Positions 1-64,000 of a stretch of DNA of 64,000 nt are shown here, piece after piece. The notes under the pieces were generated by a model. The model did no database searches. It was not told where the DNA came from and saw only the letters and a program-made list of their open reading frames with translations. The position numbers and the translations under genes are program-made. Source of the stretch: Leucobacter sp. cx-328 (GTDB lineage: Bacteria > Actinomycetota > Actinomycetes > Actinomycetales > Microbacteriaceae); NCBI RefSeq assembly GCF_014530035.1, contig NZ_JACVMX010000003.1, positions 1 through 64,000 of the forward strand. Reading direction: 5' to 3'. The first letter of the stretch is position 1; every line of letters starts with the position of its first letter.

Positions 1-276
1 AACCCGACAATGGGCCAGAGCTCTACGGCACAGGACTCGATGCTGCGGAAGGGCTCTGGCTACGTGCTGGATGGGGAGGACGGGCATGACCCGCCCAACC
101 GTTTACACACGTTTTGTCCTATAACCCCGTTTTTAGTCTTCGCCCAAACTGTTCTCTACGGGGCAATATTGGTGGGCCTGAGCGTGATGATCGTATGGCA
201 TGAACTTGCGCACGTAGATGAGGGGGGAGCACTGCCGTAAGCGCCCGCCGTGCCGCCCGGAACGGCCGCGAGTAAA
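1..276. other. No gene supported
   Basis: I see no credible gene before the first tRNA. An ATG frame at 10-240 exists, but it has no ribosome-binding site within its nine upstream bases and matches no family I know. Minus-strand frames here run into the tRNA. The segment may hold the end of a gene left of the window, but nothing shows this. Confidence 0.5.
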
Positions 277-307
277 CGAAAAAGCGCCTGGGTTTCCCCA
301 GGCGCTG
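277..307 (-). terminator. Intrinsic terminator of tRNA-Gly(GCC)
   Basis: On the minus strand, AGCGCCTGG pairs with CCAGGCGCT around a short loop. A T-rich run follows, starting five bases after the 3' end of tRNA-Gly(GCC). This is a classic rho-independent terminator. Confidence 0.85.
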
Positions 308-311
308 TCCG

Positions 312-384
312 AGCGGATGACGAGATTCGAACTCGCGACCCTCACCTTGGCAAGGTGATGCGCTACCAGCTGCGCTACATCCGC
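312..384 (-). tRNA. tRNA-Gly(GCC)
   Basis: A 73-base cloverleaf on the minus strand with acceptor GCGGATG pairing with CATCCGC, T-arm GTTCGAATC and anticodon GCC in a seven-base loop. It is identical in the body to the plus-strand copy at 8731-8803, so the two form an inverted repeat about 8.3 kb apart. CCA is not encoded. Confidence 0.95.
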
Positions 385-557
385 ATGTCATTCAAGTTGC
401 TGTTTCCGGCGCCTTGCGACTCAATAACTATGCCGCACGTCACCCCACTCTGCCTAATTGGCGCTGGGTTTCGGCGCGTCGCCCTATGGCTGCAGCGTAC
501 GGTTGCGGCTGATTATTCCTGATCCGCCAACCCCTTCTGACGGGGAAATGCCGAGCG

Positions 558-1670
558 CTATGCCCGCCGATATTCCGCGGTAATTGGGCACTCGAACGGG
601 TCGCGTGCGGCGAGGCCTACGCGGTTCAGGTACTCAATGACAATCGCATATGAGCGGATCAGTGAGGTCTCGGTGTATGGGACGTTGAGGGTCGCGCAGT
701 GCTCTCGGACGATGAGACGCGCCTTCGCGAGGTGAGGTCGCGCCATGCTGGGGAACAGGTGATGTTCCACCTGGTAATTCAGCCCGCCCATGAGGATCGT
801 CGCCCACCAGCCGCCGCGAATGTTGCGCGAGGTGCGTACCTGCTTGGAGAAGAAGTCGAGCTTCGCATCGTGCGCGATGATCGGCATGCCTTTGTGGTTG
901 GGGGCAAAGGAAGCGCCCATAAGGAGGCCGAATACGGCAAGCTGCACGCCAAGGAAAGCGAATGCCATTCCGAGTGGCAAGAACCAGAACAGGGGAACAA
1001 GGAACAGCGTGAATCGTGCGGCAATGATGCTGAGCTCTGTCCAGCGCCCGCGCACCTGACCCTTGCTCATGAGGTGACGCAGACTGTGTAGGTGCAGGTT
1101 GATTCCCTCCAAAGTGAGTAGAGGGAAGAAGAACCAGCCTTGACGTTGAGTGATTGCGCGACGGAGCCCGGTGGCTGAGACGGCATCTTCCTCAATGAAG
1201 GAGATGGTGTCGACTTCAATGTCAGGGTCTTTACCGACGCGGTTCGGGTTGGAGTGATGGCGGGTGTGCTTCGAGTCCCACCAGGAATAGCTGAGACCGA
1301 TTGAGCCGGCGAGAATGCGCGCTAGACGGTCGTTCGCTGGCCCCAGTCGCAAAATCTGACGATGCGCTGCTTCGTGAGTGAGGAAGGCGATCTGAGTGAA
1401 GATGACTCCCAGGCCGGCTGCGATCAGTAACTGGAACCAACTGGTGCCGAGAAGAATGAACCCGGTGACGGCGCCACCCAGCGCGACGAGAATCGCACCT
1501 GCGACAAGAGCATAGAACCAGTATGCGCGGCGCAGGAGTCCCGCGTCGCGTACCGTTTGTGACACCTGCGTGTAAGCGCGCGCAATTGGCGGGAAATCGC
1601 CGCTGTTCGCGCGCGTGGGCCGATACATTTCGCGAGCACTTGGGGTTGGCTGAGTATGGGTAGCCGTCAT
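558..1670 (-). CDS. Membrane fatty-acid (acyl-CoA) desaturase
   Basis: Predicted di-iron integral-membrane desaturase that inserts a double bond into a fatty acyl chain, a way of tuning membrane fluidity. The 370 residues carry the three histidine boxes of the family: HEAAH at 99-103, HTRHH at 135-139 and QVEHH at 300-304. Hydrophobic pairs lie near 50-95 and again between the second and third boxes. I chose the ATG at 1670 because the protein then opens MTATHTQPTPSAR and an AGGTG lies just upstream. An ATG at 1763 would add 31 proline/arginine-rich residues that look non-conserved. It stands alone, divergent from pyrR, with no ferredoxin or reductase beside it. It resembles the mycobacterial DesA3 and linoleoyl-CoA desaturase clade; position specificity cannot be read from sequence. 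Confidence 0.9.
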   Translation of the reverse strand: MTATHTQPTPSAREMYRPTRANSGDFPPIARAYTQVSQTVRDAGLLRRAYWFYALVAGAILVALGGAVTGFILLGTSWFQLLIAAGLGVIFTQIAFLTHEAAHRQILRLGPANDRLARILAGSIGLSYSWWDSKHTRHHSNPNRVGKDPDIEVDTISFIEEDAVSATGLRRAITQRQGWFFFPLLTLEGINLHLHSLRHLMSKGQVRGRWTELSIIAARFTLFLVPLFWFLPLGMAFAFLGVQLAVFGLLMGASFAPNHKGMPIIAHDAKLDFFSKQVRTSRNIRGGWWATILMGGLNYQVEHHLFPSMARPHLAKARLIVREHCATLNVPYTETSLIRSYAIVIEYLNRVGLAARDPFECPITAEYRRA

Positions 1671-1933
1671 TGGCGACACCTGCTTCCGTGGCGGATCGAA
1701 CCGAGGTGATCCTGGTAAAGCTACTGGCAGATGCCGCTCGCTGAGGCTCAACCTACTATGCAAAGCATGCAGGAAGCTGCATGCTTAATTTATCGGGGAG
1801 AAGGCTTCAGGGGCCGCGGCGAAATAAGTGGATCGAGCCAGACGGTGAAGCTGGCTTGAAGAAAAATGACAGGTCGTGTAAGAGCGGCCCACGAGCGTGC
1901 GGTAAGATATTGAGTACTTCAGCTTTTCTTTAA

Positions 1934-1957
1934 TGACCGTCCTGTGAGGCGGAGAAG
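1934..1957 (+). promoter_or_regulatory. PyrR-binding loop in the pyr leader
   Basis: The leader reads GTCCTGTGAGGC, a good match to the conserved PyrR RNA loop (purine-rich, CC, then GNGAGG). It runs straight into the purine-rich ribosome-binding stretch GGAGAAGGGAGG ahead of the pyrR ATG at 1970. No attenuator hairpin with a T-run is present, so PyrR-UMP binding would most simply block ribosome access, as proposed for mycobacteria. A likely -10, TAAGAT, is at 1903-1908. Confidence 0.75.
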
Positions 1958-1969
1958 GGAGGCTCGATT

Positions 1970-2521
1970 ATGGGTACGCGAATTGTGCTTGAAAGTGCTG
2001 ATATTTCGCGGGCGCTGACTCGAATCTCGCACGAAATCGTCGAGGCCAACAAAGGTGTTTCCGGTCTTGTGCTTGTAGGTATTCCTACGCGCGGCAGCAT
2101 CTTGGCGCAGCGTATTGCTGCCATCATTTCGCGTATTTCCGGTGTTGAAATTCCCACTGCGACGCTCGATGTGACGATGTACCGCGATGATTTGGCAGGC
2201 AGGCCCACCTTGTCCCCGCAGTCAAGTGAGATGCCTATCGAAGGTATCGATGGTGCAACGGTCGTGCTTGTGGACGACGTCCTCTACTCGGGACGAACCG
2301 TGCGTGCAGCGCTCGATGCACTCAACGACTACGGCCGTCCACAAACGGTTCGATTGGCGACCCTGATTGACCGCGGGCATCGAGAGCTCCCAATTCGTGC
2401 CGATTTCATCGGTAAGAACCTGCCGAGTGCCAAGCAAGAACGAATTTCAGTGCGGCTCACAGAACACGACGGCGTTGACGAGGTTGCCATTTCTGCAGGC
2501 GACCCACGCCCTCTCGCATGA
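1970..2521 (+). CDS. pyrR: PyrR, pyr operon regulator / uracil phosphoribosyltransferase
   Basis: RNA-binding regulator of pyrimidine synthesis that may also convert uracil and PRPP to UMP. The 183-residue length is normal. The PRPP-binding motif VVLVDDVLYSGRTVRAAL begins near residue 98, and GIPTRG near residue 39 matches the family N-terminal half. ATG at 1970 is preceded by a strong Shine-Dalgarno sequence that overlaps the putative PyrR loop, suggesting translational self-control. It heads pyrR-carA-carB. In most relatives pyrB and pyrC sit between pyrR and carA; here only 88 bases separate pyrR from carA. Confidence 0.93.
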   Translation: MGTRIVLESADISRALTRISHEIVEANKGVSGLVLVGIPTRGSILAQRIAAIISRISGVEIPTATLDVTMYRDDLAGRPTLSPQSSEMPIEGIDGATVVLVDDVLYSGRTVRAALDALNDYGRPQTVRLATLIDRGHRELPIRADFIGKNLPSAKQERISVRLTEHDGVDEVAISAGDPRPLA

Positions 2522-2609
2522 ACCGCATGCGAAGAACCAAGATTTTCGTCTCAGGAATTCCAGTGACGAATTACTCAACCATTTGTAAAGACCAGACCCA
2601 GGAGGACGC

Positions 2610-3818
2610 GTGAACACGAACACGATTGAAGTGACTGTACCCCCATCGAGCGTCGTACCAATCGGTGCTGCGGTGCTGGTGCTTGAAGATGGCTCGCGAT
2701 TCCCTGGCCGCGCATACGGTGCGACGGGGGAGACCCTCGGTGAGGTTGTCTTCGCAACAGGCATGACCGGCTACCAGGAGACGCTCACTGACCCGTCGTA
2801 CGCGGGACAGATCGTCGTGATGACAGCGCCCCACATCGGCAACACCGGCGCCAACGACACCGACATGGAGTCGGACAAGATCTGGGTGTCAGGTTTCGTG
2901 GTTCGAGATCGCGCTCGACGCGTCTCGAACTTCCGGGCAACCCGCTCACTCGACGAAGACCTCGTGAACGACGGCATTGTCGGTATCGCTGGAGTCGATA
3001 CCCGTGCGATCACCCGTATCCTGCGTGATGCTGGCGCGATGCGCGGCGGCGTCTTCTCAGGCGAAGCACTCGAACTTACTGAGGCTGAGCAGCTCGAACG
3101 CGTGAAGAATCAGGCGTCGATGGCCGGCCGCAATCTGTCGGTTGAGGTCTCCACGAAGGAGCGCTACTCGGTTCCCGCCACCGAAGGCGTAGAACGAGTC
3201 GGCACGATCGCCGTACTTGACCTTGGTGTAAAGCGTGCGACCGTGAACTACCTCGCCGAGCACGGCTTCGACGTTGAGGTACTTCCCGCAGCGACGACTG
3301 CAGAAGAGGTTCAGGCACTTTCACCCGACGCGCTGTTCTTCTCGAACGGTCCAGGCGATCCTGCCGCAAGCAATGGTCAGGTGGAATTGCTGCGCACCAT
3401 GTTGCAGCAGGGTGTCCCGTACTTCGGCATCTGCTTCGGCAACCAGCTGCTCGGTCGTGCACTCGGCCTGCAGACCTACAAGCTGCCGTTCGGTCACCGT
3501 GGCATCAACCAGCCGGTGCTCGACAAGCGCACTGGCCGCGTCGAAATCACTGCCCAGAATCACGGTTTTGCAGTTGACGCGCCTATTGATAGCGAATTCG
3601 ATTCACCTGCGGGCTTCGGTCGCGTGCAGGTGAGCCACTACAGCCTGAACGATCACGTTGTTGAGGGTCTTGAATGCCTCGACATTCCTGCGTTCTCGGT
3701 GCAGTACCACCCGGAAGCGGCAGCGGGCCCGCACGACGCCTTCTACCTCTTCGACCGCTTCCGCACACTTGTGAAGGATCGCGCAGTCAGCACTACTACT
3801 TCGGGGGACGACAACTAA
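2610..3818 (+). CDS. carA: Carbamoyl-phosphate synthase small subunit
   Basis: Glutaminase subunit that releases ammonia from glutamine and channels it to CarB for carbamoyl phosphate, shared by arginine and pyrimidine synthesis. 402 residues, normal length. The N-terminal CPSase domain contains [18 protein letters not shown]. The class I amidotransferase domain has its nucleophile in GICFGNQ (Cys near 275) and the catalytic His and Glu in QYHPEA (near 367). Start is GTG at 2610, eight bases after GGAGGA. Its TAA shares a base with the carB ATG (TAATG), so the two are translationally coupled. Confidence 0.96.
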
Positions 3819-6800
3819 TGCCAAAGCGTCAAGACATCAACTCAGTTCTCGTCATCGGCTCTGGCCCGATCGTTATCGGTCAGGCATGTGAGTTTGACTA
3901 CTCGGGCACCCAGGCCTGCCGCGTGCTTCGTGAGGAAGGAGTTCGCGTGATCCTCGTGAACTCGAACCCCGCGACGATCATGACCGACCCAGACTTCGCT
4001 GACGCGACCTACGTCGAACCGATCACCTCTGAGGTCATCGAGTCGATCATCATCAAGGAAAAGCCTGACGCAATTCTGCCGACGCTCGGCGGCCAGACCG
4101 CACTGAACGCGGCAATGGAACTGCACGAGCAGGGCATCCTCGAAAAGTACAATGTTGAGCTCATCGGTGCGAAGCCCGAGGCCATTAAGCGTGGTGAGGA
4201 TCGTCAGATCTTCAAGGACCTCGTCCTTGAGTGCGGTGCTGACGTTGCTCGCTCGCACATCGCCCACACCGTAGAAGAGGCGAAGGAATTCGCGAAGGAT
4301 CTCGGTTACCCGCTCGTCGTTCGCCCCTCGTTCACCATGGGTGGCCTCGGCTCAGGCTTCGCGTACACCGAAGAAGAACTCGTGCGAATCGTGCGCGACG
4401 GCCTGCACTACAGTACGACTACCGAGGTACTCCTCGAAGAGTCAATTCTCGGTTGGAAAGAGTATGAGCTCGAGCTCATGCGCGACAACGCAGACAACTC
4501 GGTGGTCATCTGCTCGATTGAGAATGTGGACGCTGTCGGTGTGCACACGGGCGACTCGATCACCGTCGCGCCGGCGCTGACGCTGACCGACCGTGAGTAC
4601 CAGAAGCTGCGTGACATCTCGATCGACATCATCCGTTCGGTTGGCGTTGACACGGGTGGCTGCAACATTCAGTTCGCGATCGACCCGAAGACGGGCCGCA
4701 TCATTGTGATCGAGATGAACCCCCGCGTTTCGCGTTCGTCGGCACTCGCATCGAAGGCTACCGGATTCCCGATTGCGAAAATCGCTGCGAAGCTCGCGCT
4801 GGGGTACCGTCTCGATGAGATTCCGAACGACATCACGCAGAAGACTCCTGCGAGCTTCGAGCCTTCGATCGACTATGTCGTAGTGAAGACTCCGCGCTTC
4901 GCGTTCGAGAAGTTCCCCGCTGCCGATGACACCCTCACCACGACCATGAAATCGGTCGGCGAAGCAATGGCAATCGGTCGAAACTTTACGACGGCACTGC
5001 AGAAGTCGCTCCGTTCGCTCGAGAAGCGTGGCTCTTCGTTCCACTGGGGCGAGAACGATCGCACGGTCGAAGACCTGCTCGAAACCATGAAGCGTCCGAC
5101 CGATGGTCGTATCATCGACATCCAGCAGGCACTGCGTAAGGGCGCGACGATTGAGCAGGTATACGCTGCTACCTCGATCGATCCCTGGTTCCTTGACCAG
5201 ATCGTCCTCATCAATGAGGTTGCAGAATTGGTGCAGCAGGCTGACAAGCTCAGCCCCGAGGTGCTACTCGAAGCGAAGGAACACGGTTTCTCGGACGTGC
5301 AGATCGCGCAGTTGCGCGGCTCGAGCGAGTCTGAGGTTCGCGGTCTCCGCCACGGCCTCGGCCTGCGACCAGTCTTCAAGACGGTCGATACCTGTGCTGG
5401 CGAGTTCCCTGCGCTCACGCCGTATCACTACTCCTCGTACGATTTCGAGACCGAGGTCACCCCTTCGGATCGCAAGAAGGTCGTCATCCTTGGCTCGGGG
5501 CCGAACCGTATCGGTCAGGGCGTTGAGTTTGACTACTCGTGCGTCCATGCGTCGTTCGCGCTGGCAGAGGCTGGCTATGAGACGATCATGATCAACTGCA
5601 ACCCCGAGACTGTCTCGACGGACTACGACACCTCTGATCGCCTGTACTTCGAGCCGCTCACTCTTGAGGACGTGCTCGAGGTCATCCACGCCGAGCAGGC
5701 ATCTGGCGAACTCGTTGGCGTCGTCGTGCAGCTCGGTGGTCAGACCGCTCTTGGCCTCGCGCAGCCGCTGAAGGATGCTGGCATCCCGATCCTCGGCACC
5801 ACTCCTGAGGCGATTGACCTCGCCGAGGAGCGTGGCGCATTTGCTCAGATCCTCGACCAGGCTGGAATCCTGGCGCCGCGCAACGGCACTGCTATCGACG
5901 AAGAGGGCGCGATCCGCGTCGCAGAAGAGATCGGTTACCCGGTTCTCGTGCGTCCGTCGTTCGTGCTTGGCGGTCGTGGCATGGAAATCGTGTACGACAC
6001 CGAGTCGCTGCACGGCTACTTCGAGCGCATCGAAGGCCACGCGCTGGTCGGCCCCGGCCACCCGCTTCTGATCGATCGATTCCTCGATGACGCGATCGAG
6101 ATCGATGTCGACGCCCTGTACGACGGTGAGCAGATGTACGTTGGCGGCATCATGGAGCACATCGAGGAAGCCGGAGTTCACTCGGGCGACTCGAGCTGCA
6201 CTCTGCCTCCCATCACGCTTGGCCATGCGGAGATCGCGAAGGTCCGTGAGGCAACCCGCGGCATCGCAGAAGGTATCGGCGTTCGTGGTCTGCTGAACGT
6301 GCAGTTCGCAATTGCTCAGGGTGTGCTGTACGTGCTTGAGGCAAACCCTCGCGCGTCGCGTACGGTTCCCTTCGTGTCGAAGGCGCTCGGAATCCCGCTG
6401 GCAAAGGCTGCTTCGCGCGTCATGGCTGGCGAGTCCATTGCCGAGCTGATCGCTGCCGGGCTCCTTCCCGAGCGTGATGGATCACGCGTCGCAATTGACG
6501 CCCCCGTCGCGGTGAAGGAAGCAGTGATGCCGTTCAAGCGCTTCCACACGAAGGACGGCAAGGTCGTTGACGCACTGCTCGGCCCGGAGATGCGTTCGAC
6601 TGGTGAGGTTATGGGTATGGACCTCGACTTCCCGACCGCGTTCGCCAAGAGCCAGGCTGCCGCAGGAAGCGCACTGCCGACCAGCGGCACGGTGTTCCTC
6701 TCAGTGGCGGATCGCGACAAGCGTGCAGTGGTACTTCCCGCACTGCGCCTGCAGGAGCTGGGTTACAAGATCCTCGCAACTCAGGGCACCCAGGTGGTGC

Positions 6801-7108
6801 TTGCGCGTAACGGCATTACCTCGACGACCGTTGCGAAGCACTCGGCTCGCACTGAGGGTGAGTCGATCGTGGATCTCATCAACAGCGAGCAAGTTGACCT
6901 GATCGTCAATACGCCTGCTGGTGGATCGGCGCGTGCTGACGGGTACGAGATCCGTGCGGCTGCGGTTGCCGCTGGCGTACCCATCTTCACGACGATGTCA
7001 GAGCTCTCGGCAACCGTTGGGGCGCTCTCTGCAGCCGCGATTACGTTCAACGTGAAGTCGCTCCAGGAGTACCAGGCGGATCGCGACGCGGTTCTCGCTC
7101 AGGCGTAA
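3818..7108 (+). CDS. carB: Carbamoyl-phosphate synthase large subunit
   Basis: Makes carbamoyl phosphate from bicarbonate, ammonia and two ATP in complex with CarA. 1096 residues in the usual order: first ATP-grasp half ([12 protein letters not shown] near 168), oligomerisation domain (about 405-550), second ATP-grasp half ([12 protein letters not shown] near 712) and a C-terminal methylglyoxal-synthase-like allosteric domain from about 957. The repeated openings [13 protein letters not shown] and [13 protein letters not shown] are the signature of the internal duplication. I start at ATG 3818 ([11 protein letters not shown]), coupled to carA. The frame stays open upstream only because it overlaps carA. 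A strong terminator follows. Confidence 0.97.
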
Positions 7109-7121
7109 GTAAATCGAGATA

Positions 7122-7170
7122 GGTGCCCTGCCCGTGACTGTTGAGTCAACCGGCAGGGCACCTGCGTTTT
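7122..7170 (+). terminator. Terminator of pyrR-carAB
   Basis: GGTGCCCTGCC at 7122-7132 pairs exactly with GGCAGGGCACC at 7152-7162 and is followed by TGCGTTTT. It lies 13 bases after the carB stop. Confidence 0.88.
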
Positions 7171-7283
7171 AGGGTGTTCTGAATCAGTTTGTAGCGACGG
7201 GCGAAAGCAATGTTGCTCGGATTCTGGCGCCCGGAACTGCGTTCACCGCACCGTGAAACGGCGGGGTACTGCGGGCGCAACGC

Positions 7284-7313
7284 AAGAGGCCCCCGGGGTA
7301 ACCGGGGGCCTCT
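7284..7313 (-). terminator. Terminator of tRNA-Val(CAC)
   Basis: AGAGGCCCCCGG and CCGGGGGCCTCT form a long GC stem on the minus strand, seven bases downstream of tRNA-Val(CAC). The T-tract is short. Confidence 0.75.
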
Positions 7314-7319
7314 GTATGG

Positions 7320-7391
<72 letters not shown>

Positions 7392-7521
7392 GTGCTGTTC
7401 AGGCAGTAACGCCTTGCAACTCCACATACGTTACACGACCTGTCTGTGGCTTCTAAACTCGTTGCATTCCGGGCGCGTGGCGCGGCATGGCTCAAAGAGC
7501 TCCGGCCACGTGGGGGGATAT

Positions 7522-8535
7522 CTATTCGTCAATCTCTTCACTCGGGGTCGGTGCCTCGATCGCGGGTGCAGGCATTGAATTCATGGATGCGTCGAGCTCT
7601 GCGCCAATTTGCTTGAGTCCCTCGAGTTCCTCACGAAGTTCGTTGTAATGATCCGTGTCGGTGCGCAGCGATGCCAACTCGTCTTCAAGATCAGCGTGCC
7701 AATCAAGAAGATGCCATCGAATTTCGTCAAACTCGGCGACGTTGTCACTGAACTCAAATCGCCCATTTCGGTCTTTAAACTCGGCAGCCTTCGAATTGTA
7801 AGCGGCTACTGATGCCGTGTATTCCTCATTGCGTTCTTCGATTGAGGCTTTGAGTGTCGTAAGTTCATCAGCAAGCTCTGTGGCTCTGGCGCGCAGATCC
7901 ACAAACACACTAAAGACCTGCTGGTGCACATCAACGATTCCTTCACGGTCGTTGAACCAGCCCGAGTAACGTGATTCGAGTTTCTCGCTCAGGGGAAACT
8001 CTTCGGTTCCAAGTACTGCGAAAAGCTCGTTTGCATAGGCGGTGGGGGAGAGGGGCTCGTAGACAGCCATCCGCTCTGCAAGCTCGGGCGAATCGACAAT
8101 AAGAGCTTCATATTCGCTGCGTAATTCTTTTGCGAGCGCTTGTTGCTCTCGAGGGCTCATGCGCGCAAAAACCGCGTGCAAGAGTTCGTGCGCGGCAGTG
8201 ACCTCCACAATGCCTTCCAGGCGTGGATCTGTCACATTGAAGAGGTAAATATTTTCGCTCTTATAGCAGCCAAGGACGTGGCTCTCTTCTGAGCGAACGA
8301 CGCCCGAGCACCACGCGGTGAAGTGTTCAGCCCCACCAATTGCTGGCTCGGAGGCAAGGAACACCCGTTCGCCTGCCTGAGTGAGGTCAAGATTCTCCGT
8401 GAGCGCCTGAACTTCTGGCGACGCATCAAACGTTGCAGCTACGAAATGGTCTCTAATGAGGCCGCGATTAGCGAACGCAAGCACCAAAAACGCAACAAGA
8501 AGGAGCGAAACGATGACCGCAGCACATCGCCTCAT
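7522..8535 (-). CDS. Membrane-anchored HExxH protein, putative zinc metallopeptidase
   Basis: I do not recognise a named family. From ATG 8535 the product has 337 residues: an uncleaved-looking N-terminal membrane anchor (about 5-22) and an extracytoplasmic body. HELLH is at 116-120, followed by NELFA with Glu at 170, the order of a gluzincin metallopeptidase (two His and a downstream Glu binding zinc). Two cysteines (76, 90) could form a disulfide. Heptad-rich coiled coils fill the C-terminal half, which ends in a Pro/Glu-rich tail. AGGTGG lies upstream of this ATG; starts at 8559 and 8661 are possible but less well placed. It is monocistronic. Protease activity is inferred from motifs only. 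Confidence 0.6.
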   Translation of the reverse strand: MRRCAAVIVSLLLVAFLVLAFANRGLIRDHFVAATFDASPEVQALTENLDLTQAGERVFLASEPAIGGAEHFTAWCSGVVRSEESHVLGCYKSENIYLFNVTDPRLEGIVEVTAAHELLHAVFARMSPREQQALAKELRSEYEALIVDSPELAERMAVYEPLSPTAYANELFAVLGTEEFPLSEKLESRYSGWFNDREGIVDVHQQVFSVFVDLRARATELADELTTLKASIEERNEEYTASVAAYNSKAAEFKDRNGRFEFSDNVAEFDEIRWHLLDWHADLEDELASLRTDTDHYNELREELEGLKQIGAELDASMNSMPAPAIEAPTPSEEIDE

Positions 8536-8730
8536 GACCACCCCACCTGTGCGACGCATGATTCTAAGGCTATTGAGAATTCGAGTGAAAAGCCAGGAAT
8601 TTGGCGTAAATAAGCCAGTATTCGGCTCCGCCACTCCCGGGGAAGGGGGAGGAATTTGCACTGCTCCCCAAAATCCCCCTATAGTTATCTACGTCGCAAG
8701 GACGAACGGAAACGTGAGCCTGGCCGACAT

Positions 8731-8803
8731 GCGGATGTAGCGCAGCTGGTAGCGCATCACCTTGCCAAGGTGAGGGTCGCGAGTTCGAATCTCGTCATCC
8801 GCT
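8731..8803 (+). tRNA. tRNA-Gly(GCC)
   Basis: A 73-base cloverleaf with acceptor GCGGATG/CATCCGC and anticodon GCC at 8764-8766. It is the first of three tRNAs (Gly-Cys-Val) sharing one terminator, and duplicates the minus-strand gene at 312-384. Confidence 0.95.
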
Positions 8804-8849
8804 CTGATCATTAGTTTTCTGATGATTTTGTGGTGGCAAATCACAATAC

Positions 8850-8920
8850 GGTGGCGTGGCCGAGAGGCGAGGCAGCGGCCTGCAAAGCCGTATACACGGG
8901 TTCGAATCCCGTCGCCACCT
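8850..8920 (+). tRNA. tRNA-Cys(GCA)
   Basis: A 71-base cloverleaf: acceptor GGTGGCG/CGCCACC, anticodon loop CTGCAAA giving GCA, T-arm GGTTCGAATCC. It lies between tRNA-Gly and tRNA-Val in one unit. Confidence 0.95.
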
Positions 8921-8946
8921 CGTATACAACTGAATAGCCTATATAG

Positions 8947-9018
8947 GCGCGATTGGCGCAGCGGTAGCGCACTTCCCTGACACGGAAGGGGTCACTGGTT
9001 CGATCCCAGTATCGCGCA
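8947..9018 (+). tRNA. tRNA-Val(GAC)
   Basis: A 72-base cloverleaf: acceptor GCGCGAT/ATCGCGC, anticodon loop CTGACAC giving GAC (reads GUC and GUU). It is the last tRNA of the cluster. Confidence 0.95.
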
Positions 9019-9025
9019 CAAGTTA

Positions 9026-9058
9026 ACCCCCGGTCTTTTGAGCCCGGGGGTTTTTGTT
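9026..9058 (+). terminator. Terminator of the Gly-Cys-Val tRNA unit
   Basis: CCCCCGG pairs with CCGGGGG across TCTTTTGAGC and is followed by TTTTTGTTTT. Confidence 0.9.
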
Positions 9059-9178
9059 TTCAGTGACCCGTGAGACCGAACTTTCCTGCGCAACCCTGAG
9101 CGCGGCTGGCAATCGTCGTCGCATCAGGCGTTAAGATTGTGGGGTTAGTCTCTACTGTCTTCGAAGGAGTGTGCCCCT

Positions 9179-11146
9179 GTGGCCGATGGCTTCTCCCTGT
9201 TTACCGATCGTTCGATCGTTGCAATGCGCGTCAATGGCGAGCTGAAAGATCTTGCCGCGACGGTAACTGAGACCGATACGGTCGAGCCTGTCACTATCGA
9301 CAGCGAAGACGGTATTTCGATCCTTCGCCACTCGGCTGCGCACGTGCTCGCGCAGGCGGTGCAGCGCATCAACCCCGAAACCAAGCTCGGTATTGGCCCG
9401 CCCATCACTGATGGTTTTTACTACGACTTCGACCCCGCGACTCCATTCACGCCTGAAGACCTCAAGGCGCTTGAGAAGGAAATGCAGAAGATCGTGAAGC
9501 AGGGCCAGCGCTTCGTTCGTCGTGTTGTTACCGAAGACGAAGCACGTGCTGAACTTGCAGACGAGCCGTACAAGCTTGAGTTGATCGGCCTCAAGGGTGG
9601 CGCAGATGAGGGCTCCGACAACGAGAGTGTTGAGGTCGGCGGCGCCGAGCTCACCATCTACGACAACGTTGATCCGAAGACCGGCGAGCTCTGCTGGAAG
9701 GACCTCTGCCGCGGCCCGCACGTTCCTTCGACCCGTATGCTCGGCAATGGCTGGGCGCTCATGCGTTCGGCTGGTGCGTACTGGCGCGGTAGTGAGAAGA
9801 ACCCGATGCTGCAGCGTATCTACGGCACGGCATGGCCGACCAAGGACGAGCTGCGTACCTACCAGGTTCGCCTCGAAGAAGCAGCAAAGCGCGATCACCG
9901 TAAGCTCGGTGTTGAGCTCGATCTGTTCAGCTTCCCCGATGAGATCGGTTCCGGTCTCGCGGTATTCCACCCGAAGGGTGGCATCATCCGTCACGAGATC
10001 GAGACCTTCATGCGTGAAGAGCTCATCCGTAACGGGTACGAGGTTGTTAACACGCCGCACATCACCAAGGGCACCCTGTTCGAGACCAGTCAGCACCTGA
10101 ACTGGTACAAGGACGGCATGTTCCCCGCGATGCACCTCGACGAGGTCGTCAACGACGAGGGCCAGGTTGTCAAGCAGGGTCAGGACTACTACCTGAAGCC
10201 CATGAACTGCCCGTTCCACAACTTGATTTTCCGCTCGCGTGCACGCAGCTACCGTGAGCTGCCGCTTCGCCTCGCCGAGTTCGGCACCGTATATCGCTAC
10301 GAAAAGAGCGGCACTCTCGCCGGCCTGACTCGTGTGCGCGGCTTGACTCAGGACGACGCACACATCTACGTCACCGATGAGCAGGTCAAGGGCGAGCTCA
10401 AGCGCCAGCTCGAGTTCGTGTTCGCGACGCTTCGCGCGTATGGTCTTGATGACTTCTATCTTGAGCTTTCGACCCGTGACCCTGAAAAGTCCGTGGGTAC
10501 CGACGAGCAGTGGGCAACCGCAGAGCAGACGCTTCGCGAGGTTGGCGAAGAGTCGGGTCTCGAGCTCGTAGCCGATCCCGGTGGAGCAGCGTTCTATGGG
10601 CCGAAGATTTCGGTTCAGGCGCGCGACGCGATTGGCCGTACCTGGCAGCTCTCGACCGTTCAGCTCGACTTCAACCAGCCTGAGCTTTTCGAGCTCGACT
10701 ACGCGGCAGCAGACGGCACGCGTAAGCAGCCCGTCATGATCCACCGCGCACTGCTCGGCTCGGTTGAGCGCTTCTTCGCAATTCTGCTCGAGCACTACGC
10801 TGGTGTCTTCCCCGTGTGGCTTTCTCCCGTCCAGGCAGTGGGCATTCCCGTTGCTGAAGAGTACGGCCCCTACCTCGACGATGTCATTGCGAAGCTTCGC
10901 AAGGCTGGCGTGCGCGCAGAGGTCGACCACTCAGACGACCGTATGTCGAAGAAGATTCGCAACCACACCAAGGCGAAGGTGCCGTTCCAGCTCATCGCTG
11001 GTGAGGATGACCGTGCCGCGGGTGCTGTGAGCTTCCGTTTCCGTGACGGCACGCAGCTCAACGGCGTGCCCGTAGAAGATGCGATTGCTCGCATCGTGAG
11101 CGCAATTGAAACTCATGAGCAGGTCACGACTGCGTGGACCGAATGA
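9179..11146 (+). CDS. thrS: Threonyl-tRNA synthetase
   Basis: Class II synthetase that charges tRNA-Thr. 655 residues: N-terminal TGS domain, the editing domain, a catalytic core (about 245-520) and the anticodon-binding domain. The zinc-binding set is present: Cys near 343 in MNCPFH, His near 394 in QDDAHIY and His near 522 in MIHRAL. Start GTG at 9179 follows AAGGAG by about ten bases. A TAAGAT -10 lies at 9132. I found no T-box in the short leader. The stop overlaps the HIT gene start (ATGA). Confidence 0.96.
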
Positions 11147-11718
11147 ACGAGTCTGCGGCTGTAGACCCCACACCCTCGGTTGAGGGTGTGGGCGAGCGGG
11201 GTACCGTCGGCGTTGCCGACGACCTCGCCCGCCTCTGGGTTCCGCACCGCATGGTCTACGTTTCAGACGATCGCCAGCCGACACAGACTGACTGCCCGTT
11301 CTGCGCTGCCCCTGAAATGAGCGACGAAGACTCGCTCATTGTGTTCCGTGGTAAGTCCGCGTACGTGATCATGAACCTGTTCCCATACAACAACGGACAC
11401 GTTCTGGTCTGCCCGTACCGACATATCGCTCAATATGACGAAGCGACCACCGAAGAGGTGGCCGAAATTGGAGCGCTGACCCAGAAGGCGATGCGCGTGT
11501 TGCGCAAAGTGATGGGCTGCCACGGTTTCAACTTGGGCATGAACCAGGGTGAAATCGCAGGCGCCGGCATTGCTGCGCACCTGCACCAGCACATCGTGCC
11601 CCGCTGGGCAAACGATGCAAACTTCTTCCCAATCATCGCGAAGACGAAGGCGATGCCGCAGTTGCTCGGAGATCTGCGAGAGGCGATTGCGGTCGCGTGG
11701 GCCGATCCACCGGATTGA
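11143..11718 (+). CDS. HIT-family nucleotide phosphorylase/hydrolase
   Basis: Histidine-triad enzyme, 191 residues from the ATG at 11143 that overlaps the thrS stop. The triad [10 protein letters not shown] puts His at 146, 148 and 150. CPFC (Cys 51, 54) lies in the N-terminal part, as in the mycobacterial diadenosine-tetraphosphate phosphorylase that also sits next to thrS. The likely substrate is therefore Ap4A, a by-product of synthetase reactions, which fits its coupling to thrS. In many relatives pgsA, an acyltransferase and pimA follow; here yebC follows after 61 bases. Family call is firm, substrate inferred. Confidence 0.88.
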
Positions 11719-11779
11719 TCCACACCCGCCGCATTTCACCCCGTAGTATCGATCGAATTTTCACGAAAAGGAGCTCCAC

Positions 11780-12544
11780 ATGTCAGGACACTCCAAGTGG
11801 GCAACCACCAAGCACAAGAAGGCCATCCTTGACTCGCGCCGCGCAAAGGCATTCGCGAAGTACATCAAGGTGATCGAGGTCGCAGCTCGCATCGGCGGCG
11901 CTGACCTCGCAGGTAACCCGGCTCTTGCCGAGGCAGTCCACAAGGCTAAGAAGAACTCGGTTCCCGGTGACAACATCGACCGCGCGATCAAGCGTGGCGC
12001 TGGCCTCACCGGTGAGTCGGTTGAGTACATGAACATCATGTACGAGGCATACGGCCCCAACGGCGTCGCGCTCATGATCGAATGTCTGACCGACAACAAG
12101 AACCGTGCAGCAGCAGAGGTTCGCACCGCGTTGACCCGCAACAACGGCGCACTCGGTGAGCAAGGCAGCGTTGCGTACAACTTCGCGCGCAAGGGTGTCA
12201 TCACTGTTCCGGCAGCGGGCACCACCGAGGACGACGTTCTCATGGCAGTGCTCGATGCAGGCGCTGACGAAGTCACCCCGACCCCGAACGGCGAAGCTTT
12301 CGAGGTGTACACCGAGCCCACCGACATCGAGGTTGTCCGCAAGGCGCTCGTCGACGCTGGTATCGAGTACGACTCGGCTGAGACAGAGTTCGTTCCGAAC
12401 CTCAAGGTCGAGATCGACGCAGACACCGCACGTAAGGTGTTCCGCCTCATTGACGCGCTTGAAGACAGCGACGACGTACAGAATGTGTTCTCGAACTTCG
12501 ACCTCACCGCAGAGGTGCAGGCGGAGCTCGCAGAAGACGAGTAA
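11780..12544 (+). CDS. YebC/PmpR-family protein
   Basis: 254 residues, normal for the family, opening with the hallmark [15 protein letters not shown]. The central EAYGPNGVA motif and the acidic C-terminus are also typical. Members act as DNA-binding regulators or, as shown for some, help ribosomes through polyproline stretches. A clear AAAGGAG precedes the ATG. Its place before ruvC is conserved in actinobacteria. I cannot tell which functional subgroup it belongs to. Confidence 0.92.
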
Positions 12545-12657
12545 GGCGTTACGAGTTGAGGGCCTGCTACGTGAATGCGTTTCACGGCAGGCCCTCAGCC
12601 GTATCCCCGTACCTCTTACAGCCACCCGCGCAAGGCGCACCAAGAAACGAGCCTCAC

Positions 12658-13260
12658 ATGAGCCGCATTATCGGCATCGACCCCGGCCTCACCCGTCTGG
12701 GCGTCGGAATCGTCACCGCTGGCGCCTCACGGCAGGTCACGTTCGAGCACGTCGAGGTGCTGCGCACCTCCGCTGACATGCCACTCCCGCAGCGTCTTCA
12801 CACGCTCGGCAAGAGCATCGGCCGCCTGCTTGACGGTGAAAAGCCCACCGCGATCGCGCTTGAGCGTGTCTTCGCGCAGGACAACGTCGCGAGCGTGATG
12901 GGCGTTGCCCAGATCAGTGGCGTCGTGATGTTCCTCGCCGAAGAGCGCGGTATTCCCGTTTCGCTGTACACGCCAAACGAGGTTAAGGCGCAGGTCACCG
13001 GTTACGGTGCTGCCGACAAGGCGCAGGTCACGACGATGGTCACCCGCCTGCTTAAGCTCGCCGCGCCTCCCAAGCCTGCGGATGCTGCCGACGCGCTCGC
13101 ACTCGCCATCACGCACGCATGGAATGTGAGTAGGGGCGGATCCGCCAGCCGCATGGAACGGTTCGACGGTGTCGGCGCGCCCGTCACCGAAACACCAGCG
13201 CAGCGCGCGTGGCGTGAAGCCGAGGCGAAGCTTGGCAAGCGCCGCGGCGCTCGAACCTAA
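12658..13260 (+). CDS. ruvC: Holliday junction resolvase RuvC
   Basis: Endonuclease that cuts four-way DNA junctions late in homologous recombination. 200 residues. The catalytic acids are in place: Asp8 in GIDPGL, Glu69 in ALERVF, and Asp142 and Asp145 in ADAADALALAI. I start at ATG 12658 (MSRIIGIDPG); the frame is open 34 codons upstream without family similarity. ruvA and ruvB, which usually follow directly, are absent here. Instead a gene on the other strand ends against it, sharing bases of the two stop codons. Confidence 0.95.
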   Translation: MSRIIGIDPGLTRLGVGIVTAGASRQVTFEHVEVLRTSADMPLPQRLHTLGKSIGRLLDGEKPTAIALERVFAQDNVASVMGVAQISGVVMFLAEERGIPVSLYTPNEVKAQVTGYGAADKAQVTTMVTRLLKLAAPPKPADAADALALAITHAWNVSRGGSASRMERFDGVGAPVTETPAQRAWREAEAKLGKRRGART

Positions 13261-14084
13261 ACTTTCGGGGTGGGCCCGGTGTAGCCGAAGCGTTCGTCTT
13301 CTTCGTCGTTCGGTGCAGGCTCCGGACCAGCGTTCGGAAGCGGGTACGCATCAGGCAGGATGTCGGGGAGTGGCATCGGCAAATTGAGCGCGCCGGTCTC
13401 CAGTGCTTCCTGAATCGCGACTTCGACCTCGCGCTGCTTGCGCAGACGAATCCGAGTGAGCGCTCGCTGCTCGGGCAAGCTCCAGCCGAAGCGAACTGCC
13501 AGCAGCCGAACTACCGTCGTGACGAGGACGCAGACAATTCCGGCGACCAGCACGGGTACCTTGAACATCAGCAAGACCGTGAGCACAGTCACACCAGCGA
13601 GGCTCGCGACGGCGTAGAGCGAGCCGACATGCATGAGCGCGATCGGCATGTTCAACATGACGTCGCGCAACGCGCCACCACCAACTGCCGATATTACGCC
13701 GATGAAGATGGCTGGCACGAATGGCAAGCCCATCTCAAACGCCTTCGTCGTGCCGATCGCACCGAACATGCCGATGCTGATTGCATCGAGGAACGTGATC
13801 GCCGGGTCGAGCCGCTCGAAGATGCGCGGCAGGCTCATGCCGAGCAAGGCTGCTCCGACCGCGACGATCAAGTAGTAGTTGTTCGAGAACGCTGCGGGCG
13901 TCACGCCGAGCAGCATGTCGCGCAAGAAGCCACCACCGACGCCCGTTGCAACGCCGATGAGCGCGACTCCGAGCAGGTCAAGTTTCTTGAAGCCCGCGGC
14001 AAACAGGGCACCCTGTAGGCTGCCGGTGCCGACCGCGATGAGGTCGGCTGCAAGCGGAGTCTGAAACGTTTCGTCGAGCAACAC
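13257..14084 (-). CDS. TRIC-type cation channel family protein (YadS/UPF0126)
   Basis: Polytopic membrane protein of 275 residues with two homologous halves, each holding the glycine-rich signature (GVGGGFLRDMLLG and AVGGGALRDVMLN). This is the duplicated three-helix unit of bacterial trimeric intracellular cation channels, thought to conduct K+ or related ions. After the membrane part there is a soluble tail of about 75 residues, longer than usual and ending in a Pro/Glu/Asp-rich stretch. The start taken is GTG 14084; an adjacent TTG at 14081 is possible because AGGAG lies very close. It converges on ruvC and diverges from recO. Confidence 0.85.
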   Translation of the reverse strand: MLLDETFQTPLAADLIAVGTGSLQGALFAAGFKKLDLLGVALIGVATGVGGGFLRDMLLGVTPAAFSNNYYLIVAVGAALLGMSLPRIFERLDPAITFLDAISIGMFGAIGTTKAFEMGLPFVPAIFIGVISAVGGGALRDVMLNMPIALMHVGSLYAVASLAGVTVLTVLLMFKVPVLVAGIVCVLVTTVVRLLAVRFGWSLPEQRALTRIRLRKQREVEVAIQEALETGALNLPMPLPDILPDAYPLPNAGPEPAPNDEEDERFGYTGPTPKV

Positions 14085-14147
14085 ACTCCTATTCTTTCAC
14101 CCGTTTACTCGCAGTTCGCTCGATGCGGAATAGGGAATACTAGAGGC

Positions 14148-14870
14148 ATGCCCCTGTACCGTGAAGTTGGCGTCGTGTTGCGCACGCAGAAGTTGGGTGA
14201 AGCAGACCGCATCATCACCCTCTTCACACGAAACCACGGCATTTTGCGCGCGGTCGCGAAGGGGGTGCGCCGTACTTCGTCAAAGTTCGGTGCGCGACTT
14301 GAACCTTTCATGGTGGCGGATCTGCAATGCTTCGAGGGTCGCACCCTCGACACGATTACGCAGGCCTCGACCCTCGGCTCGTATGGCGCCCAGATCACCG
14401 CTGACTATGACCGCTACCGTGCGGCGAGCGTGGTTGCTGAAATGGCTGAGCGGTTGGGTGAGGGAGATCCGTCTGAGCAGCAGCTCCGGCTTCTGATCGG
14501 CGCGTTGCGGACACTCGCGGCGGGCAAAATGCCGTCCGGTCTTGTGCGTGACAGCTATTTACTGCGGGCACTCAGCGAGGCGGGCTGGACGCCCGGCCTT
14601 GATGAGTGCGTGCGCTGTGGTGCAGCAGGCCCGCACACACTCTTTGCTGTGCAGCTCGGTGGCGTGATTTGTGAGGCATGTCGCATCGCCGGAATTCCAC
14701 GCCTGGACCCCGAGGCGATAGCGTTGCTCACAGCACTCGGCGCAGGCGATTGGGAAACGATTTCTTCGGCACAATCCCGCGCAATCGACCAGGCTGCGGG
14801 CATCGTGGCCGCGTACGCCCAGTGGCACCTTGAGCGCGGCCTGCGAGCCCTGAAGGTTGGCCGGGCTTAA
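14148..14870 (+). CDS. recO: DNA repair protein RecO
   Basis: Recombination mediator that loads RecA with RecR and anneals single strands. 240 residues: N-terminal OB fold ([20 protein letters not shown]) and a helical C-terminal part with a zinc site (CVRC near 154-157 and CEAC near 175-178). It begins the recO-uppS-dusB-dgt-dnaG series, an order familiar in this group. Confidence 0.93.
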
Positions 14871-14880
14871 ACTGTCACCC

Positions 14881-15687
14881 ATGCACCAGGCACCCGAAAA
14901 TCTCGTCCCGGTCGATTGGACGGGGGAGCAGCCCCCGAAATTTGCTGGGCCAGCACCGAAGCACGTCGCCATCGTTATGGACGGTAATGGCCGCTGGGCG
15001 AATCAGCGCGGCCTCGCTCGCGTTGAGGGACACAAGATGGGCGAACAGGCGCTCCTCGACGTTGTTGCTGGCGCGATTCAGGCAGGTGTCACCCACCTGA
15101 GCGTGTACGCCTTTTCAACCGAGAATTGGCGGCGCTCGCCTGATGAGGTGCGCTTCCTCATGGGCTTCAACCGCGACGTACTGCGTCGTCGTCGCAATCA
15201 ACTTGATAGCTGGAACGTGCGTATGCGCTGGGCCGGCCGTCGGCCGAAGCTCTGGGGCTCGGTCATCAAAGAACTGCAGGCTTCGGAACGCGTCACTCGC
15301 AACAACACGGGCCTCACCCTCACCATGTGCGTGAACTATGGCGGTCGTAACGAGATCACCGACGCGGTTCGCCGAATTGCCGAAGAAGTAAAGCGCGGGG
15401 AGCTCAGCCCGAAGGGCATTACAGAGCGTGTCATCGAACGCCATCTCTATGTGCCTGAGCTGCCAGAGGTAGACCTATTCGTGCGCAGTTCTGGCGAGCA
15501 GCGCACGAGCAACTTCATGCTGTGGCAATCGGCCTACGCGGAGATGGTGTTCCTCGATACGCTCTGGCCAGATTTTGGGCGTAAGGATCTCTGGGAGGCG
15601 ATCCGCATTTTTCATGCGCGCGATCGTCGCTTCGGCGGCGCTGTCGACACGCCAGAAGCCGGTCAGTCCACAGCTGAACTCAGCTGA
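14881..15687 (+). CDS. uppS: Cis-isoprenyl diphosphate synthase (undecaprenyl/decaprenyl type)
   Basis: Condenses isopentenyl units into the long cis-polyprenyl diphosphate that carries peptidoglycan precursors. 268 residues from ATG 14881. VMDGNGRWA near residue 31 has the catalytic Asp, STENW and the C-terminal [11 protein letters not shown] follow. A TTG at 14857 would overlap recO by 14 bases. Neither start has a good ribosome-binding site, so coupling to recO or a leaderless start is possible. Chain length cannot be read from sequence. Confidence 0.92.
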
Positions 15688-15715
15688 CAGCTGGATCTGA
15701 GAGAATAGAAGCGAT

Positions 15716-16912
15716 ATGACTGCTCAGACTGCCGCGGCGCCCGCCCTGAAGATCGGCCCGCTAGAACTCGACGTCCCCGTCATCTTGGCTCCCATGGCCG
15801 GAATTACGAACACCGCATTCCGTCGCCTGTGCCGGGAGTACGGTGTTGGCCTGTATGTGAGCGAGATGGTGACGACTCGCGCGCTCGTTGAGCGTACGCC
15901 GAAGTCGCTGCAGCTCATCAAGCATCACGAGAGTGAGACGACTCGCTCGATCCAGCTGTATGGTGTCGACCCGACGACCGTGTCTGAGGCAGTGAAATTC
16001 TTGGTTGGCGAGAACCTCGCTGATCACATCGACTTGAACTTTGGTTGCCCGGTTCCCAAGGTGACGCGTCGCGGCGGCGGCTCGGCACTTCCGTGGAAGA
16101 GTGACCTGTTCCGTGCGATCGTCGAGGGTGCGGTCAAAGCAGCTGGCGACATTCCCCTCACGGTGAAGATGCGCAAGGGCATTGACGCGGATCACCTCAC
16201 CTACCTTGATGCTGCTCGCGCGGCAGAGGACGCAGGTGTGGCGGCGATCGCTTTGCACGGACGTACGGCGAACGAGTTCTACTCGGGCCAGGCCGACTGG
16301 TCTTCGATTGCCAAGCTGAAGGAAACCATCACAAGCGTTCCCGTGCTCGGCAATGGCGATATCTGGGCCGCTGATGACGCGATCCGCATGGTTCGTGAAA
16401 CCGGCTGCGATGGTGTTGTGGTTGGCCGTGGCTGCCTCGGTCGCCCCTGGCTCTTTGGCGACCTCGCCGCTGCCTTCAAGGCCGAGGCTGGCCAGATCAG
16501 CGCAGACGAGGCACAGGCTGCACTTGCGCACCCGAACCTTGGCGAGGTCATGGTCGCAATGCGTCGCCACACCGAATTGCTCGTAGACTTCTACGACGGC
16601 TCGGAAGAGCGCGCTTGCCGCGACATTCGTAAGCACGTCGCGTGGTACTTCAAGGGCTACGGCGTCGGCGGCGAGACCCGTCGTGCGCTTGCGACCGTCG
16701 AGTCGTTCGACCAGATGGACGCCATCTTCGACACGATGGATCGCGAGATGCCCTACCCCGGCGAGGGCGCTGAGGGTCAGCGTGGCCGCGCAGGTAGCCC
16801 GAAGCGCACGATTCTTCCCTACGGCTGGCTCGACAGCCGCGAGACGACCCACATTGACCTTGCAGCCCTTGCTGAGGGCGAAGGCGATGAGACCGGAGTA
16901 GACGGTGGTTAA
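15716..16912 (+). CDS. dusB: tRNA-dihydrouridine synthase (DusB/NifR3 family)
   Basis: FMN enzyme that reduces specific uridines in the tRNA D-loop. 398 residues with a TIM-barrel domain opening VILAPMAGITNTAFRRL, the NFGCP motif with the catalytic Cys near 112, and phosphate-binding GNGDIW and VVVGRGCLGRPW. The C-terminal helical tRNA-binding part is present. It ends eight bases inside the next gene, so dusB and dgt are probably translationally coupled. Confidence 0.93.
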   Translation: MTAQTAAAPALKIGPLELDVPVILAPMAGITNTAFRRLCREYGVGLYVSEMVTTRALVERTPKSLQLIKHHESETTRSIQLYGVDPTTVSEAVKFLVGENLADHIDLNFGCPVPKVTRRGGGSALPWKSDLFRAIVEGAVKAAGDIPLTVKMRKGIDADHLTYLDAARAAEDAGVAAIALHGRTANEFYSGQADWSSIAKLKETITSVPVLGNGDIWAADDAIRMVRETGCDGVVVGRGCLGRPWLFGDLAAAFKAEAGQISADEAQAALAHPNLGEVMVAMRRHTELLVDFYDGSEERACRDIRKHVAWYFKGYGVGGETRRALATVESFDQMDAIFDTMDREMPYPGEGAEGQRGRAGSPKRTILPYGWLDSRETTHIDLAALAEGEGDETGVDGG

Positions 16913-18182
16913 TCGTTCGCTATCCGGCGAGGCAGCGTTGCCTCCCGGATACAGCTCGGGTGACACCGAGCGTTTCCTGCCAGAAACACACAGCGGTGCG
17001 CGGAGCGACTTTGCGCGCGACCGCGCCCGCGTGCTCCACTCCAGCGGATGGCGGCGGCTCTCTGCAAAGACGCAGGTGCTGAGCCCCACCGCCGGAGTGG
17101 ATTTCGCGCGCAATCGACTGACCCACTCGCTCGAGGTCGCACAGATCGGCCGTGAGCTTGCGGCCTCGCTTGAGCTGTCGCAGGACGTCGTAGATACGGC
17201 GTGTCTCGCGCATGACCTTGGCCACCCGCCGTTCGGGCACAACGGTGAACGTGCATTGAACGAGTGGATGACCGGCTTTGGCGGCTTCGAGGGTAACGCG
17301 CAGACACTGCGTATTCTGACGCGCCTCGAACCCAAGCATTTCTCCCCGGAGGGTGACAGCGTTGGCCTGAACCTCACACGTGCGACGCTCGACGCGAGCT
17401 GCAAGTACCCGTGGGCGCTCGAAGAAGCGGCCCCCGGCAGCATGAAGTTCGGCTATTTCGCCGATGACGCGCCGGTCTTTGACTGGTTGCGTCAGGGCGC
17501 AAAGGATCGCCAAAAGTGCGCAGAAGCTCAGGTCATGGATCTTTCCGATGACATCGCGTATTCCGTGCACGACTTCGAAGATGCGATCGTCAGTGAACAC
17601 ATTGATCCGCTCTTTTTGACCGCCAGGTCCGGTCATGATTCACTGATTCGCACCGTCTCTGATTGGGCAGGCGGGGACTTCTCGACCGATGAGCTCGGGG
17701 CAGCCTTTGATCGTATGGCGCACAGCCAGAACTGGCTTACCAGCTGGGATGGCTCGCGCCGCGACCAGGCAAAGCTCAAGAACTTTACGAGCGACATGAT
17801 TGGGCGTTTTGCGCGCACCTCGATCGTGGCGACTGTGACTGCCGCTGATGGAGCCTCACTCGCCAGGTACGGTGCGGAGATTGTGGTGCCGCGCGAGATC
17901 CGCGCCGAAATCGCCACTCTCAAGGGCATCGTGGCCGCATTTGTCATGCAGAGCGGTCGCCGACAGCCAACATATCGCCGACAGCGTAGTTTGCTGATTG
18001 AGCTCCTCCACACGCTCGAGGAGGCCGGCCCGCACGAACTGGAACCGGCGTTTGCCGCGGATTTCCGCGCTGCACAGGACGACGCTGGTGCCCGACGCGC
18101 AATCGTCGACCAGGTGGCATCGCTGACAGATCAGTCGGCAATCGCCTGGTACGAGCGCCTCTGCACGGCTTCTCTCGTCTAA
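16905..18182 (+). CDS. dgt: dNTP triphosphohydrolase (Dgt family)
   Basis: HD-domain enzyme that splits dNTPs to deoxynucleosides and triphosphate, controlling dNTP pools. 425 residues. Metal-binding HD residues are at about His75 (THSLEV), His103-Asp104 (CLAHDLGHPPFGH) and the later Asp in DDIAYSVHD. Start GTG at 16905 overlaps the end of dusB. It lies 10 bases before dnaG, linking nucleotide supply and replication priming in one transcript. Confidence 0.92.
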   Translation: MVNRSLSGEAALPPGYSSGDTERFLPETHSGARSDFARDRARVLHSSGWRRLSAKTQVLSPTAGVDFARNRLTHSLEVAQIGRELAASLELSQDVVDTACLAHDLGHPPFGHNGERALNEWMTGFGGFEGNAQTLRILTRLEPKHFSPEGDSVGLNLTRATLDASCKYPWALEEAAPGSMKFGYFADDAPVFDWLRQGAKDRQKCAEAQVMDLSDDIAYSVHDFEDAIVSEHIDPLFLTARSGHDSLIRTVSDWAGGDFSTDELGAAFDRMAHSQNWLTSWDGSRRDQAKLKNFTSDMIGRFARTSIVATVTAADGASLARYGAEIVVPREIRAEIATLKGIVAAFVMQSGRRQPTYRRQRSLLIELLHTLEEAGPHELEPAFAADFRAAQDDAGARRAIVDQVASLTDQSAIAWYERLCTASLV

Positions 18183-18192
18183 ACTTCACCTC

Positions 18193-20034
18193 ATGGCCGG
18201 CCGAATCAAAGCAAGTGATGTTGAAGAGGTCAAGCGACGCACAAACCTCGCAGACCTCGTAGGGGACTACGTTGCGCTGAAGAACGGTGGCATCGACTCG
18301 ATGAAGGGTCTGTGCCCATTCCACGACGAGCGCAGCCCGAGTTTCCACGTTCGTCCCGCGCTCGGATATTTCCACTGCTTCGGCTGCGGTGAATCTGGGG
18401 ACGCGATTAGCTTTCTGCAGAAGCACGATCATCTCTCGTTTAGTGAGTCGGTCGAGCGGCTCGCTGCGCGAACAAACTACGTCCTCACGTATGAGGATGG
18501 CCCAACGGCCCGCGAAGACGGCCCGCCACGCGCTCGCCTGCTTGCCGCTAATCAGGAGGCAGCACAGTTCTATCGCGAGCAATTGCTGCAGTCTGAAGAA
18601 GCCGGCACTGGCCGCGCCTTTCTTGAGCAGCGTGGGTTCGATCGTGACGCGTGGGCAACGTTCGGCGTGGGCTATGCGCCACGCGGTTGGGACGCCCTCA
18701 CCTCGCATCTTCGCGGGAAGGGGTACACCCCGCAGGAGCTCGTACTTTCTGGTCTTGTCTCTGAGGGACAGCGCGGAGTGTACGACCGATTCCGCGGTCG
18801 TGTCGTCTGGCCGATCCGCGATACCAGCGGACAGGTGCTCGGATTTGGCGCTCGTAAGCTCTACGACGATGACCAAGGCCCAAAATACCTGAATACCCCC
18901 GAAACGCCGGTCTACCATAAATCGCGCGTGCTGTACGGCCTTGATCTTGCGAAGAAGGCGATCTCGCGCGGTAAACGCGTGGTGGTCGTCGAGGGCTATA
19001 CCGACGTCATGGCCTGCTATCTCGCTGGCGTCGAGTGCGCGGTTGCGACCTGTGGCACGGCATTCGGCCCCGATCACATTCAGGTGCTTCGCCGCATGAT
19101 GGGCGATGACACCGCGGCAGAGGTGATCTTCACCTTTGACCCTGATGAGGCCGGCCAGAAGGCGGCGCTGCGGGCGTTCGCGGAGGAGAAGCGATTCTCC
19201 GCACAGACCTACGCGGCAGTCGCGCCAGATGGCTACGATCCCTGCGACCTCCGATTGCACCAGGGAGACGAAGCGGTTCGTGACCTGTTCGATCGCAAGA
19301 TCCCGCTGTTCCAGTTCGCGTTAAAACAGGCGATCAGTCGCTTTGACCTCAACACGATTGAGGGGCGGATCGCTGCGCTGCGAGCAGCGGCGCCGATCGT
19401 TGCTGGTATTAAAGATCCGTCGATCCGCCCCGCATACACGCGCGAACTCGCGCGCATGCTCGGTATGGATCTTCCTGAGGTGCAGCATGCCGTGCGCACA
19501 GGACGCTCGCAGGAAGCGCCTATGCGAGAGATTTCTACGGAGCCAGAGCCGTGGGCGAACGGGCCAACGCTCGCGACCCTGCAGTTCCAACCGACCATGC
19601 TGCTTGAGCGCGACGCGCTGATGGCGATGATTCAGCAGGCGCCGGCGATCGGTCATGATCTGCTTGCGCAGGTCGTGACTGCGCAGGTGCACGAGCCGAA
19701 TCTGCGGGTGGTGCGCGATGCACTTGCTGCGGCGCTCCCAGAGTGGCAGGGCGATGCCTGGATTCCCGCGATCGTGGCGGCCGCACCAGAATCGCACCGC
19801 ACCCTGGTTCGTGAGCTTGCCGTGGCGCCATTGCCGCAGAAGAACGCTGATCTGCTCGGCACCTATGCGCGCGGCGTGACGATTGCGCTTCTCGACCGTG
19901 ATTTGCAGGCCCTGAAGCAAGAACTTCTCGCCCGTCTTCAGCGCCAAAGCGGCACTGGTGGCGAGGACTCGCTCCTTATTCAGCAGCAGCTCGTCGCACT
20001 TGAAGCGGCGCGCCGTAGCCTGAAAAACGAGTAG
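18193..20034 (+). CDS. dnaG: DNA primase
   Basis: Makes RNA primers for replication. 613 residues in standard order: N-terminal zinc ribbon (CPFH near 41-44 and CFGC near 62-65), RNA-polymerase domain with the TOPRIM acid in VVVEGYTDVM (near 267) and TFDPDEAG (near 315), then a C-terminal helicase-interaction domain. ATG 18193 is ten bases after the dgt stop. Confidence 0.96.
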   Translation: MAGRIKASDVEEVKRRTNLADLVGDYVALKNGGIDSMKGLCPFHDERSPSFHVRPALGYFHCFGCGESGDAISFLQKHDHLSFSESVERLAARTNYVLTYEDGPTAREDGPPRARLLAANQEAAQFYREQLLQSEEAGTGRAFLEQRGFDRDAWATFGVGYAPRGWDALTSHLRGKGYTPQELVLSGLVSEGQRGVYDRFRGRVVWPIRDTSGQVLGFGARKLYDDDQGPKYLNTPETPVYHKSRVLYGLDLAKKAISRGKRVVVVEGYTDVMACYLAGVECAVATCGTAFGPDHIQVLRRMMGDDTAAEVIFTFDPDEAGQKAALRAFAEEKRFSAQTYAAVAPDGYDPCDLRLHQGDEAVRDLFDRKIPLFQFALKQAISRFDLNTIEGRIAALRAAAPIVAGIKDPSIRPAYTRELARMLGMDLPEVQHAVRTGRSQEAPMREISTEPEPWANGPTLATLQFQPTMLLERDALMAMIQQAPAIGHDLLAQVVTAQVHEPNLRVVRDALAAALPEWQGDAWIPAIVAAAPESHRTLVRELAVAPLPQKNADLLGTYARGVTIALLDRDLQALKQELLARLQRQSGTGGEDSLLIQQQLVALEAARRSLKNE

Positions 20035-20110
20035 CGAGATCCGCAGCCTTGCTGGCTTCCGCCAGTAGGGTGAGTTACGTACATTTTCATCCCGGAACGG
20101 AAGTAGCAGC

Positions 20111-20956
20111 ATGGCTCACCCAAATCCGCAGGCGGACCCGGCCATCTTTGTCGAGGATCTGTCACTCAGCTATCCGGCGCACGGCGGCGCAGCTTTCCAG
20201 GCTGTTGAAGGCGTGAGCTTCGAGCTTGCTCGCGGGGGAGTCCTCGCGGTGCTTGGCGAGAGTGGGTCAGGCAAGTCGACACTCACCAAGTTCCTTGCGG
20301 GACGCGGGAAGGACGCTGGCGACAAAGGAGCGCGGATCAAGCACTCCGGTGGCACCGGCCGGACCCTCGACATTGATCTTTCGCGCGCATCTAAGGGCAC
20401 TCGAAACAAACTCACTGCGTATGTCGGCTACCTCAGTCAGAATGAGGGCGCGACGCTCACCGCTGAGCTGACCATCGGGGACGTGCTGCTTGAGCCAGTA
20501 TCTGAGCGCACCCGAAAGTTCGATCGCGACGCGATGGGTGAGATTATCGCGGAGATGATGGATATCGTCGCGCTCCCGCTCAGCACGCTGCAGCAGTTCC
20601 CGCACGAGCTCTCTAAGGGGCAGCGCCAGCGCATTGCCGTCATGCGTTCACTCATGCTTGAACCGCCCGTCCTCATCGCAGATGAGCCAACACTCGGCGT
20701 CGATGCAAACAATCGGCCGCGGATCGTTGAGCTGCTGCGCTGGTATCACGAGCGCACAAACTCAGCGATGATGCTCATTAGCCACGACATCGGCATGCTC
20801 GAAGCACTTGTTGAAGACGTGCTCGTGATGCAGCAGGGCGCCATCGTTGGTGCGGGCGACATTAACGCGATCTTCCGACAGGCGGATCACGAATACGTGC
20901 AGCGACTCGCGCAAGCGTTGCGCAGCACTGCGTACGACGAAATCGCGATGGAGTAG
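20111..20956 (+). CDS. Orphan ABC transporter ATP-binding protein
   Basis: Single ATP-binding domain of 281 residues: Walker A GESGSGKST (48-56), signature LSKGQRQRIAV (from about 167), Walker B VLIADEPTLG (near 186) and switch His in LISHDIG. The overall shape resembles the oligopeptide/dipeptide (DppD/OppD) class. No permease or binding-protein gene is adjacent. GGAAG precedes the ATG. It may serve a transporter encoded elsewhere; the substrate is unknown. Confidence 0.8.
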   Translation: MAHPNPQADPAIFVEDLSLSYPAHGGAAFQAVEGVSFELARGGVLAVLGESGSGKSTLTKFLAGRGKDAGDKGARIKHSGGTGRTLDIDLSRASKGTRNKLTAYVGYLSQNEGATLTAELTIGDVLLEPVSERTRKFDRDAMGEIIAEMMDIVALPLSTLQQFPHELSKGQRQRIAVMRSLMLEPPVLIADEPTLGVDANNRPRIVELLRWYHERTNSAMMLISHDIGMLEALVEDVLVMQQGAIVGAGDINAIFRQADHEYVQRLAQALRSTAYDEIAME

Positions 20957-21037
20957 GCCGCACGGCGGTCACGCACGCGTGTCACAGAGTGGCGTCGAAG
21001 CGTCGCCCGGATGACGCGCGCGGGATCCGGTGGTGAT

Positions 21038-21067
21038 TTGCGGCGGCCCATTCGCGCGGGCTACTAT
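21038..21067 (+). promoter_or_regulatory. Promoter of first tRNA-Asn
   Basis: TTGCGG at 21038-21043 and TACTAT at 21062-21067 with an 18-base spacer. The second tRNA-Asn has the same architecture 606 bases further on. Confidence 0.65.
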
Positions 21068-21090
21068 CGTTTACGTTGCTTCGGCAATGA

Positions 21091-21163
21091 TCCCCTGTAG
21101 CTCAGTTGGCAGAGCGCTTGACTGTTAATCAGGATGTCGCTGGTTCGAGCCCAGCCGGGGGAG
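21091..21163 (+). tRNA. tRNA-Asn(GTT), copy 1
   Basis: A 73-base cloverleaf: acceptor TCCCCTG/CGGGGGA, anticodon loop CTGTTAA giving GTT, discriminator G. The mature sequence is identical to the copy at 21697-21769. Confidence 0.95.
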
Positions 21164-21170
21164 CAAGTTA

Positions 21171-21199
21171 GACCCTCACCTTCGGGTGAGGGTCTTTTG
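21171..21199 (+). terminator. Terminator of first tRNA-Asn
   Basis: GACCCTCACC, tetraloop TTCG, GGTGAGGGTC, then TTTTG. Perfect 10-bp stem. Confidence 0.92.
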
Positions 21200-21643
21200 C
21201 TTTGTCGCCTGCTCTGTTGGTTTGGCGCCGGCTTCGGTTCAACCCGGCGCAAAGGGCAGTCTCTGCCGAGATTGATGGTTTCATGTGCCTGAAAGACCCT
21301 GTTTCGGAAAACAGGCCTGTTTCGAGGCAGTGGCTGCGCTTTTGGCATGTGGCAAGAGTGGCCTGGGGGCGGCGTGGGGGCTCCCGCATTTTGCCGCCAA
21401 TATGTAATCGGCCGTAGATATGTTCCAGAGGGGCTGAAATGGCATATTGAGGTCAGATCGCATGTCTACGGCAAGAGTTTCAGCCGTGGTGGCGCACCGG
21501 AGCGGTTTGGCTGGACGATCTGGTTTCCGAGAGAGAAACACGAACTGTCACGGTGGGTTGCGGCGGTGATGGACTCGATTGCCTGGAAAGTCGTTGGTTC
21601 TGGAAAAGAATTTCCGACACGACGCGCGACACGGGTGAATGAT
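21200..21643. other. Non-coding or decayed spacer between the tRNA-Asn units
   Basis: About 440 bases with no convincing gene. A plus frame opening at 21347 runs into the second tRNA, and a minus frame (21281-21541) has no recognisable family. Codon usage in these frames does not look like the neighbouring genes. It could be a remnant of inserted or duplicated DNA; nothing in it identifies an integrase or transposase. Confidence 0.5.
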
Positions 21644-21673
21644 TTGCAGTTGCGCTTCGCTGGCCGCTACTAT
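21644..21673 (+). promoter_or_regulatory. Promoter of second tRNA-Asn
   Basis: TTGCAG at 21644-21649 and TACTAT at 21668-21673, spacer 18. The second copy therefore is a complete transcription unit of its own. Confidence 0.65.
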
Positions 21674-21696
21674 CGTAAACGTTGCTTAAGCAATGA

Positions 21697-21769
21697 TCCC
21701 CTGTAGCTCAGTTGGCAGAGCGCTTGACTGTTAATCAGGATGTCGCTGGTTCGAGCCCAGCCGGGGGAG
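21697..21769 (+). tRNA. tRNA-Asn(GTT), copy 2
   Basis: Identical in the mature part to the tRNA at 21091-21163, anticodon GTT, with its own promoter and terminator. Confidence 0.95.
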
Positions 21770-21776
21770 CAAGTTA

Positions 21777-21805
21777 GACCCTCACCTTCGGGTGAGGGTC
21801 TTTTG
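21777..21805 (+). terminator. Terminator of second tRNA-Asn
   Basis: Same 10-bp stem, TTCG loop and T-run as the terminator at 21171-21199. Confidence 0.92.
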
Positions 21806-21941
21806 TTTGAGTAGACGAGATTCCCGTGTGACCTCAGTCTCCTGGCGGGAGCGTGCCCCGCAATCCTCCGACACGCGGGGCGAAACGAAGATGTGCGCAA
21901 CCGCGCTTTTCCACTATGCTGATCGAGGTGCTTCTGCACTA

Positions 21942-21960
21942 CATAACTCCCAGAGTTATG
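21942..21960 (+). repeat. Perfect inverted repeat abutting tRNA-Gly(TCC)
   Basis: CATAACTC at 21942-21949 and GAGTTATG at 21953-21960 are exact reverse complements around CCA. The last G is also the first base of the mature tRNA. It could be a leader hairpin facing RNase P or a regulator binding site in the tRNA promoter. Confidence 0.7.
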
Positions 21961-22030
21961 GGGATGTAGCTTAATGGTAAAGCTCCAGTCTTCCAAACTG
22001 GCTACGCGGGTTCGATTCCCGTCATCCCCT
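21960..22030 (+). tRNA. tRNA-Gly(TCC)
   Basis: A 71-base cloverleaf: acceptor GGGGATG/CATCCCC, anticodon stem CCAGT/ACTGG, loop CTTCCAA giving TCC. CCA is encoded at 22031-22033. Different isoacceptor from the two Gly(GCC) genes. Confidence 0.95.
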
Positions 22031-22036
22031 CCATTG

Positions 22037-22066
22037 AACCCCTGCTGCGGCAGGGGTTCTTGCGTT
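22037..22066 (+). terminator. Terminator of tRNA-Gly(TCC)
   Basis: AACCCCTGC (22037-22045) pairs with GCAGGGGTT (22050-22058), followed by CTTGCGTTTT. Confidence 0.88.
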
Positions 22067-22159
22067 TTGCGGGACAAGCGAGCGGCGTCCACTCTGCCGG
22101 TCAAGGACTCCCCGTTGGGCTAATCTGCACCCGCCTCTGATTCAGTATCCCCAACTCGC

Positions 22160-22214
22160 TTCACAAACATCTGATGAATCTGCTACAGTCGCTCCGTAAG
22201 GTTCACCTTGCATA
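22160..22214 (+). promoter_or_regulatory. efeUOB promoter with IdeR/DtxR-like box
   Basis: TTCACA (22160-22165) and TACAGT (22184-22189) are spaced by 18 bases. Just downstream, AAGGTTCACCTT at 22198-22209 is palindromic and matches the core of the iron-dependent repressor box (TTAGGTTAGSCTAACCTAA). A bound repressor would cover the transcription start. An inverted repeat, CAAACATC at 22164-22171 and GATGTTTG at 22220-22227, brackets the region. Confidence 0.65.
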
Positions 22215-22245
22215 GATCTGATGTTTGAAGTGAAAGGCCCGGAGC

Positions 22246-23229
22246 ATGCTCGCGACGCTACTTATTGGAATGCGTGAGGGGCTCGAAGCGGCGCTAGTGG
22301 TGAGCGTACTGCTCGCTTACGTCAACAAGATCGGTCGCCGAGATGCAGCTCGGAAGATTTGGTTTGGTGTTGGCGCAGCGATCCTGCTGTCGCTCATCGT
22401 CGGTGCTGTGCTGACGTACGGGGCTTACGGCCTCTCGTTTGTGGCGCAGGAGGCAATTGGTGGCACCTTGTCGCTCGTTGCCGTCGCAATGGTCACCTGG
22501 ATGGTGTTTTGGATGCTGCGGATGTCGCGGGGCTTGAGTGGTCAGCTCCGCGACCAGCTCGACAAAGCACTGTTGGGCGGCGGTTGGGGAGTTGCCGCGG
22601 TAGCGTTCATCTCCGTTGCCCGCGAGGGTATCGAGACCGCGCTCTTTATCTGGGCCACTACCCGCGCGAGCGACACGACTCCGCTCGTTGGCTTTCTGTC
22701 AGCAATCTCAGGCATCGTCATCGCCGCGGTACTCGGCTGGGCGCTCTACCGCGGGCTCCTCGTGATCAACCTCACGGTGTTCTTCCGCTGGAGTGGCGTC
22801 CTGCTCATTATCTTCGCTGCGGGCGTGCTTGCGTATGGCGTGCATGACCTGCAGGAAGCCGGGCTTCTGCCCGGGCCGTTCATGCCAGTACCTCTGAGTG
22901 CAGGACCCGTGATGGCGACCTGGTTTGGTGAGGCTGCCTGGGCCTTCCAGATCTCGCACGTCATCGCGCCAGACGGGTTCTTGGGTGTCCTGTTGAAGGG
23001 CACAATTGGTTTCTCGCCCGAGATGACCAAACTCGAGGTACTGGCATGGGCCACCTATCTCATCGTTGTTCTCCCGCTCTTCCTGATGCGCTCGTACCGT
23101 TCGTCGAAGCCTGCGGCGCAGACCCCGGATATTTCGGTGCCGGAAAAGCAAGGGGAGTCAGCGGCGGCTTACGCCGGCCAGACCTCAGCGCCAGCGAAGT
23201 CGTGCACCGGCGCTGATCCGCGCTCGTAA
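22246..23229 (+). CDS. efeU: EfeU, FTR1-family iron permease
   Basis: Membrane channel for iron import in the EfeUOB system. 327 residues with seven hydrophobic segments. The two iron-binding REXXE motifs are present: REGLE at 10-14 in the first helix and REGIE at about 126-130. The C-terminal 60 residues are hydrophilic and Pro/Ala-rich. It is first of efeU-efeO-efeB, 29 bases before efeO. An iron-repressor box upstream suggests expression under iron starvation. Confidence 0.92.
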   Translation: MLATLLIGMREGLEAALVVSVLLAYVNKIGRRDAARKIWFGVGAAILLSLIVGAVLTYGAYGLSFVAQEAIGGTLSLVAVAMVTWMVFWMLRMSRGLSGQLRDQLDKALLGGGWGVAAVAFISVAREGIETALFIWATTRASDTTPLVGFLSAISGIVIAAVLGWALYRGLLVINLTVFFRWSGVLLIIFAAGVLAYGVHDLQEAGLLPGPFMPVPLSAGPVMATWFGEAAWAFQISHVIAPDGFLGVLLKGTIGFSPEMTKLEVLAWATYLIVVLPLFLMRSYRSSKPAAQTPDISVPEKQGESAAAYAGQTSAPAKSCTGADPRS

Positions 23230-23258
23230 TTTTCCCTCATGTCCTGAAAGGACCATCC

Positions 23259-24485
23259 GTGATTTCCACGCACACTCCCTCCACCCTTCGCCTGCTCGGC
23301 GCGGCAGGCGCCTGCGGCATCGCGACGCTCGCGCTTACCGGCTGCGTGCCGAACGGTGCAGCCGACGCGACCACCATCGCGGTTGCGGCGTCAGACGACG
23401 GCTGCTCGGTGTCGACTCCGTCCGCTGATGCAGGCACCATCACGTTCCAGGTGGCGAACTCCGGCACCAAGGTGAACGAGTTCTACGTTCTCGGCAGCAA
23501 CGAGCTCACGATCGTCGGCGAGGTGGAGAACATCGCTCCAGGTACGACCCGCGAGCTGACGATCCAGGTGGGGGCAGGTGACTACTTCACGAGCTGCAAG
23601 CCCGGCATGATCGGTGCGGGTGTCGGCCAGGCGGCATTCACCGTCAGCGGTGACGCGGTAAGCGCCTCGCCTGAGGAAGAGGCAGTTATTGCGCAATATG
23701 TCGCGTACGTGAAGACGCAAACCGAAGAGCTCGTTCCCGAGGTGCAGGCGTTTGTCGACGCGTACAAGGCTGGCAATGATGATGAGGCGCGCGCGCTGTT
23801 CCCAATCGCGCGCATTAATTACGAGCGGATCGAACCGACAGCAGAGCAGTTCGGCGACCTGGACCCGAAGATTGACTACCGCAAACCGGGCGCGATCGAG
23901 GAAGGCCTTGAATTCACCGGCTTCCATCGCATCGAGCAAGATCTGTGGCTCGAACGTGCCATCGAAAACTACTCGCAGCCCGAGAAAAACCACTACCCGA
24001 AGGACGACCTCGTCGCGCTGACCCCTGAGCAGCGTGCTGAGATCGGCGATCAGCTCGTTGCGGACGTCACCGAACTCAAGGACAAGGTTGCAAGCCCTGA
24101 GTTCACGCTCACCCTTGCAGACATCACTGAGGGCGCGAAGGGCCTGCTCGACGAGGTAGCTGCACCTGATGGCAAGCTGCCTGGTGAAGAGAATGAGTTT
24201 GCACACACTGACCTCTACGATTTCGTTGCAAACGTTGAGGGTGCCCAGGTGGCATTCGACACTGTTCGACCCCTGCTCGTCGCGAACGGTGGCGAGGAGC
24301 TCGCGACCGAACTCGACGCCCGTTTCGCTGACATGTTCGAGCTGCTCGCAACCTATGGTTCGTTCGATGCAGGATTCGTCTCGTATGACACGGTTGATGC
24401 TTCGCAGCGCAACGAGCTGGCGGCAAAGCTCACCGCGCTGAGCGAGCCGATGTCGCGCCTGACCGCTGGCGTCGTCTCGGCTTAA
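23259..24485 (+). CDS. efeO: EfeO, iron-binding lipoprotein (cupredoxin + M75)
   Basis: Extracytoplasmic iron-binding partner of EfeU. 408 residues: lipoprotein signal ending in the lipobox LTGC (Cys29), a cupredoxin-like domain (about 40-135), and an imelysin/M75 domain carrying the HxxE motif HRIEQD (His223). The two-domain form is the full-length EfeO type rather than the short EfeM type. Start GTG 23259 follows GAAAGGA. Lipid anchoring would keep it at the membrane surface beside EfeU. Confidence 0.92.
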   Translation: MISTHTPSTLRLLGAAGACGIATLALTGCVPNGAADATTIAVAASDDGCSVSTPSADAGTITFQVANSGTKVNEFYVLGSNELTIVGEVENIAPGTTRELTIQVGAGDYFTSCKPGMIGAGVGQAAFTVSGDAVSASPEEEAVIAQYVAYVKTQTEELVPEVQAFVDAYKAGNDDEARALFPIARINYERIEPTAEQFGDLDPKIDYRKPGAIEEGLEFTGFHRIEQDLWLERAIENYSQPEKNHYPKDDLVALTPEQRAEIGDQLVADVTELKDKVASPEFTLTLADITEGAKGLLDEVAAPDGKLPGEENEFAHTDLYDFVANVEGAQVAFDTVRPLLVANGGEELATELDARFADMFELLATYGSFDAGFVSYDTVDASQRNELAAKLTALSEPMSRLTAGVVSA

Positions 24486-24518
24486 GGCCGGCACAACCAG
24501 AGGTGTAGCTAGGTATCC

Positions 24519-25946
24519 ATGTTTTCCGACGACGCCACCACTCCCATCCCAACCGATCCCGCTGATTTGTCAGTCCCCACAGCGCCACAGGGTCGACAGC
24601 AGCGCAATTCGCACTCCGAAGATGCAGGCGACCCCGACCGGTCAGTCCAGAGTTCCTCCCTGGCTCGTCCGTCGCGTCGCGGTCTCTTCGGACTCCTCGG
24701 CGCTGGTGCCGCGGGGCTTGCGCTGGGTGGCGTCGCCGGAAATGCTCTCCAGCGGGGGCGCGGATCAACCGCAGCCCTCGCGCAGGCAACCGTAGACTTT
24801 GGCGGCCCCCACCAAGCTGGCATCGTCACACCCGCGCAAGACCGCCTGCACTTCGCCGCGTTCGCAATGAACACGGGCACAACGCGCGACGACCTCATCT
24901 CGTTGTTGCGTGATTGGACCACTGCGGCGAGCGCGCTCTCACGCGGTGAAGAGGTGGGTGAAGGGATGGAACCCGGGAACGCGCTTTTGCCGCCTGATGA
25001 CACTGGTGAGGCGACGGGCCTTGGCCCTGGAAATTTGACGCTCACCTTCGGGTTCGGGCGTTCCCTGTTTGTGGGCGGTGAGCGCAGCGGCACCGGCACG
25101 GTGAGCTCTGAGGCTGACCCGTTCGGCATTCGCGACCAGTTACCTAAGCAGTTTGAGCCGCTGCCTTCGTTCGCTTTTGACCTGCTCGATGCCACGCAGA
25201 GTGGCGGTGATCTGTGTGTACAGGCGTGCAGCGATGACCCGCAAATTGCTGTGCATGCGATCCGCAATTTGGCGCGGATCGCCACAGGCCGTGCGCATCT
25301 TGCCTGGAGTCAGTTAGGGTTCGGTCGCACAGCGTCGACATCGCTTGAACAAGACACCCCCCGAAATCTTTTTGGCTTCAAGGACGGCACCGCCAATGTC
25401 ATGGCGGAGGAGACCGAGGAGCTTGCCAACCACGTGTGGGTTGGAAGCGAAGCGCCCGAGTGGCTTCGGGGAGGTTCGTATCTTGTCGCTCGGAAGATTC
25501 AGATGACCATTGAGACGTGGGATCGCGCAAACCTGGCGGAGCAGGAGCGCATCTTTGGGCGCACGAAGCGAGAGGGCGCGCCGCTTACCAGTGCTCATGA
25601 GTTCGATACACCTGACTTCGACGCGATGGATCACGCTGCTGGAAGCCCGAAGATCGACATGGCGGCACATGTGCGGCTCGCGCATCCCGTACGCAACGGG
25701 GGAGTCCGCCTACTTCGCCGCGGTTACAACTATGTTGATGGATCGAATTCGCTTGGTCAGCTCAATGCTGGGCTGTTCTTCATCTCGTTCCAGCGGGACC
25801 CTGAAAGCTTCGTGCGGGTGCAGCAATCCCTGAAGAGTGATTTGCTGAATGAGTACATTCGCCATATCGGCTCAGGTCTGTGGGCCGTTCCGCGCGGGCT
25901 TGAACGGGGTGGTGACGAGTTCATCGGTCAGGCGTTGTTTGAGTAA
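24519..25946 (+). CDS. efeB: EfeB, Tat-exported DyP-type peroxidase
   Basis: Heme peroxidase of the dye-decolorising family, proposed to oxidise ferrous iron or handle heme for EfeUO. 475 residues. A long Tat signal peptide has the twin arginines at 53-54 (PSRRGLFGLLGAGAAG). The DyP signature GFKDG is at about 286-290 with catalytic Asp289, and a conserved His near 384 (AAHVRL) is the likely heme ligand. It ends the three-gene operon. Confidence 0.93.
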   Translation: MFSDDATTPIPTDPADLSVPTAPQGRQQRNSHSEDAGDPDRSVQSSSLARPSRRGLFGLLGAGAAGLALGGVAGNALQRGRGSTAALAQATVDFGGPHQAGIVTPAQDRLHFAAFAMNTGTTRDDLISLLRDWTTAASALSRGEEVGEGMEPGNALLPPDDTGEATGLGPGNLTLTFGFGRSLFVGGERSGTGTVSSEADPFGIRDQLPKQFEPLPSFAFDLLDATQSGGDLCVQACSDDPQIAVHAIRNLARIATGRAHLAWSQLGFGRTASTSLEQDTPRNLFGFKDGTANVMAEETEELANHVWVGSEAPEWLRGGSYLVARKIQMTIETWDRANLAEQERIFGRTKREGAPLTSAHEFDTPDFDAMDHAAGSPKIDMAAHVRLAHPVRNGGVRLLRRGYNYVDGSNSLGQLNAGLFFISFQRDPESFVRVQQSLKSDLLNEYIRHIGSGLWAVPRGLERGGDEFIGQALFE

Positions 25947-25993
25947 CGGTTCGTCTTCAGATTTTGTGGCGCCCGTCCTCGCGCTCTAAACTC

Positions 25994-26013
25994 CCTAACT
26001 AACATTAGTTAGG
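25994..26013. promoter_or_regulatory. Operator palindrome of the TetR regulator
   Basis: CCTAACTAA and TTAGTTAGG are perfect reverse complements separated by CA. The palindrome ends nine bases before the GTG start of the TetR gene, so binding would repress the whole operon. Confidence 0.8.
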
Positions 26014-26021
26014 CGGTTATC

Positions 26022-26627
26022 GTGGCAGAGACACGCTCACGCATCCTCAGTGCGGCATTGCTTCGCTTCGCACAGTCGGATTACACCTCGACGTCCCTCA
26101 AAGACATCGCAGCGGATGTTGGCATCAAAGCGCCATCGATCTACGCACACTTTACGAGCAAAGAAGAACTCTATGCAGAGGTCTATATGCGCTCAATCGG
26201 TGACCACCGAGACTACTTCACCACTCGTATCGGCGATGCCACAGCGCTCGAACCGATTGAGCGGCTCCACCAACTGTTCACTGGCGTGCGCGATTTCTAC
26301 CGTTCACGTCCAGAACTCCTTGAATTTCACCTGAGCACCGCACTCGGACACAATCGAGCGAAGGCGCCAGGCATGGCCGACACATTCCAAGTTTGGGATG
26401 CGGATTTGTCGGCAGCCGTCCGAGAGGCATATCTCGAGGGCGTTGCGCGGGGGCAGTTCACGAGCCTGCCACCCGAGGCCTTTACATCCCACTTCATGTG
26501 CCTCCTGGATGGACTCTTCCTCCAGATGGGCCACTATCCGTCTGCGCTTTTTGATGCGCACCTCACTCAGACATGGGATGTCTTCGTGCAGTTCCTTACT
26601 GCGCACGTATCCCAGGAGAGCTCGTAA
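26022..26627 (+). CDS. TetR-family regulator of the hydantoin-type operon
   Basis: 201 residues with the family N-terminal helix-turn-helix (about 1-60: TSLKDIAADVGIKAPSIYAH) and a variable ligand-binding C-terminal domain. Start is GTG 26022, directly behind a perfect 20-base palindrome that is its probable operator. Its TAA overlaps the permease ATG (TAATG), so regulator and transporter are coupled. The ligand is presumably the substrate or an intermediate of the pathway encoded downstream. Confidence 0.88.
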   Translation: MAETRSRILSAALLRFAQSDYTSTSLKDIAADVGIKAPSIYAHFTSKEELYAEVYMRSIGDHRDYFTTRIGDATALEPIERLHQLFTGVRDFYRSRPELLEFHLSTALGHNRAKAPGMADTFQVWDADLSAAVREAYLEGVARGQFTSLPPEAFTSHFMCLLDGLFLQMGHYPSALFDAHLTQTWDVFVQFLTAHVSQESS

Positions 26628-28018
26628 TGTCTCACACCACTGAACCGCCGTCCGCGAACGCGCCTGTCGCCGCACCGACCGAAAAGGCCCGCTCCGACTA
26701 CGAGCTTGGCACCGTCCCTGCCGCGGAGCGCAAGGGCTGGCTCCCGATCGCTGGCATCTGGATCGCGATCGGTATCGATCTGTCGGGCACCATCATGGGC
26801 GTCTCGCTCGGCAGCGGATTGCCCTTCGGTGATGCGCTCGCTGCGACCATCCTCGGTTCTGTACTGCTTGGCCTGCTGGCTATGGCGTGCACCTATGTTG
26901 GTGCCGCAACCGGCCTCACGAGCGCAATGCTCTCGCGCGCAGTCTTCGGTCGCGTTGGTGGCCTCGTCATCGCCGTCGCGATGGCGATCTCCTCGCTCGG
27001 TTGGTTCGGCGTGCAGACCGGCTTCTTTGCCGACAATGCGCGGATCGCATTCGACGAGCTCTTCGGCATGAGCGTGCCCGTGCAGGTGTTCACAGTCATC
27101 GGCGGTGCGCTCATGATCCTCACCGCACTCTGGGGCTACCGCTCGATTCAGCGCCTGAGTTCGTGGGCCGTGCCCCTGCTGATCGCGCTGCTCTCACTCG
27201 CGGTCATCATGGCGTTCATGCAGTTCGGCACCGGAGACCTGTTCAAGGACGTCGCTCCTGCGTTCAGCTTTGGCGGCGCGGTCTCGCTCGTCATGGGCAT
27301 CTTCGTGTTTGGCGTCATCGTATCGCCCGACATTGCGCGCTGGGCGAAGACTCCGAAGCGGGCAATGGCTGCTGGTTTTGTTGGCTTCTTCATCGGTAAC
27401 TCGCTCATTGTGATCGTGTCCCTCGTACTCTCGCGCGTGATGGGTACAGAAGACTTCATGCGCATGTTCTTCATGCTCGGCCTCGGTGGCGTCGCGATCG
27501 TTGTGCTGACCCTCGCGCAGTGGACCACGAACACGAACAACCTCTATTCGGCAGCACTCAACCTATCGGCAGTGTTCCCGAAGGTCAGCCGTCGCTCGCT
27601 CACGCTCATCGGTGGTGTTGTTGCAATTGCCGCCGCGCTCGCTGGTATCTACGACGCGTTCATCCCCTTCATTTCGCTCATGGGTACGTTCATCGCACCC
27701 TACGGCGGCGTGTACCTCGCTGACTTCTTCACGAACGTGAAGGGTCGCCTTCGTGCCGGGAGCACCGATGTTCCGAAGGTTGATGCATGGGCGTTTGTCG
27801 CCTGGGGTATTGGCTGCGTTGCCGGCCTGCTCACCACGAGCCCGAACGATGGCTTCGGGATCGGCGTCATGACCATCACCACGATTCCTGCACTCGACGC
27901 GATCCTTGTTGCGTTCGCAGCGCACATGGTCATTGGCTGGGTGCGTCGAGCAGCTGGCTCGAAGGCTACGACCACGCCTGCACTCGTGGGTGCACAGACC
28001 GAAGGAGCTGAAGGTTGA
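26627..28018 (+). CDS. NCS1-family cytosine/purine/hydantoin permease
   Basis: Polytopic transporter of the nucleobase:cation symporter-1 family, 463 residues with about 12 hydrophobic helices. It begins with a hydrophilic N-terminus that includes DYELGTVPAAERKGW, and GVSLGSGLPFGDAL follows in the first helix region. Best similarity in shape is to CodB. NCS1 also contains Mhp1, the hydantoin transporter of a Microbacterium, and the neighbours make a hydantoin-like substrate attractive. Start ATG 26627; the upstream in-frame ATG at 26573 lies inside the TetR gene. Confidence 0.85.
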   Translation: MSHTTEPPSANAPVAAPTEKARSDYELGTVPAAERKGWLPIAGIWIAIGIDLSGTIMGVSLGSGLPFGDALAATILGSVLLGLLAMACTYVGAATGLTSAMLSRAVFGRVGGLVIAVAMAISSLGWFGVQTGFFADNARIAFDELFGMSVPVQVFTVIGGALMILTALWGYRSIQRLSSWAVPLLIALLSLAVIMAFMQFGTGDLFKDVAPAFSFGGAVSLVMGIFVFGVIVSPDIARWAKTPKRAMAAGFVGFFIGNSLIVIVSLVLSRVMGTEDFMRMFFMLGLGGVAIVVLTLAQWTTNTNNLYSAALNLSAVFPKVSRRSLTLIGGVVAIAAALAGIYDAFIPFISLMGTFIAPYGGVYLADFFTNVKGRLRAGSTDVPKVDAWAFVAWGIGCVAGLLTTSPNDGFGIGVMTITTIPALDAILVAFAAHMVIGWVRRAAGSKATTTPALVGAQTEGAEG

Positions 28019-29133
28019 GCACTGATCACCTCACCGTCATCACCGAAGCTGATATCGACGACATCGCCATTGGTGCTGCGGTACTCGGTACCGGCGGCGG
28101 CGGCGACCCACATGTCGGATCCCTGCACGCGAAGCGTGCGATCCGCCTCCACGGCGAGGTTCCCGTACTGCAGGTCGCCGATCTCGACGACGAGGGGCTC
28201 GTTGTTCCTGTCGGCATGATTGGCGCCCCGTCAGTGTCTATTGAGAAGATTGCTGGCGCAAACGAGCTCAGCCGCGCGCTCGACATGCTCGAGCAGGGGA
28301 CCGGCAAGCGTATCGCCGCCATCATGCCGATCGAAATCGGCGGCGGCAACTCGCTGATCCCCATCGCCGCAGCTGCAGAGCGTGGCCTGCCGATCGTTGA
28401 CGGTGACGCAATGGGGCGTGCGTTCCCCGAGGCGCAAATGGTGACATTCCACCTCGCCGGTTATGGCCCCGGCGCGACAGTTCTCGTGGACGCGCAAGGC
28501 AACGCCGTACTGTCGTACCCGATCAATGGGGCGTGGTCGGAGCGCCTGGCGCGCGTCATCACGTTCGAGATGGGCGGATCCGCCACCATGATTGATTACG
28601 CCTATCCCGGCGCCGTCGCACGCGAGTGCGCTATTCCTGGCACACTGACGATGGCGCGTGACATTGGCCGCATGCTCCGCAGCTCGGAGCTGCGCGATGA
28701 CGAGCGTACCGACGCAATGCTCGAAAAGCTTGGTGGGTACCGTCTCTTCATGGGCAAGGTGACCGAGATCGAACGCGCGGTGCAGGGGGGCTTCACCCGC
28801 GGTCGGGCTGAGCTCGCTGGCACGGGCGCTGACCGTGGCGACACCTTCGAACTGAGCTTCCAAAACGAAATGCTCCTGGCGCAGCGCAACGGCGACCTTG
28901 CTGCGGTGACCCCGGATCTCATCGCAGTGCTCGATCAGGCCACCGGTCACCCGATTACGACTGAGACCCTGCGGTATGGCGCACGCGTCACGATTGTTGC
29001 GTTCCCGTGCCACCCGCAGTGGCGCACCGCACGCGGCATCGAGACCGCTGGCCCCGGCTACTTCGGCTACGAGGTTGAATTCACGCCCGTGGAAACGTTG
29101 ATGGCAGCAACCACCGAGGAGGCACACGCATGA
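28015..29133 (+). CDS. DUF917 family protein (S-methylthiohydantoin desulfurase-like)
   Basis: 372 residues, full length for DUF917, with the glycine-rich opening AAVLGTGGGGDPHVGS and the IEIGGGNSLIP and DGDAMGRAFPE motifs typical of the family. From memory, Pfam now names this fold after an S-methylthiohydantoin desulfurase; other members are uncharacterised. It starts at a TTG overlapping the permease stop (TTGA) and ends overlapping the next gene (ATGA), so the four genes are tightly coupled. The expected role is processing of a (thio)hydantoin or related cyclic amide taken up by the permease. Substrate is inferred from context. Confidence 0.8.
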   Translation: MSTDHLTVITEADIDDIAIGAAVLGTGGGGDPHVGSLHAKRAIRLHGEVPVLQVADLDDEGLVVPVGMIGAPSVSIEKIAGANELSRALDMLEQGTGKRIAAIMPIEIGGGNSLIPIAAAAERGLPIVDGDAMGRAFPEAQMVTFHLAGYGPGATVLVDAQGNAVLSYPINGAWSERLARVITFEMGGSATMIDYAYPGAVARECAIPGTLTMARDIGRMLRSSELRDDERTDAMLEKLGGYRLFMGKVTEIERAVQGGFTRGRAELAGTGADRGDTFELSFQNEMLLAQRNGDLAAVTPDLIAVLDQATGHPITTETLRYGARVTIVAFPCHPQWRTARGIETAGPGYFGYEVEFTPVETLMAATTEEAHA

Positions 29134-30689
29134 GCTACCGAATTGGTATCGATGTCGGAGGCACGAACACCGACGCCATCGTTCTCGATGCGGAGCGTCG
29201 AGTAATTGCATCGGTAAAGACCCCAACTCGGGCGCAGTCGGGAGACGGTGTCGCCCGCGCGATTGACCTCGTGCTCGAGGCATCCAGTATTCCCAGTAGC
29301 GAGGTGCGCTCGGCAATGCTTGGCACCACGCACTGCACGAATGCAATCGTCGAGCGCAAGGGCCTCGGCAAAGTTGGAGTGCTCCGCCTTGGTGGGCCAG
29401 CAACGAGTGCCGTGCCACCGTTCGAAGGCTGGCCCGCTGACCTGCAAGCTGCTGTTGAGGGGCCGTCGTTCATCATCGCCGGCGGCAATGAGTTTGATGG
29501 CCGCGAGATTAGTGCACTCGATGAGGCCGGAATCCGTGAGGCTGCTGCAGCCATGCGAGGCAAAGTTGACGCGATCGCAATCGTTGGCGTCTTCTCGCCC
29601 GTCGCGACGGCGCACGAGCACCGCGCAGCTGAGATTGTGGCGGAAATCATTGATGTTCCCATCTCAAAGTCGGTGGAGATCGGCTCGATCGGCCTGCTCG
29701 AACGCGAGAACGCGACCATTCTCAACGCTGCGCTGATCCGCACCCTTGGCGACATGGCCGCCGGCTTCGAGCGCTCGCTTGCCGAGCACGGTATCGACGC
29801 AGACATCTACTTCGGTCAGAACGACGGCACGCTCATGCGTCTCGCGTACGCGCTGAAGTACCCGGTCTTCACAATCGGGTGTGGGCCGACGAACTCGATC
29901 CGCGGTGCGGCGCACCTCTCGGGAGTCTCAGACGCACTCGTCGTTGACATCGGAGGTACCACGACCGACATCGGCGTGCTGGTCGATGGTTTCCCACGTC
30001 AGTCGGCGCACGCGGCAGAGATCGGTGGAATTCGCACGAACTTCCGGATGCCTGACGTGCTCTCGGTTGGCCTCGGTGGCGGCACGATCGTGCGCGGCCT
30101 CGGCGCAAACGGCACCGGCGCAGGCGACCCCATGAAGCTCGGACCCGACAGTGTCGGGTACCGCATCGCGAGCGAAGCGCTCGTCTTCGGCGGATCAACC
30201 GTCACCGCAACCGATATCGCCGTTGCAGTGGGTCGCCTTGAGATCGCTGATGGCCAGGCTCCTGAGCTGCCAGCAGACGTCATCACTGCTGCCGATCAGG
30301 CGATCCGCGAAGTCATTGAAGAAGCAATCGATCAGATAAAGCCGAGCGCGGCACCCGTGCCCATCGTGCTCGTCGGTGGCGGCGCCGCGATCTCGCCGAC
30401 AGCCCTCGCTGGCGTTTCAGAGGTCATTCGCACCGAGCACTCGAGCGCGGCAAACGCAGTTGGTGCGGCGCTCGGGGACGTAGCCGGTCAGGCCGAGCGC
30501 GTGTTCTCACTGCGTGAGATGACTCGCCAGGAGGCGGTCGCGCACGTGCGTGACGACGCGATTGCGCGTGCGGTTGCGGCGGGCGCGGATCCTGACACCG
30601 TCGAGGTTCTTTCACTTGAAGAGTTGCCCGTCGCCTACATGGAGGACACAGTCATCGTCCGCGCTCGCGCGGCCGGTCGCCTCGCATAG
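29130..30689 (+). CDS. Hydantoinase A / oxoprolinase-type ATPase
   Basis: 519 residues of the HyuA class, the actin-like ATPase half of ATP-dependent hydantoinases and 5-oxoprolinases. It has the phosphate-binding motifs GIDVGGTNTD (6-15) and DIGGTTTDIG (273-282). The GTTHCTNAIVERKG and GLGGGT segments also fit. It is shorter than full HyuA (about 680-700), and no HyuB partner follows, so the DUF917 protein may be its functional partner. Last gene of the TetR operon. Confidence 0.85.
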   Translation: MSYRIGIDVGGTNTDAIVLDAERRVIASVKTPTRAQSGDGVARAIDLVLEASSIPSSEVRSAMLGTTHCTNAIVERKGLGKVGVLRLGGPATSAVPPFEGWPADLQAAVEGPSFIIAGGNEFDGREISALDEAGIREAAAAMRGKVDAIAIVGVFSPVATAHEHRAAEIVAEIIDVPISKSVEIGSIGLLERENATILNAALIRTLGDMAAGFERSLAEHGIDADIYFGQNDGTLMRLAYALKYPVFTIGCGPTNSIRGAAHLSGVSDALVVDIGGTTTDIGVLVDGFPRQSAHAAEIGGIRTNFRMPDVLSVGLGGGTIVRGLGANGTGAGDPMKLGPDSVGYRIASEALVFGGSTVTATDIAVAVGRLEIADGQAPELPADVITAADQAIREVIEEAIDQIKPSAAPVPIVLVGGGAAISPTALAGVSEVIRTEHSSAANAVGAALGDVAGQAERVFSLREMTRQEAVAHVRDDAIARAVAAGADPDTVEVLSLEELPVAYMEDTVIVRARAAGRLA

Positions 30690-30730
30690 TTTCGCACTGA
30701 CGCCGCCCTGCGGTGACGCGCAAGACATAC

Positions 30731-30768
30731 GGCCCGCTCCACACCTCAGTGTGGAGCGGGCCGATTTG
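30731..30768 (+). terminator. Terminator of the DUF917-HyuA operon
   Basis: GGCCCGCTCCACAC and GTGTGGAGCGGGCC form a perfect 14-bp stem with a CTCA loop. The T-tract after it is weak. Confidence 0.8.
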
Positions 30769-30823
30769 CATACGCTGCGAGGTGATCCGCGCCCAGAATT
30801 CGGGGCATTGTGCGCTGGTGATA

Positions 30824-30858
30824 ATTTACATAGTCAAGCTATGTAAATCTGATACACT
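30824..30858 (+). promoter_or_regulatory. MarR operator and -10 element
   Basis: ATTTACATAG (30824-30833) and CTATGTAAAT (30839-30848) are exact reverse complements across five bases. TACACT at 30853-30858 is a good -10 only eight bases before the GTG, implying a leaderless mRNA. The palindrome covers the region upstream of the -10, as expected for autorepression. Confidence 0.75.
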
Positions 30859-30865
30859 GCATGCT

Positions 30866-31312
30866 GTGACCAAAACTTCTGCTGCTGAACGCGAGGCGCT
30901 TGAGGCGCTCGCCCTTGAATTTATTGTTTCCGCTGCGCGATTGACGCGCGTCGTTGGAAAGAAGTCAGGCTCGGCGTATTCCTCGAATGCGTGGCGAGTG
31001 CTTTCCGATCTTGAGCGCCACGGCGCGCAGCGCGTGAGCGATCTCGCGCAACAGCAAAATGTCGCACAACCCACCATGACAGCGCTTATGCAGCGGCTCG
31101 GCAGCGAGGGGTGGGTGACGCGCGAGCCCGATCCAACGGACGGACGCGCGACACTGGTCACCATTACGTCACGCGGCGCTCAGGCCCTCGCCGACTACCG
31201 CACCAATGCGGCAGCCGTGCTGGTTCCGCACCTTGCCGACCTGCCCAGCGATGATCAGGTGACGCTCCTCCGGGCGGCAGAAATCATGCACCGAATCGTC
31301 GAAGTCGCGTAA
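30866..31312 (+). CDS. MarR-family regulator
   Basis: 148 residues with a winged helix-turn-helix (HGAQRVSDLAQQQNVAQPTM and the DPTDGRATLVTIT wing). I start at GTG 30866, directly behind the -10 and palindrome. In-frame starts further upstream would cross the operator. It sits 31 bases ahead of the MFS transporter gene and probably represses both until an efflux substrate binds. Confidence 0.88.
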   Translation: MTKTSAAEREALEALALEFIVSAARLTRVVGKKSGSAYSSNAWRVLSDLERHGAQRVSDLAQQQNVAQPTMTALMQRLGSEGWVTREPDPTDGRATLVTITSRGAQALADYRTNAAAVLVPHLADLPSDDQVTLLRAAEIMHRIVEVA

Positions 31313-31343
31313 CCACACGTGCCCATCAGCAAAAGGAACGAAA

Positions 31344-32633
31344 ACGAATACTGAGACTCCACCCAAAGCTTCACTCTGGCGACAGCCGACCGCCGTCTGG
31401 GCAATCGCGTTTGCATGTGCGATCTCATTCATGGGCATCGGTCTCGTCGACCCGATCCTCCCCGCGATTAGCCATGAACTTGGCGCATCACCCAGTCAAA
31501 CCATGCTCCTCTTCACGAGCTATCTGTTTGTCACCGGCGTCGCAATGCTCTTCACAAGCTGGGTCTCAGGCCGCCTCGGTGTTCGCTGGACCCTCGTTAT
31601 CGGGCTCATCCTCGTTGTGATCTTCGCGGCGCTCGCCGGTTCCGCTGGTTCGGTCGACGCAATTATCGGGTTCCGCGCGGGATGGGGTCTCGGTAACGCG
31701 CTCTTCATCTCAACCGCACTTGCGGCAATCGTTGGCGCAGCCTCTGGCGGATCACGCCAGGCCATCGTGCTGTACGAGGCTGCGCTCGGTGTTGGCATGG
31801 CGGTTGGCCCACTCGTTGGCGGTGCGCTCGGCTCCATCTCGTGGCGCGGGCCGTTCTTTGGCACCGCGGCGCTGATGGCGGTTGCGCTCGTGGCGATCCT
31901 CGTGTTCCTGAATTCGCCCAAGCAGCCGGCCGCGCAAGCGGTAGCGGTACCAGTGGGGGAGCAGCCCTCGCTGTTTTCCAGCTTCCGCGCGCTGCGCAAC
32001 CCCGCGCTCCGATCGCTCGCGCTCGTTGCAGTGTTCTACAACTTCGGCTTCTTCGTACTGTTGGCATACAGCCCGTACCCGATGGAGGCGGCCGCGAAGC
32101 TCGCTGGCGCCCAATCATTCGGCGCGCACGAGCTCGGCTTCGTCTTCTTCGGTTGGGGCGTTGCTCTCGCACTTACGTCCGTGTTGGTTGCGCCGGTACT
32201 CACACGACGGTTCGGACTCGCGACCGTGCTCTTCGTGATGCTTGGTGGCCTCACCGTGTGCCTCATGTTGCTCGGGGTGTTTGTAAACTCCCTCACTGGA
32301 CTCGTGGTCGTCGTCGTTGTGAGCGGATTGCTCCTTGGTGTGATTAACACCGCGCTCACGGAAGCGGTGATGGAAGCCACTGACCTCCCGCGCAATGTGG
32401 CGTCATCGACCTACTCAGGGGTGCGATTTATTGGTGGTGCGATCGCCCCAGCGGTAGCCGGACCCATTGCGGCAGCATTCGGGGCACCGGTGCCCTACTG
32501 GGTCGGGGCCACAGCAGTGCTCATTGCGATTCTGGTGTTGGCCTTCTCTCATAAGCGACTTGCTCCCATTGGTGCAGAGCATCGCAACCCGGTTGCCGAA
32601 GCGGCAATCATCGGAGCAGGTGACGCGGCCTAA
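31344..32633 (+). CDS. MFS drug-efflux-type transporter, apparent ACG start
   Basis: Major-facilitator transporter of about 430 residues with 12 hydrophobic helices, likely a multidrug exporter under the preceding MarR regulator. The first ATG (31431) would cut helix 1 in half. Reading upstream in the same frame gives a normal N-terminus, NTETPPKASLWRQPTAVWAI, and the codon before it is ACG at 31344. A strong AAAGGA (31332-31337) lies six bases before that codon. No ATG, GTG or TTG exists in this frame between there and 31431. Either ACG initiates weakly or an ATG has mutated and the gene is crippled. Substrate unknown. Confidence 0.75.
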   Translation, partial: TNTETPPKASLWRQPTAVWAIAFACAISFMGIGLVDPILPAISHELGASPSQTMLLFTSYLFVTGVAMLFTSWVSGRLGVRWTLVIGLILVVIFAALAGSAGSVDAIIGFRAGWGLGNALFISTALAAIVGAASGGSRQAIVLYEAALGVGMAVGPLVGGALGSISWRGPFFGTAALMAVALVAILVFLNSPKQPAAQAVAVPVGEQPSLFSSFRALRNPALRSLALVAVFYNFGFFVLLAYSPYPMEAAAKLAGAQSFGAHELGFVFFGWGVALALTSVLVAPVLTRRFGLATVLFVMLGGLTVCLMLLGVFVNSLTGLVVVVVVSGLLLGVINTALTEAVMEATDLPRNVASSTYSGVRFIGGAIAPAVAGPIAAAFGAPVPYWVGATAVLIAILVLAFSHKRLAPIGAEHRNPVAEAAIIGAGDAA

Positions 32634-32642
32634 CCCCACTGA

Positions 32643-32680
32643 ACACCCCCTGAGCATTCCCGCTCAGGGGGTGTTTCTCT
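32643..32680 (+). terminator. Terminator of the marR-MFS unit
   Basis: ACACCCCCTGAGC pairs with GCTCAGGGGGTGT across six bases and is followed by TTCTCTT. Confidence 0.88.
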
Positions 32681-32744
32681 TCCCTGGTCACTGTTAGCCT
32701 GGCTCGACACCGCAAAACCTGCCTGCCTGAACAAGGAGAGCAAC

Positions 32745-33191
32745 ATGAACGACATCACCTCATCTGGAATCGAAATTCAGCGCGAGTTCGACGCTGCACC
32801 AACCTCGGTCTTCACCGCATGGACGACGGGTCAGTCCTTCGCGCACTGGTTCGGTGGAGGAGGCGTAAGTGTTCCACTTGAACACCTGGAGTACATCGCA
32901 GAGGCAGGTCGCGAATGGCGAGCGCGAATGGAACTCCCCGACGGTAATCACATTGACTGGGTGGGTGAGTTCATCGAGGTCACCCCCGGCGCACGTCTGG
33001 TGCTTACGATGACGGATCAGCCCGCAGACCCATCGCGTGCGGTTATCGTTGTTGATCTTGAAAGTTCTGAGCGTGGCACGCTGATGAAATTCACCCAGGA
33101 AACTCCCGGGTTTACCCCCGAGCAGCAGTCGGCAGTACTGCAGGGCTGGGAGTCATTCTTCGACGCAATGGCAGAGCTGCTCCCGCGCTAG
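32745..33191 (+). CDS. SRPBCC / AHSA1-like protein
   Basis: 148 residues of the START-like ligand-binding fold: EIQREFDAAPTSVFTAWTTG at the N-terminus, a GEFIEVTPGARLVLT central strand pair and a C-terminal helix GWESFFDAMAEL. AAGGAG precedes the ATG. Such proteins bind small hydrophobic ligands, but the substrate is usually unknown. It is a single gene between two terminated units, before tRNA-Pro. Confidence 0.85.
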   Translation: MNDITSSGIEIQREFDAAPTSVFTAWTTGQSFAHWFGGGGVSVPLEHLEYIAEAGREWRARMELPDGNHIDWVGEFIEVTPGARLVLTMTDQPADPSRAVIVVDLESSERGTLMKFTQETPGFTPEQQSAVLQGWESFFDAMAELLPR

Positions 33192-33234
33192 AGCGGGATG
33201 ACACGCCCAGGAACCGCCGGATAACTTACCCGGG

Positions 33235-33265
33235 TTGCTTTCCAAGGGGGAGTATCGGCTATACT
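33235..33265 (+). promoter_or_regulatory. Promoter of tRNA-Pro
   Basis: TTGCTT (33235-33240) and TATACT (33260-33265), spacer 19 bases. Confidence 0.6.
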
Positions 33266-33317
33266 TTCCCAGGTTGCTCATTTCTCAATGCGTAACTACC
33301 GAGAACCCACAGGGTTA

Positions 33318-33392
33318 CGGGGTATAGCTCAGCTTGGCTAGAGCGCCCGCTTTGGGAGCGGGAGGTCGCAGGTTCGAATCCTGTTACCCCGA
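33318..33392 (+). tRNA. tRNA-Pro(TGG)
   Basis: A 75-base cloverleaf: acceptor CGGGGTA/TACCCCG, anticodon stem CCCGC/GCGGG, loop TTTGGGA giving TGG. CCA is encoded at 33393-33395. It lies just upstream of tig. Confidence 0.95.
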
Positions 33393-33444
33393 CCAGGGCC
33401 GTCCGGTCCGATTCGCAGCCCTAACACAACGATGAGAGGCCAAA

Positions 33445-34782
33445 TTGCCGAAGACGATCGCTGAGAAGCTCACCCCGACCCGCGTCAAGTTCAACGTGAC
33501 TGTCACGGCAGACGAGCTCGCGCCGTACCTCAAGACCGCGTACAAGACGGTTGCCGAGCAGGTCAACATCCCCGGCTTCCGTAAGGGCAAGGCTCCCGCG
33601 CAGATCATCGATCAGCGTGTTGGTCGCGACGCAGTTGTTCAGGAAGCAGTGAACGCTTCGCTCGACGATTTCTTCCGCGCGGCTCTCGAAGAGTCCGGCG
33701 AGCAGCCCATGGGCCGCCCGACCGCAGATGTTGTGACCTGGCCCGAGGCTAAGGACGCAGACCTCGAGCTTACCTTCGAGGTCGAGGTTCGCCCCGAGTT
33801 CAAGCTTCCTAAGTACGCAGGCATGAAGATCACCGTTGACAACGCGGAGATCGACGAGGCTGCGGTTGAGGCAGAGCTCACCAAGCTTCGTGAGCGCTTC
33901 GGCACCCTCGTGACCGCTGATCGTCCCGCTAAGACCGGCGACTTCGTCGAGCTCGACCTTCTCGCGAAGATCGACGGCGTCGAGGTTGACCAGGCAAGCG
34001 GCGTTTCGTACGAGGTCGGCGCAGGCAACCTGCTCAACGGCACCGACGAGGCAATCGAGACTCTCACCGCTGGTGAGTCGACGACCTTCACTTCGCAGCT
34101 GCTTGGCGGCGAGCACGAGGGCAAGGACGCAGAGGTTGAGCTCACCCTCACCGCAGTCAAGGAGCGCGAGCTTCCTGAGGCGAACGATGACTTTGCACAG
34201 CTTGCGAGCGAGTTTGACACCATCGCTGAGCTCCGCGACAGCCTGAAGGACCAGGTTGGCCGCGCAGCAGTCTTCGCACAGGGCCAGCAGGCACGCGACA
34301 TCTTCACTTCGACCCTCATCGAGAAGGCGGGAATCCCGGTTTCTGAGGAGCTCGTTGAAGAAGAGGTACACAACCACCTCGAGGGCGAAGGCCGTCTTGA
34401 GGACGACGAGCACCGCGCAGAGGTTCGCAAGCAGGCAGAGGACCAGATCCAGCTGCAGCTCCTCCTCGACGCACTCGTCGACGCTGAAGAGGTAGTTCCC
34501 ACGCAGAACGAACTCCAGCAGTACATCTTCCAGTCGGCACAGCAGTACGGCATGGAGCCCGGTCAGTTCCTCCAGGCAATCAGCCAGGGCAACCAGATGG
34601 GCGTCATCATCGGCGAGGTTACCCGTAACAAGGCTCTCGCGATTGCACTCGCACAGGCAAAGGTCACCGACAAGGACGGCAACGCTGTCGACCTCACCGA
34701 GTTCACCGCTGTCGACAACGAGCCCGCTGAGGACGCAGCTGAAGAAGCAGCGACCGAAGAGGTAGCAGCAGACGAGAAGTAA
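33445..34782 (+). CDS. tig: Trigger factor
   Basis: Ribosome-bound chaperone and peptidyl-prolyl isomerase that meets nascent chains at the exit tunnel. 445 residues: N-terminal ribosome-binding domain with the GFRKGKAP signature (near 50), FKBP-type isomerase domain (about 150-245), and a helical C-terminal chaperone domain ending in an acidic Glu/Ala tail. Start TTG 33445 follows GAGAGG. The tig-clpP1-clpP2-clpX order couples folding and degradation. Confidence 0.95.
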   Translation: MPKTIAEKLTPTRVKFNVTVTADELAPYLKTAYKTVAEQVNIPGFRKGKAPAQIIDQRVGRDAVVQEAVNASLDDFFRAALEESGEQPMGRPTADVVTWPEAKDADLELTFEVEVRPEFKLPKYAGMKITVDNAEIDEAAVEAELTKLRERFGTLVTADRPAKTGDFVELDLLAKIDGVEVDQASGVSYEVGAGNLLNGTDEAIETLTAGESTTFTSQLLGGEHEGKDAEVELTLTAVKERELPEANDDFAQLASEFDTIAELRDSLKDQVGRAAVFAQGQQARDIFTSTLIEKAGIPVSEELVEEEVHNHLEGEGRLEDDEHRAEVRKQAEDQIQLQLLLDALVDAEEVVPTQNELQQYIFQSAQQYGMEPGQFLQAISQGNQMGVIIGEVTRNKALAIALAQAKVTDKDGNAVDLTEFTAVDNEPAEDAAEEAATEEVAADEK

Positions 34783-34810
34783 TCTTCTCTCACTGCACGT
34801 AGATCGTGTT

Positions 34811-34855
34811 GAGGAACCCCTCGCCAGTTCGCCTGGTGAGGGGTTCCTCTGTTTA
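34811..34855 (+). terminator. Terminator of tig
   Basis: GAGGAACCCCTC (34811-34822) pairs with GAGGGGTTCCTC (34838-34849), then TGTTT. Confidence 0.85.
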
Positions 34856-34940
34856 TCGCTCACGCCTACGGCGAACAGAGCCGCTAGATTCGCTGTGAGT
34901 CGATAACCTCGAATCAGATACTCGACGAATGGAGCCCCGA

Positions 34941-35525
34941 ATGGCTGATCAGATGGCACCGAACAGTGTGTTCGACCGACTGCTCAAGGATCGCATTATC
35001 TGGCTTGGGTCAGAGGTGCGAGACGACATGGCGAATGAGATCTGCGCCAAGATCTTGCTGCTTGCAGCTGAAGATCCCGAGGCAGATATTTACCTCTACA
35101 TCAACTCGCCGGGTGGCTCGATCACCGCTGGCATGGCGATCTACGACACGATGAGCTTCGTGCCCAACGACATTGTTACCGTCGGCATTGGCATGGCAGC
35201 GTCGATGGGCCAGTTCCTGCTCACCGCAGGCACCAAGGGCAAGCGTTATATCACGCCCAACGCGCGCGTCCTGCTGCACCAGCCCCACGGTGGTTTTGGT
35301 GGAACCGCGAGCGATATTCAGACCCAGGCTCAGCTCATTAACTCGATGAAGCAGCGCCTTGCGGCTATCACTGCGGCTCAGACCGGGAAGACGGTCGAGC
35401 AGGTCAACGCTGACGGCGATCGCGATCGTTGGTTCACCGCTGAAGAAGCACTCGAGTACGGTTTCGTGGACTTCATCCGCGATTCTGCTGCTGAGGTTTC
35501 CGGCGGCGGCGGCACCAGCAAGTAA
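34941..35525 (+). CDS. clpP1: ATP-dependent Clp protease subunit ClpP1
   Basis: Serine protease subunit of the Clp machine. 194 residues from ATG 34941, chosen because GGAG lies six bases upstream; an ATG at 34929 would overlap that site. Nucleophile Ser88 is in GMAASMGQF and catalytic His113 in VLLHQPH. It is followed 32 bases later by a second, diverged ClpP; actinobacteria assemble a mixed ClpP1-ClpP2 tetradecamer. The Gly-rich C-terminal tail (GGGGTSK) is unremarkable. Confidence 0.95.
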
Positions 35526-35557
35526 TCACGGACGCAAGAGACACGGAGTACGAACAG

Positions 35558-36223
35558 ATGAACACTTCAATTCCGCAGGCAGGCGGTTCTGGTCTGATGA
35601 TGCCGAGCTCACGGTACGTGCTGCCCTCGTTCGAGGAGCGCACCGCATACGGCTTTAAGCGCCAAGACCCCTACGCAAAGCTTTTCGAAGATCGCATCAT
35701 CTTCCTGGGCGTCCAGGTCGATGACGCATCGGCCGATGACGTTATGGCTCAGCTGCTTGTCCTGGAAAGCCAGGATCCCGAGCGTGATATCACCATGTAC
35801 ATCAACTCGCCGGGTGGCTCGTTCACCGCGATGACCGCGATCTACGACACGATGCAGTACATTCGCCCGCACATCCAGACTGTGTGCCTCGGCCAAGCAG
35901 CGTCAGCTGCTGCCGTGCTGCTTGCGGGTGGCACGCCGGGCAAGCGCCTCGCGCTCCCGAACGCGCGCGTTCTCATTCACCAGCCGGCTACCGGCCAGGG
36001 TGGCGGCCAGGCTTCTGACATCGAGATCCAGGCGCGCGAGATCATGCGTATGCGTGAGTGGACGGAAGAGACGCTTGCGAAGCACTCAAACCGTTCGATC
36101 GAGCAGGTGCACCAGGACATCGATCGTGACAAGATCCTGAGCGCTTCTGAGGCACTCGAGTACGGTCTTGTTGACCAGGTGCTCACCAGCCGAAAGAACC
36201 CGATTCAGGCAGTTTCGGCCTAA
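35558..36223 (+). CDS. clpP2: ATP-dependent Clp protease subunit ClpP2
   Basis: 221 residues; nucleophile Ser116 (GQAASAAAV) and His141 (VLIHQPA). The N-terminal extension of about 25 residues before [17 protein letters not shown] is typical of the propeptide of this paralogue. It forms the hetero-oligomeric peptidase with ClpP1 and works with ClpX, encoded next. Confidence 0.95.
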
Positions 36224-36234
36224 GTGATGCTCGG

Positions 36235-36266
36235 CGGGGTCGTGGCAAGTACACGACACGACCCCG
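36235..36266 (+). terminator. Hairpin after clpP2, possible weak terminator
   Basis: CGGGGTCGTG pairs with CACGACCCCG, but no T-run follows. It may attenuate read-through to clpX or stabilise the upstream mRNA end. Confidence 0.4.
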
Positions 36267-36341
36267 TCGGAATCTCGAAATGTCAGTGGGTGCGACTAGG
36301 CTCGATGGTAATCTCACGATGATCACTAAGGGGGCTCAGCC

Positions 36342-37613
36342 ATGGCACGTATGACTGAGAGCAGTGAAGTGCTCAAGTGCTCCTTCTGCGGCAAATCGCA
36401 GAAGCAGGTTGCACAGCTAATCGCAGGTCCGCAGATTTACATCTGCGATGAATGCGTGGCCCTATGTAATGAGATCATCGAAGAACGCCTGTCCGAACAG
36501 CAGGCGCCGGAACCTAGCGATGTCGCGTTGCATAAGCCTCGTGAGATCGCAGAGTTTCTTGACGAATACGTCATTGGCCAAGAGCGTGCCAAGCAGTCGC
36601 TCGCGGTGGCGGTGTACAACCACTACAAGCGCGTGAAGGCTGCGAGCTCGCTCGCGAGCACTGACCTTGCTGGCGACCAGGTCGAGATCGCAAAGTCGAA
36701 CATTCTCATGCTTGGCCCTACCGGTTGTGGCAAGACTTACCTCGCCCAGTCGCTCGCACGCCAGCTCGGCGTTCCGTTTGCTGTTGCTGACGCAACAGCT
36801 CTGACGGAGGCGGGTTACGTCGGTGAAGATGTCGAGAACATTCTTCTCAAGCTGTTGCAGGCCGCAGACTTTGACGTCCAGCGCGCTGAACACGGCATCA
36901 TCTACATTGACGAGATCGATAAGATCACTCGCAAGGCTGAGAATCCCTCTATCACCCGTGACGTTTCGGGTGAGGGAGTACAGCAAGCGCTCCTCAAGAT
37001 TCTTGAGGGTACCGTGGCATCTATTCCGCCGCAGGGTGGCCGTAAGCACCCCAATCAGGAGATGCTGCAGCTCGATACCACGAATGTCCTCTTCATTGTT
37101 GCCGGCGCATTTGCCGGCCTCGAAGAGATTATCGCCTCGCGTCTCGGCAAGGGCGGCATCGGCTTCGGCGCTCCTGTTGCGGCGAAGCAGAATGAGCAGG
37201 AGCTCTTCTCAGAAGTGCTGCCCGAAGATCTCCACAAGTTTGGTCTTATCCCCGAGTTCATCGGTCGTCTTCCTGTGGTCGCGACGGTCGACCCGCTCGA
37301 TGTAGATGCCCTCACGCGAATTCTTGTCGAACCGAAGAACGCGCTGGTGAAGCAATACCAGCGCATCTTCGAGATGGACGGCGTCAAGCTCGAGTTCGAG
37401 CCAGACGCACTTTCAGCAATCGCCGAGCTCGCAGTCTCACGTCAAACCGGTGCTCGTGGCCTCCGCGCGATTCTCGAATCAGTGCTCGGCCCAGTCATGT
37501 TTAACGTGCCTTCGGAAGAAGACATCTCACGAGTCATTGTCACTCGCGCCACGATTGAAGACGACGCAGAACCTACCTACGTATACGAAGCCAACGCGCG
37601 GGAGAGTGCGTAA
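36342..37613 (+). CDS. clpX: Clp protease ATPase ClpX
   Basis: AAA+ unfoldase that feeds tagged substrates to ClpP. 423 residues: N-terminal zinc-binding domain (CSFC at 13-16, later CDEC), Walker A GPTGCGKT near 125, Walker [10 protein letters not shown], and the IGF-type ClpP docking loop (KGGIGFGAP). AAGGGGG stands seven bases before the ATG; a second ATG three codons on is also possible. Confidence 0.96.
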
Positions 37614-37813
37614 CAGCTCCGCATTTCTCCGGCCGACGTTCTTCAGCCTCTTTTTTCCTCGCGTGCAGTTCACGGAGGATCGTTCCTGGCGAAGCCGGGG
37701 GAGAGCTGGGCAGTGGCGGCCCCGCCGCCTCCTGTCATTCTGAGGTCCGCAGGGTCCAACCTACGAAATTGGCTGCAGGAAAACTGAGGTTGAACGCAGG
37801 AAACCTCTGGGGC

Positions 37814-38329
37814 TTACGGCATCAACGTGAATACGCTGATGTCATAGTTCATCAGCACTGAGCCATCCTCTTGGGGGAGGCTCATCGCGGCAACGTTCGC
37901 CTTCTCTGAGGTGAGGGTTGCAGAGGTGCCGCCCTCGACGGTTTCCACAGCGTCGGCTGCTTCGAAGTTTCCGGCAGCAATGATTTGCTGCCAGAGCGCA
38001 TCAGCTTCGGCCGCGGTTGGTGCTCGAAGCACCAAGTACCAACTTCCGTCGTCTCGAGACCCAACATCGTAAATCTCTACGCCCTCTGGCACCGGGAATG
38101 CATCAGGGAAATCAGCGGGAAGAACGGTCGCCTTTTCCGGTTCTTTGTCAAGCTCCGGCCACTTCGTCTCTTCATCTGTCTGAGTGGTGATTTCGTCTGG
38201 CGTCGGGATCTCGGGTTCGGGAGCACAGCCCGTCAACACACCGAATGCGATTGTGCCAGCAGCTACCACCGCGAGCGCGCGACGAATACTGTGCGCTGAA
38301 TTGCGGCTGTGAATGAAGTTGATCTGCAT
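37814..38329 (-). CDS. Predicted lipoprotein of unknown function
   Basis: 171 residues. A basic N-terminus and hydrophobic stretch end in the lipobox LTGC (Cys35), followed by a Pro/Glu/Asp-rich linker and a small alpha/beta-looking domain (about 75-171) with PVPEGVEIYDVGSRDDGSWYL and alternating strands. I do not recognise the family. It begins two bases after the stop of the acidic-tailed gene that follows valS, so the three genes form one transcript. Surface location is inferred from the lipobox. Confidence 0.65.
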   Translation of the reverse strand: MQINFIHSRNSAHSIRRALAVVAAGTIAFGVLTGCAPEPEIPTPDEITTQTDEETKWPELDKEPEKATVLPADFPDAFPVPEGVEIYDVGSRDDGSWYLVLRAPTAAEADALWQQIIAAGNFEAADAVETVEGGTSATLTSEKANVAAMSLPQEDGSVLMNYDISVFTLMP

Positions 38330-38331
38330 GA

Positions 38332-38646
38332 TTAGCCTCCCAGTAGCCAGTCATCATCATCGTCTTCGTCATCATCATACGATGACAGGGACGATTCTTC
38401 GCCAAGCACGTCTTTCGCATTGGAAGCCAACGCGGTGAGTTCTTTTACCCGCACAGCGCCTTGCTGGTCGACGGAAATCTCAGCGAGGTCATCGAGCGCC
38501 AGACGTGGTCGACCCTCAAGCCATGTAAGGGTCCATGCACGCGCGGATGGGTGAGCCTGCTCGCACGTAGCAATAGTGTCGAACAAGGCTGGGGGCACAC
38601 TGCGGTGCGGGTCGTTGCCAACCTGCCAGCGTGCCCCCAACTGCAT
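38332..38646 (-). CDS. Small protein with acidic aromatic tail, valS-linked
   Basis: 104 residues, function unknown. The first two thirds look like a compact strand-rich domain (LGARWQVGNDPHRSVP, later TLTWLEGRPRLALDD), and the end is a run of Asp/Glu closing with WLLGG. It lies five bases after the valS stop and two before the lipoprotein start. A low-complexity acidic tail suggests binding to a basic partner or nucleic-acid mimicry, but this is speculation. No catalytic motif is visible. Confidence 0.65.
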   Translation of the reverse strand: MQLGARWQVGNDPHRSVPPALFDTIATCEQAHPSARAWTLTWLEGRPRLALDDLAEISVDQQGAVRVKELTALASNAKDVLGEESSLSSYDDDEDDDDDWLLGG

Positions 38647-38651
38647 GATCG

Positions 38652-41237
38652 TTACTCTGCGGTCTCGAGGTTGATCTCAGCTACTACGACGCCATCGACG
38701 TCTGCAGCTTCGATGCGAAGCTCGGTGATGCGACCAACGCCAGCGAGGTCCTCTGCTGCGAGCACGAGACGCTCTTGCAGGGCAGCGGGCGCCTGGACAA
38801 CTGCGAGCGTTGCCTGGGTGCGCTGCGAAACCTTCGCCTCAGACTTTGCGCCACGGATGCCGATGAGCGCGGTGCCGACGAGATCGAGCAGGTCGATGTC
38901 TGCGTCTTCGCCGATGAACTCTGCGAGCTCCGATGCAACGGGCCACGAAGCCTGGTGTACCGAACCCTCAGCGAACCACGACCAAACCTCTTCGGTAGCG
39001 AAGGGGATGAACGGTGCGAGTAGACGAACGAAGACCGAGAGCGCCTCGCGAAGCGCGGTCACTGCCGAAGCCTGAGCCTGGCCGGTGCCTGCGTGTGCGC
39101 GGTCCTTGACGAGCTCGAGGTAGTCGTCGCAGAAGGTCCAGAAGTACGACTCGGTGATCTCGAGTGCACGCTGGTGATCGTAAGTCTCGAACGAACGAGT
39201 TGCCTGCTCGATGACGCGAGCGAGGCCCGCGAGCATCGAACGATCGAGTGCCTCGGTAACCTGGCCGGCGCTCGAAGCATCGAAGCCGAGCGTGAACTTC
39301 GCTGCGTTGAGCAGTTTGATCGCCAGACGGCGACCAATCTTGATCTGCGTCGGGTTCTGCGGATCGAACGATGCGTCGGTGCCAAGCTTTGCCGAAGCAG
39401 CCCAGTAGCGAACCGCGTCCGAGCCGTGCTGCTCGAGCATGCCTGCCGGGGTAACTACGTTGCCCTTCGACTTCGACATCTTCTTACGGTCGGGATCGAG
39501 GATCCAGCCCGAGATGCCTGCGTTCTTCCAGGGGAGCTCGCCCGACTCAAGCTCCGAGCGGAGCAGGGTCGAGAACAGCCAGGTGCGGATGATGTCCTGG
39601 CCCTGGGGGCGAAGGTCGAACGGGAAGACGAGCTTGTACAGCTCCTCGTCGCGCTCCCAGCCGCCAGCGAGGTGCGGGGTGAGCGACGAGGTCGCCCAGG
39701 TGTCCATGACGTCAACTTCGCCCTGGAAACCGCCGGCCTGGCCGCGCTGCTCAGCGGTGTAACCAGCAGGGATGTCGGTCGAGGGATCAACGGGGAGCTG
39801 ATCGGTCGTCGGCAGGATGGGCTTGTCGAAGACGGGGTTGCCGTCGCCGTCAATGGGGTACCAAACGGGGATCGGGACGCCGAAGAAGCGCTGGCGCGAG
39901 ATGAGCCAGTCGCCCGAGAGGCCCTCTACCCAGTTCTCGTAGCGCACGCGCATGAAGTCGGGGTGCCAGTCGAGTTCCTTGCCGTGTGCGAGCAGGCGCT
40001 CACGGAGCGCTTCGTCCTTTGCGCCGTTCTTGATGTACCACTGGCGGGTCGAAACGATTTCGAGGGGCTTGTCACCCTTTTCGAAGAACTTGACGGGGTG
40101 GTTGATCTTGCGGATCTCGCCGACGAGTTCGCCCGAAGCCTGTGCAGCCTCAACGATTGCTGCCTTCGCGCTGAAGACGGTCTTGCCTGCGATCTGTGCG
40201 TATAGCTCGCGGCCACGCTCCGAGGTGATGACCTCGGGAGCCTCCGAGATGATGCGGCCGTCGAAGCCAAGGATCGCACGGTTCGGGAGGCTGAGCTCGC
40301 GCCACCAAATCACGTCGGTGACGTCGCCGAAGGTACAGATCATCGCGATGCCCGTGCCCTTGTCGGGCTGCGCGAGGTGGTGCGCGAGGATCGGGACCTC
40401 AACGTCGAAGAGCGGGGTACGCACGAGTGAACCGAGGCGGTCCTTGAAACGCTCGTCGTCGGGGTGCGCAACGAGTGCGACACACGCTGCGAGCAGCTCG
40501 GGACGAGTGGTATCGATGAGGATGTCATCGCCGCCGTCAACCGGGTGGAACGCAAGCTGGTGGTACGCACTGGGCTGCTCGCGGTCTTCGAGCTCTGCCT
40601 GCGCAACTGCGGTGCGGAAGGTAACGTCCCAGAGCGTCGGAGCCTGTGCCTGGTACGCCTCGCCACGCTCAACGTTGCGGAGGAATGCGAGCTGCGATGC
40701 GCGGAGCGAGTCTGCGCCAATCGTGCGGTAGGTCTGCTTCCAGTCGACCGAGAGGCCGAGGGTGCGCCAGAGATCTTCGAACTGCTTCTCGTCTTCGACG
40801 GTCAGCTTCTCGCAGAGCTCGATGAAGTTACGACGCGAGATCGGCTGCTGGTCAGCTGCCTTGATGCTCTTGCCTTCGCCGCCGTCGTGCGGGGGAACGA
40901 AGCCCTCGACGTAAGGGAGTGACGGATCGCAGCGCACGCCATAGTAGTTCTGAACGCGACGCTCGGTGGGGAGGCCGTTGTCGTCCCAGCCCATCGGGTA
41001 GAAGACGCGCTTACCCTGCATGCGCTTGTAGCGCGCAACGGTGTCGGTGTGGGTGTACGAGAACACGTGGCCGACGTGCAGCGAGCCCGACGCGGTGGGC
41101 GGCGGGGTGTCGATGCTGTAGACGTCGTCGCGATCCGCGCCCTCACGCGAGAATGCGTAGGTACCCTGCTCTTCCCAGACCTGGCCCCACTTCTCTTCAA
41201 GGCCTTCGAGTTTCGGCTTGTCAGGGATAGCACTCAT
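38652..41237 (-). CDS. valS: Valyl-tRNA synthetase
   Basis: Class I synthetase, 861 residues. The HIGH-type motif is HVGH (54-57) and KMSKS lies near 585-589. An editing domain sits between them and the tRNA-binding helical domain follows. ATG 41237 is chosen over 41321 because GGAG lies seven bases before it and MSAIPDKPKLEGLEEKW matches the family start. It diverges from ileS, the valS-ileS spacer carrying the ileS T-box. No T-box is seen on the valS side. Confidence 0.95.
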   Translation of the reverse strand: MSAIPDKPKLEGLEEKWGQVWEEQGTYAFSREGADRDDVYSIDTPPPTASGSLHVGHVFSYTHTDTVARYKRMQGKRVFYPMGWDDNGLPTERRVQNYYGVRCDPSLPYVEGFVPPHDGGEGKSIKAADQQPISRRNFIELCEKLTVEDEKQFEDLWRTLGLSVDWKQTYRTIGADSLRASQLAFLRNVERGEAYQAQAPTLWDVTFRTAVAQAELEDREQPSAYHQLAFHPVDGGDDILIDTTRPELLAACVALVAHPDDERFKDRLGSLVRTPLFDVEVPILAHHLAQPDKGTGIAMICTFGDVTDVIWWRELSLPNRAILGFDGRIISEAPEVITSERGRELYAQIAGKTVFSAKAAIVEAAQASGELVGEIRKINHPVKFFEKGDKPLEIVSTRQWYIKNGAKDEALRERLLAHGKELDWHPDFMRVRYENWVEGLSGDWLISRQRFFGVPIPVWYPIDGDGNPVFDKPILPTTDQLPVDPSTDIPAGYTAEQRGQAGGFQGEVDVMDTWATSSLTPHLAGGWERDEELYKLVFPFDLRPQGQDIIRTWLFSTLLRSELESGELPWKNAGISGWILDPDRKKMSKSKGNVVTPAGMLEQHGSDAVRYWAASAKLGTDASFDPQNPTQIKIGRRLAIKLLNAAKFTLGFDASSAGQVTEALDRSMLAGLARVIEQATRSFETYDHQRALEITESYFWTFCDDYLELVKDRAHAGTGQAQASAVTALREALSVFVRLLAPFIPFATEEVWSWFAEGSVHQASWPVASELAEFIGEDADIDLLDLVGTALIGIRGAKSEAKVSQRTQATLAVVQAPAALQERLVLAAEDLAGVGRITELRIEAADVDGVVVAEINLETAE

Positions 41238-41397
41238 TGAGGGGCTCCGATTCAGTATGGGCGGCACCGCGTAGTCGCACACCGCGAGATGGGTGCACTG
41301 GTGCCTGAAGGTGTAAACCACTCCAGTCTAGCTTCGGAAAGTGTCAGTGAGTGTGCAGCCCACGCAGTGTCGCGCACTGGTAGTATGTGGGTCATAC

Positions 41398-41630
41398 GAC
41401 TTTGATCCGGCTATCACCGGGGAGTCTTCGGAAGAACGGGTGGCTGGCGAGAGTCAGAAGCCCCAGTAGAACCGAACGGGCAACGGCACGTTACGCCGAA
41501 TGAAGTGGCGCGATCCGCACCCTATTCAATTAGGGCGCAGGTCAGCAAGCGGGGTGGTACCGCGGGTAGCGAGTCAGTGCGACTTGCCGCTCGTCCCGGC
41601 ACGATACGTGATGACGTTCGACCGAAGGAG
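41398..41630 (+). ncRNA. T-box riboswitch controlling ileS translation
   Basis: A tRNA-Ile sensor in the ileS leader. A short stem I, CCGG...CCGG at 41407-41420, displays the isoleucine specifier ATC at 41413-41415. The T-box core GGTGGTACCGCGGG lies at 41553-41566, with the tRNA acceptor-binding bulge TGGT at 41555-41558. No T-run terminator follows. Instead the 3' part leads to the GAAGGAG ribosome-binding site (41624-41630), as in the ultrashort translational T-boxes of actinobacterial ileS. TAGTAT at 41381-41386 is a likely -10. Confidence 0.9.
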
Positions 41631-41634
41631 CCAC

Positions 41635-44600
41635 ATGGCTTACCCCAAGCAGCCCACCAACGCGGGCGATGCAGCAACCCAGAATGGCGCAAGTTTTGGC
41701 GTCGTGCCGTCGCCGAACTTCCCCTCGCTCGAAGAGCAGGTGCTCGCGTTCTGGAAGAACGACGATACGTTCTTGGAATCGATCCGCCAGCGTGAAGGCG
41801 CAGAAGAGTGGATCTTTAACGACGGCCCTCCCTTCGCAAACGGTCTGCCGCACTACGGTCACCTGCTGACCGGCTACGCGAAGGACGTGTTCCCGCGCTT
41901 CCAGACCATGCGTGGCAAGAAGGTAGAACGCCGATTCGGCTGGGACACGCACGGCCTGCCCGCTGAGCTCGAGGTCATGAAGCAGCTCGGTATTACCGAG
42001 AAGAGCGAGATCGAGGCCATGGGCATCGACGTCTTCAATAAGAAGGCTCGCGAGTCGGTCCTGCACTACACCGGTGAGTGGGAGACCTACGTCACCCGCC
42101 AGGCGCGCTGGGTGGACTTCGAGAACGATTACAAGACGCTCAACCTGCCGTTCATGGAGAGCGTCCTGTGGGCGTTCAAGCAGCTGCACGAAAAGGGCCT
42201 CGCGTACGAGGGCCACCGCGTGCTCCCATACTGCTGGCGTGATGAGACCCCGCTGTCGAACCACGAGCTGCGCATGGATGACGACGTCTACCAGATGCGT
42301 CAGGACCCGTCGGTGACCGTCACCTTCCCACTGCAGGGCGAAAAGGCGGCGTCGCTCGGCCTCACCGGCGTGCGCGCGCTCGCGTGGACGACGACTCCCT
42401 GGACCCTTCCCACGAACGCTGCGCTCGCAGTTGGCCCGGAGATCGCGTATGCGATCGTGCCCGCTGGCCCGCTCGGCGCCGCTGACGGTGGCGAGACCGG
42501 CGTCGCGAGCTACATGCTCGCGACCGATCTTGTTGCAGCTCACGTCAAGGAGCTGGGGTACGAATCGGCCGAGGACGCACTGGCCGCAGTCACCAAGACC
42601 GTGACGGGCGCGGATCTCGAAAACGTCGAATTCGAGCCGCTCTTTGACTACTTTGCTGACACTGAGAAGTGGGGCACCGAAAACTACTGGCGCATCCTCG
42701 TTGACGACTACGTCTCGACGACCGACGGCACCGGCATCGTCCACCAGGCTCCTGCTTACGGTGAGGACGATATGCGCATCACCGGCGAGGCTGGCATGCC
42801 CCCGATTCTCAGCGTTGACGAGGGCGGTCGCTTCATTGCGGCGGTGACCGACGTCGCCGGCGAGCTGTGGCAGGATGCGAACCGTCCGCTGATCCGCCTC
42901 GTGAAGGAACAGGGTCGCCTGCTGCGCGAGCGCTCGTACGAGCACTCCTACCCGCACTGCTGGCGCTGCCGCAACCCACTGATCTACCGCGCCGTATCGA
43001 GCTGGTTTGTCAGCGTTGGCCCGATCAAGGAGCGCATGCTCGAGAACAACGAGCAGATCACCTGGGTTCCCGGCAACGTCAAGCACGGTCAGTTCGGCAA
43101 GTGGCTTGAGGGCGCACGCGACTGGTCGGTCAGCCGTAACCGCTACTGGGGCAGCCCGATTCCCGTGTGGAAGAGCGACAACCCCGACTTCCCGCGCGTC
43201 GATGTCTATGGCTCGCTCGAGGAGATCAAGGCCGACTTCGGCACGCTCCCCGTGAACGACGACGGTGAAGTTGATCTGCACCGCCCATACATTGACTCGC
43301 TGACACGTCCGAATCCGGACGACCCCAGCGGCAAGTCGACCATGCGCCGCATCGAAGACGTCTTCGACGTCTGGTTCGACTCGGGCTCGATGCCGTTCGC
43401 GCAGGCGCACTACCCGTTCGAGAACCGCGAGTGGTTCGACGCGACGCAGCCCGCAGACTTCATCGTGGAGTACATCGGCCAGACCCGTGGCTGGTTCTAC
43501 GTCATGCACGTCCTCGCGACGGCTCTCTTCGACCGCCCCGCGTTCAAGAGCGTCATCAGCCACGGCATCGTGCTCGGTTCTGACGGCAACAAGATGTCGA
43601 AGAGCCTCCGCAACTACCCAGACGTGAACGACGTGTTCAACCGTGACGGTTCCGACGCGATGCGCTGGTTCCTCATGGCATCGCCAGTCGTGCGCGGCGG
43701 CAACCTCATCGTGACCGAAGAGGGCATCCGCGAGGGCGTGCGTCAGTTCATCCTGCCGCTCTGGAACACCTGGTACTTCTTCAGCCTCTACGCAAACGCC
43801 GACGGCGTCGACGCACAGTTGAGCGTTGATTCGACCGATCCGCTCGATCAGTACATCCTGTCGAAGACCGGCGACCTCGTGCGCTCGGTTGAGGCTCACC
43901 TCGAGAACCTTGACACCACCTCGGCTGCCGAGTCGCTGCGCGACTTCGCAGAGGTCCTCACGAACTGGTTCGTGCGTCGCTCGCGCGACCGTTTCTGGGA
44001 GGGTGTCAACGGCGAGAACGGTAAGCCCGAGAACCAGCAGGCGTTCAACACGCTCTTCACTGTCCTCGAGACCCTGACTCGCATCGCGGCTCCCATGGCA
44101 CCGCTCGTTACCGAGGAGATCTGGCGCGGCCTCACCGGCGGTCGCTCGGTGCACCTCACCGACTGGCCCGACGCTTCGGTCTTCCCGAACAACGAGTCTC
44201 TCGTTGCTGCGATGGACGAGATCCGCCAGGTCACCTCGTCGGCGCTCGCGTTGCGAAAGGCAAACGGCCTCCGCGTGCGCCTGCCGCTCGCCGAGCTCAC
44301 GGTCGTGACCGACCAGCCCGCCGGCATCGAGCCCTTCGCGGACATCCTGCGCGACGAGCTGAACGTGAAGTCGGTCAGCATCGTTGAGCAGAAGCCCGAG
44401 AGCGCTGCCGAGTACGGCATCGTGCACTCGCTCGCAGTCAACGCACGTGCAGCTGGCCCGCGCATTGGCAAGAGCGTGCAGCAGGCGATCAAGGGCGCAA
44501 AGTCGGGCGACTGGTCAGAGGTCAACGGTGTGGTCACCGCTGGCGGCATCGAGCTGGTCGAGGGCGAGTACGAGCTCACCCTCACCGCAGATGGCGCAGC

Positions 44601-45021
44601 AGCTGCTGGCCGCGCACTCGGCCTGCTGCCCACCGGCGGCTTCGTGCTGCTCGCGACCGACCTCACTCCCGAGCTCCTCGCAGAGGGCCTCACGCGTGAC
44701 GTCACCCGCGCGGTACAGGAAGCACGTAAGAACGCTGGCTTCGAGATCAGCGATCGCATTGAGCTTGAACTCTGGTTCGCCTCGGCTGAAGACCTCGCGG
44801 ACGTCACGAGCGCATTCGTTGCCGTTGCCGTCGCTGACGACACCCTCAGCGTCGCGTACTCGCTCGGTTCGGACGACACCGCGGCGCTCGCTTCGAGCTC
44901 GTTGGCTGACGGCCGCTTCGCTGGCGAGTTCGAGCACACCGAGACCGTTGAAGCAGATAAGTACGCGAACCGTGGCGAGATCCGCGTGAGCGTCCGTCGC
45001 GCAACCGAGGCCGGAGCATGA
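41635..45021 (+). CDS. ileS: Isoleucyl-tRNA synthetase
   Basis: Class I synthetase of 1128 residues. The HIGH-type motif is HYGH (73-76) and KMSKS is at 653-657. Cysteine pairs of the usual C-terminal zinc finger are not obvious, which fits the eukaryote-like, long class of IleS. That class is often less sensitive to mupirocin, but I infer nothing on resistance here. ATG 41635 lies behind GAAGGAG; the frame is open to 41500 only because it crosses the T-box. ATGA links it to folC. Confidence 0.95.
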
Positions 45022-46379
45022 GCGCGATCTCACAGAACCTGACCCCGAGCGAGCGCATCTATGCTGCGCTCCTCGAACGCACCGGCGAAGCCGTGCCCGA
45101 GCCTCGACTCGGGCCGGTTCGCCGGCTGGCGGAGCTCGCGGGTTCACCCCAGCTCCAGTACCCGGTGATCCAGGTCGCTGGCACCAACGGTAAGACCTCG
45201 ACGAGCCGCGCCATTCAGACGCTGCTCAGCGCGCACGGCGTGCGTTCAGGTCTCTTCACGAGCCCGCACCTCATCGACTTCACCGAGCGCTTCCAGATCG
45301 ATGGCCAGCCCATCGACGCTGAACTGCTCGAGTCGATCTGGGACGAGCTACAGCTGCCGCTGTCGGTCGTTGACGCTGAGCTTGCAGCGAAGAACGAGCC
45401 GAAGATCACCTTCTTTGAGGCGCTCGTCGTGCTCGGCTTCGCGGTCTTCGCTGACGCCCCCGTTGATGTTGCCGTCATCGAGGTTGGCATGGGTGGCGAG
45501 TGGGACGCGACGAACATCGTCGACGCAACCGTCGCCGTTTTCACACCAATCGGCCTCGATCACACCGAGATTCTCGGCGACACGATCGCCAAGATCGCAA
45601 AGACGAAGTCTGGCATCATCAAGCAGGGTGCGACCGTCGTGAGCGCGGCACAGGACGACTCGGCACTCGCCGAGATCGCCGCTGCCGCTGTCGCCCACGA
45701 TGCGAAGCTCTACGTGGCTGGCACTGACTTCTCGATTGGTGAGGATCGTCTCGCAGTCGGTGGCCGCCAGGTCGATTTCGTTGGCATCACCGGTCACGCG
45801 TACGAGCCTGCGTTCGTGCCGCTCTTCGGACACCACCAGGCGGCGAACACCTCGCTCGCAATCGCTGCGGTTGAGGCGTTCTTCGGCGCTGAGCGCCCGA
45901 TCCCTGACGAGGTACTTGAGGAGGGTCTCGGTCACTTCACGTCGCCGGGCCGCCTGCAGCTCATCTCGAAGGAGCCCGTCACCTATGTCGACGCGGCACA
46001 CAACCCGCACGGTGCCGAGGCGCTCGTGCGTGCGGTCACCGAGTCCTTCTCGTTCTCCGAGCTTGCCGTCGTTGTTGGCGTGCTGGGGGAGAAGGATGCC
46101 GCTGGCCTGCTTCGCACGCTCGCACCGATCGCACACCGTGTGTACGCGACCGCGGTAGATTCGCCTCGCTCGCTTGAGGCGGATCGCATCGCGGAGCTCG
46201 CTGAAGAAGCTATACCTGAAACGCCTGTCCTCACGGTCGATGTGTTTGAAGACGCAGTCGCTGAGGCACACCAGTGGGCAGCTGAGGAAGACGGCCGCGC
46301 AGTGCTCATTGTTGGCTCGGTCGTACTCGCGGGTCAGGCACTCGCGCTTTCGCATCGGGAAGATTGGGGCATCGCGTGA
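45018..46379 (+). CDS. folC: Folylpolyglutamate synthase / dihydrofolate synthase
   Basis: Mur-ligase-like enzyme that adds glutamate to folates. 453 residues with the P-loop GTNGKTSTS (55-63), [14 protein letters not shown] and the C-terminal AHNPHG motif. Start overlaps the ileS stop (ATGA) and its own stop overlaps the next gene (GTGA). The ileS-folC-DUF4233-ndk order is an actinobacterial signature. Confidence 0.93.
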
Positions 46380-46840
46380 GCCACCAGAACGCCAATTCCG
46401 AAGAAGAATTCAAGATGTCTCCGTCGGAGACGCTCGCCCACAACTCGGCGATGCGTATTTCCGGCGCGGGCCGTACCGACGATGCGGCCAAGACGCAGAA
46501 GGCACTGGGTTCGATCGTGCTCGGCTTCGAGCTGATCATCGTTGTTCTCATTGGCCTGGCCATCTTCGGTCTCGGCCTGCTCGAGCCGCGCGAACTCGGC
46601 CTCTACATCGGCGGCGGCCTCGCGCTCGTCCAGATCATCGGTCTCGGGACGATGCGGATCGGTCGCGTCGGTATCATCGTCGGCTGGATTGCACACGCGC
46701 TCATGCTGCTGTGCGCATTCATCCTGCCGATGGCGCTCATCGTTGGTCTGCTGTTTACTGCACTCTGGGTGTACTGCATGATCAAGGGGGCGCAGATCGA
46801 CCGCGGTCGCATCGCGCACTTCGCGGCAATGGGCCGCTAA
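46376..46840 (+). CDS. DUF4233 membrane protein
   Basis: 154 residues from GTG 46376, overlapping the folC stop. A hydrophilic N-terminus of about 45 residues is followed by four hydrophobic segments (about 48-70, 77-95, 100-118, 120-140). The family is restricted to actinobacteria, always near folC and ndk, and has no known function. An ATG four codons upstream (46364) would overlap folC more deeply. Confidence 0.85.
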   Translation: MSHQNANSEEEFKMSPSETLAHNSAMRISGAGRTDDAAKTQKALGSIVLGFELIIVVLIGLAIFGLGLLEPRELGLYIGGGLALVQIIGLGTMRIGRVGIIVGWIAHALMLLCAFILPMALIVGLLFTALWVYCMIKGAQIDRGRIAHFAAMGR

Positions 46841-46916
46841 CATATTTGCCGAGTTCGCTCGGATACACTGAACGCCGGGGGACACCCCCGCAGCATTACA
46901 TTTGAATGGAGCATGC

Positions 46917-47333
46917 ATGTCCGTAGAAGCAACTCTCATCCTCGTGAAGCCCGACGGCGTCGCTCGTGGCTTGACCGGTGAGATTCTCCGCCGCATTGAG
47001 GCAAAGGGCTACACCCTCGCAGACATCCGCTTCGTGAACGCAGATCGCGAACTCCTTGCGCAGCACTACGCCGAGCACGAGGGCAAGCCGTTCTACGAGC
47101 CGCTCCTTGAGTTCATGCTCTCGGGTCCCATTGTTGCCATCAAGGCGGAAGGCGAGCGCGTCATCGAGGGCTTCCGTTCGCTCGCAGGCGCAACCGATCC
47201 CACGACCGCAGCTCCCGGCACCATCCGTGGTGATCTCGGCCGCGACTGGGGCCTCAAAGTGCAGCAGAACCTCGTGCACGGCTCTGACTCGACGCTCTCC
47301 GCAGAGCGCGAGCTGGGTCTCTGGTTCGCATAA
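46917..47333 (+). CDS. ndk: Nucleoside diphosphate kinase
   Basis: Balances NTP and dNTP pools by phosphate transfer through a histidine. 138 residues; phospho-acceptor His121 lies in LVHGSDS, and LILVKPDGVARG is the family opening. ATG 46917 has GGAG five bases upstream, while ATG 46902 has none. The usual next genes (rne, rplU, rpmA) are not here. Confidence 0.95.
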   Translation: MSVEATLILVKPDGVARGLTGEILRRIEAKGYTLADIRFVNADRELLAQHYAEHEGKPFYEPLLEFMLSGPIVAIKAEGERVIEGFRSLAGATDPTTAAPGTIRGDLGRDWGLKVQQNLVHGSDSTLSAERELGLWFA

Positions 47334-47356
47334 GCGAGTACTCACCAGCACACACT

Positions 47357-47400
47357 GAAGGGCTGGCGCCGATCCGCAATTGGATCAGCGCCAGCCCTTC
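47357..47400. terminator. Bidirectional terminator-like hairpin between ndk and ilvD
   Basis: GAAGGGCTGGCGC... at 47357-47375 pairs with the segment ending CTTC at 47400, a 19-bp stem with one mismatch around GCAATT. No T-run on the plus side. The convergent genes suggest it serves both. Confidence 0.75.
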
Positions 47401-47417
47401 GGCATTGCAGCGAAGAC

Positions 47418-49277
47418 TTAGACGTCTTCGGGAATGACGCGGACCGCGCCCTTGTCTGCCGACTGTGCGAACGCAGCGTAGGCACGCAGCGCATCGGTCA
47501 CGGGACGGATACGGTTCTTCGGCTTGTAGCCGCCGTTTGCCTCGAGCTCTGCGCGACGGCGATCGAGCTCATCCTGGGGCACATCGAGCGTGAGCTCACG
47601 GGTCGGGATGTCGATCTTGATGATGTCGCCGTCCTCAACCAGAGCGATGACGCCGCCACGAGCCGCCTCGGGGGAGACGTGGCCGATCGAGAGGCCCGAG
47701 GTGCCGCCCGAGAAGCGACCGTCGGTGATGAGCGCGCACGCCTTGCCGAGACCGCGTCCCTTGAGGAACGAAGTTGGGTAGAGCATCTCCTGCATACCGG
47801 GGCCGCCCTTAGGGCCCTCGTAGCGGATCACAACGACGTCACCCTCGACGACCTGCTTGTTGAGGATCTTCTCAACAGCCTCGTCCTGCGACTCGCAGAC
47901 AACTGCGGGGCCAGAGAACGTCCAGATCGACTCGTCAACACCAGCGGTCTTCACCACTGCGCCATCAACGGCGATGTTGCCGCGGAGCACAGCCAGGCCG
48001 CCGTCCTTCGAGTATGCGTGCTCAACCGAGTGGATGCAGCCACCCTCCTGGTTGAGGTCAAGCTCGCGCCAGCGCTCCGACTGCGAGAACGCGGTCGACG
48101 AGCGAACACCACCGGGAGCAGCGTGCCACAGCTCGAATGCCTTCTCCGAAGCCTTGCCACCACGCACGTCCCACTCGTCGAGCCACTCGCCGAGGGTCTT
48201 CGCGTGTACGGTGTGGACCTCGTCGTTGAGCATGCCGCCGCGGCGGAGCTCACCGAGGAGCGCGGGAATGCCACCTGCGCGGTGCACATCCTCCATGTAG
48301 TAGGTCTTACCGTTCGCAACATTCGGGGCGACCTTCGCGAGGCAGGGGACGCGACGCGAAACCGCATCGATCTCTTCCAAGCCGAAGTCGACGCCAGCTT
48401 CGTGCGCCGCGGCGAGGAGGTGAAGAATCGTGTTCGTCGATCCGCCCATTGCAATATCGAGCGCCATTGCGTTCTCGAAGGCAGCCTGGGTTGCGATGTT
48501 GCGGGGGAGAACGCTTGCGTCGTCTTCCTCGTAGTAGCGCTTGGTGATGTCCACGATGAGCTCGCCTGCTTCTTCGTAGAGTGCGCGGCGTGCGGTGTGG
48601 GTCGCGAGGGTCGAGCCGTTGCCCGGCAGTGCGAGACCGATTGCCTCAACGAGGCAGTTCATCGAGTTTGCGGTGAACATGCCTGAGCACGAACCACAGG
48701 TCGGGCACGCCGACTCCTCGATCTTCTGGAGATCTTCGTCAGAAACGTTCTCGTTCACTGCCTCAGAGATCGCGTCAACGAGATCAAGGGTGCGAACCAT
48801 GCCGTTCGCGAGCGTCGCGCGACCCGACTCCATAGGGCCGCCCGACACGAACACGACGGGGATGTTCAGACGCAGCGCTGCGAGGAGCATGCCCGGGGTG
48901 ATCTTGTCACAGTTCGAGATGCAGATAAGTGCGTCAGCGCAGTGTGCATTCGCCATGTACTCGACCGAATCAGCAATGATGTCACGCGAGGGAAGCGAGT
49001 ACAGCATGCCGCCGTGGCCCATTGCGATGCCGTCATCGACAGCAATGGTATTGAACTCTCGGGGGATGCCACCTGCGCGGGTGATCGCCTCAGAGACGAT
49101 GCGACCGACGGGTGCGAGATGGGTGTGGCCGGGGACGAACTCGGTGAACGAGTTTGCCACGGCGATGATGGGCTTGCGGCCAAGATCGGCGCCGGGAACG
49201 CCGGCTGCACGGAAGAGCGCACGAGCGCCAGCCATGTTGCGGCCATGGGTAACAGTAAATGAGCGATAGGCGACCAT
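47418..49277 (-). CDS. ilvD: Dihydroxy-acid dehydratase
   Basis: Iron-sulfur dehydratase of isoleucine, leucine and valine synthesis. 619 residues of the long, Escherichia-like type (opening [20 protein letters not shown]). Cluster cysteines lie in [11 protein letters not shown] and [11 protein letters not shown]. It stands alone; ilvB, ilvN and ilvC are not in the window. ATG 49277 is kept because it gives the family N-terminus. Confidence 0.95.
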
Positions 49278-49337
49278 AACTCATATTATCCACCCCTTTT
49301 TCCAGGTGGGAGGTCGGGGCGCGAACAGAGTTACTAC

Positions 49338-49355
49338 TAGTACTCCTGGTACTAT
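49338..49355 (+). promoter_or_regulatory. Operator/-10 of the XRE regulator
   Basis: TAGTAC and GTACTA form an inverted repeat across TCCTG, and TACTAT at 49350-49355 is a good -10 overlapping its right arm. The ATG at 49362 is seven bases after the -10, so the mRNA is probably leaderless. Confidence 0.6.
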
Positions 49356-49361
49356 GAATGC

Positions 49362-50189
49362 ATGATTCGTCCCCGTACCCCGCGTGGTGTCCAGCTCGGT
49401 GAGTTCCTTGCCACGAAACGCAAGGGCGTGGATCGAGCTGGCCTCGGCCTGCTCGGCGGCACGCGCCGCTCTTCCTCTGGCCTGAGTCGCGAGGAAGTAG
49501 CGATTCTCGCCGGCATGAGCGTCAGCTGGTACACCTGGCTCGAACAGGGTCGCGACATTAACGCCTCACGTCAGGTGCTCGCGGCAGTCGCTCGCGTGCT
49601 GCAGCTCACTTCTTCTGAGGCGGAGTACGTGTTTGCGCTCGCTGGGCCGAACGCAGACTTTTCTGTAGTCGAGCACAAGATGGCGCCAGCGCATCTGCAG
49701 CGACTGATCGACTCGCTCGATTACCCGGCGTTCATCGTGTCGTCGGCGTGGGACATTCTCGGCTGGAACCAAGGTTACGAATGGCTATACGGCCCCATTG
49801 CGACGCTCCCCACTGCGGAACGCAACCTGCTTGGCCTCGTGTATACCGATCCGCGCCTGCGAGAAATGCTCCCCGATTGGGAGAGCGATAGCCGCGCATT
49901 CATGGCCGAGTTCCGTGCAGAGTCCGGTGCGCGCCTGAGCTCAGAAGGCCACCGCGAGGTCGTCGAACGTCTGCTCGCGCAGAGTGAAGACTTCAAGCGG
50001 CAGTGGGCAGAGCAAAGCGTCGAGCGCTTCAAGTCTCGGTTGCGCACATTTGTGCACCCGGAAGCTGGCGTGCGAGTATTCGAGCATCATCGCCTGGTGC
50101 CGTCAGACGCGACCGATCTGCACGTCGTGATGTATGTGCCCGTCGTGGAGCCGGTTGCGGAAACGGCAAGTGAGCCGACCGCGAGCTAA
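49362..50189 (+). CDS. XRE-family regulator with MmyB-like ligand domain
   Basis: 275 residues. An N-terminal helix-turn-helix (about 1-85: SREEVAILAGMSVSWYTWLE) is followed by the PAS-like MmyB/MLTR domain (YPAFIVSSAWDILGWNQGYEWLYG), which binds fatty-acid-like ligands in studied cases. Such regulators normally control an adjacent dehydrogenase gene. Here the neighbours are ilvD, divergent, and a MarR gene, convergent with adjoining stop codons. Target unknown; the promoter palindrome implies autoregulation. Confidence 0.87.
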   Translation: MIRPRTPRGVQLGEFLATKRKGVDRAGLGLLGGTRRSSSGLSREEVAILAGMSVSWYTWLEQGRDINASRQVLAAVARVLQLTSSEAEYVFALAGPNADFSVVEHKMAPAHLQRLIDSLDYPAFIVSSAWDILGWNQGYEWLYGPIATLPTAERNLLGLVYTDPRLREMLPDWESDSRAFMAEFRAESGARLSSEGHREVVERLLAQSEDFKRQWAEQSVERFKSRLRTFVHPEAGVRVFEHHRLVPSDATDLHVVMYVPVVEPVAETASEPTAS

Positions 50190-50621
50190 CTAGCCTCGGC
50201 GCACGATCTCGTCGTACTTACGGAACACCGCGTTGAGTCCGCGATCGAACGCGGCCCGGTCCTCTGGCGCGATGGCGCGGACCAGCTCGCGAGAGACCTC
50301 GGCGTGCGCCAGCTGGCGCACCCGCATTTCTTGATGCGCCATTGGCGTAAGGGTGACGAGTACCGCACGGCGGTCGTGTGGGTCGGCGGCGCGGATCGCG
50401 TAACCAGATTCCACCAAGCCGTCAATCAATGACGAAATGCTGCGCGGGGTGATGCCCATCGCCCGGGCGAGCGCCTGCTGGGACGACGGACCCGCGTGGA
50501 ACAGCGTCTGCATCGCCTGGATTCTGGCAGCCGTCAGTGACGTGCCCTTGAGTGAACGGTGCTCGTTTCGCTTGAAAAGTGTGCTGATAGCGAGCAGTCG
50601 GTCGAGCAGGGTCGGGTTCAC
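50190..50621 (-). CDS. MarR-family regulator
   Basis: 143 residues with a winged helix-turn-helix (GPSSQQALARAMGITPRSIS) and wing RAADPHDRRAVLVTLT. Its stop codon abuts that of the XRE gene. No structural gene accompanies it. A small inverted repeat, CCACT/AGTGG at 50666-50680, lies in its upstream region and might be an operator. Confidence 0.87.
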   Translation of the reverse strand: MNPTLLDRLLAISTLFKRNEHRSLKGTSLTAARIQAMQTLFHAGPSSQQALARAMGITPRSISSLIDGLVESGYAIRAADPHDRRAVLVTLTPMAHQEMRVRQLAHAEVSRELVRAIAPEDRAAFDRGLNAVFRKYDEIVRRG

Positions 50622-50858
50622 GCCTTTACGCTAGCACTTTGTGAGGTGGTGTAATGAACGCGTTGCCACTTTGGTAGTGGGGTGATTGACCTGTCATATG
50701 GCGGATCGTGGCTCCCTCGGGCGTGTTTGGGAAGTGTTGGTGTGGGGTGATCGTTACCACCTGTAATGATGAGTTGTTCGCGATGGGCGTGCTTCAGCTG
50801 GCTTGCGAATTGGCCACTTCACGGTCGAATGTCGGTGGCAAAAGGTAGGGTGAGAAAC

Positions 50859-52949
50859 ATGGAAACCACGCGCAGTGTTCGGCCTTTTGAGGTCATCTCG
50901 GAATACGAGCCGAGCGGCGATCAGCCGAAGGCGATCGAAGAGCTTGCTGCGCGCATTAACGCTGGCGAGACTGACGTCGTACTGCTCGGCGCAACCGGCA
51001 CCGGTAAGTCGGCGACCACGGCCTGGCTGGTCGAGGCCGTGCAGCGTCCGACGCTCGTCCTCGCGCACAACAAGACGCTGGCTGCACAGCTAGCGAGTGA
51101 GTTCCGTGAACTTTTCCCAAACAACGCGGTCGAGTACTTCGTGAGTTACTACGACTACTACCAGCCTGAGGCGTACGTTCCGCAGACAGACACCTTCATT
51201 GAGAAGGACTCCTCGGTGAACGCCGAGGTTGAGCGCCTGCGCCACTCAACAACGAACGCGCTGTTGTCTCGGCGAGACGTGATCGTAGTTTCGACGGTCT
51301 CGTGCATCTATGGCCTTGGCAAGCCTGAAGAGTATTACGAGGCGATGGTGCCGCTCGTAGTGGGCGACCGCCTCGACCGCGATGTGCTGCTGCGTCGCTT
51401 TGTCGACATGCAGTATCAGCGCAACGACATCGAGTTCGTGCGTGGCAACTTCCGCGTGCGCGGCGACACTGTCGAAATCATCCCGATGTATGAGGAGCTC
51501 GCGATTCGCATTGAGTTCTTCGGTGACGAGATCGAGGCGCTTTACTATCTCCATCCACTCACGGGCGACGTCATCAAGCAGGTTGAGACTGTTTCGGTGT
51601 TCCCTGGCTCGCACTACGTTGCTAGCCGCGACGTCATGAACCGCGCGATGGGCACGATCGCGACCGAGCTCGACGAGCGTCTCGCCGAGCTCAAGCGCCA
51701 GAACAAGCTTGTTGAAGAGCAGCGTCTTCGCATGCGCACGACGTTTGACCTCGAGATGATGGAGCAGATCGGTTTCTGCTCAGGCATCGAGAACTATTCG
51801 CTGCACATTGATGGGCGCAAGCCAGGGGAGGCGCCACACTGTCTGCTCGACTACTTCCCGGACGACTTCCTCGTCGTCATCGACGAGTCGCACGTGACCG
51901 TGCCGCAGATCGGCGCAATGTACGAGGGTGACGCTTCGCGTAAGCGCACGCTCGTTGACCACGGCTTCCGCCTGCCGAGTGCGCTCGACAACCGGCCGCT
52001 GAAGTTCGCAGAGTTCAAGGAGCGCGTCGGCCAGACGATTTACCTGTCGGCAACGCCGGGTAAGTATGAGATGGAACGCGCAGACGGCATCGTCGAGCAG
52101 ATCATCCGCCCGACAGGCCTGATCGACCCTGAGATCGTCGTGAAGCCCTCCGAAGGTCAGATCGACGACCTTCTCGAAGAGGTGCGCGCACGCGCTGAGC
52201 GTGATGAGCGCGTGCTCGTCACGACCCTCACCAAGAAGATGGCTGAGCAGCTGACCACATTCATGGAGGAGGCGGGCGTTCGCGTTCGCTACCTGCACTC
52301 AGACGTCGATACGCTGCGCCGCGTCGAGCTACTTACGGAGCTGCGCGCTGGCGTGTACGACGTATTGATCGGCATTAACCTGCTGCGAGAGGGCCTTGAC
52401 CTTCCCGAGGTGTCGCTCGTTTCGATTCTTGACGCAGACAAAGAGGGCTTCCTGCGCTCCTCGACGTCACTCATTCAGACCATTGGTCGTGCGGCACGTA
52501 ACGTCTCGGGTCAGGTACACATGTACGCCGACAAGATTACGCGTTCGATGCAGGAGGCGATCGAAGAGACTAATCGCCGCCGTGAGATTCAGGTCGCATA
52601 CAACACCGAGCATGGCATCGACCCGCAGCCCCTCCGGAAGAAGATCGGTGACATCACCGAGATGCTCAACCGTGAGGCGGCCGACACCGAAGATGTGCTC
52701 TCGCGCTCTGGCGCACACGCACAGCGCAAGGGTGGGTCGGCGCAGAAAGCGAAGGGCAAGGCTGCGGCCCGCGCCGGCGCAATCGCTTCCGAGGGTGCGG
52801 CGAAACTCGAAGAACTCATCAGCGAACTCACCGAGCAGATGCTGCTCGCAGCAGAGGAACTCAAGTTCGAGCTCGCCGCGCGCCTGCGTGATGAGCTCAC
52901 TGAGCTCAAGCGTGAGCTGCGGAGCATGGATGAGGCGGGCCACCTCTAG
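50859..52949 (+). CDS. uvrB: Excinuclease ABC subunit B
   Basis: Damage-verifying helicase-like subunit of nucleotide excision repair. 696 residues: Walker A GATGTGKS (44-51), the damage-probing beta-hairpin with [12 protein letters not shown] (about 97-108), helicase motifs up to QTIGRAARN, and a C-terminal UVR domain that docks UvrC (about 655-690). ATG 50859 is chosen as the family N-terminus; a -10-like TAGGGT at 50846 suggests a short or absent leader. No LexA box seen upstream. Confidence 0.95.
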
Positions 52950-52998
52950 GCCTGACGATCCGCGCCCACTCAAACGATCAGGAAACAACGGAGCACCG

Positions 52999-53568
52999 AT
53001 GACCGCAGCTACGAACGCCACCCGCGGGGCGAACATCCCCGCCCTCGAGCGCGCATCAAATGTGACCTGGCCGGAATGGCTCGAGCTGTTTGCGGCCGCG
53101 AATGCCGCATCACTCAGCCATGGCGAGATTGCGACAGTCGCACTTGCTCGAATGCCAGCCGCGCTTGAGAATCCGGAGTGGTGGGCGCAGATGGCGACGA
53201 TCGCGTTCGAGCAGCACGTGGGCATTCGACGCCCGGGCCAGTCGGCAGACGGCACGTACCGGGTGAGTGCGAGCCGCACGATTGTGGGGGACCGCGATGC
53301 GGCTATCGAATTCTGGGCCAAGGCTGCGCTCAGCACTAATTTTCTCGGGGCCGAGCGGTCCGAGCCGCGCCGCTCGCGCACCGATAAGCGAACGTTCTGG
53401 CGGTCGAACCTGACCGGGCTCGGCAAGCTTGAAGTGGCGGCTGCCGTCAAGGACGAGACGAAGACGATCGTGACGATGAGCCATGAGGGGCTTCCGGCCG
53501 AGAGCGACGTCGAGAGTTGGCGAGCATTTTGGAAGGAACAGCTCGCTCGCTTTCCCAGCGCATTTTAA
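52999..53568 (+). CDS. AHSA1/SRPBCC-related protein between uvrB and uvrA
   Basis: 189 residues. The N-terminal half (TWPEWLELF, then [20 protein letters not shown] and [10 protein letters not shown]) resembles a domain often joined to SRPBCC proteins. The C-terminal half ([20 protein letters not shown]) looks like the closing helix of an AHSA1 fold. GGAG stands six bases before ATG 52999. It lies 49 bases after uvrB and 47 before uvrA. No link to DNA repair is visible in the protein itself. Confidence 0.7.
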
Positions 53569-53609
53569 TCGCACATATGTTCGAACTATTGCCCTTCGCA
53601 ACGTAAGAT
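53569..53609 (+). promoter_or_regulatory. uvrA promoter with LexA (SOS) box
   Basis: CGCACATATGTTCG at 53570-53583 differs by one base from the Gram-positive LexA consensus CGAACNNNNGTTCG. Its right half overlaps a possible -35 (TTCGAA, 53580-53585), 18 bases before TAAGAT at 53604-53609. The uvrA GTG is only seven bases after the -10. Confidence 0.75.
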
Positions 53610-53615
53610 AGAGCC

Positions 53616-56548
<2,933 letters not shown>

Positions 56549-56552
<4 letters not shown>

Positions 56553-58480
56553 CACCTGAAGACAACCGATCTTCCTTCCGCCCTGCGCAGGGGGAGATCC
56601 CCACCAGCCCCGGCGTGTATCGGTTCAGCGACCGATACGGCCGGGTGCTGTACATCGGCAAAGCAAAAAACCTGCGCCAACGGCTCGCAAACTATTTCCA
56701 GCCGATGCACGCACTCATGCCGCGTACGCAACGCATGCTCATGCTTGCCGCCAAGCTCGACTGGACCGTTGTCGCAACCGACACTGAATCGCTCGTTCTT
56801 GAGCACACCTGGATCACGGAGTTCAAACCTCCGTTCAACGTCCAGTTCAAGGACGACAAAACCTATCCGTACCTTGCCCTCACCCTTCGTGAGGAGTCGC
56901 CACGACTCATCATTACTCGCAACGAGCACATCCGTGGCGCGAAGTACTTTGGCCCGTATCCGAAGGTGTGGGCGCTCAAAGAGACGGTTTCGCTACTGCA
57001 GCAGGCATTCCCGATCCGCACCTGTAACGACGCCGATTACAAGCGAGCCATGACCTCCGGTCGGCCGTGCCTTGCCGGCCAGATTGGCCGGTGCGGTGGT
57101 CCGTGCTCCGGCACGATCAGCATCGCTGACCACCGGGCGCGGATCGAGGAGCTCGGCGCATTTCTCGCTGGTGCCGATGACTCACACCTCAAAATCCTCG
57201 AGCGTGAGATGAAAGCTGCAGCTGTTGAGCAGCGCTACGAAGATGCCGCCAAGCTCCGTGATCAGATGCAAGCCGTTGCTCACGTACTTGAGAAAAACGC
57301 GATCGTGCTCGGCATGGACGTCAACCTCGACGTGTTTGGCCTGCGATCTGACGAGCTGTCTGCCGCGGCACACCAGTTCATCATTCGAGGCGGCCGTATC
57401 CGCGGTGAGCGTAGCTGGATCGTTGACGTTGAACTCGACGACTCACCATCGCGACTCGTCGAACAGGTGCTGCAGTCGGCATACCCGCAGGATCGCGAGC
57501 CACCTGCGGAGATCCTCGTATCTGTCATGCCAGACGGGGTCGAGGAGCTGCAAAAGGCGCTCGGCAAGCAGCGTCCACGCGGCGGCAGGGTGAAGATCCG
57601 CATCCCAGAACGCGGCGATAAGGCCCAGCTGATGGATCGTGCAATCCTGAACGCGGGGGAAAACCTCGTACGGCACAAGCTCAAGCGTGCGAGTGACATC
57701 ACCGCCCGCACCGATGCGCTCGCCGAGATTCAAGATGCGCTTGGTATGGACGTCGCGCCGCTACGCATTGAATGCATCGACGTCTCGCATTTGCAAGGCA
57801 CGAACGTCGTGGCCTCCCTCGTGGTGTTCGAAGATGGCCTGCCTGCGAAGAGCGAGTATCGAAAGTATTCCATCGAGGCGACAACGGACGATACCGACTC
57901 GATCTATCAGGTGGTCTCACGTCGTGCCGCACAGCTCAATCAGCGTGAGGCAGCCGGCGATCTTCCCAACGGCGTGTACCGTGATCGCCCGCAGCTGCTG
58001 ATCGTGGACGGTGGCGAGCCACAGGTCGCTGCTGCTGCCCGTGCGCTCTCAGAACATGAGATCACCGACGTGATGCTGTGTGGCATCGCGAAGCGACTCG
58101 AGGAGATCTGGCTTCCTGAAGATCCATTCCCCGTCATTCTGCCGCGCACAAGTGACGCACTGTTCCTGGTCCAGCGAATTCGCGATGAGGCACATCGTTT
58201 CGCGATCACGTTCCAACGGCACAAGCGGAGTTCGGCGATCTCGACGCAGCTTTCTGAGATTCCAGGCCTCGGGCCAAAGCGTGTCAAGGAGCTGCTGAAG
58301 CGCTTCGGATCTGCCAAGCGTTTGCGTGCTGCAACGGTCGCTGAGATCTCCGCGATGCCTGGTTTTGGTGATCGCTTGGGGGAGCAGGTACACCGTCATC
58401 TCGCGGCGGCGACAGAAGCCGCCACAGCCGGTAAGCTGGAGGTTCCTGAAACGGATCAGACCAAAGGCGAGGCTTCATGA
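56549..58480 (+). CDS. uvrC: Excinuclease ABC subunit C
   Basis: Nuclease that makes both cuts around a lesion. 643 residues: N-terminal GIY-YIG domain (GVYRF...[14 protein letters not shown], about 25-50), UVR domain (about 215-250), RNase-H-like endonuclease domain with DGGEPQ, and C-terminal helix-hairpin-helix repeats. Starts GTG 56549 overlapping uvrA and ends overlapping rapZ (ATGA). Confidence 0.96.
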
Positions 58481-59355
58481 GCGAAGAGAAATCGATTCAA
58501 GAGATCTTGATCGTCACCGGAATGTCAGGTGCCGGGCGTAGCACCGTTGCAAACACGCTTGAAGATCTTGGTTGGTACGTTGTCGACAATCTTCCGCTTT
58601 CCATGGTGAAGACTCTTGCTGACATGGCAGATAAGTCTGGCGGAGCATTGCCCCAGATTGCGGCCGTCATTGACGCGCGTGGGCGCAACTTGTACAGCGA
58701 CATTCAGTCAACAGTTGCTTCACTTCGAGAAAATGCGTCAGTACACGTGGTTTTCCTTGACGCAAACAATGACGTACTTGTGCGTCGTTACGAACAGGTA
58801 CGTCGCCCACACCCGTTGCAGCTTGAAACTGGCGGCCTCCTTGAAGGCATCCGCCTCGAACGTGAGCGCGCGAGCGAACTTCGCGCGTCGAGCGACGTGG
58901 TGATCGATACGTCAAACTACAACGTTCACGGTCTCACCACCCACGTTCGTGACTTGTTTTCGTCGGAAGACACCCCCGGGCTGCAGCTCAGCGTAATGAG
59001 CTTTGGATTTAAGTACGGAGCGCCAACTGACGTGGATCTCATGGCAGACATGCGTTTCCTACCAAACCCATTCTGGGAAACTGATCTGCGTTCGCTCACG
59101 GGACTCGACGGACCTGTGAAAGACTATGTGCTTGCGCAAGAAGGCGCAGCAGAGTTTCTCGAGCACTACGTAGCTTCTCTCGCGCCAGTTCTTGCTGGGT
59201 TCCAGCGTGAGAACAAACGTCATGCGGCGCTTGCAATCGGCTGCACTGGTGGCAAACACCGGTCAGTCGCAATGGCCCGCGAGCTCGCAGATCAGTTTGC
59301 TGCCCTCCCTGGCGTGAGCGTGTCGCTCCGTCATCGCGACCTCGGTCGCGAGTAG
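58477..59355 (+). CDS. rapZ: RapZ/YvcJ-family nucleotide-binding protein
   Basis: 292 residues. The Walker A is GMSGAGRS (15-22), with Arg where most P-loops have Lys, a variant I recall from other actinobacteria. The C-terminal domain ends in GCTGGKHRSVAMA (about 255-267), which in E. coli RapZ binds a sugar metabolite and small RNA. In actinobacteria the role is unclear. It is translationally coupled to uvrC and precedes whiA by 50 bases; yvcK, often between them, is missing. Codon choice in the first half has fewer GC-ending codons than its neighbours. Confidence 0.92.
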   Translation: MSEEKSIQEILIVTGMSGAGRSTVANTLEDLGWYVVDNLPLSMVKTLADMADKSGGALPQIAAVIDARGRNLYSDIQSTVASLRENASVHVVFLDANNDVLVRRYEQVRRPHPLQLETGGLLEGIRLERERASELRASSDVVIDTSNYNVHGLTTHVRDLFSSEDTPGLQLSVMSFGFKYGAPTDVDLMADMRFLPNPFWETDLRSLTGLDGPVKDYVLAQEGAAEFLEHYVASLAPVLAGFQRENKRHAALAIGCTGGKHRSVAMARELADQFAALPGVSVSLRHRDLGRE

Positions 59356-59405
59356 CGCACACATTTTGATTTTCTGTTGAACTTTCGTTGAGAGGACTCT
59401 TCTCC

Positions 59406-60386
59406 GTGCCGACTACCGCTGAAGTCAAGGGCGAGCTCGTCCGCATTCCCGTCCAGCCGACTGGGGTACGGATGGCTGAGGTTGCCACGACGCTTCGCCT
59501 TTCTGGAGGACTGCACACCATCAACGGTCGCATCGTCCTCGAGGCCGAACTGCACACCCCGCAGATCGTTCAGCGTGTCCGTAAGGACCTCGCCGAGCTG
59601 TACGGCGTTCGCGCTGACGCCAAGCAGCTGCCCCCCACCACGGTTCGCCCAGGCGCACCGCAGTTCCTCGTACGTGTACTTGACGGCGAAACCCTCGCCC
59701 GTCAGCTTGGTCTGCTCGATCAGCGCCGCCGCCCGATTCGCGGCTTGCCGAACCGCGTCGCTACCGGCGATGCAGCAGAGCTCGCAGCGGCACTCCGTGG
59801 CGCATTCCTTGCGCGCGGTTCGATCACCCCTCCCGGCCGCACCGCAGGCCTGGAGATCGCTTGCCCCAGCAGCGAGGTCGCTATGGCCCTCGTCGGCGCA
59901 GCAGGCCGTATCGGCATCGATGCCAAGAACCGCGAGGTTCGCGGTACGAGCAAGCTCCTCGTGCGCGATGGTGAAGCCATCAGCGCGATGCTCGGTGCGA
60001 TGGGTGCCATCGGTGCCCGCACCGAGTGGGACAACCTGCGCAAGGCACGTGAGACCCGTGCGACCGCAAACCGCCTCGTGAACTTTGATGACGCAAACCT
60101 GCGCCGATCCGCGCAGGCCTCCGTTACCGCGTGTGCTCGTGTGGAACGTGCGCTTGAAATTCTTGGCGACGATGTTCCCGAGCATCTCAAGTACGCAGGC
60201 ATGCTGCGCCTGCAGCACCGCGAAGCAAGCCTCGATGAGCTCGGTACCAAGGCCGAGCCTGCGCTCACCAAGGACGCAATCGCTGGTCGCATCCGTCGCC
60301 TGCTCGCAATGGCAGACAAGGAAGCGCTCGCAAAGGGCATCCCCGGTACCGAAGCGAGCCTGCCCGAATTCGCAGAAGGCAACTAG
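59406..60386 (+). CDS. whiA: Sporulation/cell-division regulator WhiA
   Basis: 326 residues: N-terminal degenerate LAGLIDADG homing-endonuclease-like domain and C-terminal helix-turn-helix (ASLDELGTKAEPALTKDAIA). In streptomycetes it works with WhiB on division genes; in non-sporulating actinobacteria it is linked to cell division. GTG 59406 is eight bases behind GAGAGGA; an in-frame TTG at 59388 contains that site and is rejected. Confidence 0.94.
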   Translation: MPTTAEVKGELVRIPVQPTGVRMAEVATTLRLSGGLHTINGRIVLEAELHTPQIVQRVRKDLAELYGVRADAKQLPPTTVRPGAPQFLVRVLDGETLARQLGLLDQRRRPIRGLPNRVATGDAAELAAALRGAFLARGSITPPGRTAGLEIACPSSEVAMALVGAAGRIGIDAKNREVRGTSKLLVRDGEAISAMLGAMGAIGARTEWDNLRKARETRATANRLVNFDDANLRRSAQASVTACARVERALEILGDDVPEHLKYAGMLRLQHREASLDELGTKAEPALTKDAIAGRIRRLLAMADKEALAKGIPGTEASLPEFAEGN

Positions 60387-60394
60387 TCCTCTAA

Positions 60395-60427
60395 GCGATA
60401 CTCCCGGAATACCCCGGGAGTATCGCT
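60395..60427 (+). terminator. Hairpin terminator after whiA
   Basis: GCGATACTCCCGG pairs with CCGGGAGTATCGC around six bases; no T-run, but it sits nine bases after the whiA stop. Confidence 0.7.
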
Positions 60428-60513
60428 AACTGCGAACGAATCTGCCCGCCCGCCGCGCGCCGTAGCGAGTAGAGTGGGCATACACGAACACCGATTTGAA
60501 ACGGAGCAAGGCT

Positions 60514-61128
60514 ATGGTTTACACCCTTCCTGAGATGCCCTACGATTACGCAGCACTGGAGCCGCACATTAGCGGCAAGATTATGGAGCTGCACCACAGC
60601 AAGCACCACCAGGCATACGTTACCGGCGCAAACGCAGCCGTTGAGGCGCTCGCAGAGGCTCGCGAATCGGGCAACCTTGCAAACGTGAACAAGCTTGAGA
60701 AGGACCTCGCGTTCAACCTCGGCGGTCACGTGAACCACACCATCTTCTGGAACAACATGTCGCCCGAGGGTGGCGAACGTCCCGAGGGTGAGCTCGCAGC
60801 TGCAATCGACGAGTTCTTCGGCAGCTTCGAGAAGTTCCAGGCACAGTTCACCGCGACTGCACTCGGCGTGCAGGGCTCGGGCTGGGCTGCACTTGCGTGG
60901 GATTCGCTCGGTCAGCGTCCGAACATCGTTCAGCTCTTCGATCAGCAGGGCAACCTTCCCGCTGGCACCACTCCGCTCCTCATGCTCGACGTGTGGGAGC
61001 ACGCGTACTACCTCGACTACCTCAACGTTCGCGCTGACTACGTCAAGGCATTCTGGAACATCGCAAACTGGCAGGACGTCGCACAGCGCTTCGAGACCGC
61101 TCGTTCGCAGACCCCCGGCCTGATCTAA
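60514..61128 (+). CDS. sodA: Superoxide dismutase, manganese type
   Basis: 204 residues. Metal ligands are His27, His75 (HVNHTIFW), Asp159 and His163 ([11 protein letters not shown]). Gly-Gly-His at 70-72 and Gln in FDQQGNLP are the positions that mark manganese rather than iron enzymes. ATG 60514 gives the family start [18 protein letters not shown]. No export signal. It stands between whiA and pgk, each side closed by a hairpin. Confidence 0.95.
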
Positions 61129-61136
61129 TTTCCGTT

Positions 61137-61172
61137 AAGCGGGTGGGTGACTCTTTCGTCACCCACCCGCTT
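61137..61172 (+). terminator. Terminator of sodA
   Basis: AAGCGGGTGGGTGAC pairs perfectly with GTCACCCACCCGCTT around TCTTTC, then TTCGG. Confidence 0.85.
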
Positions 61173-61213
61173 CGGCATGTTCTCCCGAAATACCACTAGG
61201 AGTATTCACCGCT

Positions 61214-62412
<1,199 letters not shown>

Positions 62413-62416
<4 letters not shown>

Positions 62417-63207
62417 GCGCACAGTTCACTCGCACTCCGCTGATCGCGGGTAACTGGAAGATGAACTTCGACCACCTGCAGGCAATCGCATTCGTGCAGA
62501 AGCTTGCATGGGGCCTGAAGGACGCAAAGCACGACTTCGCTGACGCAGAGGTTGCCGTCTTCCCCCCGTTCACCGATTTGCGTTCGGTGCAGACCCTGCT
62601 TTCTGCCGACAAGCTCGCACTGAGTCTCGGCGCTCAAGATGTTTCGCCGCAGGCCTCCGGCGCGTTCACCGGAGACATCTCTGCCGCGATGCTCACAAAG
62701 CTTGATGTTCAGTACGTCATTATCGGTCACTCGGAGCGTCGCCACGGTCACGGCGAGTCTGACGAGGTCGTGGCGGCGAAGACTGCTGCAACCGCACAGG
62801 CTGGCATGGTTCCTGTGATCTGCGTCGGCGAAACCGCTGAAGATCTCGAGACACACGGTGCCGCCGCGGTTCCCGTTGCTCAACTGCGTGCGGCTCTCGC
62901 CGGCGTACCGACCGGCGCTCCCTTCGTGGTTGCGTATGAGCCCGTGTGGGCGATTGGGAGCGGCCAGGCCGCAACTCCCGAGCAGGCTCAGGCTGTCGCT
63001 CAGGCACTTCGCGCAGCGATCACCGAAGTTGCAGGCGAAGAGGTCGCCAACGCAACTCGTGTCCTGTATGGCGGATCGGTCACCAGCGACAACATTGCAG
63101 CGTTCATGCGCCAGCCAGATGTTGACGGCGCACTGGTAGGTGGCGCTAGCCTGAAGGTGGACGAGTTCCAGCGGATCATCCGATTCCGCCAACACGTCGG
63201 CGCGTAG
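62413..63207 (+). CDS. tpiA: Triose-phosphate isomerase
   Basis: 264 residues, TIM barrel. Catalytic His106 (IIGHSERR) and Glu176 (AYEPVWAIG), with the flexible loop [10 protein letters not shown]. Lys in NWKMN completes the site. Start overlaps the pgk stop. Confidence 0.97.
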
Positions 63208-63294
63208 CCATTTCAGGGCCGTTCGGCGGCTATACTGGTGTCTGGTCCGTCGGCGCCGCGCACCTCGCGCGACGCCAAGTGAAAGGTTTCCTCA

Positions 63295-63543
63295 GTGCTC
63301 GTAGTTAAGATCATCCTCTTGGCGCTGCTTGTTCTTACGAGCTTGCTCCTGACGCTGTTCATCTTGCTGCACAAGGGTCGCGGTGGCGGCCTCTCCGACA
63401 TGTTCGGTGGCGGTATGGGGTCAGCGCTCGGGTCGTCGGGTGTCGCAGAGCGAAACCTTAACCGTATTACGGTTGTCGTCTCGATCGTTTGGGTTCTCTC
63501 GATCGTCGGCGTCAACGTTATTGATCGCTTCACGCTGATCTAA
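63295..63543 (+). CDS. secG: Preprotein translocase subunit SecG
   Basis: 82 residues with two membrane helices (about 1-22 and 55-75) joined by a Gly-rich loop (GGLSDMFGGGMG), the SecG pattern. GTG 63295 follows AAAGG. TATACT at 63231-63236 may be its own -10. Position after tpiA is conserved. Confidence 0.93.
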   Translation: MLVVKIILLALLVLTSLLLTLFILLHKGRGGGLSDMFGGGMGSALGSSGVAERNLNRITVVVSIVWVLSIVGVNVIDRFTLI

Positions 63544-63571
63544 GTTTTATCTTCTAGAAAGCAGGTCACTC

Positions 63572-63928
63572 GTGGCAGGCAGCAGTAATGCTATCCGCGG
63601 TGCCCGCGTCGGTTCTGGTCCCATGGGGGAGCAAGATCACGGCGTGCGTGCCGAACGTGTACAGGTCTCATACTGGGACGCACTGGGCAACGAAACGATC
63701 CGCTACTTCTCGGCTGATGTCGCCGACGAAGAAATCCCGGATCAGATTGATTCGCCGACCTCGGGCCTGCCCGCTGGTCGCGACAAGAACGAGCCGCCGC
63801 AGGTCGTGAAGAACGAGCCGTACAAGACGCACCTCGCATATGTGAAGGAGCGTCGCACCGAAGAGGAAGCTGTTGAGCTTCTCGAAGAGGCTCTGCAGAA
63901 GCTTCGTGCTCGTCGCGGTCGCCGCTAG
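63572..63928 (+). CDS. rbpA: RNA polymerase-binding protein RbpA
   Basis: 118 residues. Actinobacterial transcription activator that binds the principal sigma factor and core enzyme and stabilises the open complex. N-terminal tail with the RGARVGSG basic motif, core domain (SADVADEEIP, SGLPAG) and C-terminal sigma-interaction helix (VKERRTEEEAVELLEEALQ). The core contains no cysteine; Ser stands where zinc-binding members have Cys. Start GTG 63572 behind AGAAAG. Confidence 0.92.
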   Translation: MAGSSNAIRGARVGSGPMGEQDHGVRAERVQVSYWDALGNETIRYFSADVADEEIPDQIDSPTSGLPAGRDKNEPPQVVKNEPYKTHLAYVKERRTEEEAVELLEEALQKLRARRGRR

Positions 63929-63939
63929 GCACAACGACT

Positions 63940-63992
63940 CACAATAGGAAAGGCCCCAACCAAAACGCTTGGGGCCTTTCCTATTGTGTTCT
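63940..63992. terminator. Long terminator after rbpA
   Basis: A 20-bp perfect inverted repeat (CACAATAGGAAAGGCC... and its complement ending at 63988) around nine bases, flanked by A/T on both sides, so it can act in both directions. Confidence 0.9.
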
Positions 63993-64000
63993 ACAGGCAG

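Follow-up and report, generated by a model that had tools for sequence, protein, structure and literature searches.

The four overlapping genes analysed here, i.e. tetR, an NCS1 permease gene, a DUF917 gene and a short hyuA, are on balance likely to form a compact unit that takes up and hydrolyses a small cyclic amide, with HyuA and the DUF917 protein together acting as the enzyme. The HyuA-DUF917 partnership is well supported and the chemistry would follow that of related ATP-dependent enzymes. The preliminary description had proposed that DUF917 may be the catalytic partner of the ATPase, and this is strengthened by four lines of evidence: near-constant adjacency of the two genes, many module genomes without hyuB, natural fusions and predicted models of two fused chains. 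Features in and beside the operon are as follows, with coordinates referring to the window (the whole 64,000-nt stretch of DNA that was analysed).

25994..26013, no strand assigned: candidate TetR operator, an inverted repeat 8 bases 5' of the tetR start codon
26022..26627, + strand: tetR, 201 aa, GTG start; TetR_N 47.3 bits (Pfam)
26627..28018, + strand: NCS1 permease gene, 463 aa, CodB-like; Transp_cyt_pur (PF02133) 92.1 bits (Pfam)
28015..29133, + strand: DUF917 gene, 372 aa, TTG start; proposed hydrolytic subunit
29130..30689, + strand: short hyuA, 519 aa; proposed phosphorylating subunit
30730..30763, no strand assigned: hairpin 3' of hyuA, a possible terminator; 15 pairs, weak T tail

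Operon organization and candidate operator

The open reading frames, their Pfam domains and the stop/start overlaps that had been described for the four genes were all confirmed (26022-30689). The tetR TAA and ncs1 ATG overlap as TAATG at 26625-26629, the ncs1 TGA and DUF917 TTG meet at 28015-28018, and the DUF917 TGA and hyuA ATG meet at 29130-29133. At the 3' end, the terminator scan reported the 30730..30763 stem for the minus strand only, and the plus strand continues with ATTT. No sigma-70-type promoter was found 5' of tetR in the promoter scan; a weak promoter-like match (TTGTGG-17-TAAACT) was seen by eye directly 5' of the candidate operator.

The sequence at 25994-26013 reads CCTAACTAA-CA-TTAGTTAGG, with 9 + 9 bases paired around an unpaired central CA. 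It is thus an inverted repeat as first described, but not a perfect 20-base palindrome, with 18 of its 20 bases pairing. Nine inverted repeats with 9-base arms and a spacer of 0-4 bases occur in the 64,000-nt window, compared with one to seven in six simulated windows, so that the repeat taken alone is weak evidence. It becomes convincing as an operator because its outer motif is conserved before module tetR genes: CCTAAC-N4..8-GTTAGG, with up to 2 mismatches allowed in 12, is found 5' of 51 of the 52 such genes in Actinomycetota and Bacillota, and 34 of the 52 carry it with zero mismatches, while only 35 of 5200 random 90-mers drawn from these loci match within two mismatches. In the nearest relatives (loci L007-L011), palindromy is confined to the outer CCTAAC...GTTAGG and the inner left arm is altered. 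This comparative footprinting backs the pairing of TetR and palindrome that had been proposed, and the TetR_N domain (47.3 bits) together with the conserved repeat identifies a TetR-type regulator with a putative palindromic operator at its own promoter. Positions 25994-26013 are therefore the probable TetR operator, as judged from sequence conservation. TetR would repress the operon from CCTAACTAA-N-TTAGTTAGG until a ligand, probably the substrate, frees the operator.

The short HyuA and its DUF917 partner

HyuA matches the Pfam ATPase domains Hydant_A_N (135.6 bits) and Hydantoinase_A (108.6 bits), both over their cut-offs, but covers only positions 1-176 of the 291 of Hydantoinase_A and has no Hydant_A_C (PF19278) match. 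Hydant_A_C is also absent from two paired relatives and three fusions that were scanned; all three domains are present in the single full-length HyuA scanned from this genome. Around D8-D15, D273-T277 and GGG416-418, the short HyuA has glycine-rich ATPase motifs, which are retained in 95% or more of the rows compared (76 bacterial, 115 fused). Like the HyuA/HyuB cyclic amidases (i.e. N-methylhydantoinase 7hk5/9h03, bacterial 5-oxoprolinase and caprolactamase 6yra), the window protein thus has the HyuA N-terminal and core ATPase domains with their motifs, and in both systems an ATPase and a second subunit are tightly paired in an operon and both halves are fused in eukaryotes. Unlike those amidases, it lacks Hydant_A_C, and its partner belongs to another Pfam family with a solved relative (2o3i). 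It scores 94 bits against the caprolactamase alpha subunit model NF050156, far below the cut-off of 1000. The gene called hyuA (ygeZ) in PMC4016543 encodes an amidohydrolase-type enzyme and so belongs to a different family.

The DUF917 protein consists of S-Me-THD_N and S-Me-THD_C domains (PF06032, 182.8 bits; PF20906, 215 bits; gathering score 27), and its solved relative 2o3i is the protein CV_3147. Eight residues (E107, D129, D131, R135, E176, R180, N284 and E285) are shared by 95% or more of the 82 bacterial and 115 fused rows, and CV_3147 carries the same residues over its aligned part. The protein reaches 99 bits against the S-methyl thiohydantoin desulfurase model NF058532 (cut-off 450) and 65.9 bits against the thiohydantoin desulfurase model NF058529 (cut-off 440), and seven further DUF917 proteins that were scanned also miss both cut-offs. 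These NCBIfam cut-offs rule out desulfurase membership, and the (thio)hydantoin catabolism through a desulfurase that had been suggested for the operon is not borne out. A search for S-methyl thiohydantoin desulfurases at E 1e-80 found none in 396 Actinomycetota genomes, with controls equally silent, and is thus uninformative on their absence. The window protein further differs from these desulfurases and from CV_3147 in that its family is paired or fused with an ATPase.

Adjacency of the two genes is nearly constant. The order tetR-ncs1-DUF917-hyuA is kept in 52 of 56 related loci of Actinomycetota and Bacilli, in line with the conservation that the preliminary description had proposed to look for, and HyuA adjoins DUF917 in 19 of 20 annotated plasmid regions (21 regions were taken, the last without annotation). 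Nearby genes in these 19 regions include an ABC importer in nine and a cytosine-permease-type gene in eight. On the other side, five of the 81 copies of DUF917 that the loci contain have, by the test applied, no intact HyuA at a distance of up to 3 kb; one of the five lies at the end of its record.

We propose that (i) the NCS1 permease would import, with sodium, a small flat ring held between Trp126 and Phe226; (ii) the short HyuA would phosphorylate the ring amide at its lactim oxygen, a step described for, or expected of, the A subunits in 5-oxoprolinase, hydantoinase and caprolactamase; and (iii) DUF917, bound to HyuA in the place of HyuB, would add water to the activated carbon and so open the ring. 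Relatives of the DUF917 protein that carry the name thiohydantoin desulfurase work on a similarly activated carbon of a ring. PMC6061476 states that phosphorylation and hydrolysis are divided between the A and the B subunit.

Substrate and alternative readings

In three loci (L012, L013 and L020), tetR and the permease gene are separated by genes of the Asp/Glu/hydantoin racemase family, and in a fourth (L042) such a gene lies 5' of the permease gene; no linked racemase exceeds an NCBIfam cut-off that would name it. Because of these genes, a small cyclic amide, hydantoin-like or of another kind, is a plausible substrate; it is probably small, often chiral and amino-acid-derived, i.e. a 5-substituted hydantoin or a small diketopiperazine. 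The window operon itself contains neither a racemase nor a peptidase gene, and no link to it was found for the racemase-family genes elsewhere in the genome.

The pair might instead be specifically an ATP-dependent hydrolase of small diketopiperazines, with the permease importing e.g. cyclo(Ala-Ala); this would be the same machine with another substrate, and we regard it as rather unlikely. Strains of Microbacterium, Leifsonia, Bacillus, Paenibacillus and Rhizobium cleave small cyclic dipeptides, according to the accessible text of PMC3852281, which names no gene, and DUF917-hyuA pairs occur in three of these genera (Microbacterium, Bacillus and Rhizobium), but this coincidence at genus level is coarse. 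An isoaspartyl peptidase and a dipeptidase follow a pair in L073 and a membrane dipeptidase follows one in L078, which would also fit the small diketopiperazine named above as a possible substrate; however, the L073 pairs fall in another branch of the tree, and the L078 pair lies beside, and outside, the branch of the window (SH-aLRT 85), whose operon has no peptidase. Also in keeping with diketopiperazines, several loci have an ABC importer in the place of the permease.

An improbable alternative to the HyuA-DUF917 enzyme is that DUF917 is an independent upstream desulfurase or hydrolase and that HyuA partners a HyuB encoded elsewhere. The preliminary description had called HyuA short and HyuB missing: the former holds, and the latter holds for the operon, which has no hyuB and no HyuB partner (PF02538) encoded alongside, but not for the genome, which carries two hyuA/hyuB pairs on another contig. 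Among the 39 module genomes searched (completeness not given), hyuB is present in 19, as it is in the window genome; NCBIfam also applies desulfurase names to relatives of DUF917, and a distant DUF917 (28% identity) in L090 has no HyuA. Against this reading, hyuB is absent from the other 20 genomes and therefore does not accompany the set in every genome, the co-occurrence that had been named as speaking against a HyuA-DUF917 enzyme. Both hyuB genes of the window genome adjoin long hyuA genes of their own, the C-terminal domain seen in the one HyuB-linked HyuA scanned is missing from the short HyuA, and DUF917 fusions exist. By tblastn, hyuB was detected in 2 of 73 loci (L072 and L075), each time with a separate hyuA.

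A further reading is salvage of a pyrimidine or purine breakdown product of the cytosine, uracil or allantoin type. NCS1 membership is supported by PF02133 (92.1 bits) and the aromatic substrate-sandwich residues Trp126 and Phe226. The preliminary description had drawn a comparison with the hydantoin permease Mhp1, but this similarity is weak (2jln, E 1.6e-8) and the protein is far nearer CodB (PDB 7qoa, E 7.4e-38). Like CodB, the linked permeases have equivalents of Trp108 and Asn280 (59 of 59), Phe204 (54 of 59) and the sodium-site residues Thr278 (51 of 59) and Thr279 (53 of 59). Unlike CodB, none of the 59 has Gln at the cytosine-binding Gln105 position, where Leu or Ser occurs in 55 (Ser123 in the window protein), and 53 have Asp at the Phe33 position in TM1 (Asp51 in the window protein). 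Mutation of Gln105 in CodB strongly cut cytosine transport (PMC9379551, available section). The window permease also misses the NCBIfam CodB equivalog cut-off (234.3 bits against 326). On the strength of the residues, we reject a cytosine carrier. The annotation "cytosine permease" in eight plasmid regions and PucR-type regulators in L063, L068 and L070 would fit salvage, but the substitutions at Gln105 and Phe33 argue against it, as does, weakly, the neighbourhood: no added gene family occurs in more than 14 of 57 regions by flanking-ORF clustering, which is weak because its crude ORF picker, even for the four core genes, succeeded in only 38-50 of them. The family in 14 of the 57 consists of ABC-type ATPases, judging from the one member scanned. 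We give salvage little credence. NCS1 permeases elsewhere in the genome showed no link to the operon.

An ATP-dependent carboxylase resembling acetone carboxylase, instead of a hydrolase, is very improbable, with a HyuB-like subunit in the loci only as the separate pairs of L072 and L075; the fold cannot decide here because the HyuA half matches both caprolactamase and N-methylhydantoinase.

Natural fusions and wider distribution

Of the 658 matches to the two-protein query, 120 were listed; each of these combines HyuA with DUF917 domains, HyuA coming first in 118, and the fusions come from apparently bacterial, fungal, green algal and marine animal proteins. In a quick tree without bootstrap (support values are SH-aLRT), fusion P0001 is placed in a different supported clade from 22 of the 23 remaining fusions, which suggests at least two fusion events; P0058 forms a long branch of unsure place. 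On these sequence grounds, the fusion probably arose two or more times, although a single fusion with later splits may also account for the pattern.

Structure models cover fused relatives of the window's separate HyuA and DUF917. The first, built from paired rows, has a predicted pTM of 0.91 and one confident two-domain arrangement; the second (P0002), with the opposite domain order and unpaired rows, is predicted less well (pTM 0.81, pLDDT 83.8). The pTM expected without a fixed domain arrangement was estimated as 0.62-0.69. P0002 appears to be the product of a frameshift join about halfway along its length.

It is possible, though we suggest it tentatively, that HyuA-DUF917 represents a second, parallel class of ATP-dependent cyclic-amide hydrolases with DUF917 for HyuB, occurring in bacteria and fused in fungi, green algae and marine animals, and with natural substrates that include small diketopiperazines or hydantoins. 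If so, (i) many proteins annotated "DUF917" and "hydantoinase/oxoprolinase" would form one enzyme, from lactobacillus plasmids to corals and oysters; (ii) ATP-driven ring opening would gain a second kind of hydrolytic subunit; (iii) the short HyuA, never seen paired with HyuB among the loci examined, would be accounted for; and (iv) a compact four-gene system would be open to a combined substrate search (TetR release, uptake and hydrolysis). By title or abstract start, no experimental study of the HyuA-DUF917 pair was found in searches of open-licence papers. A permease, a DUF917 protein and a hydantoinase are also encoded by Clostridioides difficile CDR20291_1615-1617, a likeness of annotation and consecutive numbering alone; in the part of PMC12915319 available, these three genes are tabulated together among those changed in an hcpR study.

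Operon organization and the predicted operator

The genome of Leucobacter sp. cx-328 (14 contigs, 2.64 Mb) contains four genes with overlapping stop and start codons on the + strand, and this earlier observation stands. The same operon is present in Leucobacter sp. cx-42, the nearest among the fetched loci (protein identity 93–97%). The features are as follows:

25994–26013, inverted repeat with 9-base arms, central CA unpaired
26022–30689, + strand, first gene: tetR, 201 aa
26022–30689, + strand, second gene: NCS1 permease gene, 463 aa
26022–30689, + strand, third gene: DUF917/S-Me-THD gene, 372 aa
26022–30689, + strand, fourth gene: short hyuA, 519 aa
30730–30763, hairpin of 15 pairs

The hairpin may mark the transcript end, with a weak T tail. 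The inverted repeat was described as a perfect 20-base palindrome; it is present, but its unpaired central CA makes it imperfect. We searched about 80 bases 5' of module tetR starts for CCTAAC-N4..8-GTTAGG with at most two mismatches: the motif precedes 51 of 52 tetR genes (34 with zero mismatches) and occurs in 35 of 5200 random 90-mers of the same loci, some of which may overlap the site itself. The full CCTAACTAA-N-TTAGTTAGG recurs in seven Bacillota loci (L026, L028–L032 and L034), where TetR is 26–29% identical, while the closest Leucobacter relatives retain only its outer parts. A footprint shared across phyla is the strongest evidence for pairing TetR with the palindrome as its predicted operator, a link that the window by itself would not reveal.

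Two neighbouring regions were also noted. An inverted repeat at 30824–30848 (ATTTACATAG-TCAAG-CTATGTAAAT), shortly 5' of a MarR gene (30866–31312) that comes before an MFS transporter gene (31431–32633), is a possible MarR operator. Three genes at 22246–25946 resemble an iron-uptake set, presumably EfeUOB; the Dyp peroxidase (24519–25946) is the sole member of this trio scanned against Pfam.

Distribution of the four-gene order

Scanned once with the window DUF917 protein, the genome collection yielded 56 related loci (L numbers), and 52 of them have all four genes in the same order and strand. Among the four exceptions, L042 has the trio without an adjoining tetR and L025 starts at a contig edge. 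Two Brevibacillus loci have DUF917-hyuA without a permease gene and with an extracellular solute-binding protein gene 3' of it; in Brevibacillus fluminis (L058:5343–10635) there are two tandem pairs, one very divergent (a long branch in the tree), and the downstream gene is SBP_bac_5 by domain scan. A second hyuA-DUF917 pair with a PucR-type regulator adjoins the first module of L042 on the opposite strand (L042:965–4985).

The distribution is patchy: DUF917 is found at E 1e-60 or better in 40 of 299 genomes of the window's own family (seven of the 40, window counted, at >65% identity), and the Pfam domain in 13 of 118 genomes of the class sample. Because relatives also occur on 129 plasmid records, the module looks like a mobile accessory trait.

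In the insect symbionts Arsenophonus and Sodalis (L074 and L077), permease, DUF917 and hyuA genes are plasmid-borne (59 and 27 kb), which suggests use within the host. On a Streptomycetaceae plasmid (L067:8045–10682), no hyuA accompanies the second DUF917, whose OsmC and cysteine-synthase-like neighbours may hint at sulfur chemistry. A distant DUF917 (28% identity; L090:5716–7307), also without hyuA, is next to a cupin gene and an ABC transporter and scores under both desulfurase cut-offs.

HyuA and DUF917 as proposed partners

A query joining the window's two proteins, too long for single proteins of their size to pass, gave 658 matches at E 1e-10 or better (7992 candidates scored), and every one of the best 120 has both HyuA and both DUF917 domains. 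Among the matches listed (P0001–P0120) are proteins from fungi (Aspergillus, Fusarium and Trichoderma), green algae, corals, echinoderms (sea urchin and sea cucumber), a hemichordate (acorn worm) and molluscs (oyster and abalone); several lie on contigs tens of megabases long. P0001 (906 aa), from a metagenome contig of 3.3 kb, is apparently bacterial. Where named, P0004–P0120 are called hydantoinase, DUF917-domain, hypothetical, uncharacterized protein and similar. HyuA is N-terminal in 118 of these 120, opposite to the window gene order; P0002 and P0003 follow the window order and may result from frameshift joins. In a quick tree (SH-aLRT values, no bootstrap), P0001 clusters with Paenarthrobacter L078 (98), and 22 other fusions cluster with Roseateles L076 (98) within a separate clade (99); the placement of P0058, a long branch, is unsure. 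These separate supported clades fit two or more fusion events; a single fusion with later splits may also explain them.

The preliminary description had HyuB missing and HyuA short. Indeed, the operon has no hyuB, and a domain scan found no match to the C-terminal HyuA domain (Hydant_A_C) in the window HyuA, two paired relatives and three fusions, but the genome encodes two hyuA/hyuB pairs elsewhere, and the HyuA of the one scanned (680 aa) has this domain. With both HyuB proteins of these pairs as tblastn queries, HyuB was found in two of 73 loci (the 56 plus 17 plasmid regions), L072 and L075, each time paired with a separate, adjacent hydantoinase gene (692 aa in L072). Whole-genome searches of 39 module genomes, whose completeness is not given, returned a hyuB match in 19 and none in 20; hyuB is neither always absent nor matched in every module genome searched, and HyuB is dispensable in these 20.

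Gene order and fusion consistently pair HyuA with DUF917, and the short HyuA conserves its ATPase motifs without the C-terminal domain. Together with the hyuB-less genomes, they leave the proposal that DUF917 is the predicted catalytic partner of the ATPase well supported, if short of proof. The thiohydantoin and Mhp1 (hydantoin permease) analogies are unsupported. The short HyuA would act as A subunit and DUF917 as B subunit; we infer a phosphorylation step, water attack on the same carbon and the ring identity. HyuA–DUF917 would be a variant of ATP-dependent cyclic amidases, outside the HyuA/HyuB enzymes because two of their defining features, the HyuA C-terminal domain and the HyuB partner, were looked for and are lacking, but probably works like them. 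Conservation of eight DUF917 residues (E107, D129, D131, R135, E176, R180, N284 and E285) reaches at least 95% in both the 82 bacterial and the 115 fused rows, and the aligned part of CV_3147, a solved relative (2o3i), has the same residues.

Permease and substrate clues

We compared 59 module permeases, including the window's, with the cytosine permease CodB, whose residue roles are taken from the excerpted text of PMC9379551. Equivalents of Trp108 and Asn280 are present in all 59 and of Phe204 in 54, the sodium-site Thr278 in 51 and Thr279 in 53, and Gln105 in none of the 59. Asp occupies the Phe33 position in 53; all six others come from plasmid records, and two further plasmid permeases (L063 and L065) have Asp. 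This acidic TM1 residue suggests a polar or amine-bearing substrate. The same genome has two more NCS1 permeases near an aminotransferase and an aldehyde dehydrogenase gene (G000:C6:252709–257170).

Tandem racemase-family genes separate tetR from the permease gene in three loci and sit 5' of the permease gene in L042:

L012:5064–6598, tandem racemase-family genes
L013, tandem racemase-family genes
L020:5000–6552, tandem racemase-family genes
L042:5101–6611, tandem racemase-family genes

In L012, L020 and L042 the first gene retains two Cys that we take to be catalytic. Both are lost from the second gene of L020, the one inspected, which may encode a non-catalytic partner. Other DUF917-hyuA pairs accompany ABC importers (several of dipeptide type), racemase-family or AroM proteins, dipeptidases and one isoaspartyl peptidase. 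These neighbours suggest amino-acid-derived cyclic amides as substrates, with no preference between hydantoins and small diketopiperazines. Diketopiperazine cleavage is described for Microbacterium, Leifsonia, Bacillus, Paenibacillus and Rhizobium strains in the excerpted text of PMC3852281, where the gene is unnamed. The excerpt of PMC11055893 describes DUF917 as enriched near cyclodipeptide oxidases and, as a family without prior experimental characterisation, proposes its members as hydantoinases.
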